Of a stretch of DNA of 64,000 bases, positions 1 through 64,000 are shown in pieces. The DNA lies in assembly GCA_013203465.1 (NCBI GenBank), contig JABMNR010000149.1, positions 1 to 64,000 on the forward strand, given 5' to 3'. Origin of the DNA: Alphaproteobacteria bacterium (GTDB lineage Bacteria; Pseudomonadota; Alphaproteobacteria; Thalassobaculales; Thalassobaculaceae). A program made the translations under genes and the position numbers. Numbering within the stretch: position 1 is the first letter of the stretch; every line of letters starts with the position of its first letter. Under the pieces are notes generated by a model that was given only the letters and a program-made list of their open reading frames with translations, searched no databases and had not been told where the DNA came from.

Positions 1-1643
1 ACCGATCCGAGGCACACTTTTTGGGTTGGGAGGATCTCATATGGAGAATCTCGGTTTAGACGCTCCCGCATCACCACGTCAAAGCCATCCGGGTCGACCT
101 TGCGGAAATCGCCAAACTGGGCGCTAACATGGCCGAAAGTATTGGTCGCGGGGTGCATCCAATTCATTAGGAAGTCGACCACAAGACGCGGTGGCGGGAG
201 TGGCGCATCTGGTTTGGCTCCCTTTGGCCGGAGCTGTTGCACGCGATGTGGAAATAGGCTTGCCCCTAAGCGGTCATTGAATGTCTTTTGCGCTTGGCGC
301 AATCGGTACATGACCTCCTGATCCAATTGCCGAAGATGGGCGAGCATGAATTCGACATGATCGGTACCCTCAGCCAAATACACCGAGCGGCTGCCCTGAA
401 TGGCGCGCAGGTTGTTGCCGTATTTCCTCGCGGCGGCTCGGAGGGGGGCCAACTGGCCGCCTGGTGTCAGCGTGGCGCGGCTATCGTCGTGCCAACCCCC
501 ACGCCGCAGTTGATCGCGATGCTCGTCAGAGATGTCTTGATCGAGGCCGAAATTAAACAGCGCGATGCCGTGGAAAAGCCCATCGCTAGGCACGCCATCA
601 ATCGGTTTGGCCCAAAACGACTTAAACGCCCTGCGACGAGGCCGAAGACCGGCAAGAAAAAGCTGGTTTCCCCGCTCGCCCCGAAGCCTCACAAACGCCA
701 ACAACGCCTGAACCAGCGCCACGTCGTGGATGCGGTTCGGGGCGCCGGGGCCGACCGCCGCCGTCAGGTCGAACGCCGGGTCGAGCCCGCCCGCGGCCAG
801 CGTGTCGTTGCCCGCGTGCCCCAGCAGGGTTGCGCTGCCGTCTCCTCCAATCAGCGCCTTGCCGGGTTCGGCCACCGCCTCGGCACCGATATCCCGGTCG
901 ATGGGGTCGTAGGCCACGGGCGCGACAGTCATTCCGTTCGCCAGGATGGCCTCGCTGTCGCGGGCCAGTTCGTGCAGGGTGGCGATCTGGGCGCGCACGA
1001 TCTTGGCAAGGTCATCCGGCAGCTGGGCGGCGGCGATCCAGGGGGCAATCTCCCCGGCCAGCAGATCTTCCGATGCCTCGGCGACGGGCGGCAGGAGCGG
1101 CTCGCCAGCGGCCGCGCCGGTGAAGGCGTCGAGCCACGCCCGTTGCGCCGGCAGCGCGGCCGGTTCATCGCCGCCCGGTGCCGTGGCGGCCCGGAGCCGC
1201 GTTGCGATCGCCGCCGCCTTGGTCGAACCCGGCTCGAACGCTTGGAGGCGGCGGGTGCTGATGGCCAGGGGTTGCAGGTGGTGCGCGCCGATGGCCCGAA
1301 GAACGACGTTCCGTCCTCGTCGCTGCAGGACGAGTCCGGTGTGCGGTCTGGCCGACCATGTATTGACCACGGTGGGGATGTCGCCAGCATGGCGCCAAAA
1401 GAGGAATTTTCCAATAGATACAAGCGCGGCCTTGTCGGATTCGGATAGCGAGCTGCCATGCGATAATTTTCTCAGCCAATCATGGCCGGCGGCTAGCATG
1501 GGGCCGTCAATCGCGGCCTGGACCGCCGCCGCGCCATCCAATGTCCTGGCGAGGACGGCCCGTGCGACTTCCCATGCGGCGAGTGGCGCGGTGTCGCCAC
1601 TGTCGGGTGCGGTCGGCGGTGTGACGGGTTGTGACGCGATCAT
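1..1643 (-). CDS. Large protein with an RTX-like repeat, partial (C-terminus beyond left edge)
   Basis: The minus-strand frame is open without a stop from the ATG at 1643 to the window edge, giving at least 547 residues. The N-terminal third is Ala-rich and probably helical. Residues about 266-286 contain a run with GGDGSATLLG and AGNDTLAAGG, which resembles a nonapeptide Ca2+-binding (RTX) repeat. The rest (about 300-547) is mixed alpha/beta with many Arg and matches nothing I recognise. No signal peptide is visible, which fits type I secretion if the protein is an RTX protein. The start is supported by a consensus-like promoter 27 nt upstream, although no clear Shine-Dalgarno is seen. A single repeat is weak support for secretion, so the function stays open. 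Confidence 0.7.
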   Translation of the reverse strand, partial: MIASQPVTPPTAPDSGDTAPLAAWEVARAVLARTLDGAAAVQAAIDGPMLAAGHDWLRKLSHGSSLSESDKAALVSIGKFLFWRHAGDIPTVVNTWSARPHTGLVLQRRGRNVVLRAIGAHHLQPLAISTRRLQAFEPGSTKAAAIATRLRAATAPGGDEPAALPAQRAWLDAFTGAAAGEPLLPPVAEASEDLLAGEIAPWIAAAQLPDDLAKIVRAQIATLHELARDSEAILANGMTVAPVAYDPIDRDIGAEAVAEPGKALIGGDGSATLLGHAGNDTLAAGGLDPAFDLTAAVGPGAPNRIHDVALVQALLAFVRLRGERGNQLFLAGLRPRRRAFKSFWAKPIDGVPSDGLFHGIALFNFGLDQDISDEHRDQLRRGGWHDDSRATLTPGGQLAPLRAAARKYGNNLRAIQGSRSVYLAEGTDHVEFMLAHLRQLDQEVMYRLRQAQKTFNDRLGASLFPHRVQQLRPKGAKPDAPLPPPRLVVDFLMNWMHPATNTFGHVSAQFGDFRKVDPDGFDVVMRERLNRDSPYEILPTQKVCLGS

Positions 1644-1669
1644 GGGCCCGGCTCTGAGATGGAAAGCCG

Positions 1670-1697
1670 ATAATAGGAGAAAAACTCATTTTGTCAA
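1670..1697 (-). promoter_or_regulatory. Sigma-70-type promoter of the left-edge RTX-like gene
   Basis: On the minus strand a perfect -35 box TTGACA (1692-1697) and a -10 box TATTAT (1670-1675) are separated by 16 nt. They lie in a short AT-rich patch. Transcription would begin near 1662, about 20 nt before the ATG at 1643. Confidence 0.6.
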
Positions 1698-1854
1698 TTA
1701 AAATCCTATTACAGTCGTTGCCCGACCGACTTGTGTGAAGATGCGCGGCCCGCTGCCGAACCCGCCGTTGCGCCGGCCACCGGCCCGGCGCTATGAACCG
1801 GGGGAGGGCTCGTGTTTGAAGCACGGGGCTCGTCGTCTGGGAGGGGAGAGATCG

Positions 1855-3810
<1,956 letters not shown>

Positions 3811-3826
3811 AGCGATAGGCGGGCCG

Positions 3827-4759
3827 ATGAGCGCGGCGGATCAGGCTGGCTTTCAACGGCGGCGGCACGAGGTGGTCGTCGAGGTGGTCCGCCGCGCGGT
3901 CGCGGAGGTCGATGACCGGTTGCGACGGTTCCATCGCTCGGCCATCGCCAAGGTGCGGCCGGACGAGGATTTACTGGCCCTAGGCACGCACGGTGAATCG
4001 GCGTTTGGGCTTTGGTATCAGGAGCGCAAGGATACGCCGCCGGTTGATCAGCCGGCCTTCGAGACCTTGGTGGTGCTGCACGAGGCGCTGTTGAACCACA
4101 TCGCCTTGCTGGCCGCCCGTGCCTGGAAGGACGACCGGGTACCGATCGAGGAATACGACGCGCTGCTGGAGAAGGTTACCGCCTTCCACGACCAGGCTCG
4201 ACGATTGACCCGGGCCTTCCAGGCGGCGATCAGCGACATCGACCCCTTGACCGGCACGCAGACCCGCCAGGTGATGCAGCGTGACCTGAAGCGGGAGATG
4301 CTGCGCGCACGGCGCTCGGGCACGCCCGGATGTCTGGTGCTCGCCGATATCGATCGCTTCAAAAGGATCAACGATACGTATGGCCACCGGGTCGGCGATC
4401 AGGTCTTGGCGACGGTGTCGGCGTTGTTGATCGGCAATCTTCGCCCCTATGACAGCGTCTATCGCTACGGTGGCGAGGAGTTTCTCATCTGCCTGCCCGA
4501 GACTGGGCGCGACGAGGGTCGACGGGTGCTGGAACGGGTGCGCGAAAGCATCGCCGACGCTCCGATTATAGTCGACGGAGAGGCACGCGCGCTGTCGGTG
4601 ACGGTGTCGTTCGGCCTCGCGGTGATGAACCAGCGCCATGCCCTGTCGGGGTTGATCGAGCATGCCGATCAGGCCCTCTACGCGGCCAAGCGCGGCGGGC
4701 GAAATCGGGTGGAGATATGGATTCCATCCCGGTCATCGGAGAAAGATGACGACGCTTGA
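3827..4759 (+). CDS. Diguanylate cyclase with DgcZ-like N-terminal domain
   Basis: The 310-residue protein has an N-terminal helical domain (about 1-140) resembling the CZB zinc-sensor domain of E. coli DgcZ and a C-terminal GGDEF domain (about 145-300). The active-site motif is GGEEF, and an RPYD inhibitory I-site lies five residues before it. It therefore should make c-di-GMP with product feedback. Around the expected zinc site the THGESAFGLWY and VLHEALLNH segments align with DgcZ, but only one His (about residue 85) appears at a ligand position. Zinc sensing may be lost. The ATG at 3827 has AGGCGG upstream. The start at 3743 would overlap the upstream synthetase by 68 nt. Confidence 0.9.
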   Translation: MSAADQAGFQRRRHEVVVEVVRRAVAEVDDRLRRFHRSAIAKVRPDEDLLALGTHGESAFGLWYQERKDTPPVDQPAFETLVVLHEALLNHIALLAARAWKDDRVPIEEYDALLEKVTAFHDQARRLTRAFQAAISDIDPLTGTQTRQVMQRDLKREMLRARRSGTPGCLVLADIDRFKRINDTYGHRVGDQVLATVSALLIGNLRPYDSVYRYGGEEFLICLPETGRDEGRRVLERVRESIADAPIIVDGEARALSVTVSFGLAVMNQRHALSGLIEHADQALYAAKRGGRNRVEIWIPSRSSEKDDDA

Positions 4760-4830
4760 CGCCGTTCCTATACTGCGACGGCTAATATCGTGGTTGCCAT
4801 GCCACCGAATGCTTGATCGAGGAGGCCGTC

Positions 4831-5118
4831 GTGGCTGTTGATCTTGGGCGTCTAAAGGAACTCGATGCGATGCAGCGCCGCATGGGGGCAATCGTGTCGG
4901 TCTTCGAGGTGCGGTCCGATCCCTTGGGAAATAAGTCTTTCAGCGCGTTTCGCGAGATGATGGACGTCTATATCGAGATGTGCGGCCGCGAACTGAAACA
5001 GGGACGGGATTTCGTCACCGGTGGGATTAAGCCGACCGCCGCCGATATCGAGCGGATCGAAGCCGCCTTTACCAAGGCGTTCGGGGTGGCGCCGGGCGAG
5101 CTGAAGGCCGGCGATTGA
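4831..5118 (+). CDS. Small conserved-looking hypothetical protein (95 aa)
   Basis: A short cytosolic protein with helical, charged composition, a MQRRMGAIVSVFE segment and a C-terminal part rich in Asp/Glu/Ala. I do not recognise a family. The GTG at 4831 is preferred over a TTG at 4813 because GAGGAGG (4819-4825) sits 5 nt before it. It lies 71 nt after the diguanylate cyclase on the same strand and ends just before the convergent LysR gene. Confidence 0.7.
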   Translation: MAVDLGRLKELDAMQRRMGAIVSVFEVRSDPLGNKSFSAFREMMDVYIEMCGRELKQGRDFVTGGIKPTAADIERIEAAFTKAFGVAPGELKAGD

Positions 5119-5134
5119 GCGTTACCCCGGCCGG

Positions 5135-6133
5135 TTATTCCGCCACGCTGCGCGGGTTGTCACTATCCGAGGCGATGAGCCCGGCCGGCGGTGCGTCCCA
5201 CCATTGATCCCGCCCTTCATTGTGCTGTGCGTCGCGCGCCACCTCTTCAAGGATCCAGTCGCGGAACGCCTTGATCTTGGGGCGATCCTGCGCACCGTCG
5301 GGGCAGACGAAGTAATAGGCCGACTGGGCCGGCAGTTGCAGCTCGAACGGTGAGATCAAGCGCCCTGCCGCGAGGTCGTCGGCCACCAGAACGCTGCGGC
5401 CCAAGGCGACCCCAAGCCCGCCAATCGCCGCCTGAAGCACCATTTCGGAGTGGTTGAACACCAGGTCGCGCCGGGCCTTCACTTCCACGCCGGCAGCCTC
5501 GAGCCACGTGCTCCAGTTTTCCGGCAGGTCGTCGTGCAGCAGGGTTTGGTAGGCCAGATCCCGGGGCGTGCGCAGCGGGTGCTCGCCACTCAACAGTTTT
5601 GGGCTGCACACCACGAACACCACCTCGGTCATCAACCGGTCCATGTGCACGCCCTTCCAATTGCCCCGGCCGTAGCGAATGCCGACGTCGACGCCATCGC
5701 CGCTATAATCGACGGCGTTATCGCTGCGAAACTCGACGATATGGTCATCGATCGCCAATCGCACCCCGATGTCCGGATGCGCCGAGGCGAACCGGCCAAG
5801 CCTCGGCAACAACCACTTGGCGGCGAAGCTGGTGAAGGTGCTGACGGTCAGACCGGCATGATCGTCGCGCTTCTGCAGCGTGGCGGTCGCGTCGTGGATG
5901 GTGTCGAGCGCGTCGCGGAGCGGCGGCAAATAGGATTGCCCGGCATCGGTCAGCAGCAGGGCGCGGTTCTGGCGCTTGAACAACCGCAAGCCAAGCCACT
6001 CCTCCAGCGCGCGGATTTGATGGCTGATCGCCGCCTGGGTCACGTGCAGCTCGCCCGCCTCCTTGGTGAAGCTCAGATGACGGGCCGCCGCCTCGAAAGC
6101 GCGCAGCGCGTTGAGTGGGGGGAGGCGACGCAT
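5135..6133 (-). CDS. LysR-family transcriptional regulator, GcvA-like
   Basis: 332 aa with an N-terminal winged helix-turn-helix (about 4-63; LPPLNALRAFEAAARHLSF and the VTQAAISHQIRALE recognition helix are typical of GcvA-type regulators) and a type 2 periplasmic-binding-like effector domain (about 90-300). Related proteins control glycine cleavage, beta-lactamase or amino-acid genes, and the ligand here cannot be read. The tail after residue 305 is longer than usual and polar. The gene is divergent from the DUF1127 gene across an AT-rich spacer that holds an inverted repeat and a 27-bp tandem duplication, a likely site of autoregulation. Confidence 0.92.
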   Translation of the reverse strand: MRRLPPLNALRAFEAAARHLSFTKEAGELHVTQAAISHQIRALEEWLGLRLFKRQNRALLLTDAGQSYLPPLRDALDTIHDATATLQKRDDHAGLTVSTFTSFAAKWLLPRLGRFASAHPDIGVRLAIDDHIVEFRSDNAVDYSGDGVDVGIRYGRGNWKGVHMDRLMTEVVFVVCSPKLLSGEHPLRTPRDLAYQTLLHDDLPENWSTWLEAAGVEVKARRDLVFNHSEMVLQAAIGGLGVALGRSVLVADDLAAGRLISPFELQLPAQSAYYFVCPDGAQDRPKIKAFRDWILEEVARDAQHNEGRDQWWDAPPAGLIASDSDNPRSVAE

Positions 6134-6160
6134 GGGACAACCCTTAACACAGTCTTAAAG

Positions 6161-6196
6161 GATAAGTTTTTCTAATCCAATATATGAGAAACTATC
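6161..6196. promoter_or_regulatory. Imperfect inverted repeat, putative LysR operator
   Basis: In the AT-rich divergent spacer, GATAAGTTTTTCT (6161-6173) faces AGAAACTATC (6187-6196) as an imperfect dyad with a short AT-rich centre. The position just upstream of the LysR start (6133) is where such regulators usually bind. The operator role is inferred from position and symmetry only. Confidence 0.4.
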
Positions 6197-6223
6197 GTTT
6201 GTGATCAAGCGATCCCGCTCGTA

Positions 6224-6277
6224 AATATCCACCCAACAAGACGTTACGAGAATATCCACCCAGCAAGACGTTACGAG
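6224..6277. repeat. 27-bp tandem direct repeat (two copies)
   Basis: Two adjacent 27-bp units (6224-6250 and 6251-6277) start AATATCCACC and end GACGTTACGAG. They differ at one base. They lie between the divergent regulator and the DUF1127 gene, about 55 nt before the latter's ATG, and could be a duplicated protein-binding site or a simple slippage product. Confidence 0.85.
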
Positions 6278-6331
6278 GGCAAGCCGCTCTCAACCACTGT
6301 CCAACTCATTAACGATTTAATGGAGATTCTC

Positions 6332-6568
6332 ATGAACCGGTTCCTGACGCAGAACGCTCGTTCGCCATTCGGGGCCTCCGCCATGCACGGAGCCCACACC
6401 TGGACGCCGCTGGCCCTGCTGACCACGGTCGCCACCGCGATCGTCGTCTGGATCGAGCGGGCCAACCAGCGCCGGGCGCTGGCTGAAATGGACGCGCACC
6501 AGTTGGCTGACTTGGGCCTTAGCCGCGCCGACGCGCTGCAAGAGGCCGACAAGCCGTTCTGGGGGTGA
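6332..6568 (+). CDS. DUF1127-family small protein (YjiS-like)
   Basis: 78 residues. An N-terminal hydrophobic stretch (about 25-41) is followed by the DUF1127 core, with RRALAEMDAHQLADLGLS and a terminal KPFW. Arg-rich DUF1127 proteins in alphaproteobacteria have been linked to RNA binding and to phosphate, carbon or stress responses. The ATG at 6332 is preferred over 6320 because TGGAG lies 6 nt upstream. It is divergent from the LysR gene and followed by strong hairpins. Confidence 0.85.
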   Translation: MNRFLTQNARSPFGASAMHGAHTWTPLALLTTVATAIVVWIERANQRRALAEMDAHQLADLGLSRADALQEADKPFWG

Positions 6569-6596
6569 TCCTACTGGGTGTGACCCTCTTATAGTC

Positions 6597-6629
6597 ACCA
6601 ACCCGTCGTTCTCCCTGCGACGGGTTGGT
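6597..6629. terminator. 12-bp perfect hairpin after the DUF1127 gene
   Basis: ACCAACCCGTCG (6597-6608) pairs perfectly with CGACGGGTTGGT (6618-6629) around a 9-nt loop, 29 nt after the stop codon. No T tract follows, so termination efficiency is uncertain. It could also serve the convergent gene. Confidence 0.6.
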
Positions 6630-6675
6630 CATAGCTCGAACGCCGCGATTTCCCCCAACGCATGCGCGTTCGAGT

Positions 6676-6702
6676 AAGGCCGGGCCACGCGCCCGGCCTT
6701 TT
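6676..6702. terminator. Bidirectional intrinsic terminator
   Basis: AAGGCCGGGC (6676-6685) pairs with GCCCGGCCTT (6691-6700) around a 5-nt loop and is followed by TT on the plus strand. It sits between convergent genes (DUF1127 plus strand, methyltransferase minus strand) and can terminate both. Confidence 0.75.
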
Positions 6703-6709
6703 CGTTGGA

Positions 6710-7969
6710 TCAGCCGTTTTTGACGCCACCGGCGTGGCGCACCAGCATTCGGTTGATGCCGTGGAACGCCCGAAACAACGCCCGCGCCTGATCGGCGAAC
6801 GCCGCTGGATCAGCGATGGAGTGGGCTTGCTCGCACACGGCCGCGCGAATGTCCGCCACAGTGCGCCGACCGTCGATCGAGGCCAGAATCCCTGGCGCCA
6901 GATCAGGCAGCGGCGCACGGTAGGGAGTACCGTCGATTTCCGCCTGTAACATACCGCCGCCGCGCAGACCCTTGGCCACCGCGATGGGATCCAGGTCGCG
7001 CAAGACGAGCACCGTGTCGTCGGCGCCGGGATCGGGTGGCGATGGTGGCGTTCGGTCCGCCGGGGCCACGTAGACGATGTGTTTGGCGATCACACTGGAC
7101 AGCCGTTCGGCCAAGGCCACGCGGGCGTCCGGGTCAAGCGCCGCCGCCGCCGTACGCAGCACCGGATCGGTCAGATAGGTTTCCGGCTCGTAACGCGCCG
7201 GCTCGATCCAGCCGCGCGGTGCGAGCCCGGCACCGCGCACCAGCGTCAACAACTCGTCCACCCGATAGGACCGGTCCCGGCGATGCAGAAGCAGGTCGTA
7301 CAGGCCCGCCTCGCCGCCGGTGAGGTGGTCGCCAACGAACGGGTTTCGCTTCAGCCAGTGCGACGCCGGCAGATCCGCGACTAGACGGCGGGCCACCGCT
7401 AAGCGTTCCCGGTCGGGCTTGTCGCCGGCGAGTTGCGCCAACGCCTCCTGCACCGGGTAGACACCGGCACGCCCCAACGTGGCGTACACCATCAGCCCCA
7501 TGCCACCCCCCGTCGCCAGTTGCCTGGTCAACGCGGCCAACCCCGCCTCGGGGCTTTCCAGGTGGTGCAGCACGCCACAACAGTCGATGTAGTCGTAAGG
7601 GCCGGGCGCGCGGTCGGCGATATCCTCGATGGCGCCGGTCACGAACCGTATGTTTGTAAGTCCGCGGGCCTCGGCCCGGGCCTCGGCGATGGCGCGCGAG
7701 GCGGTGGACAGATCGAGATAGCTGACCTCGGCTTGGGCGGCGCCCGCGTCGGTCAGGTGTTGCGCCAGCATGATCGCGGCGTCGCCGGTTCCGCCGCCGG
7801 CGATCAGGGCGCGGAACGGCTGGTTCAGATCGAGCCGGCCGCCATGCAGGTAATGGCGAATTTCATCCAGATGGCTGGGCGAACCGCTGACCAGACGGCG
7901 GCGTTCGTCGCCCGGATCGCGAGCCGGGTAGGGATAGGACTCGTATTGCGCGCGTATCGGGTCGGCCAC
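6710..7969 (-). CDS. SAM-dependent methyltransferase with PqqD-like C-terminal domain
   Basis: 419 aa. The N-terminal part begins with QYESYPYPARDP, typical of a group of class I methyltransferases with unknown substrates. Motif I is LIAGGGTGDAAI (about 54-65), the acidic residue is in YLDLS, and CGVLHHLESP follows. A central region (about 200-300) is helical. The last about 90 residues (LPDLAPGILASIDGRRTVADI) resemble a PqqD or peptide-chaperone-like winged helix. This suggests that the substrate may be a protein or peptide. The gene stands alone, convergent with DUF1127 and 30 nt downstream of the asparaginase gene on the same strand. Confidence 0.85.
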   Translation of the reverse strand: MADPIRAQYESYPYPARDPGDERRRLVSGSPSHLDEIRHYLHGGRLDLNQPFRALIAGGGTGDAAIMLAQHLTDAGAAQAEVSYLDLSTASRAIAEARAEARGLTNIRFVTGAIEDIADRAPGPYDYIDCCGVLHHLESPEAGLAALTRQLATGGGMGLMVYATLGRAGVYPVQEALAQLAGDKPDRERLAVARRLVADLPASHWLKRNPFVGDHLTGGEAGLYDLLLHRRDRSYRVDELLTLVRGAGLAPRGWIEPARYEPETYLTDPVLRTAAAALDPDARVALAERLSSVIAKHIVYVAPADRTPPSPPDPGADDTVLVLRDLDPIAVAKGLRGGGMLQAEIDGTPYRAPLPDLAPGILASIDGRRTVADIRAAVCEQAHSIADPAAFADQARALFRAFHGINRMLVRHAGGVKNG

Positions 7970-7999
7970 GGCCGCGATGCCCCGTCGATCGGTTGTGGG

Positions 8000-9070
8000 T
8001 TAGAACGGCAGGTCGGGTGCCGGCCGCACATGGCCGACCAGCCGGCCCTCCCAATTGTGTACCGGGGCGACCAGCGTATCGGCCAACCGCTCGAGCGCCG
8101 CCGCGTCGAGCACGCCCAGACGCCGCAGGATCGCGCCCATCGCCGCGCTCGCGGCCCGGCCATTGCCGTCATCGACCTTGAGGCAAATGCCAAGTCCCTG
8201 GCCTCGAACGGCGGCGGCGAACACACCTTCCGCCCCGCTTTTCAACAGGCAGGCCTCGCCGGTTTCCGCCAGCAAAGCGCTGTTGAACCGGCCGGTGCCG
8301 GCGATCAGCAGCGGGTTCTTGGCGCAGGCGGCGACGATGCGTTGGACCGCCGCCCGGCGACCATCCGACAGGCCCGAAGGGTCGGCGAACCGCGCCATCG
8401 CGGTGGCGAGGCCAATCAGCGGGGCGCCGAACACCGGAATGCCGCAGCCGTCATAGCCGGTCGGCACCCCGGTGAGGTCGCAACCGCTCATCTCCGCCAT
8501 CACCGCGCGCAGCCGCCGCTGCACCGGATGATCCTCGCGGATATAGCCCCTGGTCGGCTCGCCCAGATGACGCGCGGTGGTCAGCATGCCGGAATGCTTA
8601 CCGGAGCAGTTGTTGTGCGCCCGTGTGGGACTGACGCCAGCTTGGATCATCGCGTGGGCCGAACCGGTGTGGGTCGGTATCTGCTGACCGCACTCCAAGT
8701 CCTCGACGCCCAGACCCAACCGGTCGAGCCAGGCGCGCACCCGGTCGACATGCATCGGCTCACCGGAGTGGCTGGCGCAGCACAGGGTGACCTCGGCGTC
8801 GTCGAGGCCGAACGCCTCGGCCGCCCCGCTTTCAATCACCGGCAGGGCCTGGATCGGCTTGATGGCGGAGCGTCCGTACACCAAACGGCCAACGTCGCCC
8901 CAGGCGATGACGGGGTGCCCGGCGCCGTCGACCACGGCGGCGATGACTCGGTGCACGCTTTCGACCATGCCACCGCGCGTGACCTCGACCGCGATGGGGG
9001 CCGCGTCCTTGCCCTGATGGACCCGCAGCACGGCGCCGTCAGGGGCGGCGAGGGGAGCAACGTCGTTCAT
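8000..9070 (-). CDS. L-asparaginase, Rhizobium etli ReAV type
   Basis: 356 aa, hydrolysing L-asparagine to aspartate and ammonia. The family is unrelated to the E. coli enzymes and uses a Ser-Lys pair. The SAIK motif (Ser68, Lys71) fits the S-x-x-K catalytic motif, and NNCSGKHSG and GYDGCGIP provide the Cys and Lys residues that form the metal site in ReAV. There is no signal peptide, so it is cytosolic. The ATG at 9070 is preferred over 9142, which would nearly abut the divergent methyltransferase start and adds residues unlike the family. Confidence 0.9.
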   Translation of the reverse strand: MNDVAPLAAPDGAVLRVHQGKDAAPIAVEVTRGGMVESVHRVIAAVVDGAGHPVIAWGDVGRLVYGRSAIKPIQALPVIESGAAEAFGLDDAEVTLCCASHSGEPMHVDRVRAWLDRLGLGVEDLECGQQIPTHTGSAHAMIQAGVSPTRAHNNCSGKHSGMLTTARHLGEPTRGYIREDHPVQRRLRAVMAEMSGCDLTGVPTGYDGCGIPVFGAPLIGLATAMARFADPSGLSDGRRAAVQRIVAACAKNPLLIAGTGRFNSALLAETGEACLLKSGAEGVFAAAVRGQGLGICLKVDDGNGRAASAAMGAILRRLGVLDAAALERLADTLVAPVHNWEGRLVGHVRPAPDLPF

Positions 9071-9153
9071 GATCCGAAAGTCTCCTGGCGTCGAAGGCGT
9101 CAACCGTTGCCGCACCTTGCCTCGCTCCGTCGGCTCGGGCAACCTCCGGCACC

Positions 9154-9747
9154 ATGCGCGGGTATTTTGGAATCGGAGCCGACCGGATCAACAAAGCAGC
9201 CAATGTTGGCGCGTTGATGCGGACCGCCCACGCCTTTGGCGCCAGCTTCATCTTCACGGTCAATGAGACTTATGATCGGCAAGCCTTGAAGAGCGCCGAC
9301 ACCTCGGGAGCGACCAGTAATCTGCCTTATTACCGGTTCGACGACGCGGAGGCTCTGATGTTGCCGCGTGGCTGTGCCCTGGTCGGGGTCGAGATCACCG
9401 ACGACGCGGTCGAACTGCCGAGTTTTCACCACCCGAAATGCGCGGCCTACATCATGGGACCGGAACGTGGCGAGCTTGACCCGGCCCTGGTCGCGCGCTG
9501 TGATCACGTGGTGCGGATTCCCACCCGGTTCTCGATCAATGTCGGTTTGGCTGGGGCCTTGGTGATGTTCGATCGGTTGCTGTGCATGGGTCAGTTCGCC
9601 CCCCGCCCACACCGGCCCGGCGGGCCAACCGAACCAACTCCGGTGCCGACGTTCGGCACGCCGCTGTGGGTGCGCAAGCAGAGGCGTCGCGACCGAGAGG
9701 CCGCGGCGCGGAAGGCCGCGCAACCACAGGATGACGCCGGCGCTTAA
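9154..9747 (+). CDS. SpoU/TrmH-family RNA methyltransferase
   Basis: 197 aa SPOUT-class methyltransferase, probably 2'-O-ribose methylation of tRNA or rRNA. Motif 1 is NKAANVGALMRTAHAFGAS (about 13-31), motif 2 is AAYIMGPERGEL, and motif 3 is RIPTRFSINVGLAGALVMFDR; these build the trefoil-knot SAM site. A basic C-terminal tail (WVRKQRRRDREAAARKA) may bind RNA. The exact target cannot be read from sequence. It is divergent from the asparaginase gene with a short shared control region. Confidence 0.88.
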   Translation: MRGYFGIGADRINKAANVGALMRTAHAFGASFIFTVNETYDRQALKSADTSGATSNLPYYRFDDAEALMLPRGCALVGVEITDDAVELPSFHHPKCAAYIMGPERGELDPALVARCDHVVRIPTRFSINVGLAGALVMFDRLLCMGQFAPRPHRPGGPTEPTPVPTFGTPLWVRKQRRRDREAAARKAAQPQDDAGA

Positions 9748-9910
9748 CCGTTTGTGAGACTGCTAGCATGCTATGTATGGGCTGGTTACGGCGCCTATTC
9801 ACATCCGGACCATCGGAACGCCTTCGGCTCGCCACACATGCCGGATTGAATTCCGCCTTCAGCAATGGCATGCCAGGGGTGACGCAAGTGAACGAGACAG
9901 GTGACAGACG

Positions 9911-10441
9911 ATGAGCCGATCATGCGCGTGCAAGACCATCGCGGCGTCGATGTTGGTCGCCACGTTGGTGATAACGCTGGCCGGCGTCGCGGCGGCGCAG
10001 AAGCTGGAAGCGCTCGGTAGCAATGGCGCTTGGAAGGCGTTCGCTTTCCGCAAGGGTGACGTCAAGGTCTGCTACATGGCCAGCGCGCCCATCAAGAGCG
10101 AGGGCAAGTACACGCAACGCGGCGAGATTTTCGCGCTGGTCACCAACGACCCGACCACCGGCGCACGCGGCGAGGTCAGCATCGTCACCGGCTACGACTA
10201 CAAGGCCGATAGCGAGGCGATGTTGACGGTTGGCGGCACGGTCTTCGCGATGTTCACCAAGGGCGACAAGGCGTGGACTCGCGGGCCTGAGGAGGATGCC
10301 GCACTGGTGCGAGCGATGGTCAAAGGCCGCGACATGGTGATCACCGGCACCTCGGAGCGCGGCACGTCGACCAAGGATACCTACTCGCTGAGCGGCTTCA
10401 CCGCGACCAAGAAGATTATCGACGGCGCCTGCAAATCCTGA
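9911..10441 (+). CDS. Invasion-associated locus B (IalB) family protein
   Basis: 176 aa. A signal peptide (about 1-29, hydrophobic core [16 protein letters not shown]) points to export. The mature part matches the IalB family: [18 protein letters not shown] near the start, GEVSIVTGY in the middle, [10 protein letters not shown], then the [16 protein letters not shown] signature and a terminal Cys. IalB of Bartonella aids erythrocyte entry, but homologues are widespread in free-living alphaproteobacteria and their role is unknown. The ATG at 9911 follows a short polypurine stretch. Confidence 0.88.
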
Positions 10442-10497
10442 GACCACCCCCGACCCAAGGCTTGCGTTGGAGCCGGACTGTCGCCATTTTCGCGACC

Positions 10498-11697
10498 ATG
10501 ACCGACTCCATCGATACGGCCCGTGCCAGCGCCGACCCCCTGATCACCGATCCGCGGGTCACGGACCCACGGCAGGATTTGCTCGCCTTCGCGACGCGTG
10601 GCGCTGACACGCGCGTCGACCTCGTAGGCATGGAACGGGCCGCGCTTGAGGCGGCGCTCGTCGAGCTTGGCTTGCCCCAGTTCCGGACCGGCCAGATATG
10701 GCATTGGCTCTATCATCGCGGCGCCACCGATTTCGCGGACATGACGACGCTGGCCAAGCCGCTCCGCACACGGCTTGCCGAGGTGTTTCGGATGTCCCGT
10801 CCGGCGGTTGTGACCCGGCAGGACAGCGGCGACGGCACGATCAAGTGGCTGCTGCGGTTCGCCGACGGCAACGAGGCGGAGACCGTGTTCATCCCGGAAG
10901 AGGATCGCGGCACCCTGTGCCTCTCCTCTCAGGTCGGCTGCACGTTGAGCTGCACGTTCTGTCACACCGGCACGCAGCGCTTGGTGCGCAATCTAACCCC
11001 GGCCGAGATCGTCGGCCAGGTGATGGTGGCGCTCGATCATCTGAACGGATTCCCGACCGCTCAGCGGGATCGCCGGCTGACCAATCTCGTGTTCATGGGC
11101 ATGGGTGAGCCGTTGTATAATCTCGACAATGTAGTCTCGGCCTTGCGGGTGATCATGGATGGCGAGGGCCTGTCGCTGTCGAAACGGCGGATCACCCTGT
11201 CGACCTCGGGTGTGGTGCCGATGATGGCGCGCTGTGGTGAGGAGGCGGGCGTCAACCTCGCGATCTCGCTGCATGGCACCACCGACGACATCCGCGACGA
11301 GTTGGTGCCGATCAACCGAAAATGGCCGATCGCCGAGTTGCTCGATGCTTGCCGTGCTTATCCCGGTGTCAACAACGCGCGCCGCATCACCTTCGAGTAC
11401 GTGATGCTGAAAGGCGTGAACGACAGCGTGGATGACGCGCGGCGGCTGGTTCGCCTGATCGACGGCATTCCGGCCAAGATCAACCTGATTCCGTTCAACC
11501 CCTGGCCCGGCACGGCCTATGAGTGTTCGGACGATGACACGATCGAGCGTTTCGCCCAGGTGATGCTCAAGGCGGGCTACGCCTCGCCGGTACGCGCGCC
11601 GCGCGGTCGCGACATCCTGGCCGCTTGCGGGCAGTTGAAGAGCGAGAGTGTGACGCTCAACAAGCGGGAGCGTCGGGCGGCCGAGGCGGCTGAATAG
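10498..11697 (+). CDS. rlmN: Dual-specificity RNA methyltransferase RlmN
   Basis: Radical SAM enzyme that methylates C2 of A2503 in 23S rRNA and A37 of some tRNAs. 399 aa. The cluster motif is [11 protein letters not shown] (CxxxCxxC). [14 protein letters not shown] and the [21 protein letters not shown] segment are family hallmarks, and the C-terminal AACGQLK holds the second mechanistic Cys. The ATG at 10498 lies in a weak context. An upstream in-frame start at 10462 exists but adds nothing family-like. Confidence 0.95.
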
Positions 11698-11703
11698 CGG
11701 GTA

Positions 11704-12048
11704 TCATGCGGTCGGTGTATCGTCGTCGCTCGCCTCCGGGTTGCCGACGGTGGCGATCCGGTAGCCTAGCCCAGCCTCGCGCGACAGCGGTTCAAGCCGC
11801 TCCAGCAGCCCGGCGCGCCGGGCGTCCAGCAGTTGACGGCCGATCGGCTGAAACAGGGTCTCGCCACCGCCCTCTGGCGGCGGGTCGAGCAGGACGGCGA
11901 TGTCGCGCGGCGCCCGGAATCGGCTGCGCTCAAGCATCCGGGCCACCGATTCCCGCGCGTGCGGCAGATCGAGGCCAGCCAGGTCCAGCGTGTATTCGGC
12001 GTCGGCGCCGACACGGGTCAGACGCTCGATCAGATGCTCGGCATCCAT
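11704..12048 (-). CDS. Small hypothetical protein with faint Smr-like pattern (114 aa)
   Basis: The sequence YTLDLAGLDLPHARESVARML loosely resembles the start of an Smr-type domain (LDLHGL...A...L), but the catalytic-type HGKG segment is not seen. The rest is Leu/Arg-rich and soluble. It is convergent with rlmN, 6 nt apart. The assignment is uncertain; codon use on this strand is plausible for a real gene. Confidence 0.5.
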   Translation of the reverse strand: MDAEHLIERLTRVGADAEYTLDLAGLDLPHARESVARMLERSRFRAPRDIAVLLDPPPEGGGETLFQPIGRQLLDARRAGLLERLEPLSREAGLGYRIATVGNPEASDDDTPTA

Positions 12049-12183
12049 AAAAGCCTACTCCCAGCATGAGCGTGAGGCGCGGAGGACGCGCGCCCCGCTG
12101 CCTAACCCGCGACGATCGGCGGTGCAAGAGCGTGGTAATCGTGACGACGAAGAGCGACATAACCCTGCATATGTGATCAGAAA

Positions 12184-12212
12184 TTTACACTGCGGGCCCG
12201 TCTTCGTATTGA
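12184..12212 (+). promoter_or_regulatory. Putative promoter of the Bax-inhibitor-1 gene
   Basis: TTTACA (12184-12189) and TATTGA (12207-12212) are 17 nt apart in a 230-nt spacer upstream of the BI-1 gene, which would give a leader of about 60 nt. It is a sequence match only. Confidence 0.35.
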
Positions 12213-12280
12213 ATGGCGCGGCTCGCTCGCTTATTTGTTACGGGAAACCGTTCATCGGTTGTCGGAAAAAGGGGTTCGGA

Positions 12281-13012
12281 ATGGCTTTCGATCGCAAGAC
12301 AATGTCCCGCGCGGACGCTGATGTCGCCCACTACGACGTCGGCCTGCGTCAGTACATGCTGGGCGTGTACAACCACATGGTGAGCGCGCTGGTGGTGAGT
12401 GGTGTGGTCGCCTACGCCACGGCGCTGTTGGCGGTGCAAGACGGGCAGTTCACCGCCTTTGGCCAGGCGATTTATATGTCGCCGCTGAAGTGGGTGGTGA
12501 TGCTGGCGCCGATCGGCATGGTGTTCCTGCTGTCGGCCCGTATCGGTAAGATGTCGATCGGCTCGGCCCATGTCGCGTTCTATGTGTTCTCGGCGCTGAT
12601 GGGGCTGTTTTTGTCGGTGGTTCTTATCCAGTTCACCTCGGAGAGCATCACGCGGGTGTTCTTCATCACCGCCGCCGCCTTCGGTGGGTTGAGCCTGTAC
12701 GGCTATACAACCAAGAAGGATTTGTCCGGTTGGGGCAGCTTCTTGTTTATGGGCATGATCGGCATATTCATTGCCAGCATCGTGAACATCTTCATGGCCT
12801 CAAGCGCCCTGCAGTTCGCCATCTCGGTGATTGGCGTGCTGGTGTTCTCGGGGCTGACCGCCTACGACACCCAGCGGATCAAGCAGATGTACAACGAGCT
12901 GGACGGCTCCGACGTCGCCGGCAAGAAGGCGATCATGGGCGCGCTGATGCTGTACCTCGACTTCATCAACCTGTTCATCATGCTGCTGCAGTTGTTCGGC
13001 AACCGCGAATAA
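12281..13012 (+). CDS. Bax inhibitor-1 / YccA family membrane protein
   Basis: 243 aa integral inner-membrane protein with about seven hydrophobic segments beginning near residue 31. The C-terminal GLTAYDTQRIKQMYNE is the conserved BI-1 signature containing the Asp of the pH-sensing pair, and LYLDFINLFIMLLQL holds the last helix. Family members are pH-gated calcium leak channels (BsYetJ) or FtsH modulators (YccA). The ATG at 12281 is preferred to the frame's long upstream extension, which covers the antisense hypothetical gene. A strong terminator follows. Confidence 0.92.
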   Translation: MAFDRKTMSRADADVAHYDVGLRQYMLGVYNHMVSALVVSGVVAYATALLAVQDGQFTAFGQAIYMSPLKWVVMLAPIGMVFLLSARIGKMSIGSAHVAFYVFSALMGLFLSVVLIQFTSESITRVFFITAAAFGGLSLYGYTTKKDLSGWGSFLFMGMIGIFIASIVNIFMASSALQFAISVIGVLVFSGLTAYDTQRIKQMYNELDGSDVAGKKAIMGALMLYLDFINLFIMLLQLFGNRE

Positions 13013-13040
13013 GCCGAACCCGGGACGGCAGTCGATACCC

Positions 13041-13071
13041 AAGGCCCCGCCGCGCACGTGGCGGGGCCTTT
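13041..13071 (+). terminator. Intrinsic terminator after the BI-1 gene
   Basis: AAGGCCCCGCC (13041-13051) pairs with GGCGGGGCCTT (13060-13070), an 11-bp stem with 8-nt loop, 28 nt after the stop. Only a short T run follows. Confidence 0.8.
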
Positions 13072-13180
13072 CGGTTATGGGAGAGGCGGCGCGGCGGCTC
13101 GGCACCCTGGTGGGCTGACTCCCTGCGCCGTCTGACGTACCATCCGCGCGTGTTTGACTAAGTGGAAATCGCGGGGCCCC

Positions 13181-13609
13181 ATGGCACAAAGTCTGTTTGA
13201 GGTTCACACGCTGAAGGGTGGCCAGTGGGTGATCGATTCGACCTACCCTGAACGTGACGCGGCGATCGACGTTGCCAAGCAGCTCTATGGCGAGAAGGCC
13301 TTCGAGGCGATCAAGGTGATCAAGGACACCTATGATTCCAAGACCGGGCAAGGCAAGGAGATGGTGATCTACGACAGCGCCAAGGCTCCGAAGCCCAAGG
13401 CACCGCCGCCTACCGCCAAGGACGAGGCATCCGCCGCCAAGCCGGTTGCCGGTGCTCCCGGGACCGGCGCGCACAAGAAGAAACCCGCCAACAAGGATGT
13501 CTCGGTCGCTCTCAAGGCCGCTGGATGGCTGGTGGTTATCCTGGTTGGCGGGCTGGGGGTGTTGTTTTTGCTGACGAAGGCGGGCGATCTGTTCAATAAG
13601 GGATTCTGA
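13181..13609 (+). CDS. Hypothetical protein with C-terminal membrane anchor (142 aa)
   Basis: The N-terminal about 70 residues (SLFEVHTLKGGQWVIDSTY, then ERDAAIDVAKQLYGEK) form a compact predicted alpha/beta unit. A Lys/Pro/Ala-rich linker (about 72-112) follows, and one transmembrane segment (about 117-136, AAGWLVVILVGGLGVLFLL) anchors the protein with the N-terminus probably cytosolic. I do not recognise the family. It sits alone between a terminator and two convergent small genes. Confidence 0.75.
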   Translation: MAQSLFEVHTLKGGQWVIDSTYPERDAAIDVAKQLYGEKAFEAIKVIKDTYDSKTGQGKEMVIYDSAKAPKPKAPPPTAKDEASAAKPVAGAPGTGAHKKKPANKDVSVALKAAGWLVVILVGGLGVLFLLTKAGDLFNKGF

Positions 13610-13651
13610 AAGGGGTTCCGACGATCCGGCCGAACGTGTACCGGCATCCGA

Positions 13652-14146
13652 TCACGGCCAGGGTGTGTCCGCCCGCACCATTCCCGCGTCCTTGAAATAC
13701 GTCTCGTAATCGGTTGGCGGCCCGGCCAGCGCGTGGATCAGCCGGACAAGGCTGTATTGCGTTACGGGAACAGCGATCGGCGTGGACCACTCCTTGGGCA
13801 GCGGCAGAAGGCAGCGTTGCCGGTCGACCTTGAGAATTGTCTCCCGGTGTACAAGCCCCCCTTCGTGGAAGATATCGAGGTAGACCGAGCGCGCGTTCTC
13901 GGTTGCGAACGGATTTCCCGCCGGCAGCTCGAAGCTGCTTTGGTCGACCAGGCCATAGGCCATCGTCACCGCGACATCCGGCCGGTAGCAGAAGGCCACC
14001 AGATGCTCGTCGACCTGAAGCCGGTCGCGCGCGCCCTCGGCGTTGAGAATCTCGGTGATGCGGTGCCGGTATGTCGGGCGGAACAGAATTTGCCAATCCA
14101 TGGCGTCGCTCGTGGCGATGGTGGCGAGCATCTGGCGCATGTCCAT
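13652..14146 (-). CDS. Hypothetical soluble protein (164 aa)
   Basis: A cytosolic mixed alpha/beta protein without recognisable motifs. MDWQILFRPTYRHRITEIL and YETYFKDAGM are its more distinctive stretches. It lies 13 nt downstream of another small hypothetical gene on the same strand and is probably cotranscribed with it. No function can be given. Confidence 0.65.
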   Translation of the reverse strand: MDMRQMLATIATSDAMDWQILFRPTYRHRITEILNAEGARDRLQVDEHLVAFCYRPDVAVTMAYGLVDQSSFELPAGNPFATENARSVYLDIFHEGGLVHRETILKVDRQRCLLPLPKEWSTPIAVPVTQYSLVRLIHALAGPPTDYETYFKDAGMVRADTPWP

Positions 14147-14159
14147 GACGCGGCGCCTG

Positions 14160-14519
14160 TCAGCTGGATTCGAGACGATGGTCGTGCGGGTCCCGTTTCG
14201 GCCATTCCGGAAGTTTCTTGCCGGTGACCTCTTCCAGTGTGGCGCGGGCGTTCTCGATGATCATGCGGGATTTCGCCGAGATACGAGGAGTGTTCTCGAT
14301 CGCCTGTACCACTTCGGGCTGGGCGATAATCAGCATCAGCTCATCCAAGCTTTCGCACGCGTCGACGCCGCCGGCGAGAATGCGACCGTTGCCGTCGCGC
14401 TCCTCCGGTTTGCCGGCCCAGGACATGGTGCCAACCTGCTGCGGCGTGCCGCCGCGTTGATAGGACCATAGCTCGCCGTTCGGTCGGATCTTCCAGGGGC
14501 CAGGGGTGTAGCGTGGCAC
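14160..14519 (-). CDS. Hypothetical protein with TPGPW motif (119 aa)
   Basis: The N-terminus PRYTPGPWKIRPNGELW resembles short phage- and island-associated proteins that begin with a TPGPW box and end in an AAP-like helix, but the likeness is modest. The GTG at 14519 is preferred because AAGGAG sits 6 nt upstream; an ATG at 14543 would place that Shine-Dalgarno inside the gene. It probably forms a two-gene unit with the 164 aa gene. Confidence 0.65.
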   Translation of the reverse strand: MPRYTPGPWKIRPNGELWSYQRGGTPQQVGTMSWAGKPEERDGNGRILAGGVDACESLDELMLIIAQPEVVQAIENTPRISAKSRMIIENARATLEEVTGKKLPEWPKRDPHDHRLESS

Positions 14520-14686
14520 GGCTATCTCCTTACATCGAGACATGGATCGTAGCGGGGCCTCGGCCCGGCGACAACGCTGCCGGTCACAAAGGTGTCCGCC
14601 GACCCCGGCGGCGGTACGAGGACCAGAGGTGGATTCCCGTTTTCATCTACATCTGGTAGGATTCGCTGGTGGAGGGGTGAGAAATA

Positions 14687-15502
14687 GTGATTTCACGGCG
14701 TGGAATAGGCCTTCTGGTGGGTGTGGTGCTGGCGTCTGCCTTGTCGGGGTGCGGCGCGGGTGCCCTATTGGAAGGCGAGGAGGCGAGGCGAGCGCGTGTC
14801 GAGGCGGCGGTGGCCGATGCGCTTGAGCGCGAGCGCAGCTGGCAAAGCCGGTTCGTTGAACGTCGGACCGAGGCGCTGGTTGCCCGTCAGCAAGCAGCCT
14901 CCGATGAGACGGTCGTGTTGCAACGCCGATTGGCGGCGATTGAGCATCAGATCGATTCGATGATCCGGGCACGACCTCGGATCATGAGTGCGCTCACCGA
15001 CCCTGAACCCGCCGCACTACCCAAGCAACCACCCCCGCCACAAATTTCCCTGACGCCCGCCGCTCCGGTGGTTGATGCAGCGGAGGTCGAGGCGTTACGC
15101 CGGGATCTCGACGCGATGACTGGCTCTGTCGCCCAATTGCTGGCAGATCGCGATCATGCGGCGGCGACCCTGCGCGCACGCCTCGAACGGCTCGAGCTGC
15201 GCACCAGCACCTTGTCCTGGCCGCCACGGGAAGGGGTACGGGCCGTGCATCTCGCATCCTATCGTACCCATGCGGCGGCGCTCGCGGGCTGGGAGATTCT
15301 GCTGGCGCGCTATCGCCCCCTCCTGATTACGGAAAGCCCGACCTTCATCGAGGTCGAAACGGTTGCCGGACGCTATGTGCGGCTGTTTGTCGGCGTCGGA
15401 CTCGATAAGGCGGCGTTGAACCGGATCATCGATAGCATCCGAGCCGGTGGGGATTACGGCATGATCCTGACCCTGCCCGGCGCCAGGGCGCCGTCCAGCT
15501 GA
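14687..15502 (+). CDS. Lipoprotein with coiled coil and SPOR-like C-terminus
   Basis: 271 aa. The N-terminus is a lipoprotein signal with lipobox LSGC (Cys about 22). Residues about 30-90 and 128-170 are Arg/Glu/Ala-rich and likely coiled coil, joined by a Pro-rich linker (KQPPPPQ). The last 75 residues (VHLASYRTHAAALAGW...YVRLFVGVG) have the beta-alpha-beta pattern of a SPOR domain, which binds denuded peptidoglycan at division sites. A role in envelope or division is inferred. The GTG at 14687 follows GGAGGGG with a longish spacer. Confidence 0.7.
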   Translation: MISRRGIGLLVGVVLASALSGCGAGALLEGEEARRARVEAAVADALERERSWQSRFVERRTEALVARQQAASDETVVLQRRLAAIEHQIDSMIRARPRIMSALTDPEPAALPKQPPPPQISLTPAAPVVDAAEVEALRRDLDAMTGSVAQLLADRDHAAATLRARLERLELRTSTLSWPPREGVRAVHLASYRTHAAALAGWEILLARYRPLLITESPTFIEVETVAGRYVRLFVGVGLDKAALNRIIDSIRAGGDYGMILTLPGARAPSS

Positions 15503-15506
15503 TCTA

Positions 15507-16151
15507 TTAACCGGCGATTACGGCGGTTTGGTTGCGGTTGGCCGCTTTGGAGGGGATCGCCGGCGGCCCGTCGGGCAGCACGCGGAAGCGCGACGACGAC
15601 AGCTCGGTCTTGGCCAACCCATCGATCATGAGATTTTCATTCACCCAGTCCGACAGATAGCCCGTGGATTGCCGCAGCGTCGGATCGACGGCGGCCTTCT
15701 TGAGCAAATCGGCGATCATGCCGGCCACCCGCTCCTTGTGCGGCTCGGCGCCGGCCAGGGCGGCATCGTCGGCGAACCACAGTACCGCCCGCGCCTCGAA
15801 CGAACATTGCACCCGCCGGCCGGAAAAATCACGGATCGTCACGTCAGTGCGGATCGGTTTCTCGAACGGCATTGATTGCCAGGAGTCCAACTCGGCGGCC
15901 AGATCGCGCCGACGTTGACGCACCAGATAGCCGACCAAGAACCAGGGCACGGCAATGGACAGCTCGACAAACGGTCGGAGACCCGGCCGGAACGGCGCGC
16001 CGTCCATCAGACTGCCCAGGATATCCGGCAGTATGCCGCGCAACGCGAGTCCGACCACGATCAGCGCGAGGCCGGCGCAGGCGGCCTCGACCATTATGAG
16101 CCTCTGAATGCGTCCTTGAAGCGGATGCCGACGGACCTCGGTCCCGTCCAT
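15507..16151 (-). CDS. Hypothetical membrane protein (214 aa)
   Basis: Two hydrophobic segments (about 18-37 and 57-75; AGLALIVVGLALRGIL and IAVPWFLVGYLV) precede a soluble domain of about 130 residues with no recognised family. The ATG at 16151 has GGGAG 8 nt upstream and is preferred over a GTG at 16196. The gene is convergent with the SPOR lipoprotein, 4 nt apart. Confidence 0.7.
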   Translation of the reverse strand: MDGTEVRRHPLQGRIQRLIMVEAACAGLALIVVGLALRGILPDILGSLMDGAPFRPGLRPFVELSIAVPWFLVGYLVRQRRRDLAAELDSWQSMPFEKPIRTDVTIRDFSGRRVQCSFEARAVLWFADDAALAGAEPHKERVAGMIADLLKKAAVDPTLRQSTGYLSDWVNENLMIDGLAKTELSSSRFRVLPDGPPAIPSKAANRNQTAVIAG

Positions 16152-16251
16152 GCGCGCGTCTCCCACGTCAAACCGGTTAGCCAACACCGCACACACTAGG
16201 TGGCGCTGGTTAACGGGCGGTTAACCGGCGGTGGAATTTTTGGAAAAAACA

Positions 16252-16302
16252 GTGCCGCAAGAGGAACTCGACCCGCTGACCCATGCATTGCGAATGCATC
16301 GC
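16252..16302 (-). pseudogene. Decayed duplicate of the 3' part of tRNA-Thr(CGT)
   Basis: Fifty-one bases match the 3' part of the intact tRNA-Thr (plus-strand 17586-17636) in the same orientation with 6 mismatches. The match covers the acceptor 3' strand, T arm, variable loop and anticodon arm, and it breaks off 5' of the anticodon stem. It cannot fold as a full tRNA. A 3'-terminal tRNA copy at this distance is what integration of an element at the tRNA 3' end leaves behind. Confidence 0.8.
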
Positions 16303-16607
16303 AAACGCCATCCCGTGGGCCTCGAGGCACGTCAGGACGAGACGCGCTCCGACCAGTGGGGTGGGAGCATGTCGTGCCGGCGCCGTGGTTCGGCTCAACG
16401 CGAGTGTGCCGGCAGATGAAGGCCGAGGCCTTCCTCGAATGCCGGAAGGCGGACGGCAAGCGGCTCCCGTCAAGCCGCGGCCATAGGGCCAATGAAGCCA
16501 AACACCCGGATACGGCCTTTCCGCAAGCCGTCAGGCCATTTATCATACGCTCAACTGCGGCGGGCCGGTTGTCCATCCGGGAAATGACGGCCAAGGGGGA
16601 TTCGCCA
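16303..16607. other. Intergenic segment without a supported gene
   Basis: About 305 bases between the tRNA fragment and the NHL gene. An open frame runs through on the plus strand but has no start signal or recognisable protein. Nothing else was found apart from the AAGGGGGA ribosome binding site of the next gene at 16592-16599. Confidence 0.6.
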
Positions 16608-17474
16608 ATGAACACGCGGCTCGTTAACGACGGGATCTTCACGACACTCGGGGACCGGCGCTACCGGATCGAGCGTGGCTGGGCGCGCCTGCCGGACCGG
16701 ATGAACTGGGGTATGGTCAGCCAGATCGCCGCTGCGTCCGATGGCCGGTTGTTCGTCTTGCAGCGCGCGGACCCTCCCGTGCTCGTCTTCGGCCCCGACG
16801 GCGCGTTCGCCGGGGGACTGATGGACGGGCGGATCGTCGACGGCCACGCGATCCACATCGATCGGCGCCCGAATGGCACGGAACGGCTCTTCATCGTCGA
16901 CCGGGACGCGCACGAGATCGTTTGCGCAGACCTTGATGGCGACGTGCTGTTCACGCTGGGTACCCGCCACGTTCCCGCCTTCGAGGCCCCGTTCAACAGC
17001 CCGACCGACGTGGCCGTCGCGGAGGATGGCGAAATCTACATCTCCGACGGCTACGGCAACACGCGTGTCCATCGCTTCTCAGCCGATGGCGAGCATCTCG
17101 GCTCCTGGGGAGCGCTCGGGACCGAACCCGGCGCTTTCATCACGCCGCACGCGATCACCATCGACCCGGAGGACCGGGTGCTGGTTGCCGACCGGGAGAA
17201 CAACCGCGTCCAGGTCTTCAACCGCGAGGGCGGGGTACTCGCGATCTGGGAGGGGATGCACAAACCGATGGATGTCGTCGTCGACGACCGCGGGTTGGTG
17301 CTGGTTTCGGACCAGGTGCCGCGGATTCACGCGTTGCGGCTCGACGGCTCGATCGCCGGGCGGGGCCGGGCCGCGATCAACGGCGCTCATGGCCTGTCGG
17401 TGGCACCGGACGGCGCCATCTATCTCGCCGAATTGGCACCCGAGACAGTGACGCGCCTGACGCCGGTAGCGTGA
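16608..17474 (+). CDS. NHL-repeat six-bladed beta-propeller protein
   Basis: 288 aa built of NHL-type repeats: FNSPTDVAVAEDGEIYISDG, ITPHAITIDPEDRVLVADRE with NNRVQVFN, then KPMDVVVDDRGLVLVSD. The arrangement resembles the lyase domain of peptidylglycine alpha-amidating monooxygenase, but bacterial members usually lack a known activity and may bind ligands or peptides. No signal peptide is seen. The ATG at 16608 has AAGGGGGA about 8 nt upstream; upstream in-frame sequence covers the tRNA fragment and is not coding. It is the only gene in the segment bounded by tRNA-Thr and its partial copy. Confidence 0.85.
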   Translation: MNTRLVNDGIFTTLGDRRYRIERGWARLPDRMNWGMVSQIAAASDGRLFVLQRADPPVLVFGPDGAFAGGLMDGRIVDGHAIHIDRRPNGTERLFIVDRDAHEIVCADLDGDVLFTLGTRHVPAFEAPFNSPTDVAVAEDGEIYISDGYGNTRVHRFSADGEHLGSWGALGTEPGAFITPHAITIDPEDRVLVADRENNRVQVFNREGGVLAIWEGMHKPMDVVVDDRGLVLVSDQVPRIHALRLDGSIAGRGRAAINGAHGLSVAPDGAIYLAELAPETVTRLTPVA

Positions 17475-17583
17475 ACGTTCGTGCAAGTTAAGGCGATAAA
17501 CGCAACCAGCTAGCGTCAAGGATCGCACATACATTCCGTTCCGAACAATCGGAAAATATTCAAGTAATATCAATGAGTTATAA

Positions 17584-17659
17584 TGGTGCCGCAAGAGGGA
17601 CTCGAACCCCCGACCCATGCATTACGAATGCATTGCTCTACCAGCTGAGCTATTGCGGC
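17584..17659 (-). tRNA. tRNA-Thr(CGT)
   Basis: 76 nt with encoded CCA. The acceptor GCCGCAA pairs with TTGCGGC. The D arm is GCTC/GAGC, the anticodon stem ATGCA/TGCAT encloses TTCGTAA (anticodon CGT), and the T arm GGGGG/CCCTC has loop TTCGAGT. It reads ACG codons. The 3' end faces the NHL gene, and a degenerate copy of its 3' two thirds lies 1.3 kb away at 16252-16302. Confidence 0.97.
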
Positions 17660-17763
17660 TCCGGGCGGTTCGACCTTACGACTGTCGTCACCGCTGAAAC
17701 GGCGTTGTGGATACGCGTGACGGCGCCGAGATGCAAGGGGGTGGTGCGATACCGCCGGACGCC

Positions 17764-18552
17764 TCAGGCGAGATTGAGCACGCCAATACCTGGAAACACC
17801 GCGCCTGCCCGCGTTCGCGACGCTGGCTCGAAGCCCGGAAACCGCCCATCCACCAGCAGCTCCTTCAAGGGATCGAGATCGCCTGCCCAATAGGCGTGGA
17901 GCGCGTCTTGAACCGCCTTGACCCGCGCAAGACCCGCCTGGGCCGCTTCCAGTCGTTCCCGCGCGGTGGCGTCGAGTGCTGATCCGCCGGCCACGCGCTT
18001 GCCGTAGTGGCCGGAGGTGAAGCCGGCCCGCGTCTCTTGCTGCGTCAACGACAACGATCGACCGTCCAGGTTCAGGACCCGCACGTTCCCGGCGTCGACT
18101 GACCGGGCACGGGCCACGCTGATTTCGAAACCGATCTGACGATACGCGGCAAAGACACCTCCGCCTTCCGCGCTCTCGGCGTAGGACACCTCAACACCAA
18201 CGGCGCGAATCTGCACGAAGAACGCCTCGCCCGACGTTTGAGCCGCGTCGAGCGGCGCTCGTACGGCGTCCAGCGCGCGCTCGACGCTGGCATCGAGCGC
18301 CTCGCCCGATTGCACCACCGCGAACACCGCCTCGATCCGATGCCGGAGGCGGTCCTGAAATCCAATGTCGTCGCGGCCATCGGGCTCGACCGTCAGATAA
18401 GCGGGATCGCGCGGATCGGCGGGACGGCTCGACGGGAGCGGAATGGGCGCGCGCAACGCTTGCCCCGGCGCGTCGACACGCGATACAGGCGCTTGACGAT
18501 AGGCGCCGCCGGTCGGGGCGAGAAAAGTCACACGATCGGATGATCCAAGCAT
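17764..18552 (-). CDS. Hypothetical protein (262 aa)
   Basis: The N-terminal about 50 residues are Pro/Ala/Arg-rich and probably disordered. The middle (about 70-190) is mixed, with GFQDRLRHRIEAVFAVVQSG and VRVLNLDGRSLSLTQQETRAGF. The last 70 residues are helical and end with GIGVLNLA. No membrane segment or signal is visible. The ATG at 18552 has AAAGGA 7 nt upstream and is preferred over 18621. An AT-rich, palindromic promoter region lies 110-130 nt upstream. I do not recognise the family. Confidence 0.7.
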   Translation of the reverse strand: MLGSSDRVTFLAPTGGAYRQAPVSRVDAPGQALRAPIPLPSSRPADPRDPAYLTVEPDGRDDIGFQDRLRHRIEAVFAVVQSGEALDASVERALDAVRAPLDAAQTSGEAFFVQIRAVGVEVSYAESAEGGGVFAAYRQIGFEISVARARSVDAGNVRVLNLDGRSLSLTQQETRAGFTSGHYGKRVAGGSALDATARERLEAAQAGLARVKAVQDALHAYWAGDLDPLKELLVDGRFPGFEPASRTRAGAVFPGIGVLNLA

Positions 18553-18662
18553 GGCCCGGTCCTTTCTGACCGCCGAACCGGGCTCCGATGGGCGTCCGGT
18601 CCGAGCCGTTACTCTCGGCATTCTTACCGAGTAAGAGGAACGCTATCAAAAATTAACCATAT

Positions 18663-18681
18663 TGTCAAAAAAATATTGACA
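18663..18681. promoter_or_regulatory. TGTCAA-N7-TTGACA palindrome in an AT-rich spacer
   Basis: A perfect 6-bp inverted repeat (TGTCAA 18663-18668, TTGACA 18676-18681) sits in the only AT-rich part of the spacer between hemY and the 262 aa gene. Each arm reads as a consensus -35 box for one strand. On the minus strand the left arm could serve the gene at 17764-18552, though no good -10 box with standard spacing is present. It may be an operator. Confidence 0.4.
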
Positions 18682-18747
18682 GGTGCCAAATAGACCCAGT
18701 GTAGATGATTCGAGGCCTGGCGCACGGCCGGGGTCACGCTTCCGGGG

Positions 18748-20136
18748 TCAGGTGGCGGAGGCCGGTGCCTCGCTCTCGGGTAGTTCGCGCGCCTGGCCTT
18801 CGAGGATGGGAGCGTCTGTGGCGGCGTTCTCGATCGCTGTCAGCACGGTAACGCGGGGTGGCCGAGTCCACCCCACCGTGTCGAAGGCCCCGCAGTGGCC
18901 ACAGACCGCCGACCAACGCTCGGCCACGGCGCCGCATTGACCGCAAGTCCAGGCGGGCCCGGGATTGACCTGTCCGGCCCGTTCCAGCCAGCGCCGGGCC
19001 GCGGCATCGTCACCATGCTCGGCTTCTTCCAGCCGCGCGCGCAGCCGGCAGGCCCGTGGTGTCAAATCCTCGTCCGCGAGAGCGTCCAGCTGCACCCGCG
19101 CCTCGCCCCACAACTCGGCATCAAGGGCGGCCTCGGCGACCATCATGCGGCTTTCCGGATGGCTCAACGCCCTCTCCGCCAGCGCATGGACCTTCTTGAA
19201 GGTGGCGATCCGGGTGTCGTCCGACAGCAGCGCCCGGTAAGCCGCCGCCAGCTCAGGATGAGGGGTCGATGCCCAGTGGTCCTCAATCAGCCGCAGGGCG
19301 CGTTTCGGCCGGTCGGTCTCGGCCAGAAAATGGGCCTCAAGGGCGATCGCGGGGACGTGATCGGGGGCGCTTTCGCGGGCCTTGGCGGCCAGGTCGAGTG
19401 CTTCGTTCGGGTTGCCGCCGCCGGCGTCACGGGCACGCTCGACCAACAGGGCGGCGCGCTTGTGACGGCCGGCCTCCTCGCCCACGATGCCGCGCCGCGC
19501 CGCGTCGTACAGTGCCTGTTGGGCGTCAAACCAACGTCCGGCGCGCGCCAGATGGTCCAATCGAAGGGCCGCGACATAAGAGGCATCCGGCCGCAAGGAG
19601 TAGGCCTCCTCAGCCAGTTCAAGCGCATGGGCGTCGTCACCCCGGGCCACCGCCTGGCGCAGCAGCCCGATCAGCCCGAGGAAGGCGGTATCCTTGTTGT
19701 CGCGCAACGCCGCGAAGTAGCGCGCGGCGGCGGCGCTGTCACCCGCCAGGGTAGCGGCCTGGGCGGACAGCAGCCGGGTAAGATCGGGGTCGCGCAAAAG
19801 CCGGTCGGCTTCCCGTGCCTGGCGGCGGGCCTCTTCGGCATCGCCGGCGGCGACGGCCGCCATGCCCAGGATCAGGGCGCGAAATCCATCTTCGCGGCGC
19901 CGGTCGGACCGTCGGCGAAGGAAGGCCGAGGGCGCTCCCAACGTCGCGGCGATGGTTCGCCACAGGAGTGAGAGAGCCCAAACCAACACCGCGACGACAA
20001 TCAGGAACAGCGCGAAATGGGTCTCCACCCGCCAGCCAAGCCAGTCAATCCGAATATCGCCTGGATGGTCGACCAGCCAGATGGCGGCCCCGACAATGAT
20101 CGCCAGCTGGATCAGGAACAAGAGTGAACGTCGCAC
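18748..20136 (-). CDS. hemY: HemY-type TPR protein with C-terminal zinc ribbon
   Basis: 462 aa (tetrapyrrole-cluster HemY, not protoporphyrinogen oxidase). Two N-terminal membrane helices (about 5-22 and 41-63) follow the HemY_N pattern. TPR-like helices fill about 85-380. The last 80 residues hold WTCGQCGA and AVCGHCGAF, a four-Cys zinc ribbon. It is the last gene of the hemC-hemD-mic60-hemY unit, 3 nt after mic60, and is thought to scaffold or affect haem synthesis at the membrane; its exact role is unproven. Confidence 0.9.
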   Translation of the reverse strand: MRRSLLFLIQLAIIVGAAIWLVDHPGDIRIDWLGWRVETHFALFLIVVAVLVWALSLLWRTIAATLGAPSAFLRRRSDRRREDGFRALILGMAAVAAGDAEEARRQAREADRLLRDPDLTRLLSAQAATLAGDSAAAARYFAALRDNKDTAFLGLIGLLRQAVARGDDAHALELAEEAYSLRPDASYVAALRLDHLARAGRWFDAQQALYDAARRGIVGEEAGRHKRAALLVERARDAGGGNPNEALDLAAKARESAPDHVPAIALEAHFLAETDRPKRALRLIEDHWASTPHPELAAAYRALLSDDTRIATFKKVHALAERALSHPESRMMVAEAALDAELWGEARVQLDALADEDLTPRACRLRARLEEAEHGDDAAARRWLERAGQVNPGPAWTCGQCGAVAERWSAVCGHCGAFDTVGWTRPPRVTVLTAIENAATDAPILEGQARELPESEAPASAT

Positions 20137-20139
20137 GGG

Positions 20140-21825
20140 TCAGCCTCCCGATACCGACGCAAGCGCCTGGGCTTGCAGGGCCCGTACCGCGTCGTCGAGC
20201 GCCAGCCGGGTCCGCGCATCGGCAAGCCAACCGGCGGCCACCACGGCGGTGTCGCCGTCCAAGGTTTCGAGGGCTTTGACGGCACCCGCCAGATCGCCTC
20301 CGCCGAGCGCCGCCTCGGCCTCGTTCAGCAGCGCGTTAATCCCCCCCTCCGGGGCGGACTCGGTTCGGCGGACCGAGATCAGGGCGGTGACGCGGGTGAG
20401 CGCTTGGCCGACAACCCCTTGATCGGTGCCGACGACCGAGGCGTCGATCACCCGCGCTGCGGTAGCCGCGAAGCGTTCGGCCAGCACGGCGTACGACGGT
20501 ACGCCGGCGTCATGTTTGGCCAAGATCTCCAGGATCGCGTCTACCTCAAGCACGGCCGGCGCCGTTGCGCGTAGGGCGGCAAGCTCGGCGGCGAAAGAGC
20601 CCGATGTCGCCGCGGTCGTGGCTAGGTGAGCCGCCGCGACCAGGAACGTCCCCGCCTTGGCTTGGGTCTCGCGTGTCTGGGCCAACGTCTGGCTCAGCGT
20701 CTTTAGGCGATCCTCAATGCCGGCTATGCGCGCCTCGATCCACACCAGATCATCGGCGCTCTTATCGATCTCACGGGTCAGACGATCCGATACCTCGGCG
20801 CTCATCGTTTCCAGGGTGGCCAAGCGCTCCGGCGCCACGGTCGGTGTGTTGGGCCGGCGCTCCACCTGGGCGATACGATCGGTCAACGACTGCACCTTCT
20901 CGGACAGTGAGGCGGCCAGCGGTCCCAACCCACCGTCGCCGCCACCGGCGGCCAAGCCTTCACGCACGATCGCTACTTCGTCGGCGATCGCGGTAATCCG
21001 CCGAGTCGCGTTGTCCAGCCGTGTGTCGAGTGCCGCCAGATCGCTGGTAAGCGATGGGGGCAGGGTTGGCGCGGTTTCGGCCGAGGTCAGTCGTGTCTCA
21101 ACCGCTGCTAGCCGGTCGGCCACGGTTGCCAGGGTTTCCGCTATCGACGGGTCCGGCGCCGAAGTCGGTGGTGTCGGGGTCGGTGCTGCCTGGGTAAGTG
21201 GTGCCTGGGTAAGTGGTGCCGCAGTGGGGGCGGGCGCTGCGATACTGGGTGCCGGCATGGGTTCCGTTGTCGTGCTAGGTGCCGGTGTCTCTGCCACCGA
21301 ATGGCTGACAGCCGGCGTCTTTGCTGCTGTCTGGGCTGTTGTCTGGGCCGTCGTCGTGGAGCTCACGGTGGCGGGTGGCGCGCTGGTTGGCTGTTCGGCA
21401 ATCATCATCGGCGGCAGCGTGAGCCCGAGCATGGCGGCATAGGGTTCGGCCATTGGGCGCCACATCGGATAGCTGGCATAGCCGCCCCCGGCGGCGAGAA
21501 CGACGAGGATCATCAGGACCAGTGCTCGTTTGCCGCCGCCGCCCGCCTTTTTGGCGACGTTCCCGTTGTTTTTACTGGGGCCGGCATCCGTGTTCTTAGC
21601 CGGCGCCTGGGGGGATGGCGGGTTGGCCTTCTCGGGCGAGGACGGGGCCTTCCAAGGGCCGGTGACCGCGTCAGCCACATCCGCTATCGGTGCCACGGTG
21701 TCGGCGCTGGTGCCGACCAGCGAATCCGGGCCGGGTTGCGCCGCCAAGGTGTCCTGCGGCGTGTCCACAGGCGCCGAGGACGTGGGTTGGGGCGTGTCTT
21801 GGGTGCCGGTCGGGGTATCGGCCAT
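20140..21825 (-). CDS. Mic60 / mitofilin family inner-membrane protein
   Basis: 561 aa. A Pro/Thr/Ala-rich N-terminus (1-95) is followed by one transmembrane helix (about 97-118, RALVLMILVVLAAGGGYASY), a long low-complexity Pro/Thr/Ala linker (about 140-230), a coiled coil (about 235-390) and a C-terminal mitofilin-like domain (about 395-555). Alphaproteobacterial Mic60, the ancestor of the mitochondrial cristae-shaping protein, is known to lie between hemD and hemY, exactly as here. It probably bends or tethers the inner membrane. It is 12 nt downstream of hemD. Confidence 0.88.
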   Translation of the reverse strand: MADTPTGTQDTPQPTSSAPVDTPQDTLAAQPGPDSLVGTSADTVAPIADVADAVTGPWKAPSSPEKANPPSPQAPAKNTDAGPSKNNGNVAKKAGGGGKRALVLMILVVLAAGGGYASYPMWRPMAEPYAAMLGLTLPPMMIAEQPTSAPPATVSSTTTAQTTAQTAAKTPAVSHSVAETPAPSTTTEPMPAPSIAAPAPTAAPLTQAPLTQAAPTPTPPTSAPDPSIAETLATVADRLAAVETRLTSAETAPTLPPSLTSDLAALDTRLDNATRRITAIADEVAIVREGLAAGGGDGGLGPLAASLSEKVQSLTDRIAQVERRPNTPTVAPERLATLETMSAEVSDRLTREIDKSADDLVWIEARIAGIEDRLKTLSQTLAQTRETQAKAGTFLVAAAHLATTAATSGSFAAELAALRATAPAVLEVDAILEILAKHDAGVPSYAVLAERFAATAARVIDASVVGTDQGVVGQALTRVTALISVRRTESAPEGGINALLNEAEAALGGGDLAGAVKALETLDGDTAVVAAGWLADARTRLALDDAVRALQAQALASVSGG

Positions 21826-21837
21826 GCGAAGCTCCGG

Positions 21838-22575
21838 TTAGTCGGCGGTCGACGGCGCGAGGCCGTCAAGGGTCGCCAGCAAGTCTTGTCGGTTCGGCCG
21901 GCGGGCGGTGCGGATGTCCAACCAGGTCACCGCGCCTGCTGCGTCCGCCACGGCGGGACTGAGACAGTGCGCGATCAGGCGTTGGGTCCGGTCCATCAAG
22001 CCAGCCTTCTCGATGAGACTAATAAAGCACTCGGCGGTCCGTGGAGAGAAAAACAGCACACCGTCGATGTTCGTCGCGTGCAAGCCGTCGACCGCCGCCT
22101 GGGGCAAGGCCGTGACAGGGCTGGCGCGGTAGACGACGCGCCGGACGACGCGGAACCCGTATGTTGCAAGCCGTACTCTGAGATCGACCCGTATGTCCTC
22201 ACCGCTCGCCCAGAGAACCGGGCCGTCGGCCGGGGAAAGCCGGTCGGCCACGCGGTCGATCAGGTGCTCGGCGGTGCCCGCTGCGCTGTCGACGCGGGTA
22301 AAGCCATACCCCTGGGCACGGGAGGCGGTGTCGTCGCCGACCGTGAACACCGGCAGGGTTCGGTCGATGCCGTACCCGGTCAAGGCGTCGAGTGCGTTGC
22401 CGCTGGTGAGGATCAGAGCCTGAGTATCCGCTGGCGGGTCAAGCGAGCTTCCGGTCGGCTGAATCTCCAAGACCGGGGCGACCACGCCGTCGATCCCGCG
22501 CGCGGCCAGCTCGGTCGCCAGCGCCTCGGATTCGGCCTCCGGACGGGTCAGCAATACCCGGTATCGACGGCCCAT
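21838..22575 (-). CDS. hemD: Uroporphyrinogen-III synthase
   Basis: 245 aa cytosolic enzyme cyclising hydroxymethylbilane to uroporphyrinogen III. VLLTRPEAESEALATEL at the N-terminus, ILTSGNALDAL, and LFFSPRTAECFISLI near residue 165 are typical of this very divergent family, and the context with hemC confirms it. The ATG at 22575 lies 4 nt after the hemC stop; a longer frame from 22719 would run antiparallel into unrelated sequence. Confidence 0.93.
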   Translation of the reverse strand: MGRRYRVLLTRPEAESEALATELAARGIDGVVAPVLEIQPTGSSLDPPADTQALILTSGNALDALTGYGIDRTLPVFTVGDDTASRAQGYGFTRVDSAAGTAEHLIDRVADRLSPADGPVLWASGEDIRVDLRVRLATYGFRVVRRVVYRASPVTALPQAAVDGLHATNIDGVLFFSPRTAECFISLIEKAGLMDRTQRLIAHCLSPAVADAAGAVTWLDIRTARRPNRQDLLATLDGLAPSTAD

Positions 22576-22579
22576 GGCG

Positions 22580-23539
22580 TTAGCTGGCCAGGAAGCCGCG
22601 CCCGCACCGGGCCAGCAGCGCCTCGCCGACGGCGCGCCCCAACGCCTCGGGGTCGCTGGTTGGCCCGGTCTCGGTCGCGTCGTGGCGGATGCGCCCGTCC
22701 AGCGACAGCACCGCTCCATCCAGCGTCAGGCGGTCGCCGCTGAGCCGAGCGTGGCCGGCGATCGGGGTCCGACATGAGCCGTCCAGGGTCGCCAGCATGG
22801 CCCGCTCGGCAGTGACGGCGGTGCGGCTGGATTGATGATCCAAGCCGGCGATCCAGCGGCGGATATCGGCGTCGCGGGCGCTCGCCTTGCCGTCGCGGGT
22901 TTGGATGCCGATCGCGCCCTGGGAGACCGAGGGCAGCATTTCATCCAACGCCATGATCCGGGTGGCACGGTCGGCCAAGCCAAGCCGGTTCAACCCGGCG
23001 ATCGCCAGGAAGGTGGCCGCCGCCTCGCCCGCTTCAAGTTTGCGCAGCCGGGTGTCGACGTTGCCGCGAAACAGCACAACCTCTAGATCCGGGCGCTGGT
23101 TCAGCACCCACGCCCCGCGCCGGACCGAGGCGGTGCCGATCTTCGCCCCGACCGGCAGCGTGTCGATCCGATCGGCGATCAGCGAGATGAACGCATCGCG
23201 CGGGTCCTCGCGCGGCAGCACGGCAACCAGATCAGTGCCGATGGCCATGGTGGTTTCCATATCCTTCATGGAATGCACGGCGGCGTCGATCCGGCCGTCG
23301 GTCAAGGCGTGCTCGATTTCCTTGATGAACAGACCCTTGCCGCCGAGCTCGGCCAATGGTCGGTCGCGCACGGCATCGCCGGTGGTCTTGATCACCTCGA
23401 TCGCGATGGCGCCGGGCGCGCCCAGTTCCGGCCAGGCGGCGATCAGCCGGTCGCGCGCCTCATGGGTTTGGATCAGCGCCAGAGGTGAGCCGCGCGAGCC
23501 GAGGATCAGGCGTGGAGTGGCGTTGGTGTTGGTGCTCAT
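22580..23539 (-). CDS. hemC: Hydroxymethylbilane synthase (porphobilinogen deaminase)
   Basis: 319 aa enzyme that polymerises four porphobilinogen units into hydroxymethylbilane. LILGSRGSPLALIQT is the N-terminal signature, KGLFIKEIEHAL and DAAVHSMKDME hold substrate-binding Lys, His and catalytic Asp, TASVRRGA carries the Arg pair, and DGSCRTPIAGHA contains the Cys that bears the dipyrromethane cofactor. It heads the hemC-hemD-mic60-hemY operon and is divergent from tsaD with a 47-nt gap. The ATG at 23539 is chosen because family proteins begin shortly before the LGSRGS motif. Confidence 0.96.
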   Translation of the reverse strand: MSTNTNATPRLILGSRGSPLALIQTHEARDRLIAAWPELGAPGAIAIEVIKTTGDAVRDRPLAELGGKGLFIKEIEHALTDGRIDAAVHSMKDMETTMAIGTDLVAVLPREDPRDAFISLIADRIDTLPVGAKIGTASVRRGAWVLNQRPDLEVVLFRGNVDTRLRKLEAGEAAATFLAIAGLNRLGLADRATRIMALDEMLPSVSQGAIGIQTRDGKASARDADIRRWIAGLDHQSSRTAVTAERAMLATLDGSCRTPIAGHARLSGDRLTLDGAVLSLDGRIRHDATETGPTSDPEALGRAVGEALLARCGRGFLAS

Positions 23540-23586
23540 GACCCGTTCGTGTAGACGGGTGTGATCGTTCTGAAAAGAGGAAGCCG

Positions 23587-24654
23587 GTGGCCGAGCGACC
23601 AATTCTGGGCATCGAGACCAGCTGCGACGAAACCGCTGCCGCCGTGGTCTGCGCCGACCGCACGATTCGGTCGAGCGTCGTGTTGTCGCAACTCGACGAA
23701 CACCGGGTCTATGGCGGGGTAGTGCCGGAGATCGCCGCCCGCGCCCATCTTGAGCATCTGGATACGATCATCGCCCGGGCGATGGCCGAGGCCGGGTTCG
23801 ACTTCGCGGATTTGGCCGGGGTCGCGGCCACCGCCGGGCCGGGTCTGATCGGCGGTGTGCTGGTCGGCGCCACCATGGCCAAGGCGATTGCCCTGGTGCA
23901 CGGCGTGCCGTTTTTGGCGATCAACCATCTGGAAGGCCATGCCTTGACCGCGCGGCTGACCGACGGCGTCGACTTTCCCTACCTTCTGCTCCTGGTCTCG
24001 GGCGGCCATTGCCAGCTTCTGGCGGTCGAGGGTGTGGGCCGCTATCGCCGACTCGGCACCACCATCGACGACGCGGCGGGTGAGGCGTTCGACAAGACCG
24101 CCAAGCTATTGGATCTCGGCTATCCCGGCGGCCCGGCAGTGGAAGCCGCTGCGCGGAGCGGCGACCCGTCGCGGTTCACGTTGCCGCGCCCGATGGTCGG
24201 TCGTCCAGGCTGTGATTTTTCCTTCTCGGGGCTGAAGAGCGCGGTGCGCCGCCGGGTCGAGGAGCTTGGCGGGGCGTTGGATGATCAAGCGCGGGCCGAT
24301 CTGGCGGCCGGTTTCCAAGCAGCGGTCGCCGGCTCGGTGGTCGACCGGTCGCATCGGGCGATCGAGCGGTTCGAGGACAGCCACGGGCCGGGATACCCCT
24401 TCGTGGTGGCCGGCGGGGTGGCGGCGAATGGTGTGCTGCGGGCGGCGCTTGGCGATCTGGCGGTGGCCCATGGCATGCCGTTCATCGCCCCGCCCTTGGC
24501 GCTGTGCACCGACAACGCGGCGATGATCGCCTGGGCCGGGCAGGAGCGCTTGGCTCTTGGTTTGGTCGATGGCTTGGATTTCCGCCCGCGCCCGCGTTGG
24601 CCGCTCGACCCGGACGCCACCCTGTCGGCCGGGGCCGACGCGGTGAAGGCGTGA
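23587..24654 (+). CDS. tsaD: tRNA N6-threonylcarbamoyladenosine transferase TsaD
   Basis: 355 aa. It transfers the threonylcarbamoyl group from TC-AMP to A37 of ANN-decoding tRNAs, together with TsaB and Tsa[15 protein letters not shown] starts the ASKHA fold. [11 protein letters not shown] contains the two metal-binding His, VSGGHCQLL and [12 protein letters not shown] are nucleotide-site motifs, and [12 protein letters not shown] supplies the terminal Asp ligand. A GTG start at 23587 follows AAGAGGAAG. It overlaps gpsA by 4 nt. Confidence 0.96.
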
Positions 24655-25598
24655 CCGACGTCGCGGTCCTGGGGGGCGGGGCCTGGGGTCGGGCGCTTGC
24701 GGCGGTAGCGGCGCGCGCTGGGCGGCGGACAATGCTTTGGGCGCGCGATCCGGTACGGGTAACGGTCGGTGATCCGGCGGTCACGGTGACCGGCGACCTG
24801 ACGGCGGTCGCAGCACCGGTCGTGGTTTTGGCGGTGCCGGCGGTGGCGATCGTTGAGGTCGTTCGTGCCGCCCTTCCGCATCTGCTTGATGACGCCATTT
24901 TGGTGAATGCGGCCAAGGGTCTTGATCCCGACACGGGGGACACCCTGGACCGTGCCTTGGCAGCGGTGACCGCGGCTCGCCCGGTGGCGGTGCTATCGGG
25001 GCCAAGTTTCGCCGCCGAGGTGGCGCGCGGCGAGCCGACCGCCGTCACGGTTGCCGCGATCGACCCCAACGTCGCCGCCCGTGTGGTCGACGTTTTAGCG
25101 GGACCGACTTTCCGGCTCTACACCACGACCGATGTGATCGGGGTGGAGATCGCCGGGGCGCTGAAGAACGTTTTGGCGATCGCTTGCGGCATTGCCGCCG
25201 GTCTTGGCTTCGGCGCCAACGCGCGCGCGGCGCTGATCACGCGCGGCTTGGCGGAGCTCGGTCGGCTGGTGCTCGCCGAAGGGGGTCGGCGGGAGACGGT
25301 GATGGGACTGGCCGGGTTGGGCGATGTGGTGCTGACCTGCACCAGCGACCAGTCGCGCAATTTCGCCTTCGGGCGGCGGCTTGGCGAGGGCGCGTCGATC
25401 GAAGCGGCGCGGACGGCCAGCCGTGGTGTGATCGAAGGGGCGACCTCGGCCGCTCCGATGGTCGCGCGCGCCGATCGCCTGGGCGTCGAGCTGCCGATCG
25501 CCGCCGCCGTCGACCGGGTGTTGAGCCATGGTGCCGACCTTGGTCATGAGGTGGCGGCGCTGCTGGCGCGGCCGCCGCGGGGCGACGAGGCCACCTGA
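24651..25598 (+). CDS. gpsA: Glycerol-3-phosphate dehydrogenase [NAD(P)+]
   Basis: 315 aa enzyme reducing dihydroxyacetone phosphate to sn-glycerol 3-phosphate for phospholipid synthesis. The Rossmann motif is [14 protein letters not shown] at the N-terminus. [25 protein letters not shown] and [25 protein letters not shown] (with the catalytic Lys) are family blocks, followed by [14 protein letters not shown]. The GTG at 24651 overlaps the tsaD stop codon (GTGA), indicating translational coupling. The tsaD-gpsA pair is common in this clade. Confidence 0.95.
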
Positions 25599-25666
25599 CC
25601 GGCTTTCGCTGCCGCGCGGCTTCGGCTAGCGTGCCGACCGGCAACATCACCACGAACGAGACGGGC

Positions 25667-26086
25667 ATGGCGTATTGGCTGTTCAAAACCGAGCCGGGCA
25701 CCTGGTCCTGGGACCATCAAGTCGCCAAGGGCGATGTGGGCGAAGGCTGGGATGGCGTCCGCAATTACCAGGCCTCGAACAACATGAAGGCCATGAAAAT
25801 CGGCGATCGCGGCTTCTTCTATCATTCGGTCAACGAGAAGCAGATCGTTGGCATCGTCGAGGTGATCGAGGAATACCACCCGGATCCGACCGACAAGAGC
25901 GGCCGCTTCGGCATGGTCACGGTCAAGGCGCTAAAACCGGTCAAAAAGCCGGTCACGCTGGCCGACATCAAGGCCGACCCTCAGCTGGAAAGTTTCGCGC
26001 TGGTGCGGCAGTCCCGGCTGTCGGTGGTGCCGGTGACCGACGCGCAATGGGCGTTGATTTGCGGTATGGCGGAGACCGGCGTTTAG
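25667..26086 (+). CDS. EVE domain-containing protein
   Basis: 139 aa consisting of one EVE (PUA-like) domain: MAYWLFKTEPGTWSW at the start, GVRNYQASNNMKAMKIGDRGFFYHS in the middle and VRQSRLSVVPVTDAQWA near the end. EVE domains bind modified bases in DNA or RNA; small stand-alone proteins of this type (YdjF or thymocyte nuclear protein 1-like) have no settled role. The ATG at 25667 is the family start. The gene follows gpsA by 68 nt and overlaps the convergent BtuF-like gene by 4 nt. Confidence 0.93.
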   Translation: MAYWLFKTEPGTWSWDHQVAKGDVGEGWDGVRNYQASNNMKAMKIGDRGFFYHSVNEKQIVGIVEVIEEYHPDPTDKSGRFGMVTVKALKPVKKPVTLADIKADPQLESFALVRQSRLSVVPVTDAQWALICGMAETGV

Positions 26087-27021
26087 CCGATTCGGCGCCA
26101 GCTCGACCCCTCGTGGCCGAAGTTGAACGCCCCGGGGTGCAGGATTTCCGACAGGATCTCGATCGAGGTGATCAGCCGGGGGCCTGGCCGGTTGAAATAG
26201 GCACTGCCATCGGCCGCCCACACCCGCCCCTCGCGCACGGTTCGCATACGGGCGATGGTCTTGCGCGCCAGGAACGCGGTTGCTTCCGCCTCGGTGCGGG
26301 CGAGATCGAAGCCGCAGGGCATCAACACCATCATCTCGGGGTCGGCGGCGGCGATGTCCTTCAGTGCGATGAGTTCGGAATGCTGGCCGCTGGTCGCCAG
26401 AACCGGGGTACCACCGGCGGCGGTGATCAGGTCCGGCACCCAATTGCCGGCGATCATCGGCGGGTCAAGCCACTCGATGGCGACGACGGTCGGCCGGGTC
26501 GCCAGAGCCGGCGCCCGATGACCGATAATCGACACCCGTTCGCGGGCGTGCTCGGCCAGCTCCCGCCCGGCCCAACGATGATCCAGCGCCTCGCCGATCA
26601 CTCCGAAGCTGGCCCAAACCTCCTTCAGCGTGCTCGGCGCCAGCGAGACAATCCGTGGCGCCGCGCCGGTCCACTTGGCCAGAGCGGCGGCCAGGTCGTC
26701 CTCGGTCACCGCACAGGCGGCGCATTGATGCTGGGTCAGGATGACGTCGGGCCGCAGGGCGCGCAGACGCTCGGCGTCGACCTCGAACACCGACAGCGCC
26801 TTGGTGATCAACTTGGTGACGTTGCGGTGCAGGCCGCGCGACGGTTTCGCCGGGTCGATGCGTGGCCGGGTGACGACGGGGACCGCGCTCAGCCCCGGCG
26901 GGTAGTCGCATTCGTGGCTGCGCCCGACCAGTTGGCTGCCCAGGCCGATGGCGGCAACCACCTCGGTGGCGCTGGGCAGCAGTGAGACGATGCGGAGGGC
27001 TTTGGGGACGGTGTCGCTCAT
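26083..27021 (-). CDS. BtuF-like cobalamin-binding protein without signal peptide
   Basis: 312 aa with the two-lobe helical-backbone binding fold: RIVSLLPSATEVVAAIGLGSQLVGRSHECDYP is the usual BtuF-type opening, PDVILTQHQC follows, and VAIEWLDPPMIAGNWVPDLI begins the second lobe. Classical members are periplasmic vitamin B12 or haem binders of ABC importers. Here no signal peptide precedes the domain and no permease or ATPase lies nearby, so a cytosolic role is likely. The segment QHQCAACAV is Cys-rich. It follows the LAB_N gene by 4 nt. Confidence 0.85.
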   Translation of the reverse strand: MSDTVPKALRIVSLLPSATEVVAAIGLGSQLVGRSHECDYPPGLSAVPVVTRPRIDPAKPSRGLHRNVTKLITKALSVFEVDAERLRALRPDVILTQHQCAACAVTEDDLAAALAKWTGAAPRIVSLAPSTLKEVWASFGVIGEALDHRWAGRELAEHARERVSIIGHRAPALATRPTVVAIEWLDPPMIAGNWVPDLITAAGGTPVLATSGQHSELIALKDIAAADPEMMVLMPCGFDLARTEAEATAFLARKTIARMRTVREGRVWAADGSAYFNRPGPRLITSIEILSEILHPGAFNFGHEGSSWRRIG

Positions 27022-27025
27022 GCCA

Positions 27026-27343
27026 TCAGGACGCTTGCGCGTCTTCGGTCGCCGCTTCGTCGCGCCGCTCTCGGTGGATCAGCCACAGGTTCCGGGCGTA
27101 GATGAACAGCCCCGTTCCCTGGCCCAGGATGAACACCGGATCGCCGCGCCACAGCGCATAGACGAACAAGGTCGCACCGCCGAGGATGGAGAAATACCAG
27201 AACGCGATGGGGATCACGCTGCGGCGGCTGATCTCGCTTTTCAGCCACTGGATGATGAAGCGCATGGCAAACAGCGCCTGGCCGGCGAAGCCGACGCCCA
27301 GCATGATCTTCTCTTCGGTCGACAGGTCAAGAAACTGGTCCAC
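27026..27343 (-). CDS. LAB_N domain membrane protein (lipid-A-disaccharide synthase N-terminal-like)
   Basis: 105 aa with three hydrophobic segments: IMLGVGFAGQALFAMRFIIQW, IPIAFWYFSILGGATLFVYAL and FILGQGTGLFIYARNLWLI. The Q-W and RR-S pattern between them is typical of LAB_N proteins, which are related to the N-terminus of some LpxB proteins and to SWEET/PQ-loop-like folds. It is 9 nt downstream of a dolichol-phosphate-mannose-synthase-like glycosyltransferase, a common pair thought to work on lipid-linked sugars. Confidence 0.9.
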   Translation of the reverse strand: MDQFLDLSTEEKIMLGVGFAGQALFAMRFIIQWLKSEISRRSVIPIAFWYFSILGGATLFVYALWRGDPVFILGQGTGLFIYARNLWLIHRERRDEAATEDAQAS

Positions 27344-27352
27344 GCCTTCGCC

Positions 27353-28123
27353 TCACTCGATCTCGCGTGCGTCCTGGCCGTTTGGCCGGCGCCGCATCAG
27401 CCACATCACGCCCAACAGGTCCGGAATGCCCACCAGCAGCCGGTCCAGGATACGGTATTTCGACGTACCGGTCGGTCGCGGCCGATGATTGACCGGCACG
27501 ACCTCGACCATCGCTCCCTCGCGCAACGCCAGCGCCGGCAGGAAACGGTGCATATGATCGAAATACGGCATCCGGAGGAACAACGCACGCTCGAATAGTT
27601 TGAGCGAGCAGCCGGTGTCCGGATTGTCGTCGCCCAAGGTGGCCCGCCGCAGCCAGTTGGCGACCCGCGAGGCACGGTGTTTGGCCCAACTGTCGCACCG
27701 GTTGACCCGGTGCCCGGTGATCATCACGGGCGCCTTGCCAAGCCGGTCAGCCGCGTGCCAGGCATCCAGCAGGGTCGGGATGTCGGCCGGGTCGTTCTGC
27801 CGGTCGCCGTCCAGCGTGGCGATCAGCAGCCCGCGCGCCGCCGTGATGCCGGTGCGCAGCGCGGCACTCTGCCCCGAGCGCGCGGCATGTTCGACAACCC
27901 GCAGCATCGGGTTAGCCGCCCGCGCCTCGGCAAGCGCCGTGGCGGTGCCATCGGTCGAGCCGTCGTTCACGTAGATGATTTCGTAGGCGCACGCCCCGTC
28001 CAGCGCCGCCCGGATTTCCGCGGCCAGCGGGGCGACGTTCTGTTCCTCGTTCAGGACCGGGACGACGACCGACAGCAGCGGGCGGTTCGGGGTCTCGGCC
28101 GGTGCGGTGTCGGTCTCCGGCAC
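27353..28123 (-). CDS. Family 2 glycosyltransferase, DPM1/ArnC-like
   Basis: 256 aa. The GT-A fold is recognisable from SVVVPVLNEEQNVAPL, IIYVNDGSTDGTA and ATLDGDRQNDPADIP (the DxD-like metal site), with DTGCSLKLFER and HMHRFLPAL beyond. C-terminal membrane helices are short or absent, so it is probably membrane-associated by amphipathic segments. It likely transfers a sugar to polyprenyl phosphate. It heads a three-gene minus-strand unit with the LAB_N and BtuF-like genes. Confidence 0.9.
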   Translation of the reverse strand: MPETDTAPAETPNRPLLSVVVPVLNEEQNVAPLAAEIRAALDGACAYEIIYVNDGSTDGTATALAEARAANPMLRVVEHAARSGQSAALRTGITAARGLLIATLDGDRQNDPADIPTLLDAWHAADRLGKAPVMITGHRVNRCDSWAKHRASRVANWLRRATLGDDNPDTGCSLKLFERALFLRMPYFDHMHRFLPALALREGAMVEVVPVNHRPRPTGTSKYRILDRLLVGIPDLLGVMWLMRRRPNGQDAREIE

Positions 28124-28182
28124 GGGCTCGATCGATCATTGGGGACGTGATGGCGCCCTGATAACCCCCGGAGTCGCGGACT

Positions 28183-28968
28183 TCAAGGATGATCGGGCGG
28201 CGGGCCGGCGATTAGCGCGAACACCCGGTGCGGCACCGCCAGTGGATCGTCGGGAAAGTTCTCGGCCAGGACGGCCGCGTGCTCGGCGTCGAACGCCGCC
28301 ACCCGATCGGGCGGCAGGGTGCCGCCGACCCCGGCGCTGGCCCGGATGCGGCCGCGCCAGGCGGCGTGGCTGTAGGGCTGATCCAGATCGTAGGTGAAGG
28401 TTTCGATGTCGCGGAACCCGGCGGTCCGCGCCCCGGTCGCCCAGGCCGCATGGAAACCATCGCCGCCGCCCATCGGCCAGGCCGGGTTGTGGCGCTCGAT
28501 CAGCGCCTCGGTCGCCGCCACCACGTTGCCCGGCAGCGGCAGCCAGTCGAAATGGCAGATCACCAGCCGGCCGCCCGGTGTCAGCACCCGCGCCACCTCG
28601 GCGAAGGCCTTGGGACCGTCGAACCAGTGCCAGCATTGCCCGGCCACCAGCAGATCGATCGACCCGTTCGGTACACCCGTGGCCTCGGCCGAGCCTTCGG
28701 CCCAGCCGATCGCAAGCCCCTCGTCGCGTGCCAGGGCGGCGGCCTTGGTCAGCATGTCGGCCGAGATGTCGACGCCAGTGACCCGCGCGCCGCGCCGGGC
28801 CAGCGCCCGGGCGACGGTTCCGGTTCCGGTGCCGAGGTCGAGCACACGGGTTCCGTCGAACGCGATGCCGCGATTGGCCAGACGATCCCACAGGCTTTCG
28901 GGAAACCCGGCGCGGTGGGCGGCGTAGTCGTCGGCGGTGCGGCCGAAATCGGCGGTGAAATGGGTCAT
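28183..28968 (-). CDS. Class I SAM-dependent methyltransferase (UbiE/COQ5-like)
   Basis: 261 aa. DDYAAHRAGFPESLWDRL opens the domain, motif I is VLDLGTGTGTVARAL, and VTGVDISADML, AGQCWHWFD and LTPGGRLVICHFDW follow. The substrate is unknown; this subgroup often carries QCWHWFD. The ATG at 28968 is chosen because upstream in-frame residues (to 29040) have no family counterpart. It stands alone on the minus strand between the glycosyltransferase and peroxiredoxin genes. Confidence 0.88.
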   Translation of the reverse strand: MTHFTADFGRTADDYAAHRAGFPESLWDRLANRGIAFDGTRVLDLGTGTGTVARALARRGARVTGVDISADMLTKAAALARDEGLAIGWAEGSAEATGVPNGSIDLLVAGQCWHWFDGPKAFAEVARVLTPGGRLVICHFDWLPLPGNVVAATEALIERHNPAWPMGGGDGFHAAWATGARTAGFRDIETFTYDLDQPYSHAAWRGRIRASAGVGGTLPPDRVAAFDAEHAAVLAENFPDDPLAVPHRVFALIAGPPPDHP

Positions 28969-29055
28969 GCCCTCAGGATGCCGGCCAAGCGGCGAAAGGG
29001 AAGGTGGATTCGAGCAATCCACATGATTGGCCGCATCCAACGATAGGCTGAAGGC

Positions 29056-29712
29056 TTACCTTTTCGCATGCCGCCGGAGCGCCGCGACCACGCCGGCCGG
29101 CTCCTGGCGCACCCGATAGTCGGGGTCGGCGAACACGTCGAGCAGGGTGCCGTCGGGCGCCACCACGAAATTCCCCGGGGTCGGCAACTCCCAACTGTCG
29201 TCGCCGTTCGAACGCTCCAAGTCGAGACCGATGCGGCCGTAGAAATCCCGCACGTGATCCGGCAGTTGCCAAACCAGACCGTACTGCCGCGCCACCGCGT
29301 TGCCCGGATCGGACAGCACTGGGAACGCCAGCGCGTGCTTTTCCACCATGGTCAGCGCCTCGCCCGGTTTTTCCGGCGTGATCGCCACCATGTCGCCGCC
29401 CAGGGCGCGGATGTCGTCCAGCACACCCATCAGCGCCCGCACCTCGACGTTGCAATACGAGCACCAGGCGCCGCGATAGAATTTCACCACCAGCGGGCCC
29501 TTGGCGCGCAGCTCGGCCGAGCTGACGGTCGTGCCGGTAGCATCCGTCAGGGTGAAGTCGGGCGCGCGGTCGCCGACCTTGAGCACCCGGCTCTGGATGC
29601 CGGTTGCCTTCAGCGCTTGGATCGAGCCGTCGATGGTCCGCCAGTCCTCGGCGCCGAGCGTCTTGCGGCGGGCGGTGGTGTTGGCGTCCAGCTGGTCGGC
29701 GAGCGAGGTCAT
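29056..29712 (-). CDS. AhpC/TSA-like peroxiredoxin or thiol oxidoreductase
   Basis: 218 aa. A helical N-terminus (about 1-45) precedes a thioredoxin-fold domain starting at VGDRAPDFTLTDATG. The active-site region is FYRGAWCSYCNVEVRAL, with a CxxC where typical 2-Cys peroxiredoxins have a single peroxidatic Cys in PxxxTxxC. This matches a group annotated as peroxiredoxin-like or AhpC/TSA family that reduces peroxides or thiols. No signal peptide. It is divergent from the sulfite-oxidase-like gene. Confidence 0.88.
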   Translation of the reverse strand: MTSLADQLDANTTARRKTLGAEDWRTIDGSIQALKATGIQSRVLKVGDRAPDFTLTDATGTTVSSAELRAKGPLVVKFYRGAWCSYCNVEVRALMGVLDDIRALGGDMVAITPEKPGEALTMVEKHALAFPVLSDPGNAVARQYGLVWQLPDHVRDFYGRIGLDLERSNGDDSWELPTPGNFVVAPDGTLLDVFADPDYRVRQEPAGVVAALRRHAKR

Positions 29713-29859
29713 GTGAGTATCCTGCGGTCAGGGTGATGCCCAATCTCGGCATGGTGGCGCGCGGCGGTCCAGCGCCGATCCGTCACGATGTCGTTTCCAC
29801 ATCTTGCCGTAGCCTTCCCGTCGTCCCCATATCGATGGCGGAACCAGGGAGAACCGCTG

Positions 29860-30546
29860 ATGAACGATGACGCGATGGTCGCCGCGAAACGCGCCAAGCT
29901 GGTGCGCGAGAAGGAGCGCTGGGCGCGTGAGGGCCGGCGGTTCGGCGGCGCGGTCCCGGTGGCGGCTCCGGTGGCGGCTCCGGCCGGGACTGGACGACGC
30001 TTGCCGCTAGGACAGCATGAGGTCAAGGATTGGCCGGTGCTTGATCTCGGCACCCATCCGAACCTACCGGCCAAGGATTGGACGCTGTCGATCGAAGGCT
30101 TGGTCGATTGTCCGACGATGTTTTCGTTCGACGATCTCGCGCTGATTCCGCAGACCGAGCGCGTCTCCGACATCCACTGTGTCACGTCCTGGTCGCGCTA
30201 CGACAACCGTTGGCGCGGGGTGGCGGCCCGCGATCTGATCGCCGAGGTGCGGCCGCGCGACGAGGCCCGGTTCGTGCTGATCAAATCCTATGACGGCTAT
30301 ACGGTGAACCTTCCGGTCGACTACCTGTACGAGCCGGACAGCCTGCTGGCGACCCATTGGAGCGACCGGCCGCTGACCCGCGAGCATGGCGGGCCGGTGC
30401 GGCTGGTGGTGCCGGCGCTGTACTTCTGGAAGAGTGCGAAATGGATCCGCTCGATTCGTTTCATCGAACACGATATCAAGGGGTTCTGGGAATCGCGCGG
30501 CTACCACATGCTGGGTGATCCGTGGAAGGAACAGCGCTATGCCTAA
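29860..30546 (+). CDS. Sulfite-oxidase-like molybdopterin oxidoreductase
   Basis: 228 aa cytosolic protein with the sulfite oxidase Mo-binding fold: DIHCVTSWSRYDNRWRGV contains the Cys that ligates molybdenum, and VDYLYEPDSLLATHW and HGGPVRLVVPALYFWKSAKW complete the site. There is no Tat signal and no dimerisation domain, as in short sulfite-oxidase-like oxidoreductases of unknown substrate. An N-terminal basic stretch (KRAKLVREKERW) and an Ala/Pro-rich linker precede the domain. The ATG at 29860 has GGGAG upstream. It overlaps the TPR gene by 8 nt. Confidence 0.9.
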   Translation: MNDDAMVAAKRAKLVREKERWAREGRRFGGAVPVAAPVAAPAGTGRRLPLGQHEVKDWPVLDLGTHPNLPAKDWTLSIEGLVDCPTMFSFDDLALIPQTERVSDIHCVTSWSRYDNRWRGVAARDLIAEVRPRDEARFVLIKSYDGYTVNLPVDYLYEPDSLLATHWSDRPLTREHGGPVRLVVPALYFWKSAKWIRSIRFIEHDIKGFWESRGYHMLGDPWKEQRYA

Positions 30547-31012
30547 GCTACGAGCCGTATGGGCCGCCGTTGTGTGTCTCGGGTTGATGACCGTTCCAGC
30601 GTATGCCATCGCGCCGGAGCCCGAAACCGCGCCGGTGAAGGCGGAGGACGCCGATTATACGGCGGCGTTGGCCAGGATCGCGATCGATGATTACGCCGCC
30701 GCCGTGCCGTTGCTGGAAGCGACCTTGAAGCGCAATCCGAACAACGCCGACGCGTGGAGCGAGCTCGGTTTCGCCAACCGCAAGCTCGGCCGCTGGAATG
30801 AGGGGCAGCGCTATTACGAGAACGCGCTGCGGATCGATCCGAGCCATCTGGGCGCCATGGCCTATCTCGGTGAGCTCTATCTTGAGACCGACCGGCCGGC
30901 CCGGGCGCGGGCGCTGCTGCGCCAGATCGAGAGTTTGTGCAAACGGGGCTGCGCGGCGCGCGACGCGCTTGCCGCCGCCATGGAGCAGCGCGGAGTGCCG
31001 ATCAGCAACTGA
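30539..31012 (+). CDS. Exported TPR protein (157 aa)
   Basis: A signal peptide (about 1-23, ending VPAYA) is followed by about three tetratricopeptide repeats (YTAALARIAIDDYAAAVPLL, NNADAWSELGFANRKLGRW, HLGAMAYLGELYLETDRPA) and a Cys pair near the end (LCKRGCAA). It is probably a periplasmic protein that binds other proteins. Its ATG lies inside the last codons of the molybdoenzyme gene, implying coupled translation and perhaps a shared function. Confidence 0.85.
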   Translation: MPKLRAVWAAVVCLGLMTVPAYAIAPEPETAPVKAEDADYTAALARIAIDDYAAAVPLLEATLKRNPNNADAWSELGFANRKLGRWNEGQRYYENALRIDPSHLGAMAYLGELYLETDRPARARALLRQIESLCKRGCAARDALAAAMEQRGVPISN

Positions 31013-31038
31013 TTGATATTGAAGTTAAAATTTTTTTG

Positions 31039-31068
31039 TTGACGGGATCCGGTTCGATCGACTTACTA
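31039..31068 (+). promoter_or_regulatory. Promoter of the riboswitch-controlled transporter operon
   Basis: TTGACG (31039-31044) and TTACTA (31063-31068) are 18 nt apart in an AT-rich patch. The expected transcription start (about 31075) coincides with the first base of the riboswitch, which supports the assignment. Confidence 0.5.
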
Positions 31069-31075
31069 AAAAGCA

Positions 31076-31135
31076 TGGCGCTGATTTGAGGCTCAGCTTG
31101 CGGGGGCGCCCTATAAATTCCTGCTAAAGCGAGTG
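31076..31135 (+). ncRNA. SAM-II (SAM-alpha, metA-type) riboswitch
   Basis: The RNA contains the conserved SAM-II blocks in order: GGCGCTGATTTGA (31077-31089), CTTGC, GGGGCGCC, a TATAAA block and TGCTAAAGC (about 31122-31130). GGCGC and GCGCC pair as the P1 helix, and the later A-rich block forms the pseudoknot and SAM pocket in the known structure. SAM-II elements sit in front of methionine and sulfur genes in alphaproteobacteria. Here it precedes an SsuACB-like operon, with a terminator hairpin directly downstream. Confidence 0.85.
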
Positions 31136-31143
31136 GGTCGGAG

Positions 31144-31173
31144 GCCCGCCGCTCTTTGAGCCGGGCTTTTTTT
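31144..31173 (+). terminator. Intrinsic terminator in the riboswitch leader
   Basis: GCCCG (31144-31148), bulge CC, GCTC, loop TTT, GAGC, CGGGC (31162-31166) form a 9-bp stem with a 2-nt bulge, followed by seven T (31167-31173). It begins a few bases after the aptamer and about 105 nt before the first gene, fitting a transcription-attenuation platform. Confidence 0.8.
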
Positions 31174-31279
31174 GCGCCCGGTTCATCGGGTCATGCACCC
31201 ACCTCCTTCCGACGACCTGAACCGAGCCTCGTCACCACGCGAGGCGTCCGTGATCGGGCGTCCGTGAAGGAGTGTCGAG

Positions 31280-32281
31280 ATGACCATTTCCAAGCGTACC
31301 GTTCTGGGCGGACTCGCCCTTGCCGCCGCCGGTTTGGCGTTGGCGCCGTTCACCCGCGCCATCGGCGCCGAGCCGGTGCCCGAGCGCATCACCGTTGACT
31401 ACGCCTACTACAATCCGGTCAGCCTGTTGTTGAAGAAGAAGGGTTGGATCGAGGAGGAGTTCGCCAAGGACGACACCAAGATCCGTTGGGTGCTGTCGCT
31501 CGGCTCCAACAAGGCGTTGGAGTTCCTCAACGGCTCCAGCGTCGATTTCGGCTCGACCGCCGGGGCGTCCGCCGTCATCGGCCGGTCCCACGGCATCCCG
31601 ATCAAGGCGATCTACGTCTACTCCAAGCCGGAATGGACCGCCTTGGTCACCCGACCGGAGTCCGGCATCACCAAGATCGAGGACCTGAAGGGCAAGCGGG
31701 TGGCCGTGACCCGGGGCACCGATCCGCACATCTTCCTGCTGCGGGCGCTCGATCAGGTCGGGTTGAGCGAGGACGACATCACGCCGGTGCTGTTGCAGCA
31801 TCCCGACGGGTACCGGGCGCTGGAGCGTGGCCAAGTCGACGCGTGGGCCGGGCTCGACCCGCACATGGCCAAGGCTGAGCTGGAGTCTGGTGCCATCCTG
31901 TTCTTCCGCAATCCCGATCTGAACAGCTACGGCGTGCTGAACGTGCGGGAGGATTTCGCGGCCGAGCATCCCGGCGTTATCCGGCGGGTGCTGAAGGTCT
32001 ACGAGAAGGCCCGGCGTTACGCGCTCAACCACCCGGATGAGCTGCGCGGCGTGTTGGTCGAGGCGGTGCATCTGTCGCCGGAGGTCGCGGCCAGACAACT
32101 GGGTGAGCGGACAGATTTGAGCAACCCGGTGCTGGGCCCGAACCACCGTGACACCTTGCTGGCGGCCGGGTTGATCCTGCAGAAGATCGGCGTGATCGAG
32201 GCGGGCGTTTCGGTCGAGCAGGTGGTGAATGAGCTGATCGACACCCGCTTGCTCGCCGAAGCCGCCACCTTCATCAATTGA
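31280..32281 (+). CDS. Sulfonate/nitrate-type ABC transporter substrate-binding protein (SsuA-like)
   Basis: 333 aa periplasmic binding protein. The signal peptide (SKRTVLGGLALAAAGLALAPF, cleavage about residue 29) looks Sec- or Tat-like. ITVDYAYYNPVSLLLKKKGWIEEEF and LGSNKALEFLNGSSVDFGSTAG are typical of SsuA/TauA binders, followed by KGKRVAVTRGTDPHIFLLRAL. The ligand is probably an aliphatic sulfonate or other sulfur compound, as implied by the SAM-II riboswitch upstream. AAGGAG sits 7-8 nt before the ATG. Confidence 0.9.
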   Translation: MTISKRTVLGGLALAAAGLALAPFTRAIGAEPVPERITVDYAYYNPVSLLLKKKGWIEEEFAKDDTKIRWVLSLGSNKALEFLNGSSVDFGSTAGASAVIGRSHGIPIKAIYVYSKPEWTALVTRPESGITKIEDLKGKRVAVTRGTDPHIFLLRALDQVGLSEDDITPVLLQHPDGYRALERGQVDAWAGLDPHMAKAELESGAILFFRNPDLNSYGVLNVREDFAAEHPGVIRRVLKVYEKARRYALNHPDELRGVLVEAVHLSPEVAARQLGERTDLSNPVLGPNHRDTLLAAGLILQKIGVIEAGVSVEQVVNELIDTRLLAEAATFIN

Positions 32282-32288
32282 GGGTGTG

Positions 32289-33161
32289 ATGACCGCGATC
32301 GAGCCGATCGACAACCGTCCGGCGGTCGACCTCCGGGAAGAGGTGGCGCGTGCCACCTCCTTCTCGGCGGTGCTGACTTGGCTGTGGTGGCGGGCCGCGC
32401 CGTGGGTAGTGCCGGCGGTGCTGGTGGTGGCCTGGGAAGCCCTTGGCCGGTTGGGGGTGTTCGCGCCCAATCTGGTGCCGCCGCCGGGGGCGGTGGTCGA
32501 CGCCGTGGTCAAGCTGGCCGCCGATGGTGAACTGGTCGAGCATGTCGCCGTGACCCTGGGCCGTGTCGCGGCGGGCTTCGTCTGGGGCGTGGCGGCGGCG
32601 ACCGTCTTGGGGGTGGCGACCGGGGTGTCGGCCACCGCCCGGCGGTTGCTCGATCCCACCTTGCAGGCGTTGAAGGCGGTGCCGTCGCTGGCCTGGGTGC
32701 CGCTGTTCATTCTGTGGTTCGGGATCTTCGAGGAATCGAAGATCACCTTGATCGCGGTGGGCGTGTTCTTCCCGGTCTATCTCAATCTGATGATCGCGAT
32801 CCGGGGGGCCGATCGCAAACTGGTGGAGGTCGCGCGGATTAACGGGCTGAGCCTGTGGGCGACCGTGCGTTACGTGCTGGTGCCCGGCACCTTGCCGGCC
32901 TATGTCGCGGGGTTGCGCGGCGGCTTGGCGCTGGGCTGGATGTTCGTGGTCGCGGCCGAGCTGATGGGCGCCAGCGAGGGGCTCGGCTTTCTGATGATCG
33001 ACGGCCAGATGACCGGCCGTCCCGCCATGATCATCGCCGCCCTGTTGCTGTTCGCGGTGACCGGCAAGCTCACCGATCAGCTTTTGGTCACCGTCGCCGG
33101 CCGTTTCCTCGTCTGGCAGGACAGCCTGGCGACATCGGAACAGGAGAGTTCCCATGCTTAA
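32289..33161 (+). CDS. ABC transporter permease (SsuC-like)
   Basis: 290 aa inner-membrane permease of the sulfonate/nitrate/taurine group with about six helices. APWVVPAVLVVAWEALGRLG opens the membrane part. The EAA loop (ARINGLSLWATVRYVLVPGTLPAYVAGLRGGLALGW) contacts the ATPase. The ATG at 32289 is used, although an adjacent GTG at 32286 is also possible. It starts 7 nt after the binding-protein gene and overlaps the ATPase gene by 8 nt. Confidence 0.92.
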   Translation: MTAIEPIDNRPAVDLREEVARATSFSAVLTWLWWRAAPWVVPAVLVVAWEALGRLGVFAPNLVPPPGAVVDAVVKLAADGELVEHVAVTLGRVAAGFVWGVAAATVLGVATGVSATARRLLDPTLQALKAVPSLAWVPLFILWFGIFEESKITLIAVGVFFPVYLNLMIAIRGADRKLVEVARINGLSLWATVRYVLVPGTLPAYVAGLRGGLALGWMFVVAAELMGASEGLGFLMIDGQMTGRPAMIIAALLLFAVTGKLTDQLLVTVAGRFLVWQDSLATSEQESSHA

Positions 33162-33888
33162 CGTCGAGGCCGTGAGCCGGCGCTTCGCGCGCGACGGCGG
33201 GGCACCGGTCGTCGCCCTCGACCGGGTCGACCTGACGTTGCGCGAGCACGAGATCCTGGCACTGGTGGGAACCAGTGGCTGCGGCAAGTCGACCCTGCTG
33301 CGTATCCTGTCGGGGCTTGATCGGCCGACCTCGGGCCGGGTGGCGCTGGACGGCCGGGTGCTGTCGGGGCCGACACCGGAGATCGGCATGGTGTTCCAGG
33401 AGCCGCGGCTGATGCCATGGCTGCCGGTGCGCGAGAACATCCGCCTTGCCGTGCTCGACCAGCCGCGCGCGATCCAAGACCAGCGGATCACCGCCGCCCT
33501 TGACCGGGTCGGCCTCAACGATGCCGCGGAGGCGTGGCCGAAGGCGCTGTCGGGCGGCATGGCGCAACGGGCGGCGTTGGCCCGGGCGCTGGTGCGCCAG
33601 CCGTCGATCCTGCTGATGGACGAGCCGTTCAGCGCGCTCGACAGCTTCACCAAGACCGCCCTTCAGGACCATGTGCTCGACCTGTGGGGCCGGGGCGGGT
33701 TCACCGTCGTGCTGGTCACCCACGATCTGGAAGAGGCGGCGGTGCTGGCCGACCGGGTGGTGGTGATGCGCGGCGATCCTGGGCGGGTGCACCAAGTCGT
33801 CGAGATCGACGATCCGCGTCCGCGCGACCGCACCGGGGCCGAGGTTCAACGCATCAAGCGGGAGCTGGCGGTCTCGTTGGAGGGGTAG
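33154..33888 (+). CDS. ABC transporter ATPase (SsuB-like)
   Basis: 244 aa. Walker A is GTSGCGKST, the Q-loop MVFQEPRLMPW, the signature LSGGMAQRAALARAL, Walker B ILLMDEPFSALD, and the H-loop VTHDLEEAAVLADRV. It powers uptake by the permease. AGGAG lies 6 nt before the ATG inside the permease gene. It is the last gene of the riboswitch-controlled operon. Confidence 0.93.
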   Translation: MLNVEAVSRRFARDGGAPVVALDRVDLTLREHEILALVGTSGCGKSTLLRILSGLDRPTSGRVALDGRVLSGPTPEIGMVFQEPRLMPWLPVRENIRLAVLDQPRAIQDQRITAALDRVGLNDAAEAWPKALSGGMAQRAALARALVRQPSILLMDEPFSALDSFTKTALQDHVLDLWGRGGFTVVLVTHDLEEAAVLADRVVVMRGDPGRVHQVVEIDDPRPRDRTGAEVQRIKRELAVSLEG

Positions 33889-34385
33889 GGGGCTTTGATA
33901 ATTCGCATCTCCAATCCACCCTCGCATCCCCGGTGGAAGGGTGATAATTGCTCGAGATGGTTGCAGTTAAAATCCGGAATGTGCCGGGATTACCCGACAT
34001 ATACCTGACCCATAGCGCCTCCCTCCATTTCAGGGAAAGATTGCACCATCACAGCTAGGGACTAAACGCCCAGCACACGCGATGAAGTCGAAGAGCCCCT
34101 ATCAGCCGAACCGGATGTCCTTTCCGGCGGCCCGGTTGTGAAGCGGCCGCACGCGTGCGTGCAGATGATCGATCTGGCGGCTTTGGCAATATGCTGTGAC
34201 GCTTCCCAGACCCTTCTATCTGGGTTATTTTACCTTTAAAAAGGGTAGACTGACGAGCATCCGGGCATGGCCAGTTTTGTATAGGGTCAATGTAATGTAG
34301 TGACCTCATACCGCGCGCACGAAGTTGGAATTGCCGGGCACCGAATAACCTGTTGGTCGTAATCGTTTAAAGGGGGTCGTGTGCA
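33889..34385. other. 497-nt intergenic region with a weak hairpin
   Basis: No convincing gene is seen on either strand. A CCCAGA/TCTGGG hairpin with an 8-nt loop (34205-34224) followed by TTATTTTA may be a weak terminator. GC content falls toward the right, entering the low-GC methyltransferase gene, so the junction of foreign DNA probably lies here. Confidence 0.5.
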
Positions 34386-35162
34386 ATGTTTATTGTAGGA
34401 ATGAATTTCATTGAAGTCCTAAATCATTTGCCTAAAAACGAGATCATCGCTGAACTTGGGGTGAAGACGGGACGGAATGCTCGGCGTATGTTCGAGGTTC
34501 TGGATCCTAAAATGATGCATCTCGTGGATCCGTGGGCGAAGGACTTCGATGTCGGATATGCGGCTCGGCATACTCCTGAGGAACGAGATTATTTCGTAGA
34601 ATATTTCAACAGAATGACCAAGTGGAGCAAATCCGAGGAGGCGGGTGGAAAAATAAACGTTATACGGGATTATGCGATAGAAGCATCTGTGGACTTTGAG
34701 GATAAATATTTTGATTTCGTGTATGTCGACACGCTCGATACTTACGATGGGTATTTCGGAGATCTTTGTGCATACGCTCCAAAAATGAAAGACGACGGGA
34801 TCCTTTCTGGTGATGATTATTATGATCTGTGTTTTGCAGTGAATAAAAAGAAGGTTCGAGATCCAAAGATGTACGAACCAGAAGGCAGTCTTGTCATGAT
34901 TAATGCGGCGAATGATTTTTGCGATAAATGTGGATGGGAAATCTTATTTATTACTGACGAGTACGCGACGCTTAGTAGACCTCCGCGTTTCTTCGCCGGG
35001 AAGAAGGGTGTTTTTGGAAAGGCGCATCTTCTCTTGGATCAAGTCCTGCGTGTCACGCCTTGGGCCGTCGAGGTTTCGAATCCACGCGACATCCGGCAGA
35101 CGATGTACCAGCCGCATGGTTCGACCGACATCAATGAGCGGCGGTTTTTCACGAAGCTCTAG
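34386..35162 (+). CDS. Class I methyltransferase (Methyltransf_24-like), low GC
   Basis: 258 aa. IIAELGVKTGRNARRMFEVL is motif I-like, MHLVDPWAKDF gives the acidic ribose-binding residue, and FDFVYVDTLDTYDGYFGDL with KMKDDGILSGDDYY fits the catalytic face of small class I methyltransferases often found in surface-glycan loci. Sampled 60-base lines are 38-55% G+C against about two thirds around it, indicating horizontal transfer. An alternative start (MNFIEV, 34398) is possible. It lies beside a transposase remnant and tRNA-Ser. Confidence 0.75.
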   Translation: MFIVGMNFIEVLNHLPKNEIIAELGVKTGRNARRMFEVLDPKMMHLVDPWAKDFDVGYAARHTPEERDYFVEYFNRMTKWSKSEEAGGKINVIRDYAIEASVDFEDKYFDFVYVDTLDTYDGYFGDLCAYAPKMKDDGILSGDDYYDLCFAVNKKKVRDPKMYEPEGSLVMINAANDFCDKCGWEILFITDEYATLSRPPRFFAGKKGVFGKAHLLLDQVLRVTPWAVEVSNPRDIRQTMYQPHGSTDINERRFFTKL

Positions 35163-35175
35163 GGTCGGTGGACAT

Positions 35176-35290
35176 TTACCGGAGCGCGATGACCGTGGCG
35201 GCGATGGTCCATGTGGCCGCATAGCTTGTGTCGGTTTTGTCGTAGCGTGTGTTCACGGCCCTTAACGTGTCAAAGCCATCCAGTGTTCTT
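35176..35290 (-). pseudogene. C-terminal remnant of an IS5-family transposase
   Basis: The frame ends FDTLRAVNTRYDKTDTSYAA followed by a hydrophobic stretch and stop. This resembles the C-terminus of IS5-group DDE transposases, where RYDKTARNYLA lies near the catalytic Glu helix. Only about 38 residues are recognisable and the rest of the gene is missing. It is a scar of an earlier insertion between the low-GC methyltransferase and tRNA-Ser. Confidence 0.65.
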
Positions 35291-35423
35291 GATTGCCAAT
35301 ATACCGTGCTGAAATGGACCTTCGATGAGCGCCTTGTTTGCTGTCGGAATGAAGGGCCTCGAACTCCAAAAATCTCCATTGTTTTCAGAGTAATAGACCA
35401 GATTTTCGGTCCGAAAAAAGCAA

Positions 35424-35513
35424 TGGCGGAGGGAGGGGGATTCGAACCCCCGAGGGGCTTTCACCCCAACACGCTTTCCAGGCGTGCGCCTTAAACCACT
35501 CGGCCATCCCTCC
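35424..35513 (-). tRNA. tRNA-Ser(GGA)
   Basis: 90 nt with encoded CCA and a long variable arm. Acceptor GGAGGGA pairs with TCCCTCC, the anticodon loop is CTGGAAA (anticodon GGA, reads TCC and TCT), the variable arm is about TTGGGGTGAAAGCCCC, and the T arm GGGGG/CCCCC has loop TTCGAAT. Its 3' end faces the transposase scrap and low-GC gene. Confidence 0.97.
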
Positions 35514-35673
35514 AAGGCGCGCGGAACCTAATCGACGGTCGCGTGGTTTGCAACGCCATGTGCACGCGGGCTAACGCTGGCGGGTTCCACGCGGCTTTCT
35601 CCTAGTCCCATCATGTGTTTAAATCCTAGTGAGTGATCGTGGGTCCGGGCACATCCTGGAGCCCTGTCAAGCG

Positions 35674-36006
35674 ATGGATTCCCTCATGCGTACCGTGTTT
35701 CGCGCCGTCGGTTGGACTCTCACGGGCATCGCCGCCGTCCTGCTGGCCCGTGATCTGTTCGACCTGTTGTCCGAGGGACGGTTCGAGCCGCTGTCGCTCG
35801 GGTTCGTCTGGAACACACTGAATTCCTCCTCCCTGCAACTCGCCGAGGCGGGGGTCTCACGCTACCTGCATCCCTGGCTGTGGCATCCGGTGATCGTCAC
35901 CTTGTTGCTGTGGCCGGCCTTTGCCGTGATTGGCACGCCCGGCGTCCTGCTGTTGTTGACGACCCGGCCGCGACGGCGGCGTGGATCGGTATTTCGGTCC
36001 GATTAA
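35674..36006 (+). CDS. Small membrane protein (110 aa)
   Basis: Two hydrophobic segments are visible (about 8-26, VGWTLTGIAAVLLARDLF, and about 69-93, IVTLLLWPAFAVIGTPGVLLLL), with a basic Arg-rich tail after the second. Such small proteins are frequent in alphaproteobacteria and have no known role. The ATG at 35674 is chosen, though an ATG at 35689 would also keep both helices. It ends just before a hairpin and the promoter of the Rieske gene. Confidence 0.65.
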   Translation: MDSLMRTVFRAVGWTLTGIAAVLLARDLFDLLSEGRFEPLSLGFVWNTLNSSSLQLAEAGVSRYLHPWLWHPVIVTLLLWPAFAVIGTPGVLLLLTTRPRRRRGSVFRSD

Positions 36007-36009
36007 TAT

Positions 36010-36051
36010 AACAAGTTTTTACTTGTTTATTTAGCGAGCAATGCGTATACT
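36010..36051 (+). promoter_or_regulatory. Promoter with overlapping palindrome upstream of the Rieske gene
   Basis: TTGTTT (36023-36028) and TATACT (36046-36051) are 17 nt apart, giving a start near 36058 and a 30-nt leader with CGGAGGA before the ATG at 36088. AACAAGT-TTTT-ACTTGTT (36010-36027), a perfect 7-bp dyad, overlaps the -35 box and may be an operator or a small terminator for the upstream gene. Confidence 0.5.
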
Positions 36052-36087
36052 GGGATCGTTGGAGCCCCTTGTCCCGGAGGATTCGCC

Positions 36088-36572
36088 ATGTCCGTCGCCG
36101 TCACCGAACTCGATACCGCCTCCGCGACCACCCCCGTCGATACCCCGCAACCGATCTGGGTCGAGGCCGTGCCGCTCGACACGCTGGAAGCCGACGGTCG
36201 CGCTTTGGTCAAGCGCGCCGGAAAGCAGATCGCCTTGTTCGCCACGCGCGGCGGCGTCCGCGCCATCGCCAACCGGTGTCCGCACGAGGGCTATCCACTG
36301 TCCGAAGGCACCTTGGCGGAAGGGATCGTGGGTCAACCGGCCTGCACGCTGACCTGCAACTGGCACAATTGGAAATTCGACCTCGACAGCGGCGAGGTGG
36401 TGGGTGGCGGTGACGCGGTACGCATCTACCCGGTCGAGATTCGGGGCGGCATGGTCTGGGTCGACGTGGTCGACCCGCCGGCAAGGGCGCGGATCGACAA
36501 GGCGTTGGCCGGCCTGAAATCGAGCTTCCGGCGCTACGAATACGACCGCATGGCCCGCGATCTCGCCCGGAT
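36088..36572 (+). pseudogene. Rieske-domain protein, 5' part, disrupted by an IS21-family element
   Basis: The first 161 codons remain. They encode a Rieske [2Fe-2S] domain: RCPHEGYPLSEG (CxH) and CTLTCNWHNWKF (CxxH) hold the four cluster ligands. The element inserts after DLARI. In its absence the frame continues at 39175 into the C-terminal part, giving a protein of 547 aa. The truncated frame now runs to a stop at 36690 inside the IS and would yield a 200 aa product with an intact Rieske domain. Rieske proteins of this layout have an unknown redox role. Confidence 0.93.
36566..36572 (+). repeat. 7-bp target site duplication, left copy
   Basis: CCCGGAT directly abuts the left tip of the IS21-family element and is repeated exactly at 39168-39174 beyond the right tip. 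A perfect match suggests a recent insertion. Confidence 0.92.
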
Positions 36573-36700
36573 TGCGCAATCCGATGAAAACGGCCAGCGA
36601 TTCCGACGGAAAGCGGCCACCCATTCCGATCCAAAGCGGCCACTTTTTCAGCGGTCTGAATTGGCGGGCGTGATCGACGCCGTTGGGTGATCGGTTGATG

Positions 36701-37474
36701 TCATTTTCCTTGTGCCTGGTCAATGGTGGCGGGGTGGTTTTTGCCGGCCTTGATCTTTCGCATGGAGGGTCCGTTGAGTTCGAGCCTGTGGGCGTTGTGG
36801 ACGATGCGGTCGAGGATGGCGTCGGCGAAGGTGGGTTCGCCGATGACCTCGTGCCACTTGGCGAGCGGCAGTTGGCTGGTGATCAGGGTGGCGGCGTTTT
36901 GGTATCGCTCCTCGACGATTTCCATGAGGTCGCGGCGCTGCTCGGCGTTGAGGCGTTCGGGTCCCCAGTCGTCGAGGATGAGGAGGTTTGCCTTGGTGAG
37001 GGCGCGGAACAGGCGGGGATAGCGTCCGTCGGCGCGGCCGAGCTCGAGTTCGGCGAACATCCTGGGGAGGCGTTTGTAGAGCACCGAGAAGTCGTCGCGG
37101 CAGGCTTTCTGGCCGAGCGCGCAGGCGAGCCATGATTTACCGACGCCGCAGGGACCGATGATGATGAGGTTCTGCTTGCGGGTGATCCACTGGCCCCTGG
37201 CGAGTTGCTGGACGAGGGCTTTGTCGAGGCGCCTGGGGGTGCGGTAATCGATGTCCTCGATCGCGGCATCGGCGTGGCGCAGGCGGGCGTTGCGGAGCCT
37301 GTAGGTGAGGCGCCGGTCGTCGCGCTCGGCCGCCTCGCGGTCGAGCAGCAGGGCGAGCCATTGGGCATGGTCCAATTCGTCGGCTTGGGGGTTGTCGCCG
37401 AGCTCGGCGAAGGCTCTGGCCATGCCGAGCAGTTTAAGCAGCTTGAGTTGGTCGAGTGTGGGATGGGAAAGCAT
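36701..37474 (-). CDS. istB: IS21-family helper ATPase IstB
   Basis: 257 aa AAA+ ATPase that loads target DNA and activates IstA. Walker A is IIIGPCGVGKSWLA (about 107-120), Walker B LLILDDWGP, and sensor region ATLITSQLPLAKWHEVIG. The N-terminal helical IstB_N part (LSHPTLDQLKLLKLLGMARAF) precedes it. The gene lies 9 nt downstream of istA, as usual in this family, and has no inactivating lesion. Confidence 0.96.
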   Translation of the reverse strand: MLSHPTLDQLKLLKLLGMARAFAELGDNPQADELDHAQWLALLLDREAAERDDRRLTYRLRNARLRHADAAIEDIDYRTPRRLDKALVQQLARGQWITRKQNLIIIGPCGVGKSWLACALGQKACRDDFSVLYKRLPRMFAELELGRADGRYPRLFRALTKANLLILDDWGPERLNAEQRRDLMEIVEERYQNAATLITSQLPLAKWHEVIGEPTFADAILDRIVHNAHRLELNGPSMRKIKAGKNHPATIDQAQGK

Positions 37475-37483
37475 GGTGTCTCC

Positions 37484-39019
37484 TCAATGGAAGTATCTGG
37501 AGCCACGAATATTGGGGTGATCGATCGCCGGCCCGTCCGTGGCCTGTCGAGGTTTGCGGCGATCGAGATTGTTCTTGAGGATCGAGTTGAGCGAGGAATA
37601 AGAGGTGGCGCCGATCTCCAAGGCCCTCTCGCAGGCGGCCTCGAGGCGCGGTGCTCCATGGGTCTTGGCCAGGCGCAAGATGCCGATACAAGAGCGAAAG
37701 CCTTGTTCGGGATGAGGCCGGCTCTTGAGGATGACCCCGACCAGGGCCGCCGTGTTGGGACCCGTGGCGCCGGCCTGGTTGGTAATGCGTTCATGGGTCC
37801 AGCCGGCATGGCGGCGGTGCGATGAAGGCATGTGCTCGGGCGTCGTGGTGTGGCGCCGATTGCCCGACGCGCGCATGTGGAGCGCGACCCTTTTGCCCTT
37901 GTGGAAGACCTCGACGCTGCGATCGGTGATGCGCGCCCAGAGCTTTTGCTTGGCCAGCGCGTGGGGCACCGAGTAATAGTGCTTGGCGACCTCGACGTGG
38001 TAGTCGAGGCCGGCGCGGCGCTGTTTCCATTCGGCGTATTCGAAGGCCACGGCGGGCAGCGGCTTGAGGGCGGGCCGGTCGATCTGCTCGAACAGTTGGC
38101 GGCGAGAAGCGCCCAGATGGCGGGTGACCCGGCTGTTCAGATCCTCCAGCAGTTCGGCGATGGCCTGGTTCAACTCGGCCAACGAGAAGAAGCGGCGGTT
38201 GCGCAAACGGGCCAGGATCCAGCGCTCGACGACCTGGACGGCGACCTCCACCTTGGCCTTGTCGCGCGGCTTTCGCGGCCGCGCCGGCACGATGGCGGTG
38301 CCGTAGTGGGCCGCCATGTCGGCATAGGTCCGGTTGATCTCGGGATCGTAAAGGCAGGCCCTGACGACGCCGGACTTGAGGTTATCCGGTACCACCTGAG
38401 CCGGCACGCCGCCGAAATAGGCAAAGGCGCGGGTATGGGCGCCGATCCAGTCGGGCAGGCTCTGGGTCCAGGTCGCCTCGGCGTAGCTCATGCTCGACGC
38501 CCCCAGGGCGGCGACGAAGACCTGGGCCTGGCGGATCTCGCCGGTCAGGGGATCGATCACCTCGGCCGTGGTGCCGGCGTAATCGACGAATAGCTTCTCG
38601 CCGGCAACATGGGCCTGGCGCATGGTGGGATTGAGCTTGCCCTTCCAGGCCCGGTAGAGGTCGCAGAAGCGGCTGTAGCCGTAGCCCTCGGGATGGACCG
38701 CGCGGTACTCCTCCCACAAGAGCGCGAGCGTCACGCCGGATCTCTTGAGTTCCAGGTGCAGGACCGGCCAGTCAGGCGCCGGCCGGCGGTCCCGCGAGTT
38801 CGATACCGCTGGTGGGAAAAGCCGCCGTTCCAGATCCTCGTCGCTCAGGCCCATCGGCAGGGGCCAGCTCAGACCGGCCCGGCTCGCGCGCTTGATGGTA
38901 TCGCCGACCGCCGTGCGGCCGAGGTCCAGGCTGACGGCAATTCGCCGCCTGGACAGCTTGCCGGCATGAAGCCGTAAAACGTCTCGTATCTTGCGCATGG
39001 GCAATCGCTCTCTGGGCAT
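37484..39019 (-). CDS. istA: IS21-family transposase IstA
   Basis: 511 aa DDE transposase. An N-terminal helix-turn-helix ([20 protein letters not shown]) binds the terminal repeats. The catalytic triad is visible in [13 protein letters not shown] (Asp), [12 protein letters not shown] (Asp) and [14 protein letters not shown] (Glu). The C-terminal Mu-like beta-barrel and helical tail contact IstB. The usual start is at [12 protein letters not shown] (39019), about 150 nt inside the right end. Confidence 0.96.
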
Positions 39020-39167
39020 CCCCGCTCCTCTCGAAAAGGCGCGAGGCTAGCCCCCAAGGGATCACCCAACGAGGTCGATCACAGGCCCAAAAAGACTGGC
39101 CGCTTTGCGTCGGATTCGCTGGCCGCTTTAAATTGGATTCAGTGGCCGCTTTGCATCGGAATGCGCA

Positions 39168-39174
39168 CCCGGAT
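39168..39174 (+). repeat. 7-bp target site duplication, right copy
   Basis: CCCGGAT follows the right tip of the element and equals the left copy at 36566-36572. Confidence 0.92.
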
Positions 39175-40333
39175 CGAGGCGGCGGGCGGGGAATTGGCCG
39201 AGGCGGTCCGCGCCGCCATCGGTTGGACCCATGATCGGTTCGAGTGGGGCATGACCCATGCCTACGCGGCGCTCCCTGACTGGCTCAGCATCGCCGACGC
39301 GGCGACCGACCCGGACGACCGGCTTGCCGCCCATGCCGAAATTCTTGGCCACATGGTCTGGGACAGCCTTCGGGAAGACCGCTATCCCTTCGCCGACGGC
39401 CGCGAACCTTGGGATGAGGACCGTTTCGTCGCCGCCATCGAGGCCGAGGACGAGGTGACGGCGGTACGGTTGTTCCGCGGTGGTTTGAGCGCCGACGGCT
39501 TCGCCGCGGTCGATCGCGGGCTATGCCGCGCGGCGCTGGCGCATTATCAGGATTTCGGCCATTCGGTGATCTATGTCGAGAAGACCCGCGAGGCGGTCGA
39601 CCGCTTGGGCGCGGCGGTGGCGGAGCCGATCGGGCTGGCCCTGGTGCGGGCACTGATCACCGCGCGGCGCGAGGATTTGATCCCTGAATTCAAAGCCTAC
39701 CGTCCGGCACGCGAGGTCTGGACGGGACGGGGCCGCGTGGTGCCCAAACCAGCGGATTTCTGTCGTGCCTCGGTATCAAAATGCCTGGACCACGCGGTGG
39801 CGGCCAGCGGTCAACCCGACCGGCTGTACGACGCCCTGCTGGAGGCGGCCGCCTGGCAGCTGCTGCACGCGGATCCGGCATACGCCACCCGCGCCCGTCA
39901 GCCGGTTAGCCAGAATGCCGGTCGGCTCGATTTCAGCCACGCCATCACGTTCGCCAACGCCGGCCGCCGGATCGCCGGAAGGCATCCCGAGTTATGGCCC
40001 GACGTGCTGTTGCAGATCGCCTGTTTCCTGGGGCGGAATGCCGGGTTCGTCGATCCGGCCTACCCGGCCGATCGCTGGCGGATCGCCGACGAACGCGCAT
40101 TCCTCGCCGAGGCGGCGGCGGCCATCGTCGACCATGGCAACCCGGAATATATCGTCTCGGCGCATTTGCTGAAGATGACCTGCGCGGTGCGCGAGGAAGT
40201 GGCGGCGAACCCGAACGCCTGCTGGGTGCCGGCCCTGACCGCCGCCCTGAACCGGTTCCTCAACGAGCCGTTCAAGCGCAAGCTGACCCGCCGAACCGCC
40301 TATCAGGCGCGCCAGACGGTCGAAGGAGAGTAG
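39175..40333 (+). pseudogene. Rieske-domain protein, 3' part, cut off by the IS21-family element
   Basis: 386 codons plus stop, open to 40333, without own ribosome binding site. The coded part has no Rieske motif. It is a helical domain with EWGMTHAYAALPDWLSIADA, RALITARREDLIPEFKAY and FSHAITFANAGRRIAGRHPE, which I do not recognise beyond its usual link to an N-terminal Rieske domain. Many His, Asp and Glu residues suggest a possible metal site, but that is speculation. Joined to 36088-36572 it restores one 548-codon frame. Confidence 0.9.
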
Positions 40334-40362
40334 GGACCGGGATCGACGGTCTTGGTGGCGCC

Positions 40363-41112
40363 TCAGTTCGCCACCGCCTGGCCGCCATCAATGTACAGGG
40401 TCTCGCCGGTGAGGAACGGAATATCCTCGGCCACCAAGGTGGCGACAAACCGCGCCACCTCCCAAGCCTCGCCCGGCGCGCCGCGCGGGATCGCCCGCTT
40501 GATGAAGGCGCGGAATTTTTCGTTCTCCATGTGCGCGCGGTTCAGGTTGGTCAGCGTGAAGCCAGGCGCGACATCGACCACGCGAATGCCCTTCCTGGCC
40601 CACTCGACCGCCAGACACCGGGTGATGGCGCCGACCGCCGCCTTCGACGCGCAATAGGCGGCGGTGTATTTCACCCCGATCTTGTCGTAGTGCGAGCCGA
40701 TGTTGACGATCAGCCCACCACCGGCCGCCGCCAAATGCGGGTACGCGGCCTGGCACGCACTGAAGGTGCCGACCGCGTTGGTTCGCAGTACCGCCGCGAA
40801 GGCGTCGAGATCGAAACTTTCCGACCGCCCCTCGTCATGGATGCCGGCATTGTTCACCAGCGCGTTGAGTGAACCGGTCCGTTCAGCGAGCGCGTCAAGC
40901 GCGGCGCGGATCGAGCCCGGGTCGTTGATATCGCAAACCATCGGGATCAGCTGATCGGCCAGGGCGTCTGGCACCGGGCTCTCTTCCGGCCCCGCTCCCT
41001 TGCGCGACAGACAGCCGACGATCAGTCCCCGCCGCGCCAGCTCGATCGCCATCTCGGCACCCAAACCGCGGGACGCGCCGGTGACCGCGACGGTTCGGGT
41101 CACGCCCGGCAT
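40363..41112 (-). CDS. Short-chain dehydrogenase/reductase
   Basis: 249 aa classical SDR. The cofactor motif is VAVTGASRGLGAEMA (TGxxxGxG), followed by NNAGIHDEG and the catalytic Ser in NIGSHYD and YxxxK in YCASK. The C-terminal LTGETLYIDGGQAVAN is standard. The lack of an acidic residue after the second strand (GCLSRKG) suggests NADPH. The substrate is unknown. It starts 4 nt after the lepA stop on the same strand and is probably cotranscribed. Confidence 0.92.
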   Translation of the reverse strand: MPGVTRTVAVTGASRGLGAEMAIELARRGLIVGCLSRKGAGPEESPVPDALADQLIPMVCDINDPGSIRAALDALAERTGSLNALVNNAGIHDEGRSESFDLDAFAAVLRTNAVGTFSACQAAYPHLAAAGGGLIVNIGSHYDKIGVKYTAAYCASKAAVGAITRCLAVEWARKGIRVVDVAPGFTLTNLNRAHMENEKFRAFIKRAIPRGAPGEAWEVARFVATLVAEDIPFLTGETLYIDGGQAVAN

Positions 41113-41116
41113 AGGG

Positions 41117-42916
41117 TCAGGCGTCCATCTTGAGAGCGGCGATGAAGGCGGATTGCGGAATTTCGACCTGGCCGAACTGCCGCATCTTCTTCTTGCCCTC
41201 CTTCTGCTTCTCCAAGAGCTTCTTCTTGCGGCTGATGTCGCCGCCATAGCATTTGGCGGTCACGTCCTTGCGCAGGGCGCTGACGGTCTCGCGGGCGATC
41301 ACCTTGCCGCCGATCGCCGCCTGGATGGCGATCTTGAACAACTGGCGGGGGATCAGGTCCTTGAGCTTGCCGCACATCACACGGCCACGGCTTTCCGCCT
41401 GACCCTTGTGGACGATCATCGACAACGCGTCGACCGGCTCCTGGTTCACCAAGATCGACAGCTTCACCAGATCGCTCTCCTGGTAATCGTCGATCTGGTA
41501 GTCGAAGCTGGCGTAACCCCGGCTGATCGATTTCAGCCGGTCGTAGAAATCGAACACCACCTCGTTCAACGGCAGACGATAGACCACCATGGCGCGGTTG
41601 CCCGCGTAGGTCAGGTCGATCTGCTCGCCCCGCCGCTCGGTGCACAGCGACAGGATCGCGCCGAGGAAGTCGTCGGGCACGAAGATCGTTGCCTTGATCC
41701 ACGGCTCCTCGATCGACCGGATTCTCACCACGTCCGGCATGTCGGCCGGGTTGTGCAGCTCGATCGTCTCGCCATTGGTCAGGTGAACCTTGTAAATCAC
41801 GCTGGGGGCGGTGGTGATCAGCTCCAGGTCGAACTCGCGCTCCAGTCGTTCCTGTATGATCTCCAGGTGCAACAAGCCGAGAAACCCGCAACGGAAGCCG
41901 AAGCCGAGGGCGGCGGAGGTTTCGGCCTCGAATTGGAAGCTCGCGTCGTTCAGCCGTAACCTTTCCAGGCTCTCGCGCAGATCTTCGAAATCCGCCGCGT
42001 CGACCGGGAACATGCCGCAGAACACCACGGGCACGCTGGGGTTGAACCCAGGCAGTGCGGTGGCCGTCGGCCGTTTCTCCTCGGTGATGGTATCGCCGAC
42101 TTGGGTATCGGCCACGGTCTTGATCGAGGCGTTGATGAAGCCGACCTCACCCGGACCCAGGCTGTCAACCGCCAGGCCCTTGGGCGTCAGCACGCCGACC
42201 CGCTCCACCAGATGGGTGGCGCCGGTCTGCATCATCTTGATTTTCTGGCCCTTCTTCAACACGCCGTCATGCACCCGCATCAGGCAGGTCACGCCGAGAT
42301 AGGTGTCGTACCAGCTGTCAACCAGCATGGCCTTCAACGGCGCCTCGCGGTCGCCGATCGGCGGCGGCAACCGCTCGATGATCGCCTCCAGCAGGACGTC
42401 GACCCCGAAGCCGGTCTTGGCGGAAATCTCAACGGCATTGCTGGCGTCGAGGCCGATCACGTCCTCGATCTGCTGCCGGACCCGGTCCGACTCCGCCGCC
42501 GGCAGGTCGACCTTGTTCAGCACCGGGATGATCTCGTGGTCCGCCTCGATCGCCTTATAGACGTTGGCGAGCGTCTGCGCCTCCACGCCTTGGCTGGCGT
42601 CGACCACCAGGATCGAGCCCTCGCACGCCGCGAGCGACCGGCTGACCTCGTAGGCGAAATCGACATGACCCGGGGTGTCGATCAGATTGAGGGTGTAGCG
42701 CGTGCCATCCTTGGCGTCGTAGAGCAGCCGAACGGTTTGCGCCTTGATGGTGATACCACGCTCGCGCTCGATATCCATCGAGTCGAGCACCTGCTCCTTC
42801 ATTTCACGCTCGGTCAGCCCGCCGCACATCTGGATCAGCCGGTCGGCGAGCGTCGACTTGCCGTGATCGATGTGGGCGATGATGGCGAAGTTTCGGATAT
42901 GGGAGAGGTCCGTCAT
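41117..42916 (-). CDS. lepA: Elongation factor 4 (LepA)
   Basis: 599 aa translational GTPase that acts on stalled or immature ribosomes. G1 is [10 protein letters not shown]2 region [13 protein letters not shown]3 DTPGHVDF, G4 LNKVDLP. The C-terminal LepA-specific domain ends with [23 protein letters not shown], typical of EF-4. The N-terminus [20 protein letters not shown] is the family start. It is divergent from the FkbM gene. Confidence 0.97.
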
Positions 42917-43046
42917 GGCGCCGGGTTATGCCTGAAAACGCGGGCGTGGGGTAGAGGGGATAAGGAGAGCCCCTGATATGGACATGGGTGTTCTGCTCGT
43001 CTAAGCCTGCACGGCCCTTCCTAAGCGACAGTCGCAGGCGAACCAC

Positions 43047-45002
43047 ATGGACGACGCGCCGCCCATTCCGAGGAAGTCCGACCTCGTGAAGGCGCTTATC
43101 GAGGTTTTTTGGACTCCATCACATCCGAAAAAACTCTTGGACTTTGCGACGATCCTGGGGAGCATCAAGCGGTTTCGGTCGATGAACCAGGTTGCGTCCT
43201 GGGCGTTCGTGGCATTCGCGGCGTTCGGGTCCAGAAGTGGATTGAAACGTTCCGATCTCACGCGGTTCTTGAACCTTCTTTTGGCTGATCGATCCGGCGT
43301 CTCGCATGATGTCTCATTGCGGCGTTTGACGGCGTACCTACCTCTTAATACGGACATTTGGATGGTCAACGCCATACTCATGACCCGATCGGAACAGTAC
43401 AATCTGGCACAACGGTTCCTGAAGCGCGCAGCGATCATTTCTGGCCGAGACACGCGCGCTTATAATTATTTGGCCGATCATTTCTTGCGCCACGTATCCG
43501 CCCAAACGCCATCTCAGCTAATGCGGCGATGTACGATCATACGGCCGGACGACGCCGTGCTGAACCACGACCTTGCCAAGACGATGGTTCGCCTTTTCCC
43601 CATTGACCATGCGCCCTCGAAACGGATCACTAACGGCATTAAGCGTTGGATTGTCTTGGATCCAAGATTCGACAAGCACGGGTTAGACGCAATCGCATGG
43701 TTTCGAAAGCTTGGCGACTGGCGCAACATGGCAAACGCCACGGACAGGCTAAAGGTTCTTCAAGCAACCGTCGGCGGTCAACGAGTTGCGCGCCACCAGT
43801 TGGGTTTTTTCGAGAATTTCAATCGTCAACTCACGGCGCTTGCGCCGCTCGATGTGCAGCGGGACTTTCCGGCACGCGTGATGAATTCGCGTGTTTTGAT
43901 CCAGCCTCGATTGCCGCATGATGGCCCTTGGGTGATCCATGGGCCGGCGGAACAAAGCGAGCGCGCGTGGAGAATCTTGTCGTACGTGAACCCGGCGGCG
44001 CAATTCCTGTCTGCCGATGATCCGGCGGCAAAATCGGCGCTGAGATTGTCCTTGCTTCCCTCAGACGATCCGGATTGCTGGTTTTTGCCGTGTCTCTATG
44101 GCCACTGGCATGTGTACTGGACCGTTCTCCCGGCGATTCTGGGCGATGATGGAGTGCCCAGTATCGAGCGGGTGGTGTCCTATTGTATTCGAACCAGACA
44201 GTTTGTTCTGTTTTGGTACGCCAAGGGCCATGAGGTTCAATACCTTCGGGACCATCTTGATCTTGGCCGGTCGATCGCGGGTCGAATGGCCGACGAGCCA
44301 AGCAAAATCAGCTATCTGGAGACTCTTTCCATCAACCATGAGCGTTACATCCATCGTTTCTTTGAGACGATATGCCACCGCGTTCAATATTTCGACTACG
44401 CGGTGTACAGACCGGGTGATGTAATTTTGAACCTAGGGGTATCGGAGGGTTTTGAGATCCCCGCCTACCTTTCCCTGATTTCTCCTGGAGGTACGCTCCA
44501 TAACATTGACCCGGAAGGCTACGACTTACTGGGCGAGCCGGCACGGCAATGGATCGAGGGCAGCCGGTCTGAGGTTTATCTGCATCACATCGCTCTGAGC
44601 GATATCGATGGCGAGATCGAGATGGAGACAGGCGGATGTTGGGAGGATGCCCGTGTGTCGAAGCGACAGATGGGGATGATCAAGAAACTCCCGTCGCAGC
44701 GCCTGGACACGTTCGTTCGCGAAAACCAGCTTGATCGTATCGATCACATCAAGTTGGACATCGAAGGTGGTGAAGGTTTTCTGCTCGATCAGCTGATCGA
44801 GTTGATGCGAACGCACCGGCCACAGATTGAGATTTCGATTTATCACACAATCGAACAGTTCTTTGATATTCCGGACCGGATGATGCGTGAGTCAAAGGGC
44901 TATAATTTTTATTTCTATCATTATTGTGGCCATTTTGGCGAGGGAACGCTCTACGCGATCCCAAAGGAAATCTCTTCGGTGATGCCGATCCGGCCGCAAT
45001 AG
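43047..45002 (+). CDS. Large protein with C-terminal FkbM-family methyltransferase domain
   Basis: 651 aa. The N-terminal about 400 residues are helical, with TPR-like stretches (AQRFLKRAAIISGRDTRAYNYLADHF) and WYAKGHEVQYLRDHLDL later. The C-terminal FkbM part shows GDVILNLGVSEGFEIPAYLSL (motif I), LHNIDPEGYD, then QRLDTFVRENQLDRIDHIKLD and IEGGEGFLLDQL. FkbM enzymes O-methylate sugars or lipids. Local GC is clearly lower than neighbours (below half in several lines), suggesting transfer. The ATG at 43047 has no strong Shine-Dalgarno. Confidence 0.82.
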   Translation: MDDAPPIPRKSDLVKALIEVFWTPSHPKKLLDFATILGSIKRFRSMNQVASWAFVAFAAFGSRSGLKRSDLTRFLNLLLADRSGVSHDVSLRRLTAYLPLNTDIWMVNAILMTRSEQYNLAQRFLKRAAIISGRDTRAYNYLADHFLRHVSAQTPSQLMRRCTIIRPDDAVLNHDLAKTMVRLFPIDHAPSKRITNGIKRWIVLDPRFDKHGLDAIAWFRKLGDWRNMANATDRLKVLQATVGGQRVARHQLGFFENFNRQLTALAPLDVQRDFPARVMNSRVLIQPRLPHDGPWVIHGPAEQSERAWRILSYVNPAAQFLSADDPAAKSALRLSLLPSDDPDCWFLPCLYGHWHVYWTVLPAILGDDGVPSIERVVSYCIRTRQFVLFWYAKGHEVQYLRDHLDLGRSIAGRMADEPSKISYLETLSINHERYIHRFFETICHRVQYFDYAVYRPGDVILNLGVSEGFEIPAYLSLISPGGTLHNIDPEGYDLLGEPARQWIEGSRSEVYLHHIALSDIDGEIEMETGGCWEDARVSKRQMGMIKKLPSQRLDTFVRENQLDRIDHIKLDIEGGEGFLLDQLIELMRTHRPQIEISIYHTIEQFFDIPDRMMRESKGYNFYFYHYCGHFGEGTLYAIPKEISSVMPIRPQ

Positions 45003-45129
45003 GCGCACAACAGCATTAGGGTTGATGTCGATTCACCTCATCACCCAAATCCGTTCGGTGGTTGGACGCACCCCCTTAACCTCCGCCTTCAACAGGCCTA
45101 CCATCGGAGAAACCGATGGAGGATGCGTT

Positions 45130-45948
45130 ATGAACGTCCAATCGCTTGCCTCGCATGGACTGTCCGATGACGAGGTCGCCCACTACCACGAGCATGGCTA
45201 CGTCATTCCGCGCTGGCGCTTGCCGGCCGACCGGTTGGAACGGATGCGGGCCGATTTGGATACGCTGTTGGCCAGCAACGCGGCTGTGGGCTCGGATTCG
45301 ATGTTCTGCCCGCACATCACGGGTGGTGGCACCCAGGGGTTGAAAGGTTCGAACATTTGGCTGGAGCACGCCAGCATCCCGGAGATACTGGACAGTGTTG
45401 GACAGTTGGCGGGCTCGGATTTCTTGCTTTGGGGCACCACCGTGTTCGGCAAACCGGCGGGTACCGGCAAGCGTGTACCCTGGCATCAGGACGGCGAGTA
45501 TTGGCCGATCCGGCCACTGGCCACCTGTTCGGCCTGGATCGCGCTGGACGACGCCACGCCGGAGAACGGCTGCCTGCGCGTTATTCCCGGCTCGCATAAG
45601 CAACGGCGTCTGCGTGCCCACACCCGGAAGGACAGCCCGGACCTGGTGCTGAACCAAGAGCTGAACGCCGAGGAATTCAACGAGGCCGACGCCGTCGATA
45701 TCGTGCTGGAGGCCGGACAAATCTCCCTGCACGACGTCTACCTGGTGCATGGCTCGGAGCCGAACCGCTCGGACAAGCGCCGCGCCGGCTACGTCTGCCG
45801 CTACATGCCGACCACCAGCCACTTCGACCACGCCTATGGGGCCGAACTGCAAAAGCGCTCCGGCCAGGTCGACTTCGCCAACCGCGCGCTCTGGCTGATG
45901 CGCGGGCGCGACGTGTGCGGGCTTAACGATTTTCAGATCGGGCACTGA
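45130..45948 (+). CDS. Phytanoyl-CoA dioxygenase (PhyH) family protein
   Basis: 272 aa Fe(II)/2-oxoglutarate dioxygenase. The metal motif is HxD in VPWHQDGEYW with the distal His in YLVHGSEPN, and the 2-oxoglutarate Arg in RRAGYVCRYMP. DEVAHYHEHGYVIPR opens the fold. Bacterial members hydroxylate varied small molecules such as ectoine or phosphonates. The ATG at 45130 follows GGAGG. The stop codon abuts the M20 peptidase start, so the two are cotranslated and may act on one substrate. Confidence 0.92.
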   Translation: MNVQSLASHGLSDDEVAHYHEHGYVIPRWRLPADRLERMRADLDTLLASNAAVGSDSMFCPHITGGGTQGLKGSNIWLEHASIPEILDSVGQLAGSDFLLWGTTVFGKPAGTGKRVPWHQDGEYWPIRPLATCSAWIALDDATPENGCLRVIPGSHKQRRLRAHTRKDSPDLVLNQELNAEEFNEADAVDIVLEAGQISLHDVYLVHGSEPNRSDKRRAGYVCRYMPTTSHFDHAYGAELQKRSGQVDFANRALWLMRGRDVCGLNDFQIGH

Positions 45949-47352
45949 ATGAGCGCGTCCCTGCCCGTCGCCGCCGTGCTGGATCGGGTCGACGCCGATC
46001 TCAACGCCTCGGTAGAGCGGTTGTTCGAGCTGCTGCGGATTCCCAGCGTCTCCACCGATCCGGCGTACACGCCGCATGTCGGCCGGGCGGCGCAGTGGAT
46101 GGTCGACACCCTGGCGGAAATCGGCTTCGAGGGCTCGGTGCGCCCGACCGCCGGGCACCCGATGGTCGTCGCCCATCACCCCGGCCCCGGTAAGGCTGTC
46201 CCGCACCTGCTGTATTACGGCCATTACGACGTGCAGCCGCCGGACCCGGTCGAGCTATGGGACAGCGGGCCGTTCGAGCCGGTGCTGGTCGACGCCGAGC
46301 ACGGCAAGCGGATCGTCGCGCGCGGCGCGGTGGACGACAAGGGACAGGTCATGACCTGGGTCGAGGCGTTCCGCGCCTGGCACGCCGTGCACGGCACGTT
46401 ACCGTGCAGGGTGACGGTGATGCTGGAGGGCGAGGAGGAGACCGGCAGCCCCTCGCTCGACGCCTTCGTACGGGACAACGCCGACGAGTTGCGCGCCGAC
46501 GCCTGCATCGTCTGCGATACCGGGATGTGGTCGGTCGACCAGCCGGCGATCACCTACAGCTTGCGCGGCCTGGTGTATCTGGAGGTGACGATCGCCGGAC
46601 CGAACCGGGATCTGCATTCCGGGCTCTTTGGTGGGCAGGTGATCAACCCGCTGAACCTGATGGCGCGGATCCTGGGTGAGTTGCATGACGCTGACGGCCG
46701 CGTGCAAATCCCCGACTTCTACGACGAGGTGATGCCGGTCGGCGCCAATGAACGGGCGCAATGGGATGCGCTGGGCTTCGACGAGGCGGCGTCCCTGGCC
46801 AGTGTCGGGCTCCAAGTGCCGGGCGGAGAACGCGGCTATGGCGCGCTGGAACGGCAGTGGGCGCGGCCGACCTGCGACGTGAACGGCCTGCTCGGCGGCT
46901 ATACCGAGGCGGGCAGCAAGACGGTGATCGCCCGTGAGGCGATGGCGAAAATCTCCTGCCGGCTGGTGCCGGACCAGGACCCACGCGCGGTCATGGACAG
47001 TCTCAAGGCCTTCGTCAGCGACCGGCTGCCGAAAGGCTATACCGCCCGGTTCGTTGAGTTGGGTACCGCGCCGGCGATCCGGGTGCCGACCGACTCGCCC
47101 TATCTGCGGGCCGCGCAACGCGGGTTGGAGACGGTGTTCGGCAAAACGCCTTACCTGATCGGTTCCGGCGGCTCGATCCCGGCGGTCGGGTCGATCAAGC
47201 GCATCCTCGGCATGAAGTCGATCCTGCTCGGCTTCGGTCTGGACGATGACCGGGTACATTCACCGAACGAGAAATTCGAGCTGGTGTGCTTCCATAACGG
47301 CATCCGCTCGCAGGCAGCGGTGCTGGCGGAGATGGCCCGGATAGCCGGATGA
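45949..47352 (+). CDS. M20-family metallopeptidase (dipeptidase)
   Basis: 467 aa zinc hydrolase. LLYYGHYDVQPPD holds the first His and Asp, ARGAVDDKGQ the bridging Asp, MLEGEEETGSPSL the Glu base and Glu ligand, CDTGMWS the next Asp, and HSPNEKFEL the last His. The dimerisation lid lies at about 190-340. This resembles PepV/carnosinase-like peptidases (M20 dipeptidase). Cytosolic. It follows the PhyH gene with no gap. Confidence 0.94.
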   Translation: MSASLPVAAVLDRVDADLNASVERLFELLRIPSVSTDPAYTPHVGRAAQWMVDTLAEIGFEGSVRPTAGHPMVVAHHPGPGKAVPHLLYYGHYDVQPPDPVELWDSGPFEPVLVDAEHGKRIVARGAVDDKGQVMTWVEAFRAWHAVHGTLPCRVTVMLEGEEETGSPSLDAFVRDNADELRADACIVCDTGMWSVDQPAITYSLRGLVYLEVTIAGPNRDLHSGLFGGQVINPLNLMARILGELHDADGRVQIPDFYDEVMPVGANERAQWDALGFDEAASLASVGLQVPGGERGYGALERQWARPTCDVNGLLGGYTEAGSKTVIAREAMAKISCRLVPDQDPRAVMDSLKAFVSDRLPKGYTARFVELGTAPAIRVPTDSPYLRAAQRGLETVFGKTPYLIGSGGSIPAVGSIKRILGMKSILLGFGLDDDRVHSPNEKFELVCFHNGIRSQAAVLAEMARIAG

Positions 47353-47434
47353 CGGCCTTGAGTGACCGTGACAAGCACACGTCGACAGTGGCTGGCGCGC
47401 GTGTCGCCCGCTCTCCGAACCGCTCTGTCGGCGG

Positions 47435-48037
47435 CTACGCATCGGTGGCGGTGTGCATGCACAGTTCCTGGAGAATGCCATCCTTCAGGTTGTAGACGAG
47501 GCCGTGCACCGACAGCACCGCGCCGCGGAGCCAGGCGTCCCGCACGATGGTCGTGGTGCAGACGTTCTTCACCTGCTCGATGATGTTCAACTCACACAGC
47601 AGATCCAGCGCTTCGTCTTCCGGCATGTCTTTCGAAAACCGATCGGCGTGCAGTCGGCGCACGGTGCGAATGTGGTTGAGCCAGTTGTCGATGAGCCCGT
47701 GATCGTCGTCGGACATGGCGGTTTTGACGCCGCCGCATCCGTAGTGCCCACAGACGATGATGTGCTTCACCTTGAGCACTTCGACGGCGTATTGCAGCAC
47801 CGAGAGACAATTCAGATCGGACGGCACCACCACGTTGGCGATGTTGCGGTGGACGAACACCTCGCCGGGAGGCAGGTCGATGATCTGGTTGGCCGGCACC
47901 CGGCTGTCGGCGCAACCGATCCAGAGGTACTCGGGAGCCTGCAACCGTGACAGGTTTTCGAAGTAATTCGGATTGATTTCCTTGAGTTTTTCCGCCCATA
48001 GCTTGTTGCGTATCAAGATGCGGTCGAGATCGCCCAT
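47435..48037 (-). CDS. Beta-class carbonic anhydrase
   Basis: 200 aa zinc enzyme interconverting CO2 and bicarbonate in the cytosol. CADSRVPANQI gives the Cys ligand and Asp-Arg dyad, VFVHRNIANVV follows, and CGHYGCGGVKTA supplies His and Cys ligands. It resembles the Can (YadF) type, with the same N-terminal LIRNKLWAEKLKE. It ends convergent with the M20 peptidase gene and stands alone. Confidence 0.95.
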   Translation of the reverse strand: MGDLDRILIRNKLWAEKLKEINPNYFENLSRLQAPEYLWIGCADSRVPANQIIDLPPGEVFVHRNIANVVVPSDLNCLSVLQYAVEVLKVKHIIVCGHYGCGGVKTAMSDDDHGLIDNWLNHIRTVRRLHADRFSKDMPEDEALDLLCELNIIEQVKNVCTTTIVRDAWLRGAVLSVHGLVYNLKDGILQELCMHTATDA

Positions 48038-48193
48038 GCCATTTTACCTGCGCTTTCGATGTTGGCCACGACGGTACATCGGTATGAGTTAAGTCGATAT
48101 GGTCAAAGATCAAAGGCGGCACGGCGAACATCGTGGCGGTGAACAACTCACTGCGGGTTTGGATCGCCTCAACCGTGGCGCTATTCTTCCTTG

Positions 48194-48751
48194 ATGAGCG
48201 ATGATATTTTCGCGCCTGGGGCGGCATCACCCAGCCAGTGGACGACGGATTGCGACGCGTGCCTGGGTCTGTGCTGTGTTGCTTTCGCTCACAACCCAGA
48301 GTCGGGTTTTCCGGCGTCCAAGCCAGTCAACTCGCCGTGCCGCCATCTGACGGCGAGCTTTCGCTGCGGCGTGTTTGATACGCTGGAGAATGAAGGCTTC
48401 AAGGTCTGCCGCGCCTATGATTGTTTCGGCGCCGGCCCGGCGGTGACCGACCGGATGCGGATGGACCGCGAGGGCTGGACCCGCGAGGATGTGGCGCGGG
48501 CGACCGAGCATCTCGACGGATTTCGCGAGCTGGCGCGGCTGCGTATGCTGATCGTCGCCTTGGAGGTTGAGGGCGGTGACGAGGCGGCGATGGTGGTGGC
48601 GCATCTCACCAACATTGCCGAGGCGTTCCGGAAAACCGGCGCGATTCGGATGGACGCCGAAACCTCGGCCATGCTGCGCTCGCAAGAGCGGCTGATCTCG
48701 GCCATGCTCGCGCCGATGGATCGCAGGGACACGGGAGAGGAATCGGAATGA
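48194..48751 (+). CDS. Cys-rich metal-binding-like protein (185 aa)
   Basis: The N-terminal half holds a cluster of Cys: CDACLGLCCVAF (about 20-31), SPCRHL, FRCGVFD and KVCRAYDCFGAG. This pattern occurs in a family sometimes fused to pentapeptide repeats in actinobacteria and resembles YkgJ-type zinc or iron-sulfur proteins. The C-terminal half is helical. The ATG at 48194 is used; a TTG at 48191 is also in frame. It overlaps the SDR gene by 4 nt, suggesting coupling. Function unknown. Confidence 0.8.
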   Translation: MSDDIFAPGAASPSQWTTDCDACLGLCCVAFAHNPESGFPASKPVNSPCRHLTASFRCGVFDTLENEGFKVCRAYDCFGAGPAVTDRMRMDREGWTREDVARATEHLDGFRELARLRMLIVALEVEGGDEAAMVVAHLTNIAEAFRKTGAIRMDAETSAMLRSQERLISAMLAPMDRRDTGEESE

Positions 48752-49482
48752 CAACGGCGCTTTCGCAAGACCTCGCAGGCAAGGTTGCGATCATTACCGG
48801 CGGCACCAGCGGCATCGGCTTGGCATCGGCCGAGGCGTTGTCGGCGCGCGGGGTGAAACTGGTGCTGCACGGCCGCCGGGCCGAGGTGCTGGAACAGCAT
48901 GCGGCGCGCCTGCCGGATTGCGCCGTGTTGGCCGGTGACATCACCGATCAGGCGGCACCCCAGGCATTGATCGATCTGGCAATGCAGCGGTTCGGCCGGG
49001 TCGACATCGCGTTCGCCAACGCCGGGTTGATCCACACAGGGCCGGTGGAGGACATCGATCTCGACGCGCTGAGCGCGATGATCCGGGTGAACGTCGATGC
49101 CGCTTTCCGGTTCGCCTACACGGTATTGACGCATATGAAGGCGCAAGGGGCGGGTGATCTGCTGTTCACCGGCTCGGTCCTCGGCACCAAGACGCGGATC
49201 GGCGCCGGAGGGTATTCCGCGACCAAATACGCGATCGAGGGGCTGGCCGAGGCGCTGCGCATGGAACTGGTGAACACCGGGGTGCGGGTTACGGTCATCG
49301 AGCCCGGGTTGGTGCGCACCGACCTGCACCGTGCCTTCGAGGTGCGGCCCGAAGTGGTGCAGGGGATCGATCGACCGCTGTTGCCGGAAGACGTGGCCCG
49401 CGCGGTGGTCTTCGCGTTGGAGCAACCGCCGCATGTCCTGATCCCCCGGATCATGGTGCTGCCGTCCGGCCAGAACATCTGA
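48748..49482 (+). CDS. Short-chain dehydrogenase/reductase
   Basis: 244 aa SDR. VAIITGGTSGIGLASAEAL is the cofactor motif, ANAGLIHTGPVED follows, the catalytic Ser is in FTGSVLG and YxxxK in YSATKYAIEGLAEALR. VIEPGLVRTDLH is near the substrate loop. LHGRRAEVL suggests NADP use. Together with the adjacent enolase-superfamily gene it may act in sugar or sugar-acid catabolism, but the substrate is not readable. Confidence 0.93.
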   Translation: MTTALSQDLAGKVAIITGGTSGIGLASAEALSARGVKLVLHGRRAEVLEQHAARLPDCAVLAGDITDQAAPQALIDLAMQRFGRVDIAFANAGLIHTGPVEDIDLDALSAMIRVNVDAAFRFAYTVLTHMKAQGAGDLLFTGSVLGTKTRIGAGGYSATKYAIEGLAEALRMELVNTGVRVTVIEPGLVRTDLHRAFEVRPEVVQGIDRPLLPEDVARAVVFALEQPPHVLIPRIMVLPSGQNI

Positions 49483-49492
49483 CGAGGAAACA

Positions 49493-50578
49493 ATGAAGAT
49501 CACCGGCCTGCGCACCCGGCGCGTGCACATTCCGTTCGAGGTGCCGATCGGCACCTCGATCCACCGCATCGAGGGGGTGTCCGGATTACTCGTCTGGCTC
49601 GACACCGACGAAGGGATTACCGGGGAGAGCTATTTGTGGGCGATCGGCCAGCACCGGCTGCCGGTGCTCGACGCGATTGTGCGCATGCTGGGAGAGCGTC
49701 AGATCGGCCGGGACCCGCGCGACACCACCGCCCGGTTCGACGAGATGTGGGGCGAAATCAACTTCCTTGGCCACAAGGGAGTGTCGCTGTTCGGCATCGC
49801 CGCGATCGACTGGGCGTGCTGGGACATCCTCGGCCAATCGCTCGGGGTGTCTGTCTCGCGCCTGCTGGGTCGACGGCGCGACCGGGTGCGGGCCTACGCG
49901 TCCGGCGGGTTGTGGGCGTCGATGACGATCGACGCGCTGCAAGTCCAGGCCAAGGACTTCGTGGCCCAGGGCTTCAAGGCGGTCAAGATGCGGATCGGCA
50001 AACCCGACATCGGCGAGGACATCGAGCGGGTGGCCGCCGTGCGCGACGCCATCGGCCCGGACATCGATCTGATGGCCGACGCCAATCAGGGTCTGAGCGT
50101 CACTCACGCGATTCGCCTCGGCCGCCGGTTGGAGGAATTCGGGCTGGTCTGGTTCGAGGAGCCGGTGCAGGCCTACGACCTGGAAGGCTCGGCCCGGGTG
50201 GCGGCGGAAATCGACACCCCGATCGCCAGCGGCGAGACTGAATACGGCCGCTACGGTTTCCGCGACATGCTGGAGCGTAAGTCGGCCGATGTGCTGATGC
50301 CGGATCTGGAGCGGGTCGGCGGCGTCACCGAATGGGTGCGCGTCGCCGCCATGGCGGCCGCTCACGACGTGCCGGTCAGCCCGCACATCTTCAGCGAGCA
50401 CAGCCTGCAACTCTGCGGTGCCGTCTCCAACGTCACCTATTCCGAGCACATGCCGTGGTTCGCGCCGCTGTTCCAGGAAGGCATGGAGATGGCCAATGGT
50501 GATATCCTGATTCCCGACCGGCCCGGTTTCGGATTTCACTTCGACCCCGACGCAATCGGACGGTACGCACTGGCGTAG
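49493..50578 (+). CDS. Mandelate racemase / muconate lactonizing enzyme family protein
   Basis: 361 aa enolase-superfamily member. The N-terminal capping domain ends near residue 120. The barrel has the KxR base in FKAVKMRIG, metal ligands in LMADANQG (Asp), VWFEEPV (Glu) and ASGETEYG (Glu), and the catalytic His in VSPHIFSEH, which groups it with mandelate racemase or acid-sugar dehydratases. Likely an aldonic or aldaric acid dehydratase or racemase. It is 10 nt downstream of the SDR gene. Confidence 0.92.
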   Translation: MKITGLRTRRVHIPFEVPIGTSIHRIEGVSGLLVWLDTDEGITGESYLWAIGQHRLPVLDAIVRMLGERQIGRDPRDTTARFDEMWGEINFLGHKGVSLFGIAAIDWACWDILGQSLGVSVSRLLGRRRDRVRAYASGGLWASMTIDALQVQAKDFVAQGFKAVKMRIGKPDIGEDIERVAAVRDAIGPDIDLMADANQGLSVTHAIRLGRRLEEFGLVWFEEPVQAYDLEGSARVAAEIDTPIASGETEYGRYGFRDMLERKSADVLMPDLERVGGVTEWVRVAAMAAAHDVPVSPHIFSEHSLQLCGAVSNVTYSEHMPWFAPLFQEGMEMANGDILIPDRPGFGFHFDPDAIGRYALA

Positions 50579-50584
50579 CGCTCT

Positions 50585-51286
50585 TTATAGCCGTTGCGCC
50601 GCCTTGACCTGGCGTGCCAGCCGAGACAGGCCGGCGTCCGGCATGCCGAGGGCTTCCAGGTGTTCGACCGTGTTGAACAGATACTCGCAACAGGGGCCGA
50701 GGAAACCGTGGGCCTCGGCGATGCAGCGGGCGATCTCTTCGTCGGAGATGACACCGGCGTAGCGCTCGTGCACCCGGTTGATGACGAAGCCGATCGCCGG
50801 GACCGCGCCCTCGGGTGTGGCCGCCTTGAGCCAACGCGGGCGGTAGGCGCCCGACACCATCTCGCGGCGCCAGACAATGTCGAGTTCCTCCTCGGCCCGG
50901 TCGGCGGGAATGCGGTAGACCACCCCCCGGCAGCAACCGCCCCGGTCGAGGGCGAGCATCAGGCCGGGACGCTCCGCCGTGCCGCGGCCCAGATGGGTCC
51001 ACAGACAGAACCGCCGATGCAGGCCGTACACGGTGGCGGGCCGTTTTTCGGCATACTCGATCGCCGGATTCCAGATCAGCGAGCCATAGCCGAACAGCCA
51101 CACATCATCGGTGGGCCGTCCGCCCGTGAACATGGCCGCGCGCGAGGCTTCAAGGGCTTCGTCGGGCAGCGGTTTGAAGCTCTTGTCATGCTGGGCGATC
51201 CAGTCGCGGATGCGACCGGAGCGGATGTTCTCCCGGGTCAGCGGCATGCCGGGCGGCGTCGGTTGGGGGTTTTCGTCCTGCGGCAT
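50585..51286 (-). CDS. chaC: ChaC-like gamma-glutamylcyclotransferase
   Basis: 233 aa. The substrate loop VWLFGYGSLIWNP is the family signature, and WRREMVSGAYRP with the preceding Glu pair (EEELDIVW) carries catalytic Glu. ChaC enzymes cleave glutathione to 5-oxoproline and Cys-Gly in the cytosol. An N-terminal extension of about 55 residues is longer than in E. coli ChaC. It is convergent with the enolase-superfamily gene. Confidence 0.93.
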   Translation of the reverse strand: MPQDENPQPTPPGMPLTRENIRSGRIRDWIAQHDKSFKPLPDEALEASRAAMFTGGRPTDDVWLFGYGSLIWNPAIEYAEKRPATVYGLHRRFCLWTHLGRGTAERPGLMLALDRGGCCRGVVYRIPADRAEEELDIVWRREMVSGAYRPRWLKAATPEGAVPAIGFVINRVHERYAGVISDEEIARCIAEAHGFLGPCCEYLFNTVEHLEALGMPDAGLSRLARQVKAAQRL

Positions 51287-51369
51287 GGCGGCGGACTATA
51301 CGAGACTTTGGGCGCGAAGGGAGGACGGCGCCGGGAAACGCTTCCATGCCATCCTGGCATCAAGGCCCT

Positions 51370-52221
51370 CTATTCGGCGCCGTGCATCCACGCGTCCCAG
51401 AGTTTTTCGCCGATCAGACAATCGGTCGATTCCGACGGCCCGGTGACCTGGGCTGGAGTGACCTGGGCTGGGTTTATCTGGGCTGGGATGATCCGTGCCG
51501 GAACGGTACGGCTCGGGGGCACCCGTCCGGCGATCTCCAGGATCAACTTGCGGCGAATGGCCCGAGCGAACTCATCGGGGTGCTGGACCGTGACAAGGAA
51601 CGCGCCCAGGCCGCCGATCACGCAATCCTCGTAGTAGAGATCGAGGTTTTTGACGTCGAAGAACCCAGTGTATCCGCGCTTCAGCATGATCGGCAGGCCG
51701 TTCACCGTGATGCCTTGCGCCAGCACCTGGTCGCGGGCCGGAAGCACCGGGTAGCCGGCGTTGTTCGGCCCGTCGCCGGAGACGTCGATGATCCGGCGGC
51801 GGCCCTCGAAGCCACCGGTCCCGAACAGTTGCGCCGAAAAAAGCAGCGCGTCGCTGATCGAGGTACGGCGCATCCGCTCGAACGGCGTCGCCTCCAGCGC
51901 GCGGGCCACGCGCTCGGTCGACGCCCGGTCATGGATCATCGTCCAGGGCAGGACCACCTGCTGCAACCCCGCGCCGGCCCATTCCACATAGGTGACCGCG
52001 ATCCGGGCGAGCGGGCCTTGTCGGACCGCCTGCAATACATCGGGATCGCGAAACGCGGCGATGTACCCGGCGCGTTGCAACGCTTGCTCATCCGCGTCCA
52101 TCGAGCGCGATACGTCCACCGCCAGCACCAGTTCGAGATCGACCGGCTCGGCTACTGTCGGGTTGGCGTTCGCCAGGACAATCGTCATCGACACAGCAGC
52201 GAGGAAGCGTGCGCCCATCAT
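51370..52221 (-). CDS. DUF1194 (von Willebrand A-like) exported protein
   Basis: 283 aa. Signal peptide about 1-25 (FLAAVSMTIVLANANPTVAE). ELVLAVDVSRSMDADEQALQR has a complete DxSxS MIDAS motif, and RRIIDVSGDGPNNAG is the DUF1194 hallmark. Such proteins are common in alphaproteobacteria, with unknown function. Near the C-terminus PAQ repeats (IPAQINPAQVTPAQV) arise from three 15-bp tandem units. The start ATG lies 2 nt after the stop of the 2-hydroxyacid dehydrogenase gene; a second ATG follows directly. Confidence 0.88.
   Translation of the reverse strand: MMGARFLAAVSMTIVLANANPTVAEPVDLELVLAVDVSRSMDADEQALQRAGYIAAFRDPDVLQAVRQGPLARIAVTYVEWAGAGLQQVVLPWTMIHDRASTERVARALEATPFERMRRTSISDALLFSAQLFGTGGFEGRRRIIDVSGDGPNNAGYPVLPARDQVLAQGITVNGLPIMLKRGYTGFFDVKNLDLYYEDCVIGGLGAFLVTVQHPDEFARAIRRKLILEIAGRVPPSRTVPARIIPAQINPAQVTPAQVTGPSESTDCLIGEKLWDAWMHGAE
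51446..51490. repeat. Three 15-bp tandem repeats within the DUF1194 gene
   Basis: Units at 51446-51460, 51461-51475 and 51476-51490 share the core CTGGGCTGG. They keep the reading frame and code for PAQ-x-x repeats, so copy number may vary between strains without frameshift. Confidence 0.8.
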
Positions 52222-52223
52222 TT

Positions 52224-53222
52224 TCAGTACCCAAGCCTGGGCCGCACCCGATTGCGCAGCGGCCTGCCGTCCAACAACCGGCCCAGATTGTCGAACACCA
52301 AATCCAGAACCTTGGGGATGTAGCTCTGGTCGTCGTCGGAGGAGACATGCGGGGTGATGATCAGGTTGGGGACGTCCCACATCGGGCTGTCCGCCGGCAG
52401 TGGTTCCGGTTCGTGGACATCAAGCACCGCACCGCCCAGATGACCCGAGCGCAACCGGTCGGCCAGGGCGTCGTGGTCGAGCACCGGCGCCCGTCCGAAA
52501 TTGATCAGCCCGGCGCCCGGCTTCATCGCATCCAACGCCGCCGCGTCGATCATGTGCCGGGTTTCCTCGGTGCTCGGCAGGGTGATGTGCACGAAGTCGG
52601 CCTCGGCCAGCACCGCATGAAGCTGGCCGGGACCAACCATGCGATCGACGTAGCGCCGGGCCCGGCCGCCCCGGCGGACGCCCAGAACCCGCAGGCCGGC
52701 ATCCTTGAACGCCTTGGCGGCGGCGTGGCCCATCTCACCCACGCCGATCACCGCCACGGTCTTACCGGCGATCGGTGTAGCGAATTCCGGTGCCCAGCGG
52801 CGGTGGCGTTGATCAGTGACGTAGGCAGGGATGCGGTTGTTCAGCATCTGCACCGCCATCAGCGCGGATTCGGCGGTTTTCTCGGCATGAATGCCCCGGC
52901 TGTTGGTCAGCGTGACCCCCGGTGGCAGCCAGTTCAGCGGTCGCAGATGCTCGACCCCGGCGCCGATCACGTGGATCAATGCCAGGTGCGGCGCCCGGCG
53001 GGCCAGATCCTCGGTCGGTAGATCCCAGGTGACCAGCGCATGGGCGGTCGCCATCGACCCGTCGAACCGGTCCAGATCCCAGTCGATCAGGCTATCGACC
53101 CGGGCCGCCACGACGGGGTGCCGCGCCGCCGCCTCGGTCAATCGGTCCGGGGTGACGCGGAACACCGGCTCGCCCGCGCGATTGTTCTTGACGTGCAGGC
53201 GCACGCGGTCGAGACCGGGCAC
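52224..53222 (-). CDS. D-isomer-specific 2-hydroxyacid dehydrogenase
   Basis: 332 aa NAD(P)-dependent enzyme. The nucleotide motif is VAVIGVGEMGHAAAKAF, and LPSTEETRHMIDAAALDAMKPGAGLINFGR leads to the region of the substrate Arg. AVLDVHEPEPLP gives the catalytic Glu and TPHVSSDD the His. The acidic residue after strand two is replaced by RRGGRARR, suggesting NADPH. It resembles glyoxylate/hydroxypyruvate reductase-like members. The DUF1194 gene starts right after it; EamA is divergent. Confidence 0.92.
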   Translation of the reverse strand: MPGLDRVRLHVKNNRAGEPVFRVTPDRLTEAAARHPVVAARVDSLIDWDLDRFDGSMATAHALVTWDLPTEDLARRAPHLALIHVIGAGVEHLRPLNWLPPGVTLTNSRGIHAEKTAESALMAVQMLNNRIPAYVTDQRHRRWAPEFATPIAGKTVAVIGVGEMGHAAAKAFKDAGLRVLGVRRGGRARRYVDRMVGPGQLHAVLAEADFVHITLPSTEETRHMIDAAALDAMKPGAGLINFGRAPVLDHDALADRLRSGHLGGAVLDVHEPEPLPADSPMWDVPNLIITPHVSSDDDQSYIPKVLDLVFDNLGRLLDGRPLRNRVRPRLGY

Positions 53223-53301
53223 GGCATCCTCCGTTGTCGTCCGACACCATCATCTTAAGCCCGGACGTGACGTCCATTCAAATCCCATCAACGATCGCGT
53301 C

Positions 53302-54231
53302 ATGACCCGTTCAGCCGCCGCCCTGGAGAACGCTCCCGACCGCCCCGGCATCATCTTGCCGCCGGACCGGCCGATGCTGGGGATTGGCCTGATGCTGGCG
53401 TCGGTCGCGGTGCTGCCGATCATGGACGGCATTGCCAAGGCGATGGCCGAGCACTACGCCATCGTGCAATTGGTTTGGGCGCGGTTTTTCTTTCAAAGCC
53501 TGGCGATCGCCCCCTTGGCGGCGTGGCGCCACCCGAGCGCCATGCGCCGGCCGGAGCGGTTGCCGCTTCAGGTGGTGCGCGGCCTGTGCATTTTGGTGGC
53601 TACGGGACTGTTCTTCACCGCCATCACGACCATGCCGATCGCCGACGCGCTGGCGCTGTTGTTCGTGGCACCGCTGATCGTCACCGCCCTGTCGCCGGTT
53701 GTCCTCGATGAGGCCGTGGGGTTGCGGCGGTGGATGGCGGTGCTGGTGGGCTTCGCCGGAGCGCTGGTGATCCTGCGCCCCGGCTTCGGCGTGCTGCAGC
53801 CCGGGGCGGTGTTTGCTCTCGGCGCGGGTGGTTGTTTCGCCCTCTATGTGTTGCTCACCCGTCGGCTCAGTCACGCGGCGCCGCCGTTGGTCACCTTGTC
53901 GATCACCTCGCTGGTTGGATTGGCGGTTACCAGCGCGCTGCTGCCGGCGGTTTGGGTAACCCCGGATAGCGTTGATCTTATGCGGATGGCGGCGATGGGG
54001 ATGATCGGCGCGGTGGGCCACTACCTGATGATCCGCGCCTATGAGCAGGCGCCGGCGTCGTTGTTGGCCCCGTTCGGCTATGGCGAGATCGTAACCGCCA
54101 CGATCATCGGCTATATCTGGTTCGGCGACTTCCCAGACGGGATCACCTGGATCGGCATCGCCATCCTGGTGGCGAGCGGGGTGTACATCTCGATCCGCGA
54201 ACGGGTGCGCCGCGACCTCGACAAGACGTGA
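53302..54231 (+). CDS. EamA-family (DMT) transporter
   Basis: 309 aa inner-membrane protein with about ten helices in two EamA repeats (about 27-155 and 170-300). LPIMDGIAKAMAEHYAIVQLVWARF is the usual first repeat opening. PIADALALLFVAPLIVTALS and YEQAPASLLAPFGYGEIVTATIIGY mark the two repeat ends. Substrates of this type include metabolites such as S-adenosylmethionine or amino acids, but not predictable here. The ATG at 53302 ignores the long in-frame upstream extension. Confidence 0.93.
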   Translation: MTRSAAALENAPDRPGIILPPDRPMLGIGLMLASVAVLPIMDGIAKAMAEHYAIVQLVWARFFFQSLAIAPLAAWRHPSAMRRPERLPLQVVRGLCILVATGLFFTAITTMPIADALALLFVAPLIVTALSPVVLDEAVGLRRWMAVLVGFAGALVILRPGFGVLQPGAVFALGAGGCFALYVLLTRRLSHAAPPLVTLSITSLVGLAVTSALLPAVWVTPDSVDLMRMAAMGMIGAVGHYLMIRAYEQAPASLLAPFGYGEIVTATIIGYIWFGDFPDGITWIGIAILVASGVYISIRERVRRDLDKT

Positions 54232-54256
54232 GTTGGCGAATCAACGCGCGCGGGCT

Positions 54257-55357
54257 ATGTCCGTCGTTATGGCTGTTTTCAACACGACCGAGCGTTTCGG
54301 CGCGGTGGCTAAGCTGTTGCATTGGGCAACGGCGTTGGCGGTGCTGACGATGTTCCCGCTCGCCTGGTGGATGGATGATTTGCCGCTGGGGCTGGCGAAA
54401 CTGCAAGCCTACAACTGGCATAAATCGATCGGCGTCACGATCCTTGCGGTCGCTGTCATCCGGTTGATCTGGCGGCTGAACAACCCACGCCCTCGTTATC
54501 TTGGGACGCCCGGGTGGCAGCAATGGACGGCCACCGCCGTGCATGCGCTGCTGTATCTCTGCCTGCTGACCATGCCGTTGCTTGGGTGGCTTGGATCGGC
54601 GGCGGCCAACACGCCGGTGAATGTCTTTGGTTTGATAATCTTGCCGCAGCCGATCGCGCCCGACCGTATCCTCGCCGAGGTCTTCGAAGAAGCTCACGAG
54701 ACGGTGGCGACGCTGTTGATGGTCCTGGTGGCTCTGCACGTGGCGGGGGCGCTCAAGCACCATCTGGTCGACCGCGACGATACCCTGCGCCGTATGCTGC
54801 CGGCCGTGGCGGTGGGCCTGATGGTTGGATTTTTAAGCCTGGACGCCCAGGCTGAGCCGTCAAGCTGGACCGTGCGGACGGAGGAGAGCCGGATCACGTT
54901 CATCGCGACCCAACTCGGTGCTCCGATCGAGGGGGTGTTTCATCGGTTCGAGTCCGACATACGCTTCGACCCCGGCGACCTGGCCGGGTCCAGCGCGGCG
55001 GTGACGATCGAGACCGCCTCGCTCGACACCGGGGAAGATAACCGCGACAAGGCCGCCAAGGGACCCGATTTCTTCGATGCGGCGTCTCACCCCATTGCAC
55101 GATTTGAGACCAGGGCAATCACGGGGCGTGACGGCGGCGGCTACGTTGCCGAGGGTACCTTGACGATCAAGAACGCGGCGAAGCCGATTGCCCTGCCGTT
55201 CGAGTTGGACATCGCCGATGGCGTGGCGCGGATGCGCGCCAGCATCACCGTCAAACGGCTCGACTTCGCGCTGGGCACCGGCGAATGGGCGACCAATGGC
55301 GCGGTCGGTGAGACCGTCGAGATCCGACTGACCGTGACCGCCGACCGGAAACCTTAG
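54257..55357 (+). CDS. Cytochrome b561 - YceI fusion protein
   Basis: 366 aa. The N-terminal about 180 residues form a four-helix cytochrome b561 domain with haem-ligand His in KLLHWATAL, YNWHKSIGV, EEAHETVAT and LVALHVAGALKHH. After a further hydrophobic stretch (about 185-200) a YceI lipocalin-like domain begins at SSWTVRTEESRITFIATQLG and ends VEIRLTVTADR. The two domains are more often separate neighbouring genes; YceI binds isoprenoid quinone-like lipids. The fusion suggests electron transfer coupled to periplasmic quinone binding. Start could also be at 54269. Confidence 0.9.
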   Translation: MSVVMAVFNTTERFGAVAKLLHWATALAVLTMFPLAWWMDDLPLGLAKLQAYNWHKSIGVTILAVAVIRLIWRLNNPRPRYLGTPGWQQWTATAVHALLYLCLLTMPLLGWLGSAAANTPVNVFGLIILPQPIAPDRILAEVFEEAHETVATLLMVLVALHVAGALKHHLVDRDDTLRRMLPAVAVGLMVGFLSLDAQAEPSSWTVRTEESRITFIATQLGAPIEGVFHRFESDIRFDPGDLAGSSAAVTIETASLDTGEDNRDKAAKGPDFFDAASHPIARFETRAITGRDGGGYVAEGTLTIKNAAKPIALPFELDIADGVARMRASITVKRLDFALGTGEWATNGAVGETVEIRLTVTADRKP

Positions 55358-55440
55358 AGCCGGCGCTGATTTACAAGCCTTGGCGGTGCTCGTATCTTGG
55401 ACGTGGTTGCGCGAACGGCTGATTGGAGCGCCGGAAGAGA

Positions 55441-55935
55441 ATGCCGGAGAAGATCGACTTCTCGACGATCAGTTTTTTGATCGTCGACAGTAACCCGCTG
55501 TCGATCGAACTCGTTCGCGACATTCTCGGCATGCTGGGTGCGACGGCGACGCGCTCGGCCATGACGGTGGACCGGGCGCGCAAGATGTTGCGCCGGGATC
55601 CGGCGGACATCGTCATCACCGAGCATCACCTGGAGCCGGAGGACGGTCTCGTCCTGATCGACTGGATCCGTAACGCGGCGGAGTCGCCCGACCGCATGAC
55701 GCCCGTGATCATGCTGACCGCCAACTCCGAGCAGAGCTATGTCACTCAGGCGCGTGATATCGGGGTGACGGAATTCCTGGCCAAGCCGTTCAACGTCGAA
55801 AGCCTTTACCGTCGACTGGTTTCGGTGATCGCCCGGCCCCGCTCCTTCGTCAACGCCGAGGACTATTTCGGCCCGGATCGCCGCCGCCGCCAAGTGTTGC
55901 GCGGCGGTACGGATCGCCGCTCGGGCGAACGCTGA
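55441..55935 (+). CDS. Atypical response regulator receiver protein
   Basis: 164 aa, one receiver domain (about 9-130) with an Arg-rich tail. FLIVDSNPLS keeps one Asp (16) of the acidic pair but has Ser at 17. At the phosphoacceptor position there is Glu61 (DIVITEHHL) instead of Asp. Thr93 (MLTANS) and Lys115 (AKPFN) are kept. It probably cannot be phosphorylated in the usual way and may be locked in an on-like state. The downstream HPt-like gene starts 10 nt later. Confidence 0.85.
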   Translation: MPEKIDFSTISFLIVDSNPLSIELVRDILGMLGATATRSAMTVDRARKMLRRDPADIVITEHHLEPEDGLVLIDWIRNAAESPDRMTPVIMLTANSEQSYVTQARDIGVTEFLAKPFNVESLYRRLVSVIARPRSFVNAEDYFGPDRRRRQVLRGGTDRRSGER

Positions 55936-55945
55936 GGAGTAGGTC

Positions 55946-56458
55946 GTGTCCCGACGCGCCCAGATCATCCCGCCCCGGGTCGAGCTCATGCGCAAGGCGA
56001 TCAACGCCACCAAGGGCATCGATCTCAAGCTGACGCCGGAGACCGTGCACCAGATGGAGCAGGTGGTGCACCGCTCGCGCGATAAATTCGTCAACGACAT
56101 TGCCGCCCGGCTCGCTGTTATGCGCGGCTCGCTGGAGCGACTGGACGCGCCCGGCCAACGGCCGGTGCTGGATGAGCTGTATCAACACTCACTTGCCATC
56201 AAGGGCGCGGGCGGGACAATCGGGTTCGATCTGCTGACGTTGATCGGAAAATCACTGAACGATTTTGTGGCGGGCCAGACCAGGCTCGACAAACGCCAAG
56301 TCGCCGTGGTGTCGCTGCACATCGACGCGCTGTACACGGTTTTGGCGAACAATGTCTCCGGCCCCGGTGGGGCGGTCGAGGCGGCGGTGATCGAGGCGTT
56401 CGACGAGGTGAACGAGCGCTTTAAAATGGCCCGGCCGTCAGACAGCCGCGGCACATGA
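55946..56458 (+). CDS. HPt-like helical protein (170 aa)
   Basis: The centre (about 70-115) resembles a histidine phosphotransfer domain: LYQHSLAIKGAGGTIGFDLLTLIG parallels the usual AHTLKGAAGNIG. The residue in the phospho-His position is Leu83, while a His stands two places earlier (His81). Phosphotransfer is therefore doubtful. The GTG at 55946 has GAGGAG upstream. It is directly downstream of the atypical receiver, and the two probably interact. Confidence 0.7.
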   Translation: MSRRAQIIPPRVELMRKAINATKGIDLKLTPETVHQMEQVVHRSRDKFVNDIAARLAVMRGSLERLDAPGQRPVLDELYQHSLAIKGAGGTIGFDLLTLIGKSLNDFVAGQTRLDKRQVAVVSLHIDALYTVLANNVSGPGGAVEAAVIEAFDEVNERFKMARPSDSRGT

Positions 56459-56501
56459 CAACCCGCTGGCGCCAAGATATTGTTTTCTCCTGGCACGAGC
56501 G

Positions 56502-56852
56502 ATGAACGAGACCAGCATGGTGGAGATCGACCCCATGGATCAGCGCGCGCTTGGCGTGTTGTCCGAAACCGTGAATAACGAACTTGGACCGGCAAGCATC
56601 GTCGCCCGGGAGGTGGTCCGCGCCTACCGTTCGGGCCGGAAGGCGGATTTGCGCACCGCCAGTGCCGCCTTCGACGCGTTGCCGGGGTGGCAGCGCGCGC
56701 GGATTGGCGACGACGCGACCCGACGGGCCAAACGACTGCGCGCCCGGTTGCTGAAGGGCACGGCGCGCGACTGGCGCGAGTTGGAAAAAGGCGGGGAACG
56801 GATTGTCATTCCGGCGCCTCCCCGGTTCCTTCGGCCACGCGCGCCGCGTTGA
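56502..56852 (+). CDS. Small hypothetical protein (116 aa)
   Basis: Basic, helical and soluble, with Arg/Ala-rich middle (RTASAAFDALPGWQRARIG) and Pro-rich end (IPAPPRFLRPRAP). No family recognised. It lies 43 nt after the HPt-like gene on the same strand and may belong to that unit. Confidence 0.65.
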   Translation: MNETSMVEIDPMDQRALGVLSETVNNELGPASIVAREVVRAYRSGRKADLRTASAAFDALPGWQRARIGDDATRRAKRLRARLLKGTARDWRELEKGGERIVIPAPPRFLRPRAPR

Positions 56853-57007
56853 GATTGCGGCCCTCGGAGTGATTTGAACGAAATCCGAGTCGATATCCCT
56901 TCAAAATTGGAACCAAACGGCTATAGTGCGGCCGGGGACGCTATGGTCGCCGGCGGTGTGATGAAACCGCCGATTCAGAGTGATCCAGTACAAGCGTTTC
57001 AGGCATG

Positions 57008-57032
57008 TCTCTCGCGTCAGGCTCGCGAGAGA
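57008..57032 (+). promoter_or_regulatory. 9-bp hairpin upstream of the 214 aa hypothetical gene
   Basis: TCTCTCGCG (57008-57016) pairs perfectly with CGCGAGAGA (57024-57032) around a 7-nt loop. It ends 30 nt before the ATG at 57063. Without a T tract it is either a weak terminator for the upstream genes or a leader structure. Confidence 0.5.
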
Positions 57033-57062
57033 CCCGGATTACGCCAACAAAGGATGTTCGCC

Positions 57063-57707
57063 ATGCGTGGCAGAAACCAGACTCCGCCACCGCAACCACC
57101 GTCGACCGTTGAATACTTCGCGAAGGAATTCGCCAAGTTTCTCAACAACGTGCAGAACAACGAGGTGGATATTCTCGGCTCGTTCCTGATCGAGAGCGAG
57201 TGGGAGAATTACCGCAAAAACGCCGATGGGGTGATCGAATCCCTTGAGCTCGCCGGATTCTGCATTGTGCCGCAGATGCCGACCGATCCTATGGTGGCCG
57301 CGGCCGACAAGACGTTATCACAGGGTCTTATGGGGTCGGGTTCGCGCGCCTATGTCAGTGCGGTGTTCGGCGCCATGCTGCAGGCCTGGATCGAAACCCG
57401 GGATACCAACCTGATCCTCGATATCTTCTCGATGGCGCTGTCCCGTGCGTCCACCACTAGCAACAGGCGCGACTCGTCGTCGTTCGATTCCTCGTTCCAG
57501 CGGTTCCGCAAGCAGAGCCAGGATATCCTTGCCAATCTGGAAAAGACCGGGTTGGCGGTGGTGTCGGACGAGCCGACTCCGTACATGGTGTCCGCCGGTG
57601 TGTCCGAGACGGCCGAGCATCGCTCGCGAACCAACCAGAAGATCGGCGCCGATCCGATCTACATCACCAGCCTCTACGAAAACATGATCAAGGCTCGGCC
57701 GAAGTAA
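57063..57707 (+). CDS. Hypothetical protein (214 aa)
   Basis: A Pro-rich start (QTPPPQPPS) is followed by helical sequence with TVEYFAKEFAKFLNNVQNNE and FIESEW-like elements, then a Ser-rich stretch (about 135-150) and QDILANLEKTGLAVVSDEPT. Two segments, ESLELAGFCIVPQMPTDPM and ANLEKTGLAVVSDEPTPYM, look like an internal duplication (about 60-95 and 165-195). The ATG at 57063 has AAAGGA 8 nt upstream; the frame is open from 56874, but earlier starts lack signals. Family unknown. Confidence 0.7.
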   Translation: MRGRNQTPPPQPPSTVEYFAKEFAKFLNNVQNNEVDILGSFLIESEWENYRKNADGVIESLELAGFCIVPQMPTDPMVAAADKTLSQGLMGSGSRAYVSAVFGAMLQAWIETRDTNLILDIFSMALSRASTTSNRRDSSSFDSSFQRFRKQSQDILANLEKTGLAVVSDEPTPYMVSAGVSETAEHRSRTNQKIGADPIYITSLYENMIKARPK

Positions 57708-57733
57708 TTGGCGGGCGGTGGCTCCTGGTCCTG

Positions 57734-58123
57734 TTACTTGCCTTTCGGCCGGCGACGATACGCCGACGCCAATACCGTCACCGCCTGTTTGTGGCGCGCG
57801 CTGCCCATTCCGGGGCGTGACACCGTCTGCCGGCTGCTGGACATGGTCGGAGCGGTCTTCGATCCGATCGCCGCCAACAGATCCGTCTCCGGGCTGCGAC
57901 CACCGGCCGGTCGGCCGATTTTCCGGCCATCGGAGGCGCCCGCCGCGCGTTGCACCGCCAGCGCCGCCAGATTGTTGAGAACCGGTCCCGTCAGCGCCCG
58001 GTAGAGCTTGTCGTCAGCCTCAGCCCAGACTCGCAAAAGCAAGCTTGCCTCATGCCGATTGCCGCCCGCCGCGTCGAGCGCTTCGCGAGCCTTGGCCCGA
58101 ATGTAGTCCTGTCCCCGCGCCAT
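57734..58123 (-). CDS. Hypothetical protein (129 aa)
   Basis: The first 70 residues look folded and helical (ARGQDYIRAKAREALDAAG, then LLLRVWAEADDKLYRALTG), and the rest is Arg/Ser/Pro-rich and probably disordered. The opening (repeated basic helices with GGNRHEAS) hints at a helix-turn-helix-like element, but this is weak. The ATG at 58123 has CAGGAGA upstream. It is divergent from the HtrA-like gene and convergent with the 214 aa gene. Confidence 0.65.
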   Translation of the reverse strand: MARGQDYIRAKAREALDAAGGNRHEASLLLRVWAEADDKLYRALTGPVLNNLAALAVQRAAGASDGRKIGRPAGGRSPETDLLAAIGSKTAPTMSSSRQTVSRPGMGSARHKQAVTVLASAYRRRPKGK

Positions 58124-58246
58124 TGCTGTCTCCTGAAGCGGTTTTTCCAATGATACCAGCCCGCAAGCACGCTCGCTATGAGATGACTGGAAACCAACGG
58201 ATTGTCGTCCTACCCTGACGGTGCGAATCGGAAGGAAGGGACAGCC

Positions 58247-59221
58247 ATGAGCGCCCGAATCCTATCTACGATCCTTATCATCGTCTTCGTTCTGGGGCTT
58301 GTCGATCGGCCACGGGCGGCGGAGCCGAATCCCTTGCGTGCCGTCGTAGGCATCCAGGCGTCGATTCCAAGCGACGCGCGCACGGCCGGCTCTCTTGGTA
58401 CCGAGCGGCGTGGCGGCGGCGTGCTGATCGACGGCGCCGGCTTGGTGTTGACCATCGGTTATTTGATCTTGGAGGCGGAATCGGTGGCGGTCGAGGATGC
58501 GGCCGGCCGGCGCATCCCGGCCGAGATCGTCGCCTACGATCATGAAACCGGGTTTGGCCTGGTCCGTGCCCTTGGTCCGGTGGACGGCCAGCCCGTGCGG
58601 TTGGGTGCCTTCGGTTCAATATCGCCTGGACACGCGCTTTTGGCGGCGGGGCCGGGCTTTGCCCGACCCACGGTTCTGATTGACCGGCGGCCGTTCGCCG
58701 GTGGCTGGGAGTATCTGCTGGAGGCGGCGCTGTACACCTCGCCGCCGATCCCGAATTTTGGCGGCGCGGCGTTGTTCGACACGGAAGGACAGCTGGTCGG
58801 TATCGGCTCGCTGCTGATCGGCGACGTAAGTGGCGATGGCGCCGGTATTCCCGGCAATCTATTCGTTCCGATCGATCTGCTCGCGCCGATCCTAGGCGAT
58901 CTGCTGGCGTTTGGCCGATCGACCACGCCGGCGCACCCTTGGATCGGGCTGTATCCGAACGAGGTGGACGGCGCCTTGGTGGTGGGCCGGGTCTCCCCAG
59001 GCGGTCCGGCGGCCGCCGCCGGCATCCGTGTCGGCGACATCATCCTTGGTGTGGCCGATGAGCCGGTGCGGGCCATGGAGGTCCTGTGGCGTCGGTTACG
59101 GGCGCTCGGCCACGCGGGGGTCGATATCCCGCTCAAGGTGATGTCGGACGGCATCGTCCGCGATGTGACGGTGATGTCCCGTGATCGGCACGACTGGTTA
59201 AAACTACGGCGCTCCTACTGA
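58247..59221 (+). CDS. HtrA-like protein lacking the catalytic triad, with PDZ domain
   Basis: 324 aa, signal peptide about 1-24. A trypsin-like domain (about 30-220) follows the DegP pattern (GGGVLIDGAGLVLT, IPAEIVAYDHET), but the catalytic positions are changed: His to Tyr72 (TIGYLI), Asp to Gly102 and Ser to Phe171 (PNFGGAALF in place of GNSGGAL). A PDZ domain (about 235-315, ALVVGRVSPGGPAAAAGIRVGDII) is intact. It is thus a likely periplasmic pseudoprotease acting as a chaperone, scaffold or regulator. GGAAGGG lies upstream of the ATG at 58247. Confidence 0.85.
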   Translation: MSARILSTILIIVFVLGLVDRPRAAEPNPLRAVVGIQASIPSDARTAGSLGTERRGGGVLIDGAGLVLTIGYLILEAESVAVEDAAGRRIPAEIVAYDHETGFGLVRALGPVDGQPVRLGAFGSISPGHALLAAGPGFARPTVLIDRRPFAGGWEYLLEAALYTSPPIPNFGGAALFDTEGQLVGIGSLLIGDVSGDGAGIPGNLFVPIDLLAPILGDLLAFGRSTTPAHPWIGLYPNEVDGALVVGRVSPGGPAAAAGIRVGDIILGVADEPVRAMEVLWRRLRALGHAGVDIPLKVMSDGIVRDVTVMSRDRHDWLKLRRSY

Positions 59222-59225
59222 ACGG

Positions 59226-60056
59226 TCAGCCGGCCTCCTTCTGGTGATGAACCACGCGTTGTGGGAACGGTATCTCGATGCCGGCGGCGCCGAGCATCTC
59301 TTTCGCGGCCTTGGTGACGGCGAATTTGCAGGACCAGTAGTCGCTGGTCTTCACCCAGAAACGCATGTTGAGATTTACCGAGCTGTCGGCCAACTCCATC
59401 ACCATGATCTCCGGCGCCGGGTCGGCCAATGCCCGACCGTCCTTGGCAATCACCCCGCGCAGGACCTCGAAGGCTTGATCAAGATCGGCGCCGTAGGACA
59501 CACCAACCCCGATGTCGAGCCGGCGGGTGGCATGGCGCGAGAAGTTCGAGATGGTGCCGCCGAAGATCGAGGAATTCGGCACGCTGATGTAGATGTTGTC
59601 GGCGGTGGCCAGCTCGGTCGCGAACAAACCGACTTCCTTGACCGTGCCGCCGACACCCGCGGCCGTCACGTAGTCGCCGACCCGGAACGGGCGCAGGAAC
59701 AACAGCATCACGCCGGCGGCGACGTTGGACAACGTGCCCTGCAACGCCAGACCGACCGCCAGGCCGGCGGCACCCAGGACGGCGATGATCGAGGTGGTCG
59801 CGACGCCGAACTGGTTGAGGACCGCGATGATCGTGATGATCATCACCAGATAGCGCACGACGGAGGCGAAGATCGGACGGAGCGTATCGTCCATCCATTT
59901 TATCCGGCCCAGGGCACGGCGCGTACCGGACTGCGCCCAACCGGCGATGATCCAGCCGGCGATGAGGATCGCGACGGCGCCCAGCACATCGAGACCGTAG
60001 GTGGCCAGAACTTCGGTAATCTCGTTACGTAGGATGTCGAGGTCTTCGCTGGACAT
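59226..60056 (-). CDS. Small-conductance mechanosensitive channel (MscS family)
   Basis: 276 aa, three helices (about 22-42, 64-85, 90-120). AAGLAVGLALQGTLSNVAAGVMLLF is the pore-lining helix, and RPFRVGDYV opens the cytosolic beta domain. Length matches E. coli MscS (286 aa). It releases solutes on hypoosmotic shock. The ATG at 60056 has AGGAG 12 nt upstream; the longer frame to 60254 overlaps the dehydrogenase gene. It is 22 nt downstream of that gene on the same strand. Confidence 0.94.
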   Translation of the reverse strand: MSSEDLDILRNEITEVLATYGLDVLGAVAILIAGWIIAGWAQSGTRRALGRIKWMDDTLRPIFASVVRYLVMIITIIAVLNQFGVATTSIIAVLGAAGLAVGLALQGTLSNVAAGVMLLFLRPFRVGDYVTAAGVGGTVKEVGLFATELATADNIYISVPNSSIFGGTISNFSRHATRRLDIGVGVSYGADLDQAFEVLRGVIAKDGRALADPAPEIMVMELADSSVNLNMRFWVKTSDYWSCKFAVTKAAKEMLGAAGIEIPFPQRVVHHQKEAG

Positions 60057-60078
60057 AGTGTTCGGTCTCCTGCCGTGA

Positions 60079-61095
60079 TTACCCTCGGGCGCGTTCCGTG
60101 AGCTCGACCGCCAATGCGTCCGGAATCTCGATCCCGTCGATCGAGGCCGCACGCCGCTGCAACCGCCGCTCGCCGGGCAAGCGGGTCCCCTCCTGATCGA
60201 GAATTGCCGTGAACATCTCCTCGGCCCGGGCGGTGAAGCCGGTACCGCCACCAAAGGCGCGCGGGTCCATCACCAGGATTAGATGGCCGATCGAGGGCGG
60301 CGCGCCGGTCGGCTCGAAGAAGGACGACCCTTGATAGCCGAAATTCGAGCCGGTCAGCGCGCCGCACAACAGCTCGATCATCAGACCAAGCGCCGCGCCC
60401 TTGGCGCCGGCGCCGGTACCGCCGAGCGGCGCCATCGATCCGGCCAGCGCCGCCTTGGCGTCGGTGGTTGGCCGGCCCCCGGCGTCGAGCGCCCAATCAT
60501 CGGGAATCGCCTCGCCGCTCTTAGCCGCCAGCACGACCTTGCCCCGGGCGACGGTCGACACCGACAGATCGATCACCAAGGGTGCCCGGCCGCCGGTCCG
60601 TGGACAGGCGAAGGCGATCGGGTTGGTGCCGTACAACGCCGTCTTGCCGCCCCAGGGGGCGATGGCGGCGGGCGTGTTGGAGAAGGCGATGGCCACCAAC
60701 CCCTTGTTCGCCGCATCCTCGACGTGATGACCGGCGACACCGAAATGGTGGCTGTGCTTGATGCCGATGGCGACGATCCCGGTCTCGCCGACGATCTTGG
60801 CGGCGGTGTCGAGACCAAGACGGATCGCCGGGAAGGCGAAGCCGATACGCGAGTCGACGTCGAGCACGGCGGCGGCGGTGCGTTCGACGCTCGGCTCGGC
60901 GAAGCCGTCGACCTTGCCGCATTTGGCCTGCTCGGCGTAGGGCGGAACCCGGGCCACTCCGTGGCTTGAGATGCCGTCGGCCTCGGCCCGAACCAACGCC
61001 TCGGCGACCGTGCGGGCGATATGCGGCGCCACCTGACTGGCTTCGAACACGCGGGTGATCAGCTCGGTCAGGTCGGCGGGCGTGAAACGGGTCAC
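60079..61095 (-). CDS. Ldh family (malate/L-lactate/ureidoglycolate-type) oxidoreductase
   Basis: 338 aa NAD(P)-dependent dehydrogenase of the Ldh_2 (YlbC/AllD) family, not the Rossmann type. ADGISSHGVARVPPYAEQ contains the family His, KHSHHFGVAGHHVEDAANKGLVAIAFSN and GGKTALYGTNPIAFACPR are typical, and LLCGALTGSNFGYQGSSFF forms the C-terminal part. Possible substrates are malate, sulfolactate, ureidoglycolate or delta-1-piperideine-2-carboxylate. Confidence 0.93.
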   Translation of the reverse strand: MTRFTPADLTELITRVFEASQVAPHIARTVAEALVRAEADGISSHGVARVPPYAEQAKCGKVDGFAEPSVERTAAAVLDVDSRIGFAFPAIRLGLDTAAKIVGETGIVAIGIKHSHHFGVAGHHVEDAANKGLVAIAFSNTPAAIAPWGGKTALYGTNPIAFACPRTGGRAPLVIDLSVSTVARGKVVLAAKSGEAIPDDWALDAGGRPTTDAKAALAGSMAPLGGTGAGAKGAALGLMIELLCGALTGSNFGYQGSSFFEPTGAPPSIGHLILVMDPRAFGGGTGFTARAEEMFTAILDQEGTRLPGERRLQRRAASIDGIEIPDALAVELTERARG

Positions 61096-61274
61096 GGAAA
61101 TCTCCCGGTATGGGCGGTTACGACGGGTCGTCGATATCCTGGCGGGCCGGTGGTGGCAAGCATGGTGGCGGGTTGCGGATTCCTGTGTGCGTGATGCATC
61201 GACTGGCGTTAGGGTTCACGCAAGGCGGCGTCACCATCCAAGGGGCGCCAGGTTAACATACAGGAGAAGAGGTT

Positions 61275-61937
61275 ATGGCATTACGACTAGGCGATACCGC
61301 CCCTGATTTCACCGCGCAGACCACCGAGGGAACGGTCCGCTTTCACGAGTGGATTGGCGATGGTTGGGCCATCCTGTTTTCGCATCCCAAGGATTTCACG
61401 CCGGTCTGCACCACCGAACTCGGCTACATGGCCAAACTCGCGCCGGAATTCGCCAAGCGCAACACCAAGGTGATCGGCCTCAGTGTCGATCCGGTCGACA
61501 ATCACGCCAAATGGGCGCTCGACATCGAGGAGACCCAGGGGGCGAAGCCGAATTACCCGATGATCGGCGACACCGACCTTGCCGTCTCGAAGCTCTACAA
61601 CATGCTGCCGGCAAGCGAGGGTGGAACCTCCGAGGGGCGGACGGCGGCCACCAACGCCACGGTGCGCAACGTGTTCATCGTCGGCCCGGACAAGAAGATC
61701 AAGCTGATCATCGTCTACCCGATGAGCACCGGCCGCAACTTCGACGAGGTGCTGCGGGTGCTCGACTCCCTGCAGCTCACCGCCAAGCATCAGGTGGCGA
61801 CCCCGGTGAACTGGCAGCTGGGCGGCGAGGTCATCATCGTCCCGGCGGTAAGTGACGAGGACGCCAAGAAGAAGTTCCCCGGCGGCTGGCGCGCCGAGAA
61901 ACCCTATCTGCGTTACGTGCCGCAGCCCAAGGGATGA
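61275..61937 (+). CDS. 1-Cys peroxiredoxin (Prx6 type)
   Basis: 220 aa. APDFTAQTTEG starts the thioredoxin fold, and SHPKDFTPVCTTELGYMAKL holds the peroxidatic Cys. The Prx6-type C-terminal domain (TPVNWQLGGEVIIVPAVSDEDAKKKFPGG) is complete. There is no second resolving Cys. It reduces peroxides in the cytosol. GGAGAAGAGG lies just upstream of the ATG at 61275. Confidence 0.96.
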   Translation: MALRLGDTAPDFTAQTTEGTVRFHEWIGDGWAILFSHPKDFTPVCTTELGYMAKLAPEFAKRNTKVIGLSVDPVDNHAKWALDIEETQGAKPNYPMIGDTDLAVSKLYNMLPASEGGTSEGRTAATNATVRNVFIVGPDKKIKLIIVYPMSTGRNFDEVLRVLDSLQLTAKHQVATPVNWQLGGEVIIVPAVSDEDAKKKFPGGWRAEKPYLRYVPQPKG

Positions 61938-63254
<1,317 letters not shown>

Positions 63255-63257
63255 CGC

Positions 63258-64000
63258 TTACCCAAGCCCCAGGCCCTGCAACGCCGCCTTGATACGGCCT
63301 TGATGGGCGGCGTCCGGCATGGTCATCGGCTGGCGCGGCAGGCCGGAGGGGCAGCCTTGGACGCTTTGCGCGAACTTGGTCGAGGCCGGCAGGTTGTCGT
63401 GCGGCATCATCGCGTTCCACACCCGCAGCAGCTTGAGGTGCAGCGTATGGGCGGTTTTGTGATCGCCGGCCTTGACCGCGTCCCACAGCGCCACCGAAGG
63501 GCGCGGGGCGGCCGACAGGATGGCGGCGATCGAGCCATGGGCGCCGAGGGCGTAGGACGGGTACATCAAGGCGTCGACCGCGCTGAAGATCCGGCTGTCG
63601 GGCTTGGCGTCGGCCATCAGGTCGGCGAACAGCTTGAGGTCGCCAGCCGATTGCTTGACGCCGATCACCCCCGGCACCTCGTCCATGATCCGCAGCAGCA
63701 ACGCCGGCGACAGGTAGGTCCATGGCACCACGTTGTAGATGATCACGTCGCGACCGGTTTCGCCGACCAGGGTGCGGAAATGCTCGACCATCGCGTCGTC
63801 GCTTGGCCGGAACAGGTAGTGCACCGGCGTGACCTGAAGCGCCGCCACGTCCACATCGGCGAGTAATTTGCCCCGCCGCACCGCCTCGCGGGTGCTGTCG
63901 CAGATGATGCCGGCGATCACCGGTACCCGTCCGGCGGCGTCCTCGACGGCGGCGGTGACCAGATCGCGGGTTTCCTCGGCGTCCAGTGTGTGGCCCTCGC
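63258..64000 (-). CDS. DapA-family lyase (dihydrodipicolinate synthase/NAL superfamily), partial
   Basis: The 5' end is beyond the right edge; the visible frame begins EGHTLDAEETRDLVTAAV before VIAGIICDS. The Schiff-base Lys lies in GVIGVKQSAGDL and the catalytic Tyr in DVIIYNVVPW. The C-terminus is intact (PDAAHQGRIKAALQGLGLG). Family members include dihydrodipicolinate synthase, keto-deoxy-gluconate dehydratase and N-acetylneuraminate lyase; the absence of lysine genes nearby favours a catabolic aldolase. It is convergent with pobA, 3 nt apart. Confidence 0.9.
   Translation of the reverse strand, partial: EGHTLDAEETRDLVTAAVEDAAGRVPVIAGIICDSTREAVRRGKLLADVDVAALQVTPVHYLFRPSDDAMVEHFRTLVGETGRDVIIYNVVPWTYLSPALLLRIMDEVPGVIGVKQSAGDLKLFADLMADAKPDSRIFSAVDALMYPSYALGAHGSIAAILSAAPRPSVALWDAVKAGDHKTAHTLHLKLLRVWNAMMPHDNLPASTKFAQSVQGCPSGLPRQPMTMPDAAHQGRIKAALQGLGLG

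Follow-up and report, generated by a model that had tools for sequence, protein, structure and literature searches.

Within the window (the whole 64,000-nucleotide stretch of DNA that was analysed), positions 36088 to 40333 carry two parts of a host gene, separated by an insertion sequence that encodes its two transposition proteins on the opposite strand. The features of this locus are as follows:

36088..36572, plus strand: host gene 5' part, 161 codons plus 2 nt, with a complete Rieske [2Fe-2S] domain (CPH...CNWH), from the ORF list
36566..36572: left copy of the target-site duplication CCCGGAT
36573..39167: IS21-family insertion sequence, 2595 bp, supported by istA/istB models, terminal repeats, and homologous copies with the same ends
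36573..36650: multiple terminal repeats of the left end, with ∼TCCGAYnnAAAgCGGCCA occurring three times at a 23-bp period (motif scan)
36701..37474, minus strand: istB, helper ATPase, 257 aa (NF038214, 257.8 bits versus a cut-off of 200; Walker A motif GPCGVGKS)
37484..39019, minus strand: istA, DDE transposase, 511 aa (NF033546, 302.2 bits versus a cut-off of 160; rve and Mu-transpos_C_2 domains)
39090..39167: multiple terminal repeats of the right end, occurring three times in inverted orientation at a 23-bp period (motif scan)
39161..39163, plus strand: element-supplied ATG that opens a 390-aa ORF (39161-40333) in the frame of the 3' host fragment
39168..39174: right copy of the target-site duplication CCCGGAT
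39175..40333, plus strand: host gene 3' part, a helical domain with a predicted questin oxidase (BTG13)-like fold (orthologue alignment, AlphaFold model, and VIA-align)

The first bases of the element are TGCGCAATCCGATG, and the reverse complement of its opposite end opens with TGCGCATTCCGATG. According to the motif scan, the repeats at either end centre on AAAGCGGCCA, the termini read TGCGCA, and CA closes both 3' ends. The target duplication is a perfect 7 bp and abuts both element termini, an arrangement that should arise by chance with a probability of ∼4^-7 (6e-5); duplications generated by IS21 elements are short, typically 4 to 8 bp. The boundaries of the element are fixed by more than the duplication, because homologous copies in other genomes of the class share its terminal bases: in genome G221, alignment with one copy (L134) runs out at element base 1, with a single further base agreeing by chance, and alignment with a different region of that genome (L133) extends to element base 2595; in the copy from G156 (L135), it begins at element base 1. 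The coordinates of the element and of its duplication in the initial annotation all check out.

The assignment to the IS21 family, with intact transposition genes, also stands, as istA and istB both exceed the curated cut-offs; the rve core of istA (PF00665) scores 33.3 bits versus a cut-off of 32.6, and istB sits immediately downstream of istA. All the IS21 hallmarks that were tested (the istA DDE core, istB, terminal repeats, and a short duplication) are present. The element resembles such members of the family as IS21, IS5376, and ISMyo2 in its consecutive istA and istB genes, inverted multiple terminal repeats, 3' CA ends, and short duplication, and its end repeats and 3' CA match the IS21 organisation, with L1/L2-R1/R2 repeats and 3' CA ends, described previously (PMC10122671). 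It differs from the known IS21 copies in being a new sequence. The nearest DNA copies, 76-83% identical, come from one genome of the class, the best-covered plasmid records show 65-71% DNA identity, and no near-identical copy was found among the plasmid records and genomes of the class. In its own assembly, the element is present in a single copy, as judged by DNA search. This genome has two further IS21 transposase genes, of which one (G000:C34:365-1234) seems complete and the other (C13:4279-4737) is broken by an internal stop; neither was matched in the DNA search with the window element.

The Rieske domain of the 5' part, which the initial annotation had described as whole, is indeed recognized by Pfam (PF00355, E 8e-15, 54.9 bits versus a cut-off of 20.3) and contains the CxH...CxxH motif. 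As it stands, the 5' frame codes for 200 aa, namely 162 native residues (codon 162 still specifies Ile) followed by 38 residues contributed by the element, with a stop at 36690. Joining 36088-36572 to 39175-40333 yields a frame of 1644 nt, 547 aa plus a stop, that reads ...RDLARIEAAGGELAE... across the junction. The two halves have similar GC contents at the three codon positions (0.67/0.51/0.84 and 0.72/0.51/0.82).

The reconstructed 547-aa frame matches uninterrupted orthologues end to end, which bears out the proposal of a single ancestral gene joined in frame from 36572 to 39175. The suggested search for homologues across the junction, which would have told against a single gene had it shown two separate genes or no spanning homologue, instead returned one open frame in 15 additional family genomes and at 80 further loci. 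Eight of the family genomes, representing the nearest genera, carry full-length orthologues with 68-73% identity, and the other seven carry single-frame orthologues with ∼48-54% identity, one of them cut by a contig edge. The 80 loci, kept from a scan of species genomes (genome_contigs), nearly all span both halves, some being truncated by contig ends. The junction residues RDLARIEAAGG are conserved and uninterrupted in orthologues L044 and L050, and the empty-site DNA CTCGCCCGGATCGAGGCGGCGGG is found exactly in L046 and L049, whose uninterrupted DNA, CTCG-CCCGGAT-CGAGGCGGCGGG, is the reconstructed empty site. The claim that the insertion is exactly reversible thus holds on paper, by the joined frame, and only there. 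By this comparison of the empty site with the orthologues, the two ORFs are one ancestral gene split by the element, and in the annotation they should become one disrupted gene. In two other genomes of the family, G030 (88% complete) and G019, nothing matched the gene's helical part, and this gene family may therefore be dispensable in some lineages.

Placement of the element in the gene by mis-joining of contigs might be suspected in a draft assembly of 238 contigs; however, a single-copy element causes no repeat mis-joins, and mis-assembly would not result in a perfect duplication, element ends placed exactly, and an empty site that keeps the reading frame, so such an artefact is extremely improbable. 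It is very likely instead that an IS21 element transposed into a single gene, leaving a 7-bp duplication and two fragments, a 5' Rieske ferredoxin and a 3' helical one. In this event, the element would have entered the ancestral gene and duplicated its target CCCGGAT, presumably by the IstA/IstB mechanism of its family, and the gene would thereby have been split into the Rieske ferredoxin and helical fragments.

The nature of the interrupted protein was approached through its orthologues. Since single-sequence AlphaFold modelling of the 3' fragment was unusable (pLDDT 38.6), a model of the aligned orthologue from Thalassobaculum fulvum (L050) was used instead; it has a pLDDT of 90.5 and consists of a Rieske domain (residues ∼20-119) followed by an all-helical domain. 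The N-terminal ∼100 aa resemble, in both sequence and fold (Z 15-17), the Rieske-type ferredoxins of ring-hydroxylating dioxygenases (2qpz, 5bok, and BphA3), but here this domain precedes a large helical one in the same polypeptide, whereas those ferredoxins are separate subunits. Residues 160-530 of the model, when compared by VIA-align, gave the questin oxidase BTG13 (7y3x) as the top match (Z 21.0, 332 residues, rmsd 4.3), with 7y3w (Z ∼21), a non-haem iron dioxygenase (8yxs, Z 20.0), and the hydroquinone dioxygenase PaD (8z4q, Z 18.3) also found; all these matches span ∼330 residues. The BTG13 match came from VIA-align, the best 50 Foldseek matches to the model being to the Rieske domain alone. 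The mononuclear iron of BTG13 is coordinated by four His residues and a modified Lys, and the host family has conserved His and Lys residues at H183, H278, H284, H411, H476, H486, and K489 (L050 numbering).

Sequence profiles do not detect this resemblance, and the likeness to BTG13 is therefore one of fold and not a family assignment. When the 3' fragment and three orthologues were scanned with Pfam up to E 5, no domain match appeared in the helical part; the 3' window fragment had no NCBIfam match; a PDB profile search matched the Rieske part only, apart from chance matches; and a search of the available literature on BTG13 and on a link between Rieske proteins and questin oxidases gave nothing relevant. 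Membership in the questin oxidase family PF14027 was not supported, with no Pfam match and insignificant hhalign scores (E 0.19-0.8) against 24 bacterial PF14027 proteins. The possibility of a classical Rieske ring-hydroxylating oxygenase was rejected as well: the alpha-subunit catalytic domain is absent from the Pfam scans, and the part concerned models as BTG13-like. The host protein thus shares with BTG13 and PaD the predicted fold of its 3' domain (Z 18-21 over ∼330 residues) and has conserved His and Lys positions as candidate iron ligands, but it differs from them in its N-terminal Rieske fusion and in resembling PF14027 proteins significantly neither by sequence nor by profile. The family, which is widespread in alphaproteobacteria, appears to be unannotated; the part lacking a Pfam match is its C-terminal ∼380 aa (39175-40333 in the window; orthologue at L050:8001-9626).

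The original protein was most likely an oxygenase whose Rieske domain would have supplied an iron site in the helical domain with electrons. The element entered within helix 145-157 (L050 numbering), where the helical domain begins, and the 3' fragment has lost helix 125-139 together with the greater part of helix 145-157. No intact paralogue or empty-site copy was found elsewhere in this assembly, where the other matches were to Rieske-domain proteins only. With this helix cut and no intact paralogue to take over, the function of the host gene is very probably missing from this genome. The suggestion that the shortened 5' frame retains partial activity is not upheld by the modelled domain layout: its product, which keeps only the electron-transfer domain, might transfer electrons at most, and partial catalytic activity appears unlikely, since the insertion lies upstream of the entire oxygenase-like domain.

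Neither half of the host gene contains a stop or a frameshift, and just 1 of 101 near-invariant columns deviates (0 of 37 in the 5' part and 1 of 64, V to I at residue 465, in the 3' part), in agreement with the earlier statement that the gene has no other lesion. In a leave-one-out comparison of such columns in 43 sequences, deviations in the interrupted gene were as few as in the intact genes. In a simulation, the chance that this undecayed state persists was 0.07 once neutral substitutions reached 1.5% and 0.03 once they reached 1.8%, which places neutral divergence since inactivation at roughly 1.5-1.8% or less, an upper bound that carries no absolute date. Since both fragments are undecayed, the data support an insertion that is recent relative to the divergence of the available relatives; the description of the event as young is accurate in this relative sense, and its age is bounded, because the comparison genomes are all outside the genus. 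As far as the assembly shows, some members of the sampled population could lack the insertion.

The same conservation of near-invariant positions in both parts would be expected if the insertion were old and both fragments had stayed expressed and useful, as a Rieske ferredoxin and a stand-alone helical domain translated from the ATG at 39161, which lies inside the right end of the element and is in frame with the 3' ORF; the Rieske domain also forms a separate module in the L050 model. However, the promoter scan found nothing sigma-70-like around position 39161 or the element's right end, the ribosome site of this ORF is weak as judged by eye, istAB are transcribed away from the 3' fragment, the helices lost to the insertion include the start of the helical domain, and all the relatives seen with the gene keep the fusion in one frame. 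An old insertion with useful fragments is accordingly quite unlikely, and a recent insertion that inactivated the gene is the preferred reading.

Far less certainty attaches to the biochemical role of the host protein than to the insertion event, and our confidence in that role is about evenly balanced. There is an even chance that the members of the host family are self-contained oxygenases that combine a Rieske domain and a BTG13-like non-haem iron domain in one protein and are distinct from the classical Rieske oxygenases. While the insertion itself represents routine genome plasticity, the more interesting part is the host family with its Rieske and BTG13-like domains, which, if this proposal is true, would constitute a Rieske-coupled oxygenase architecture apart from the classical ones, widespread and unannotated in alphaproteobacteria.
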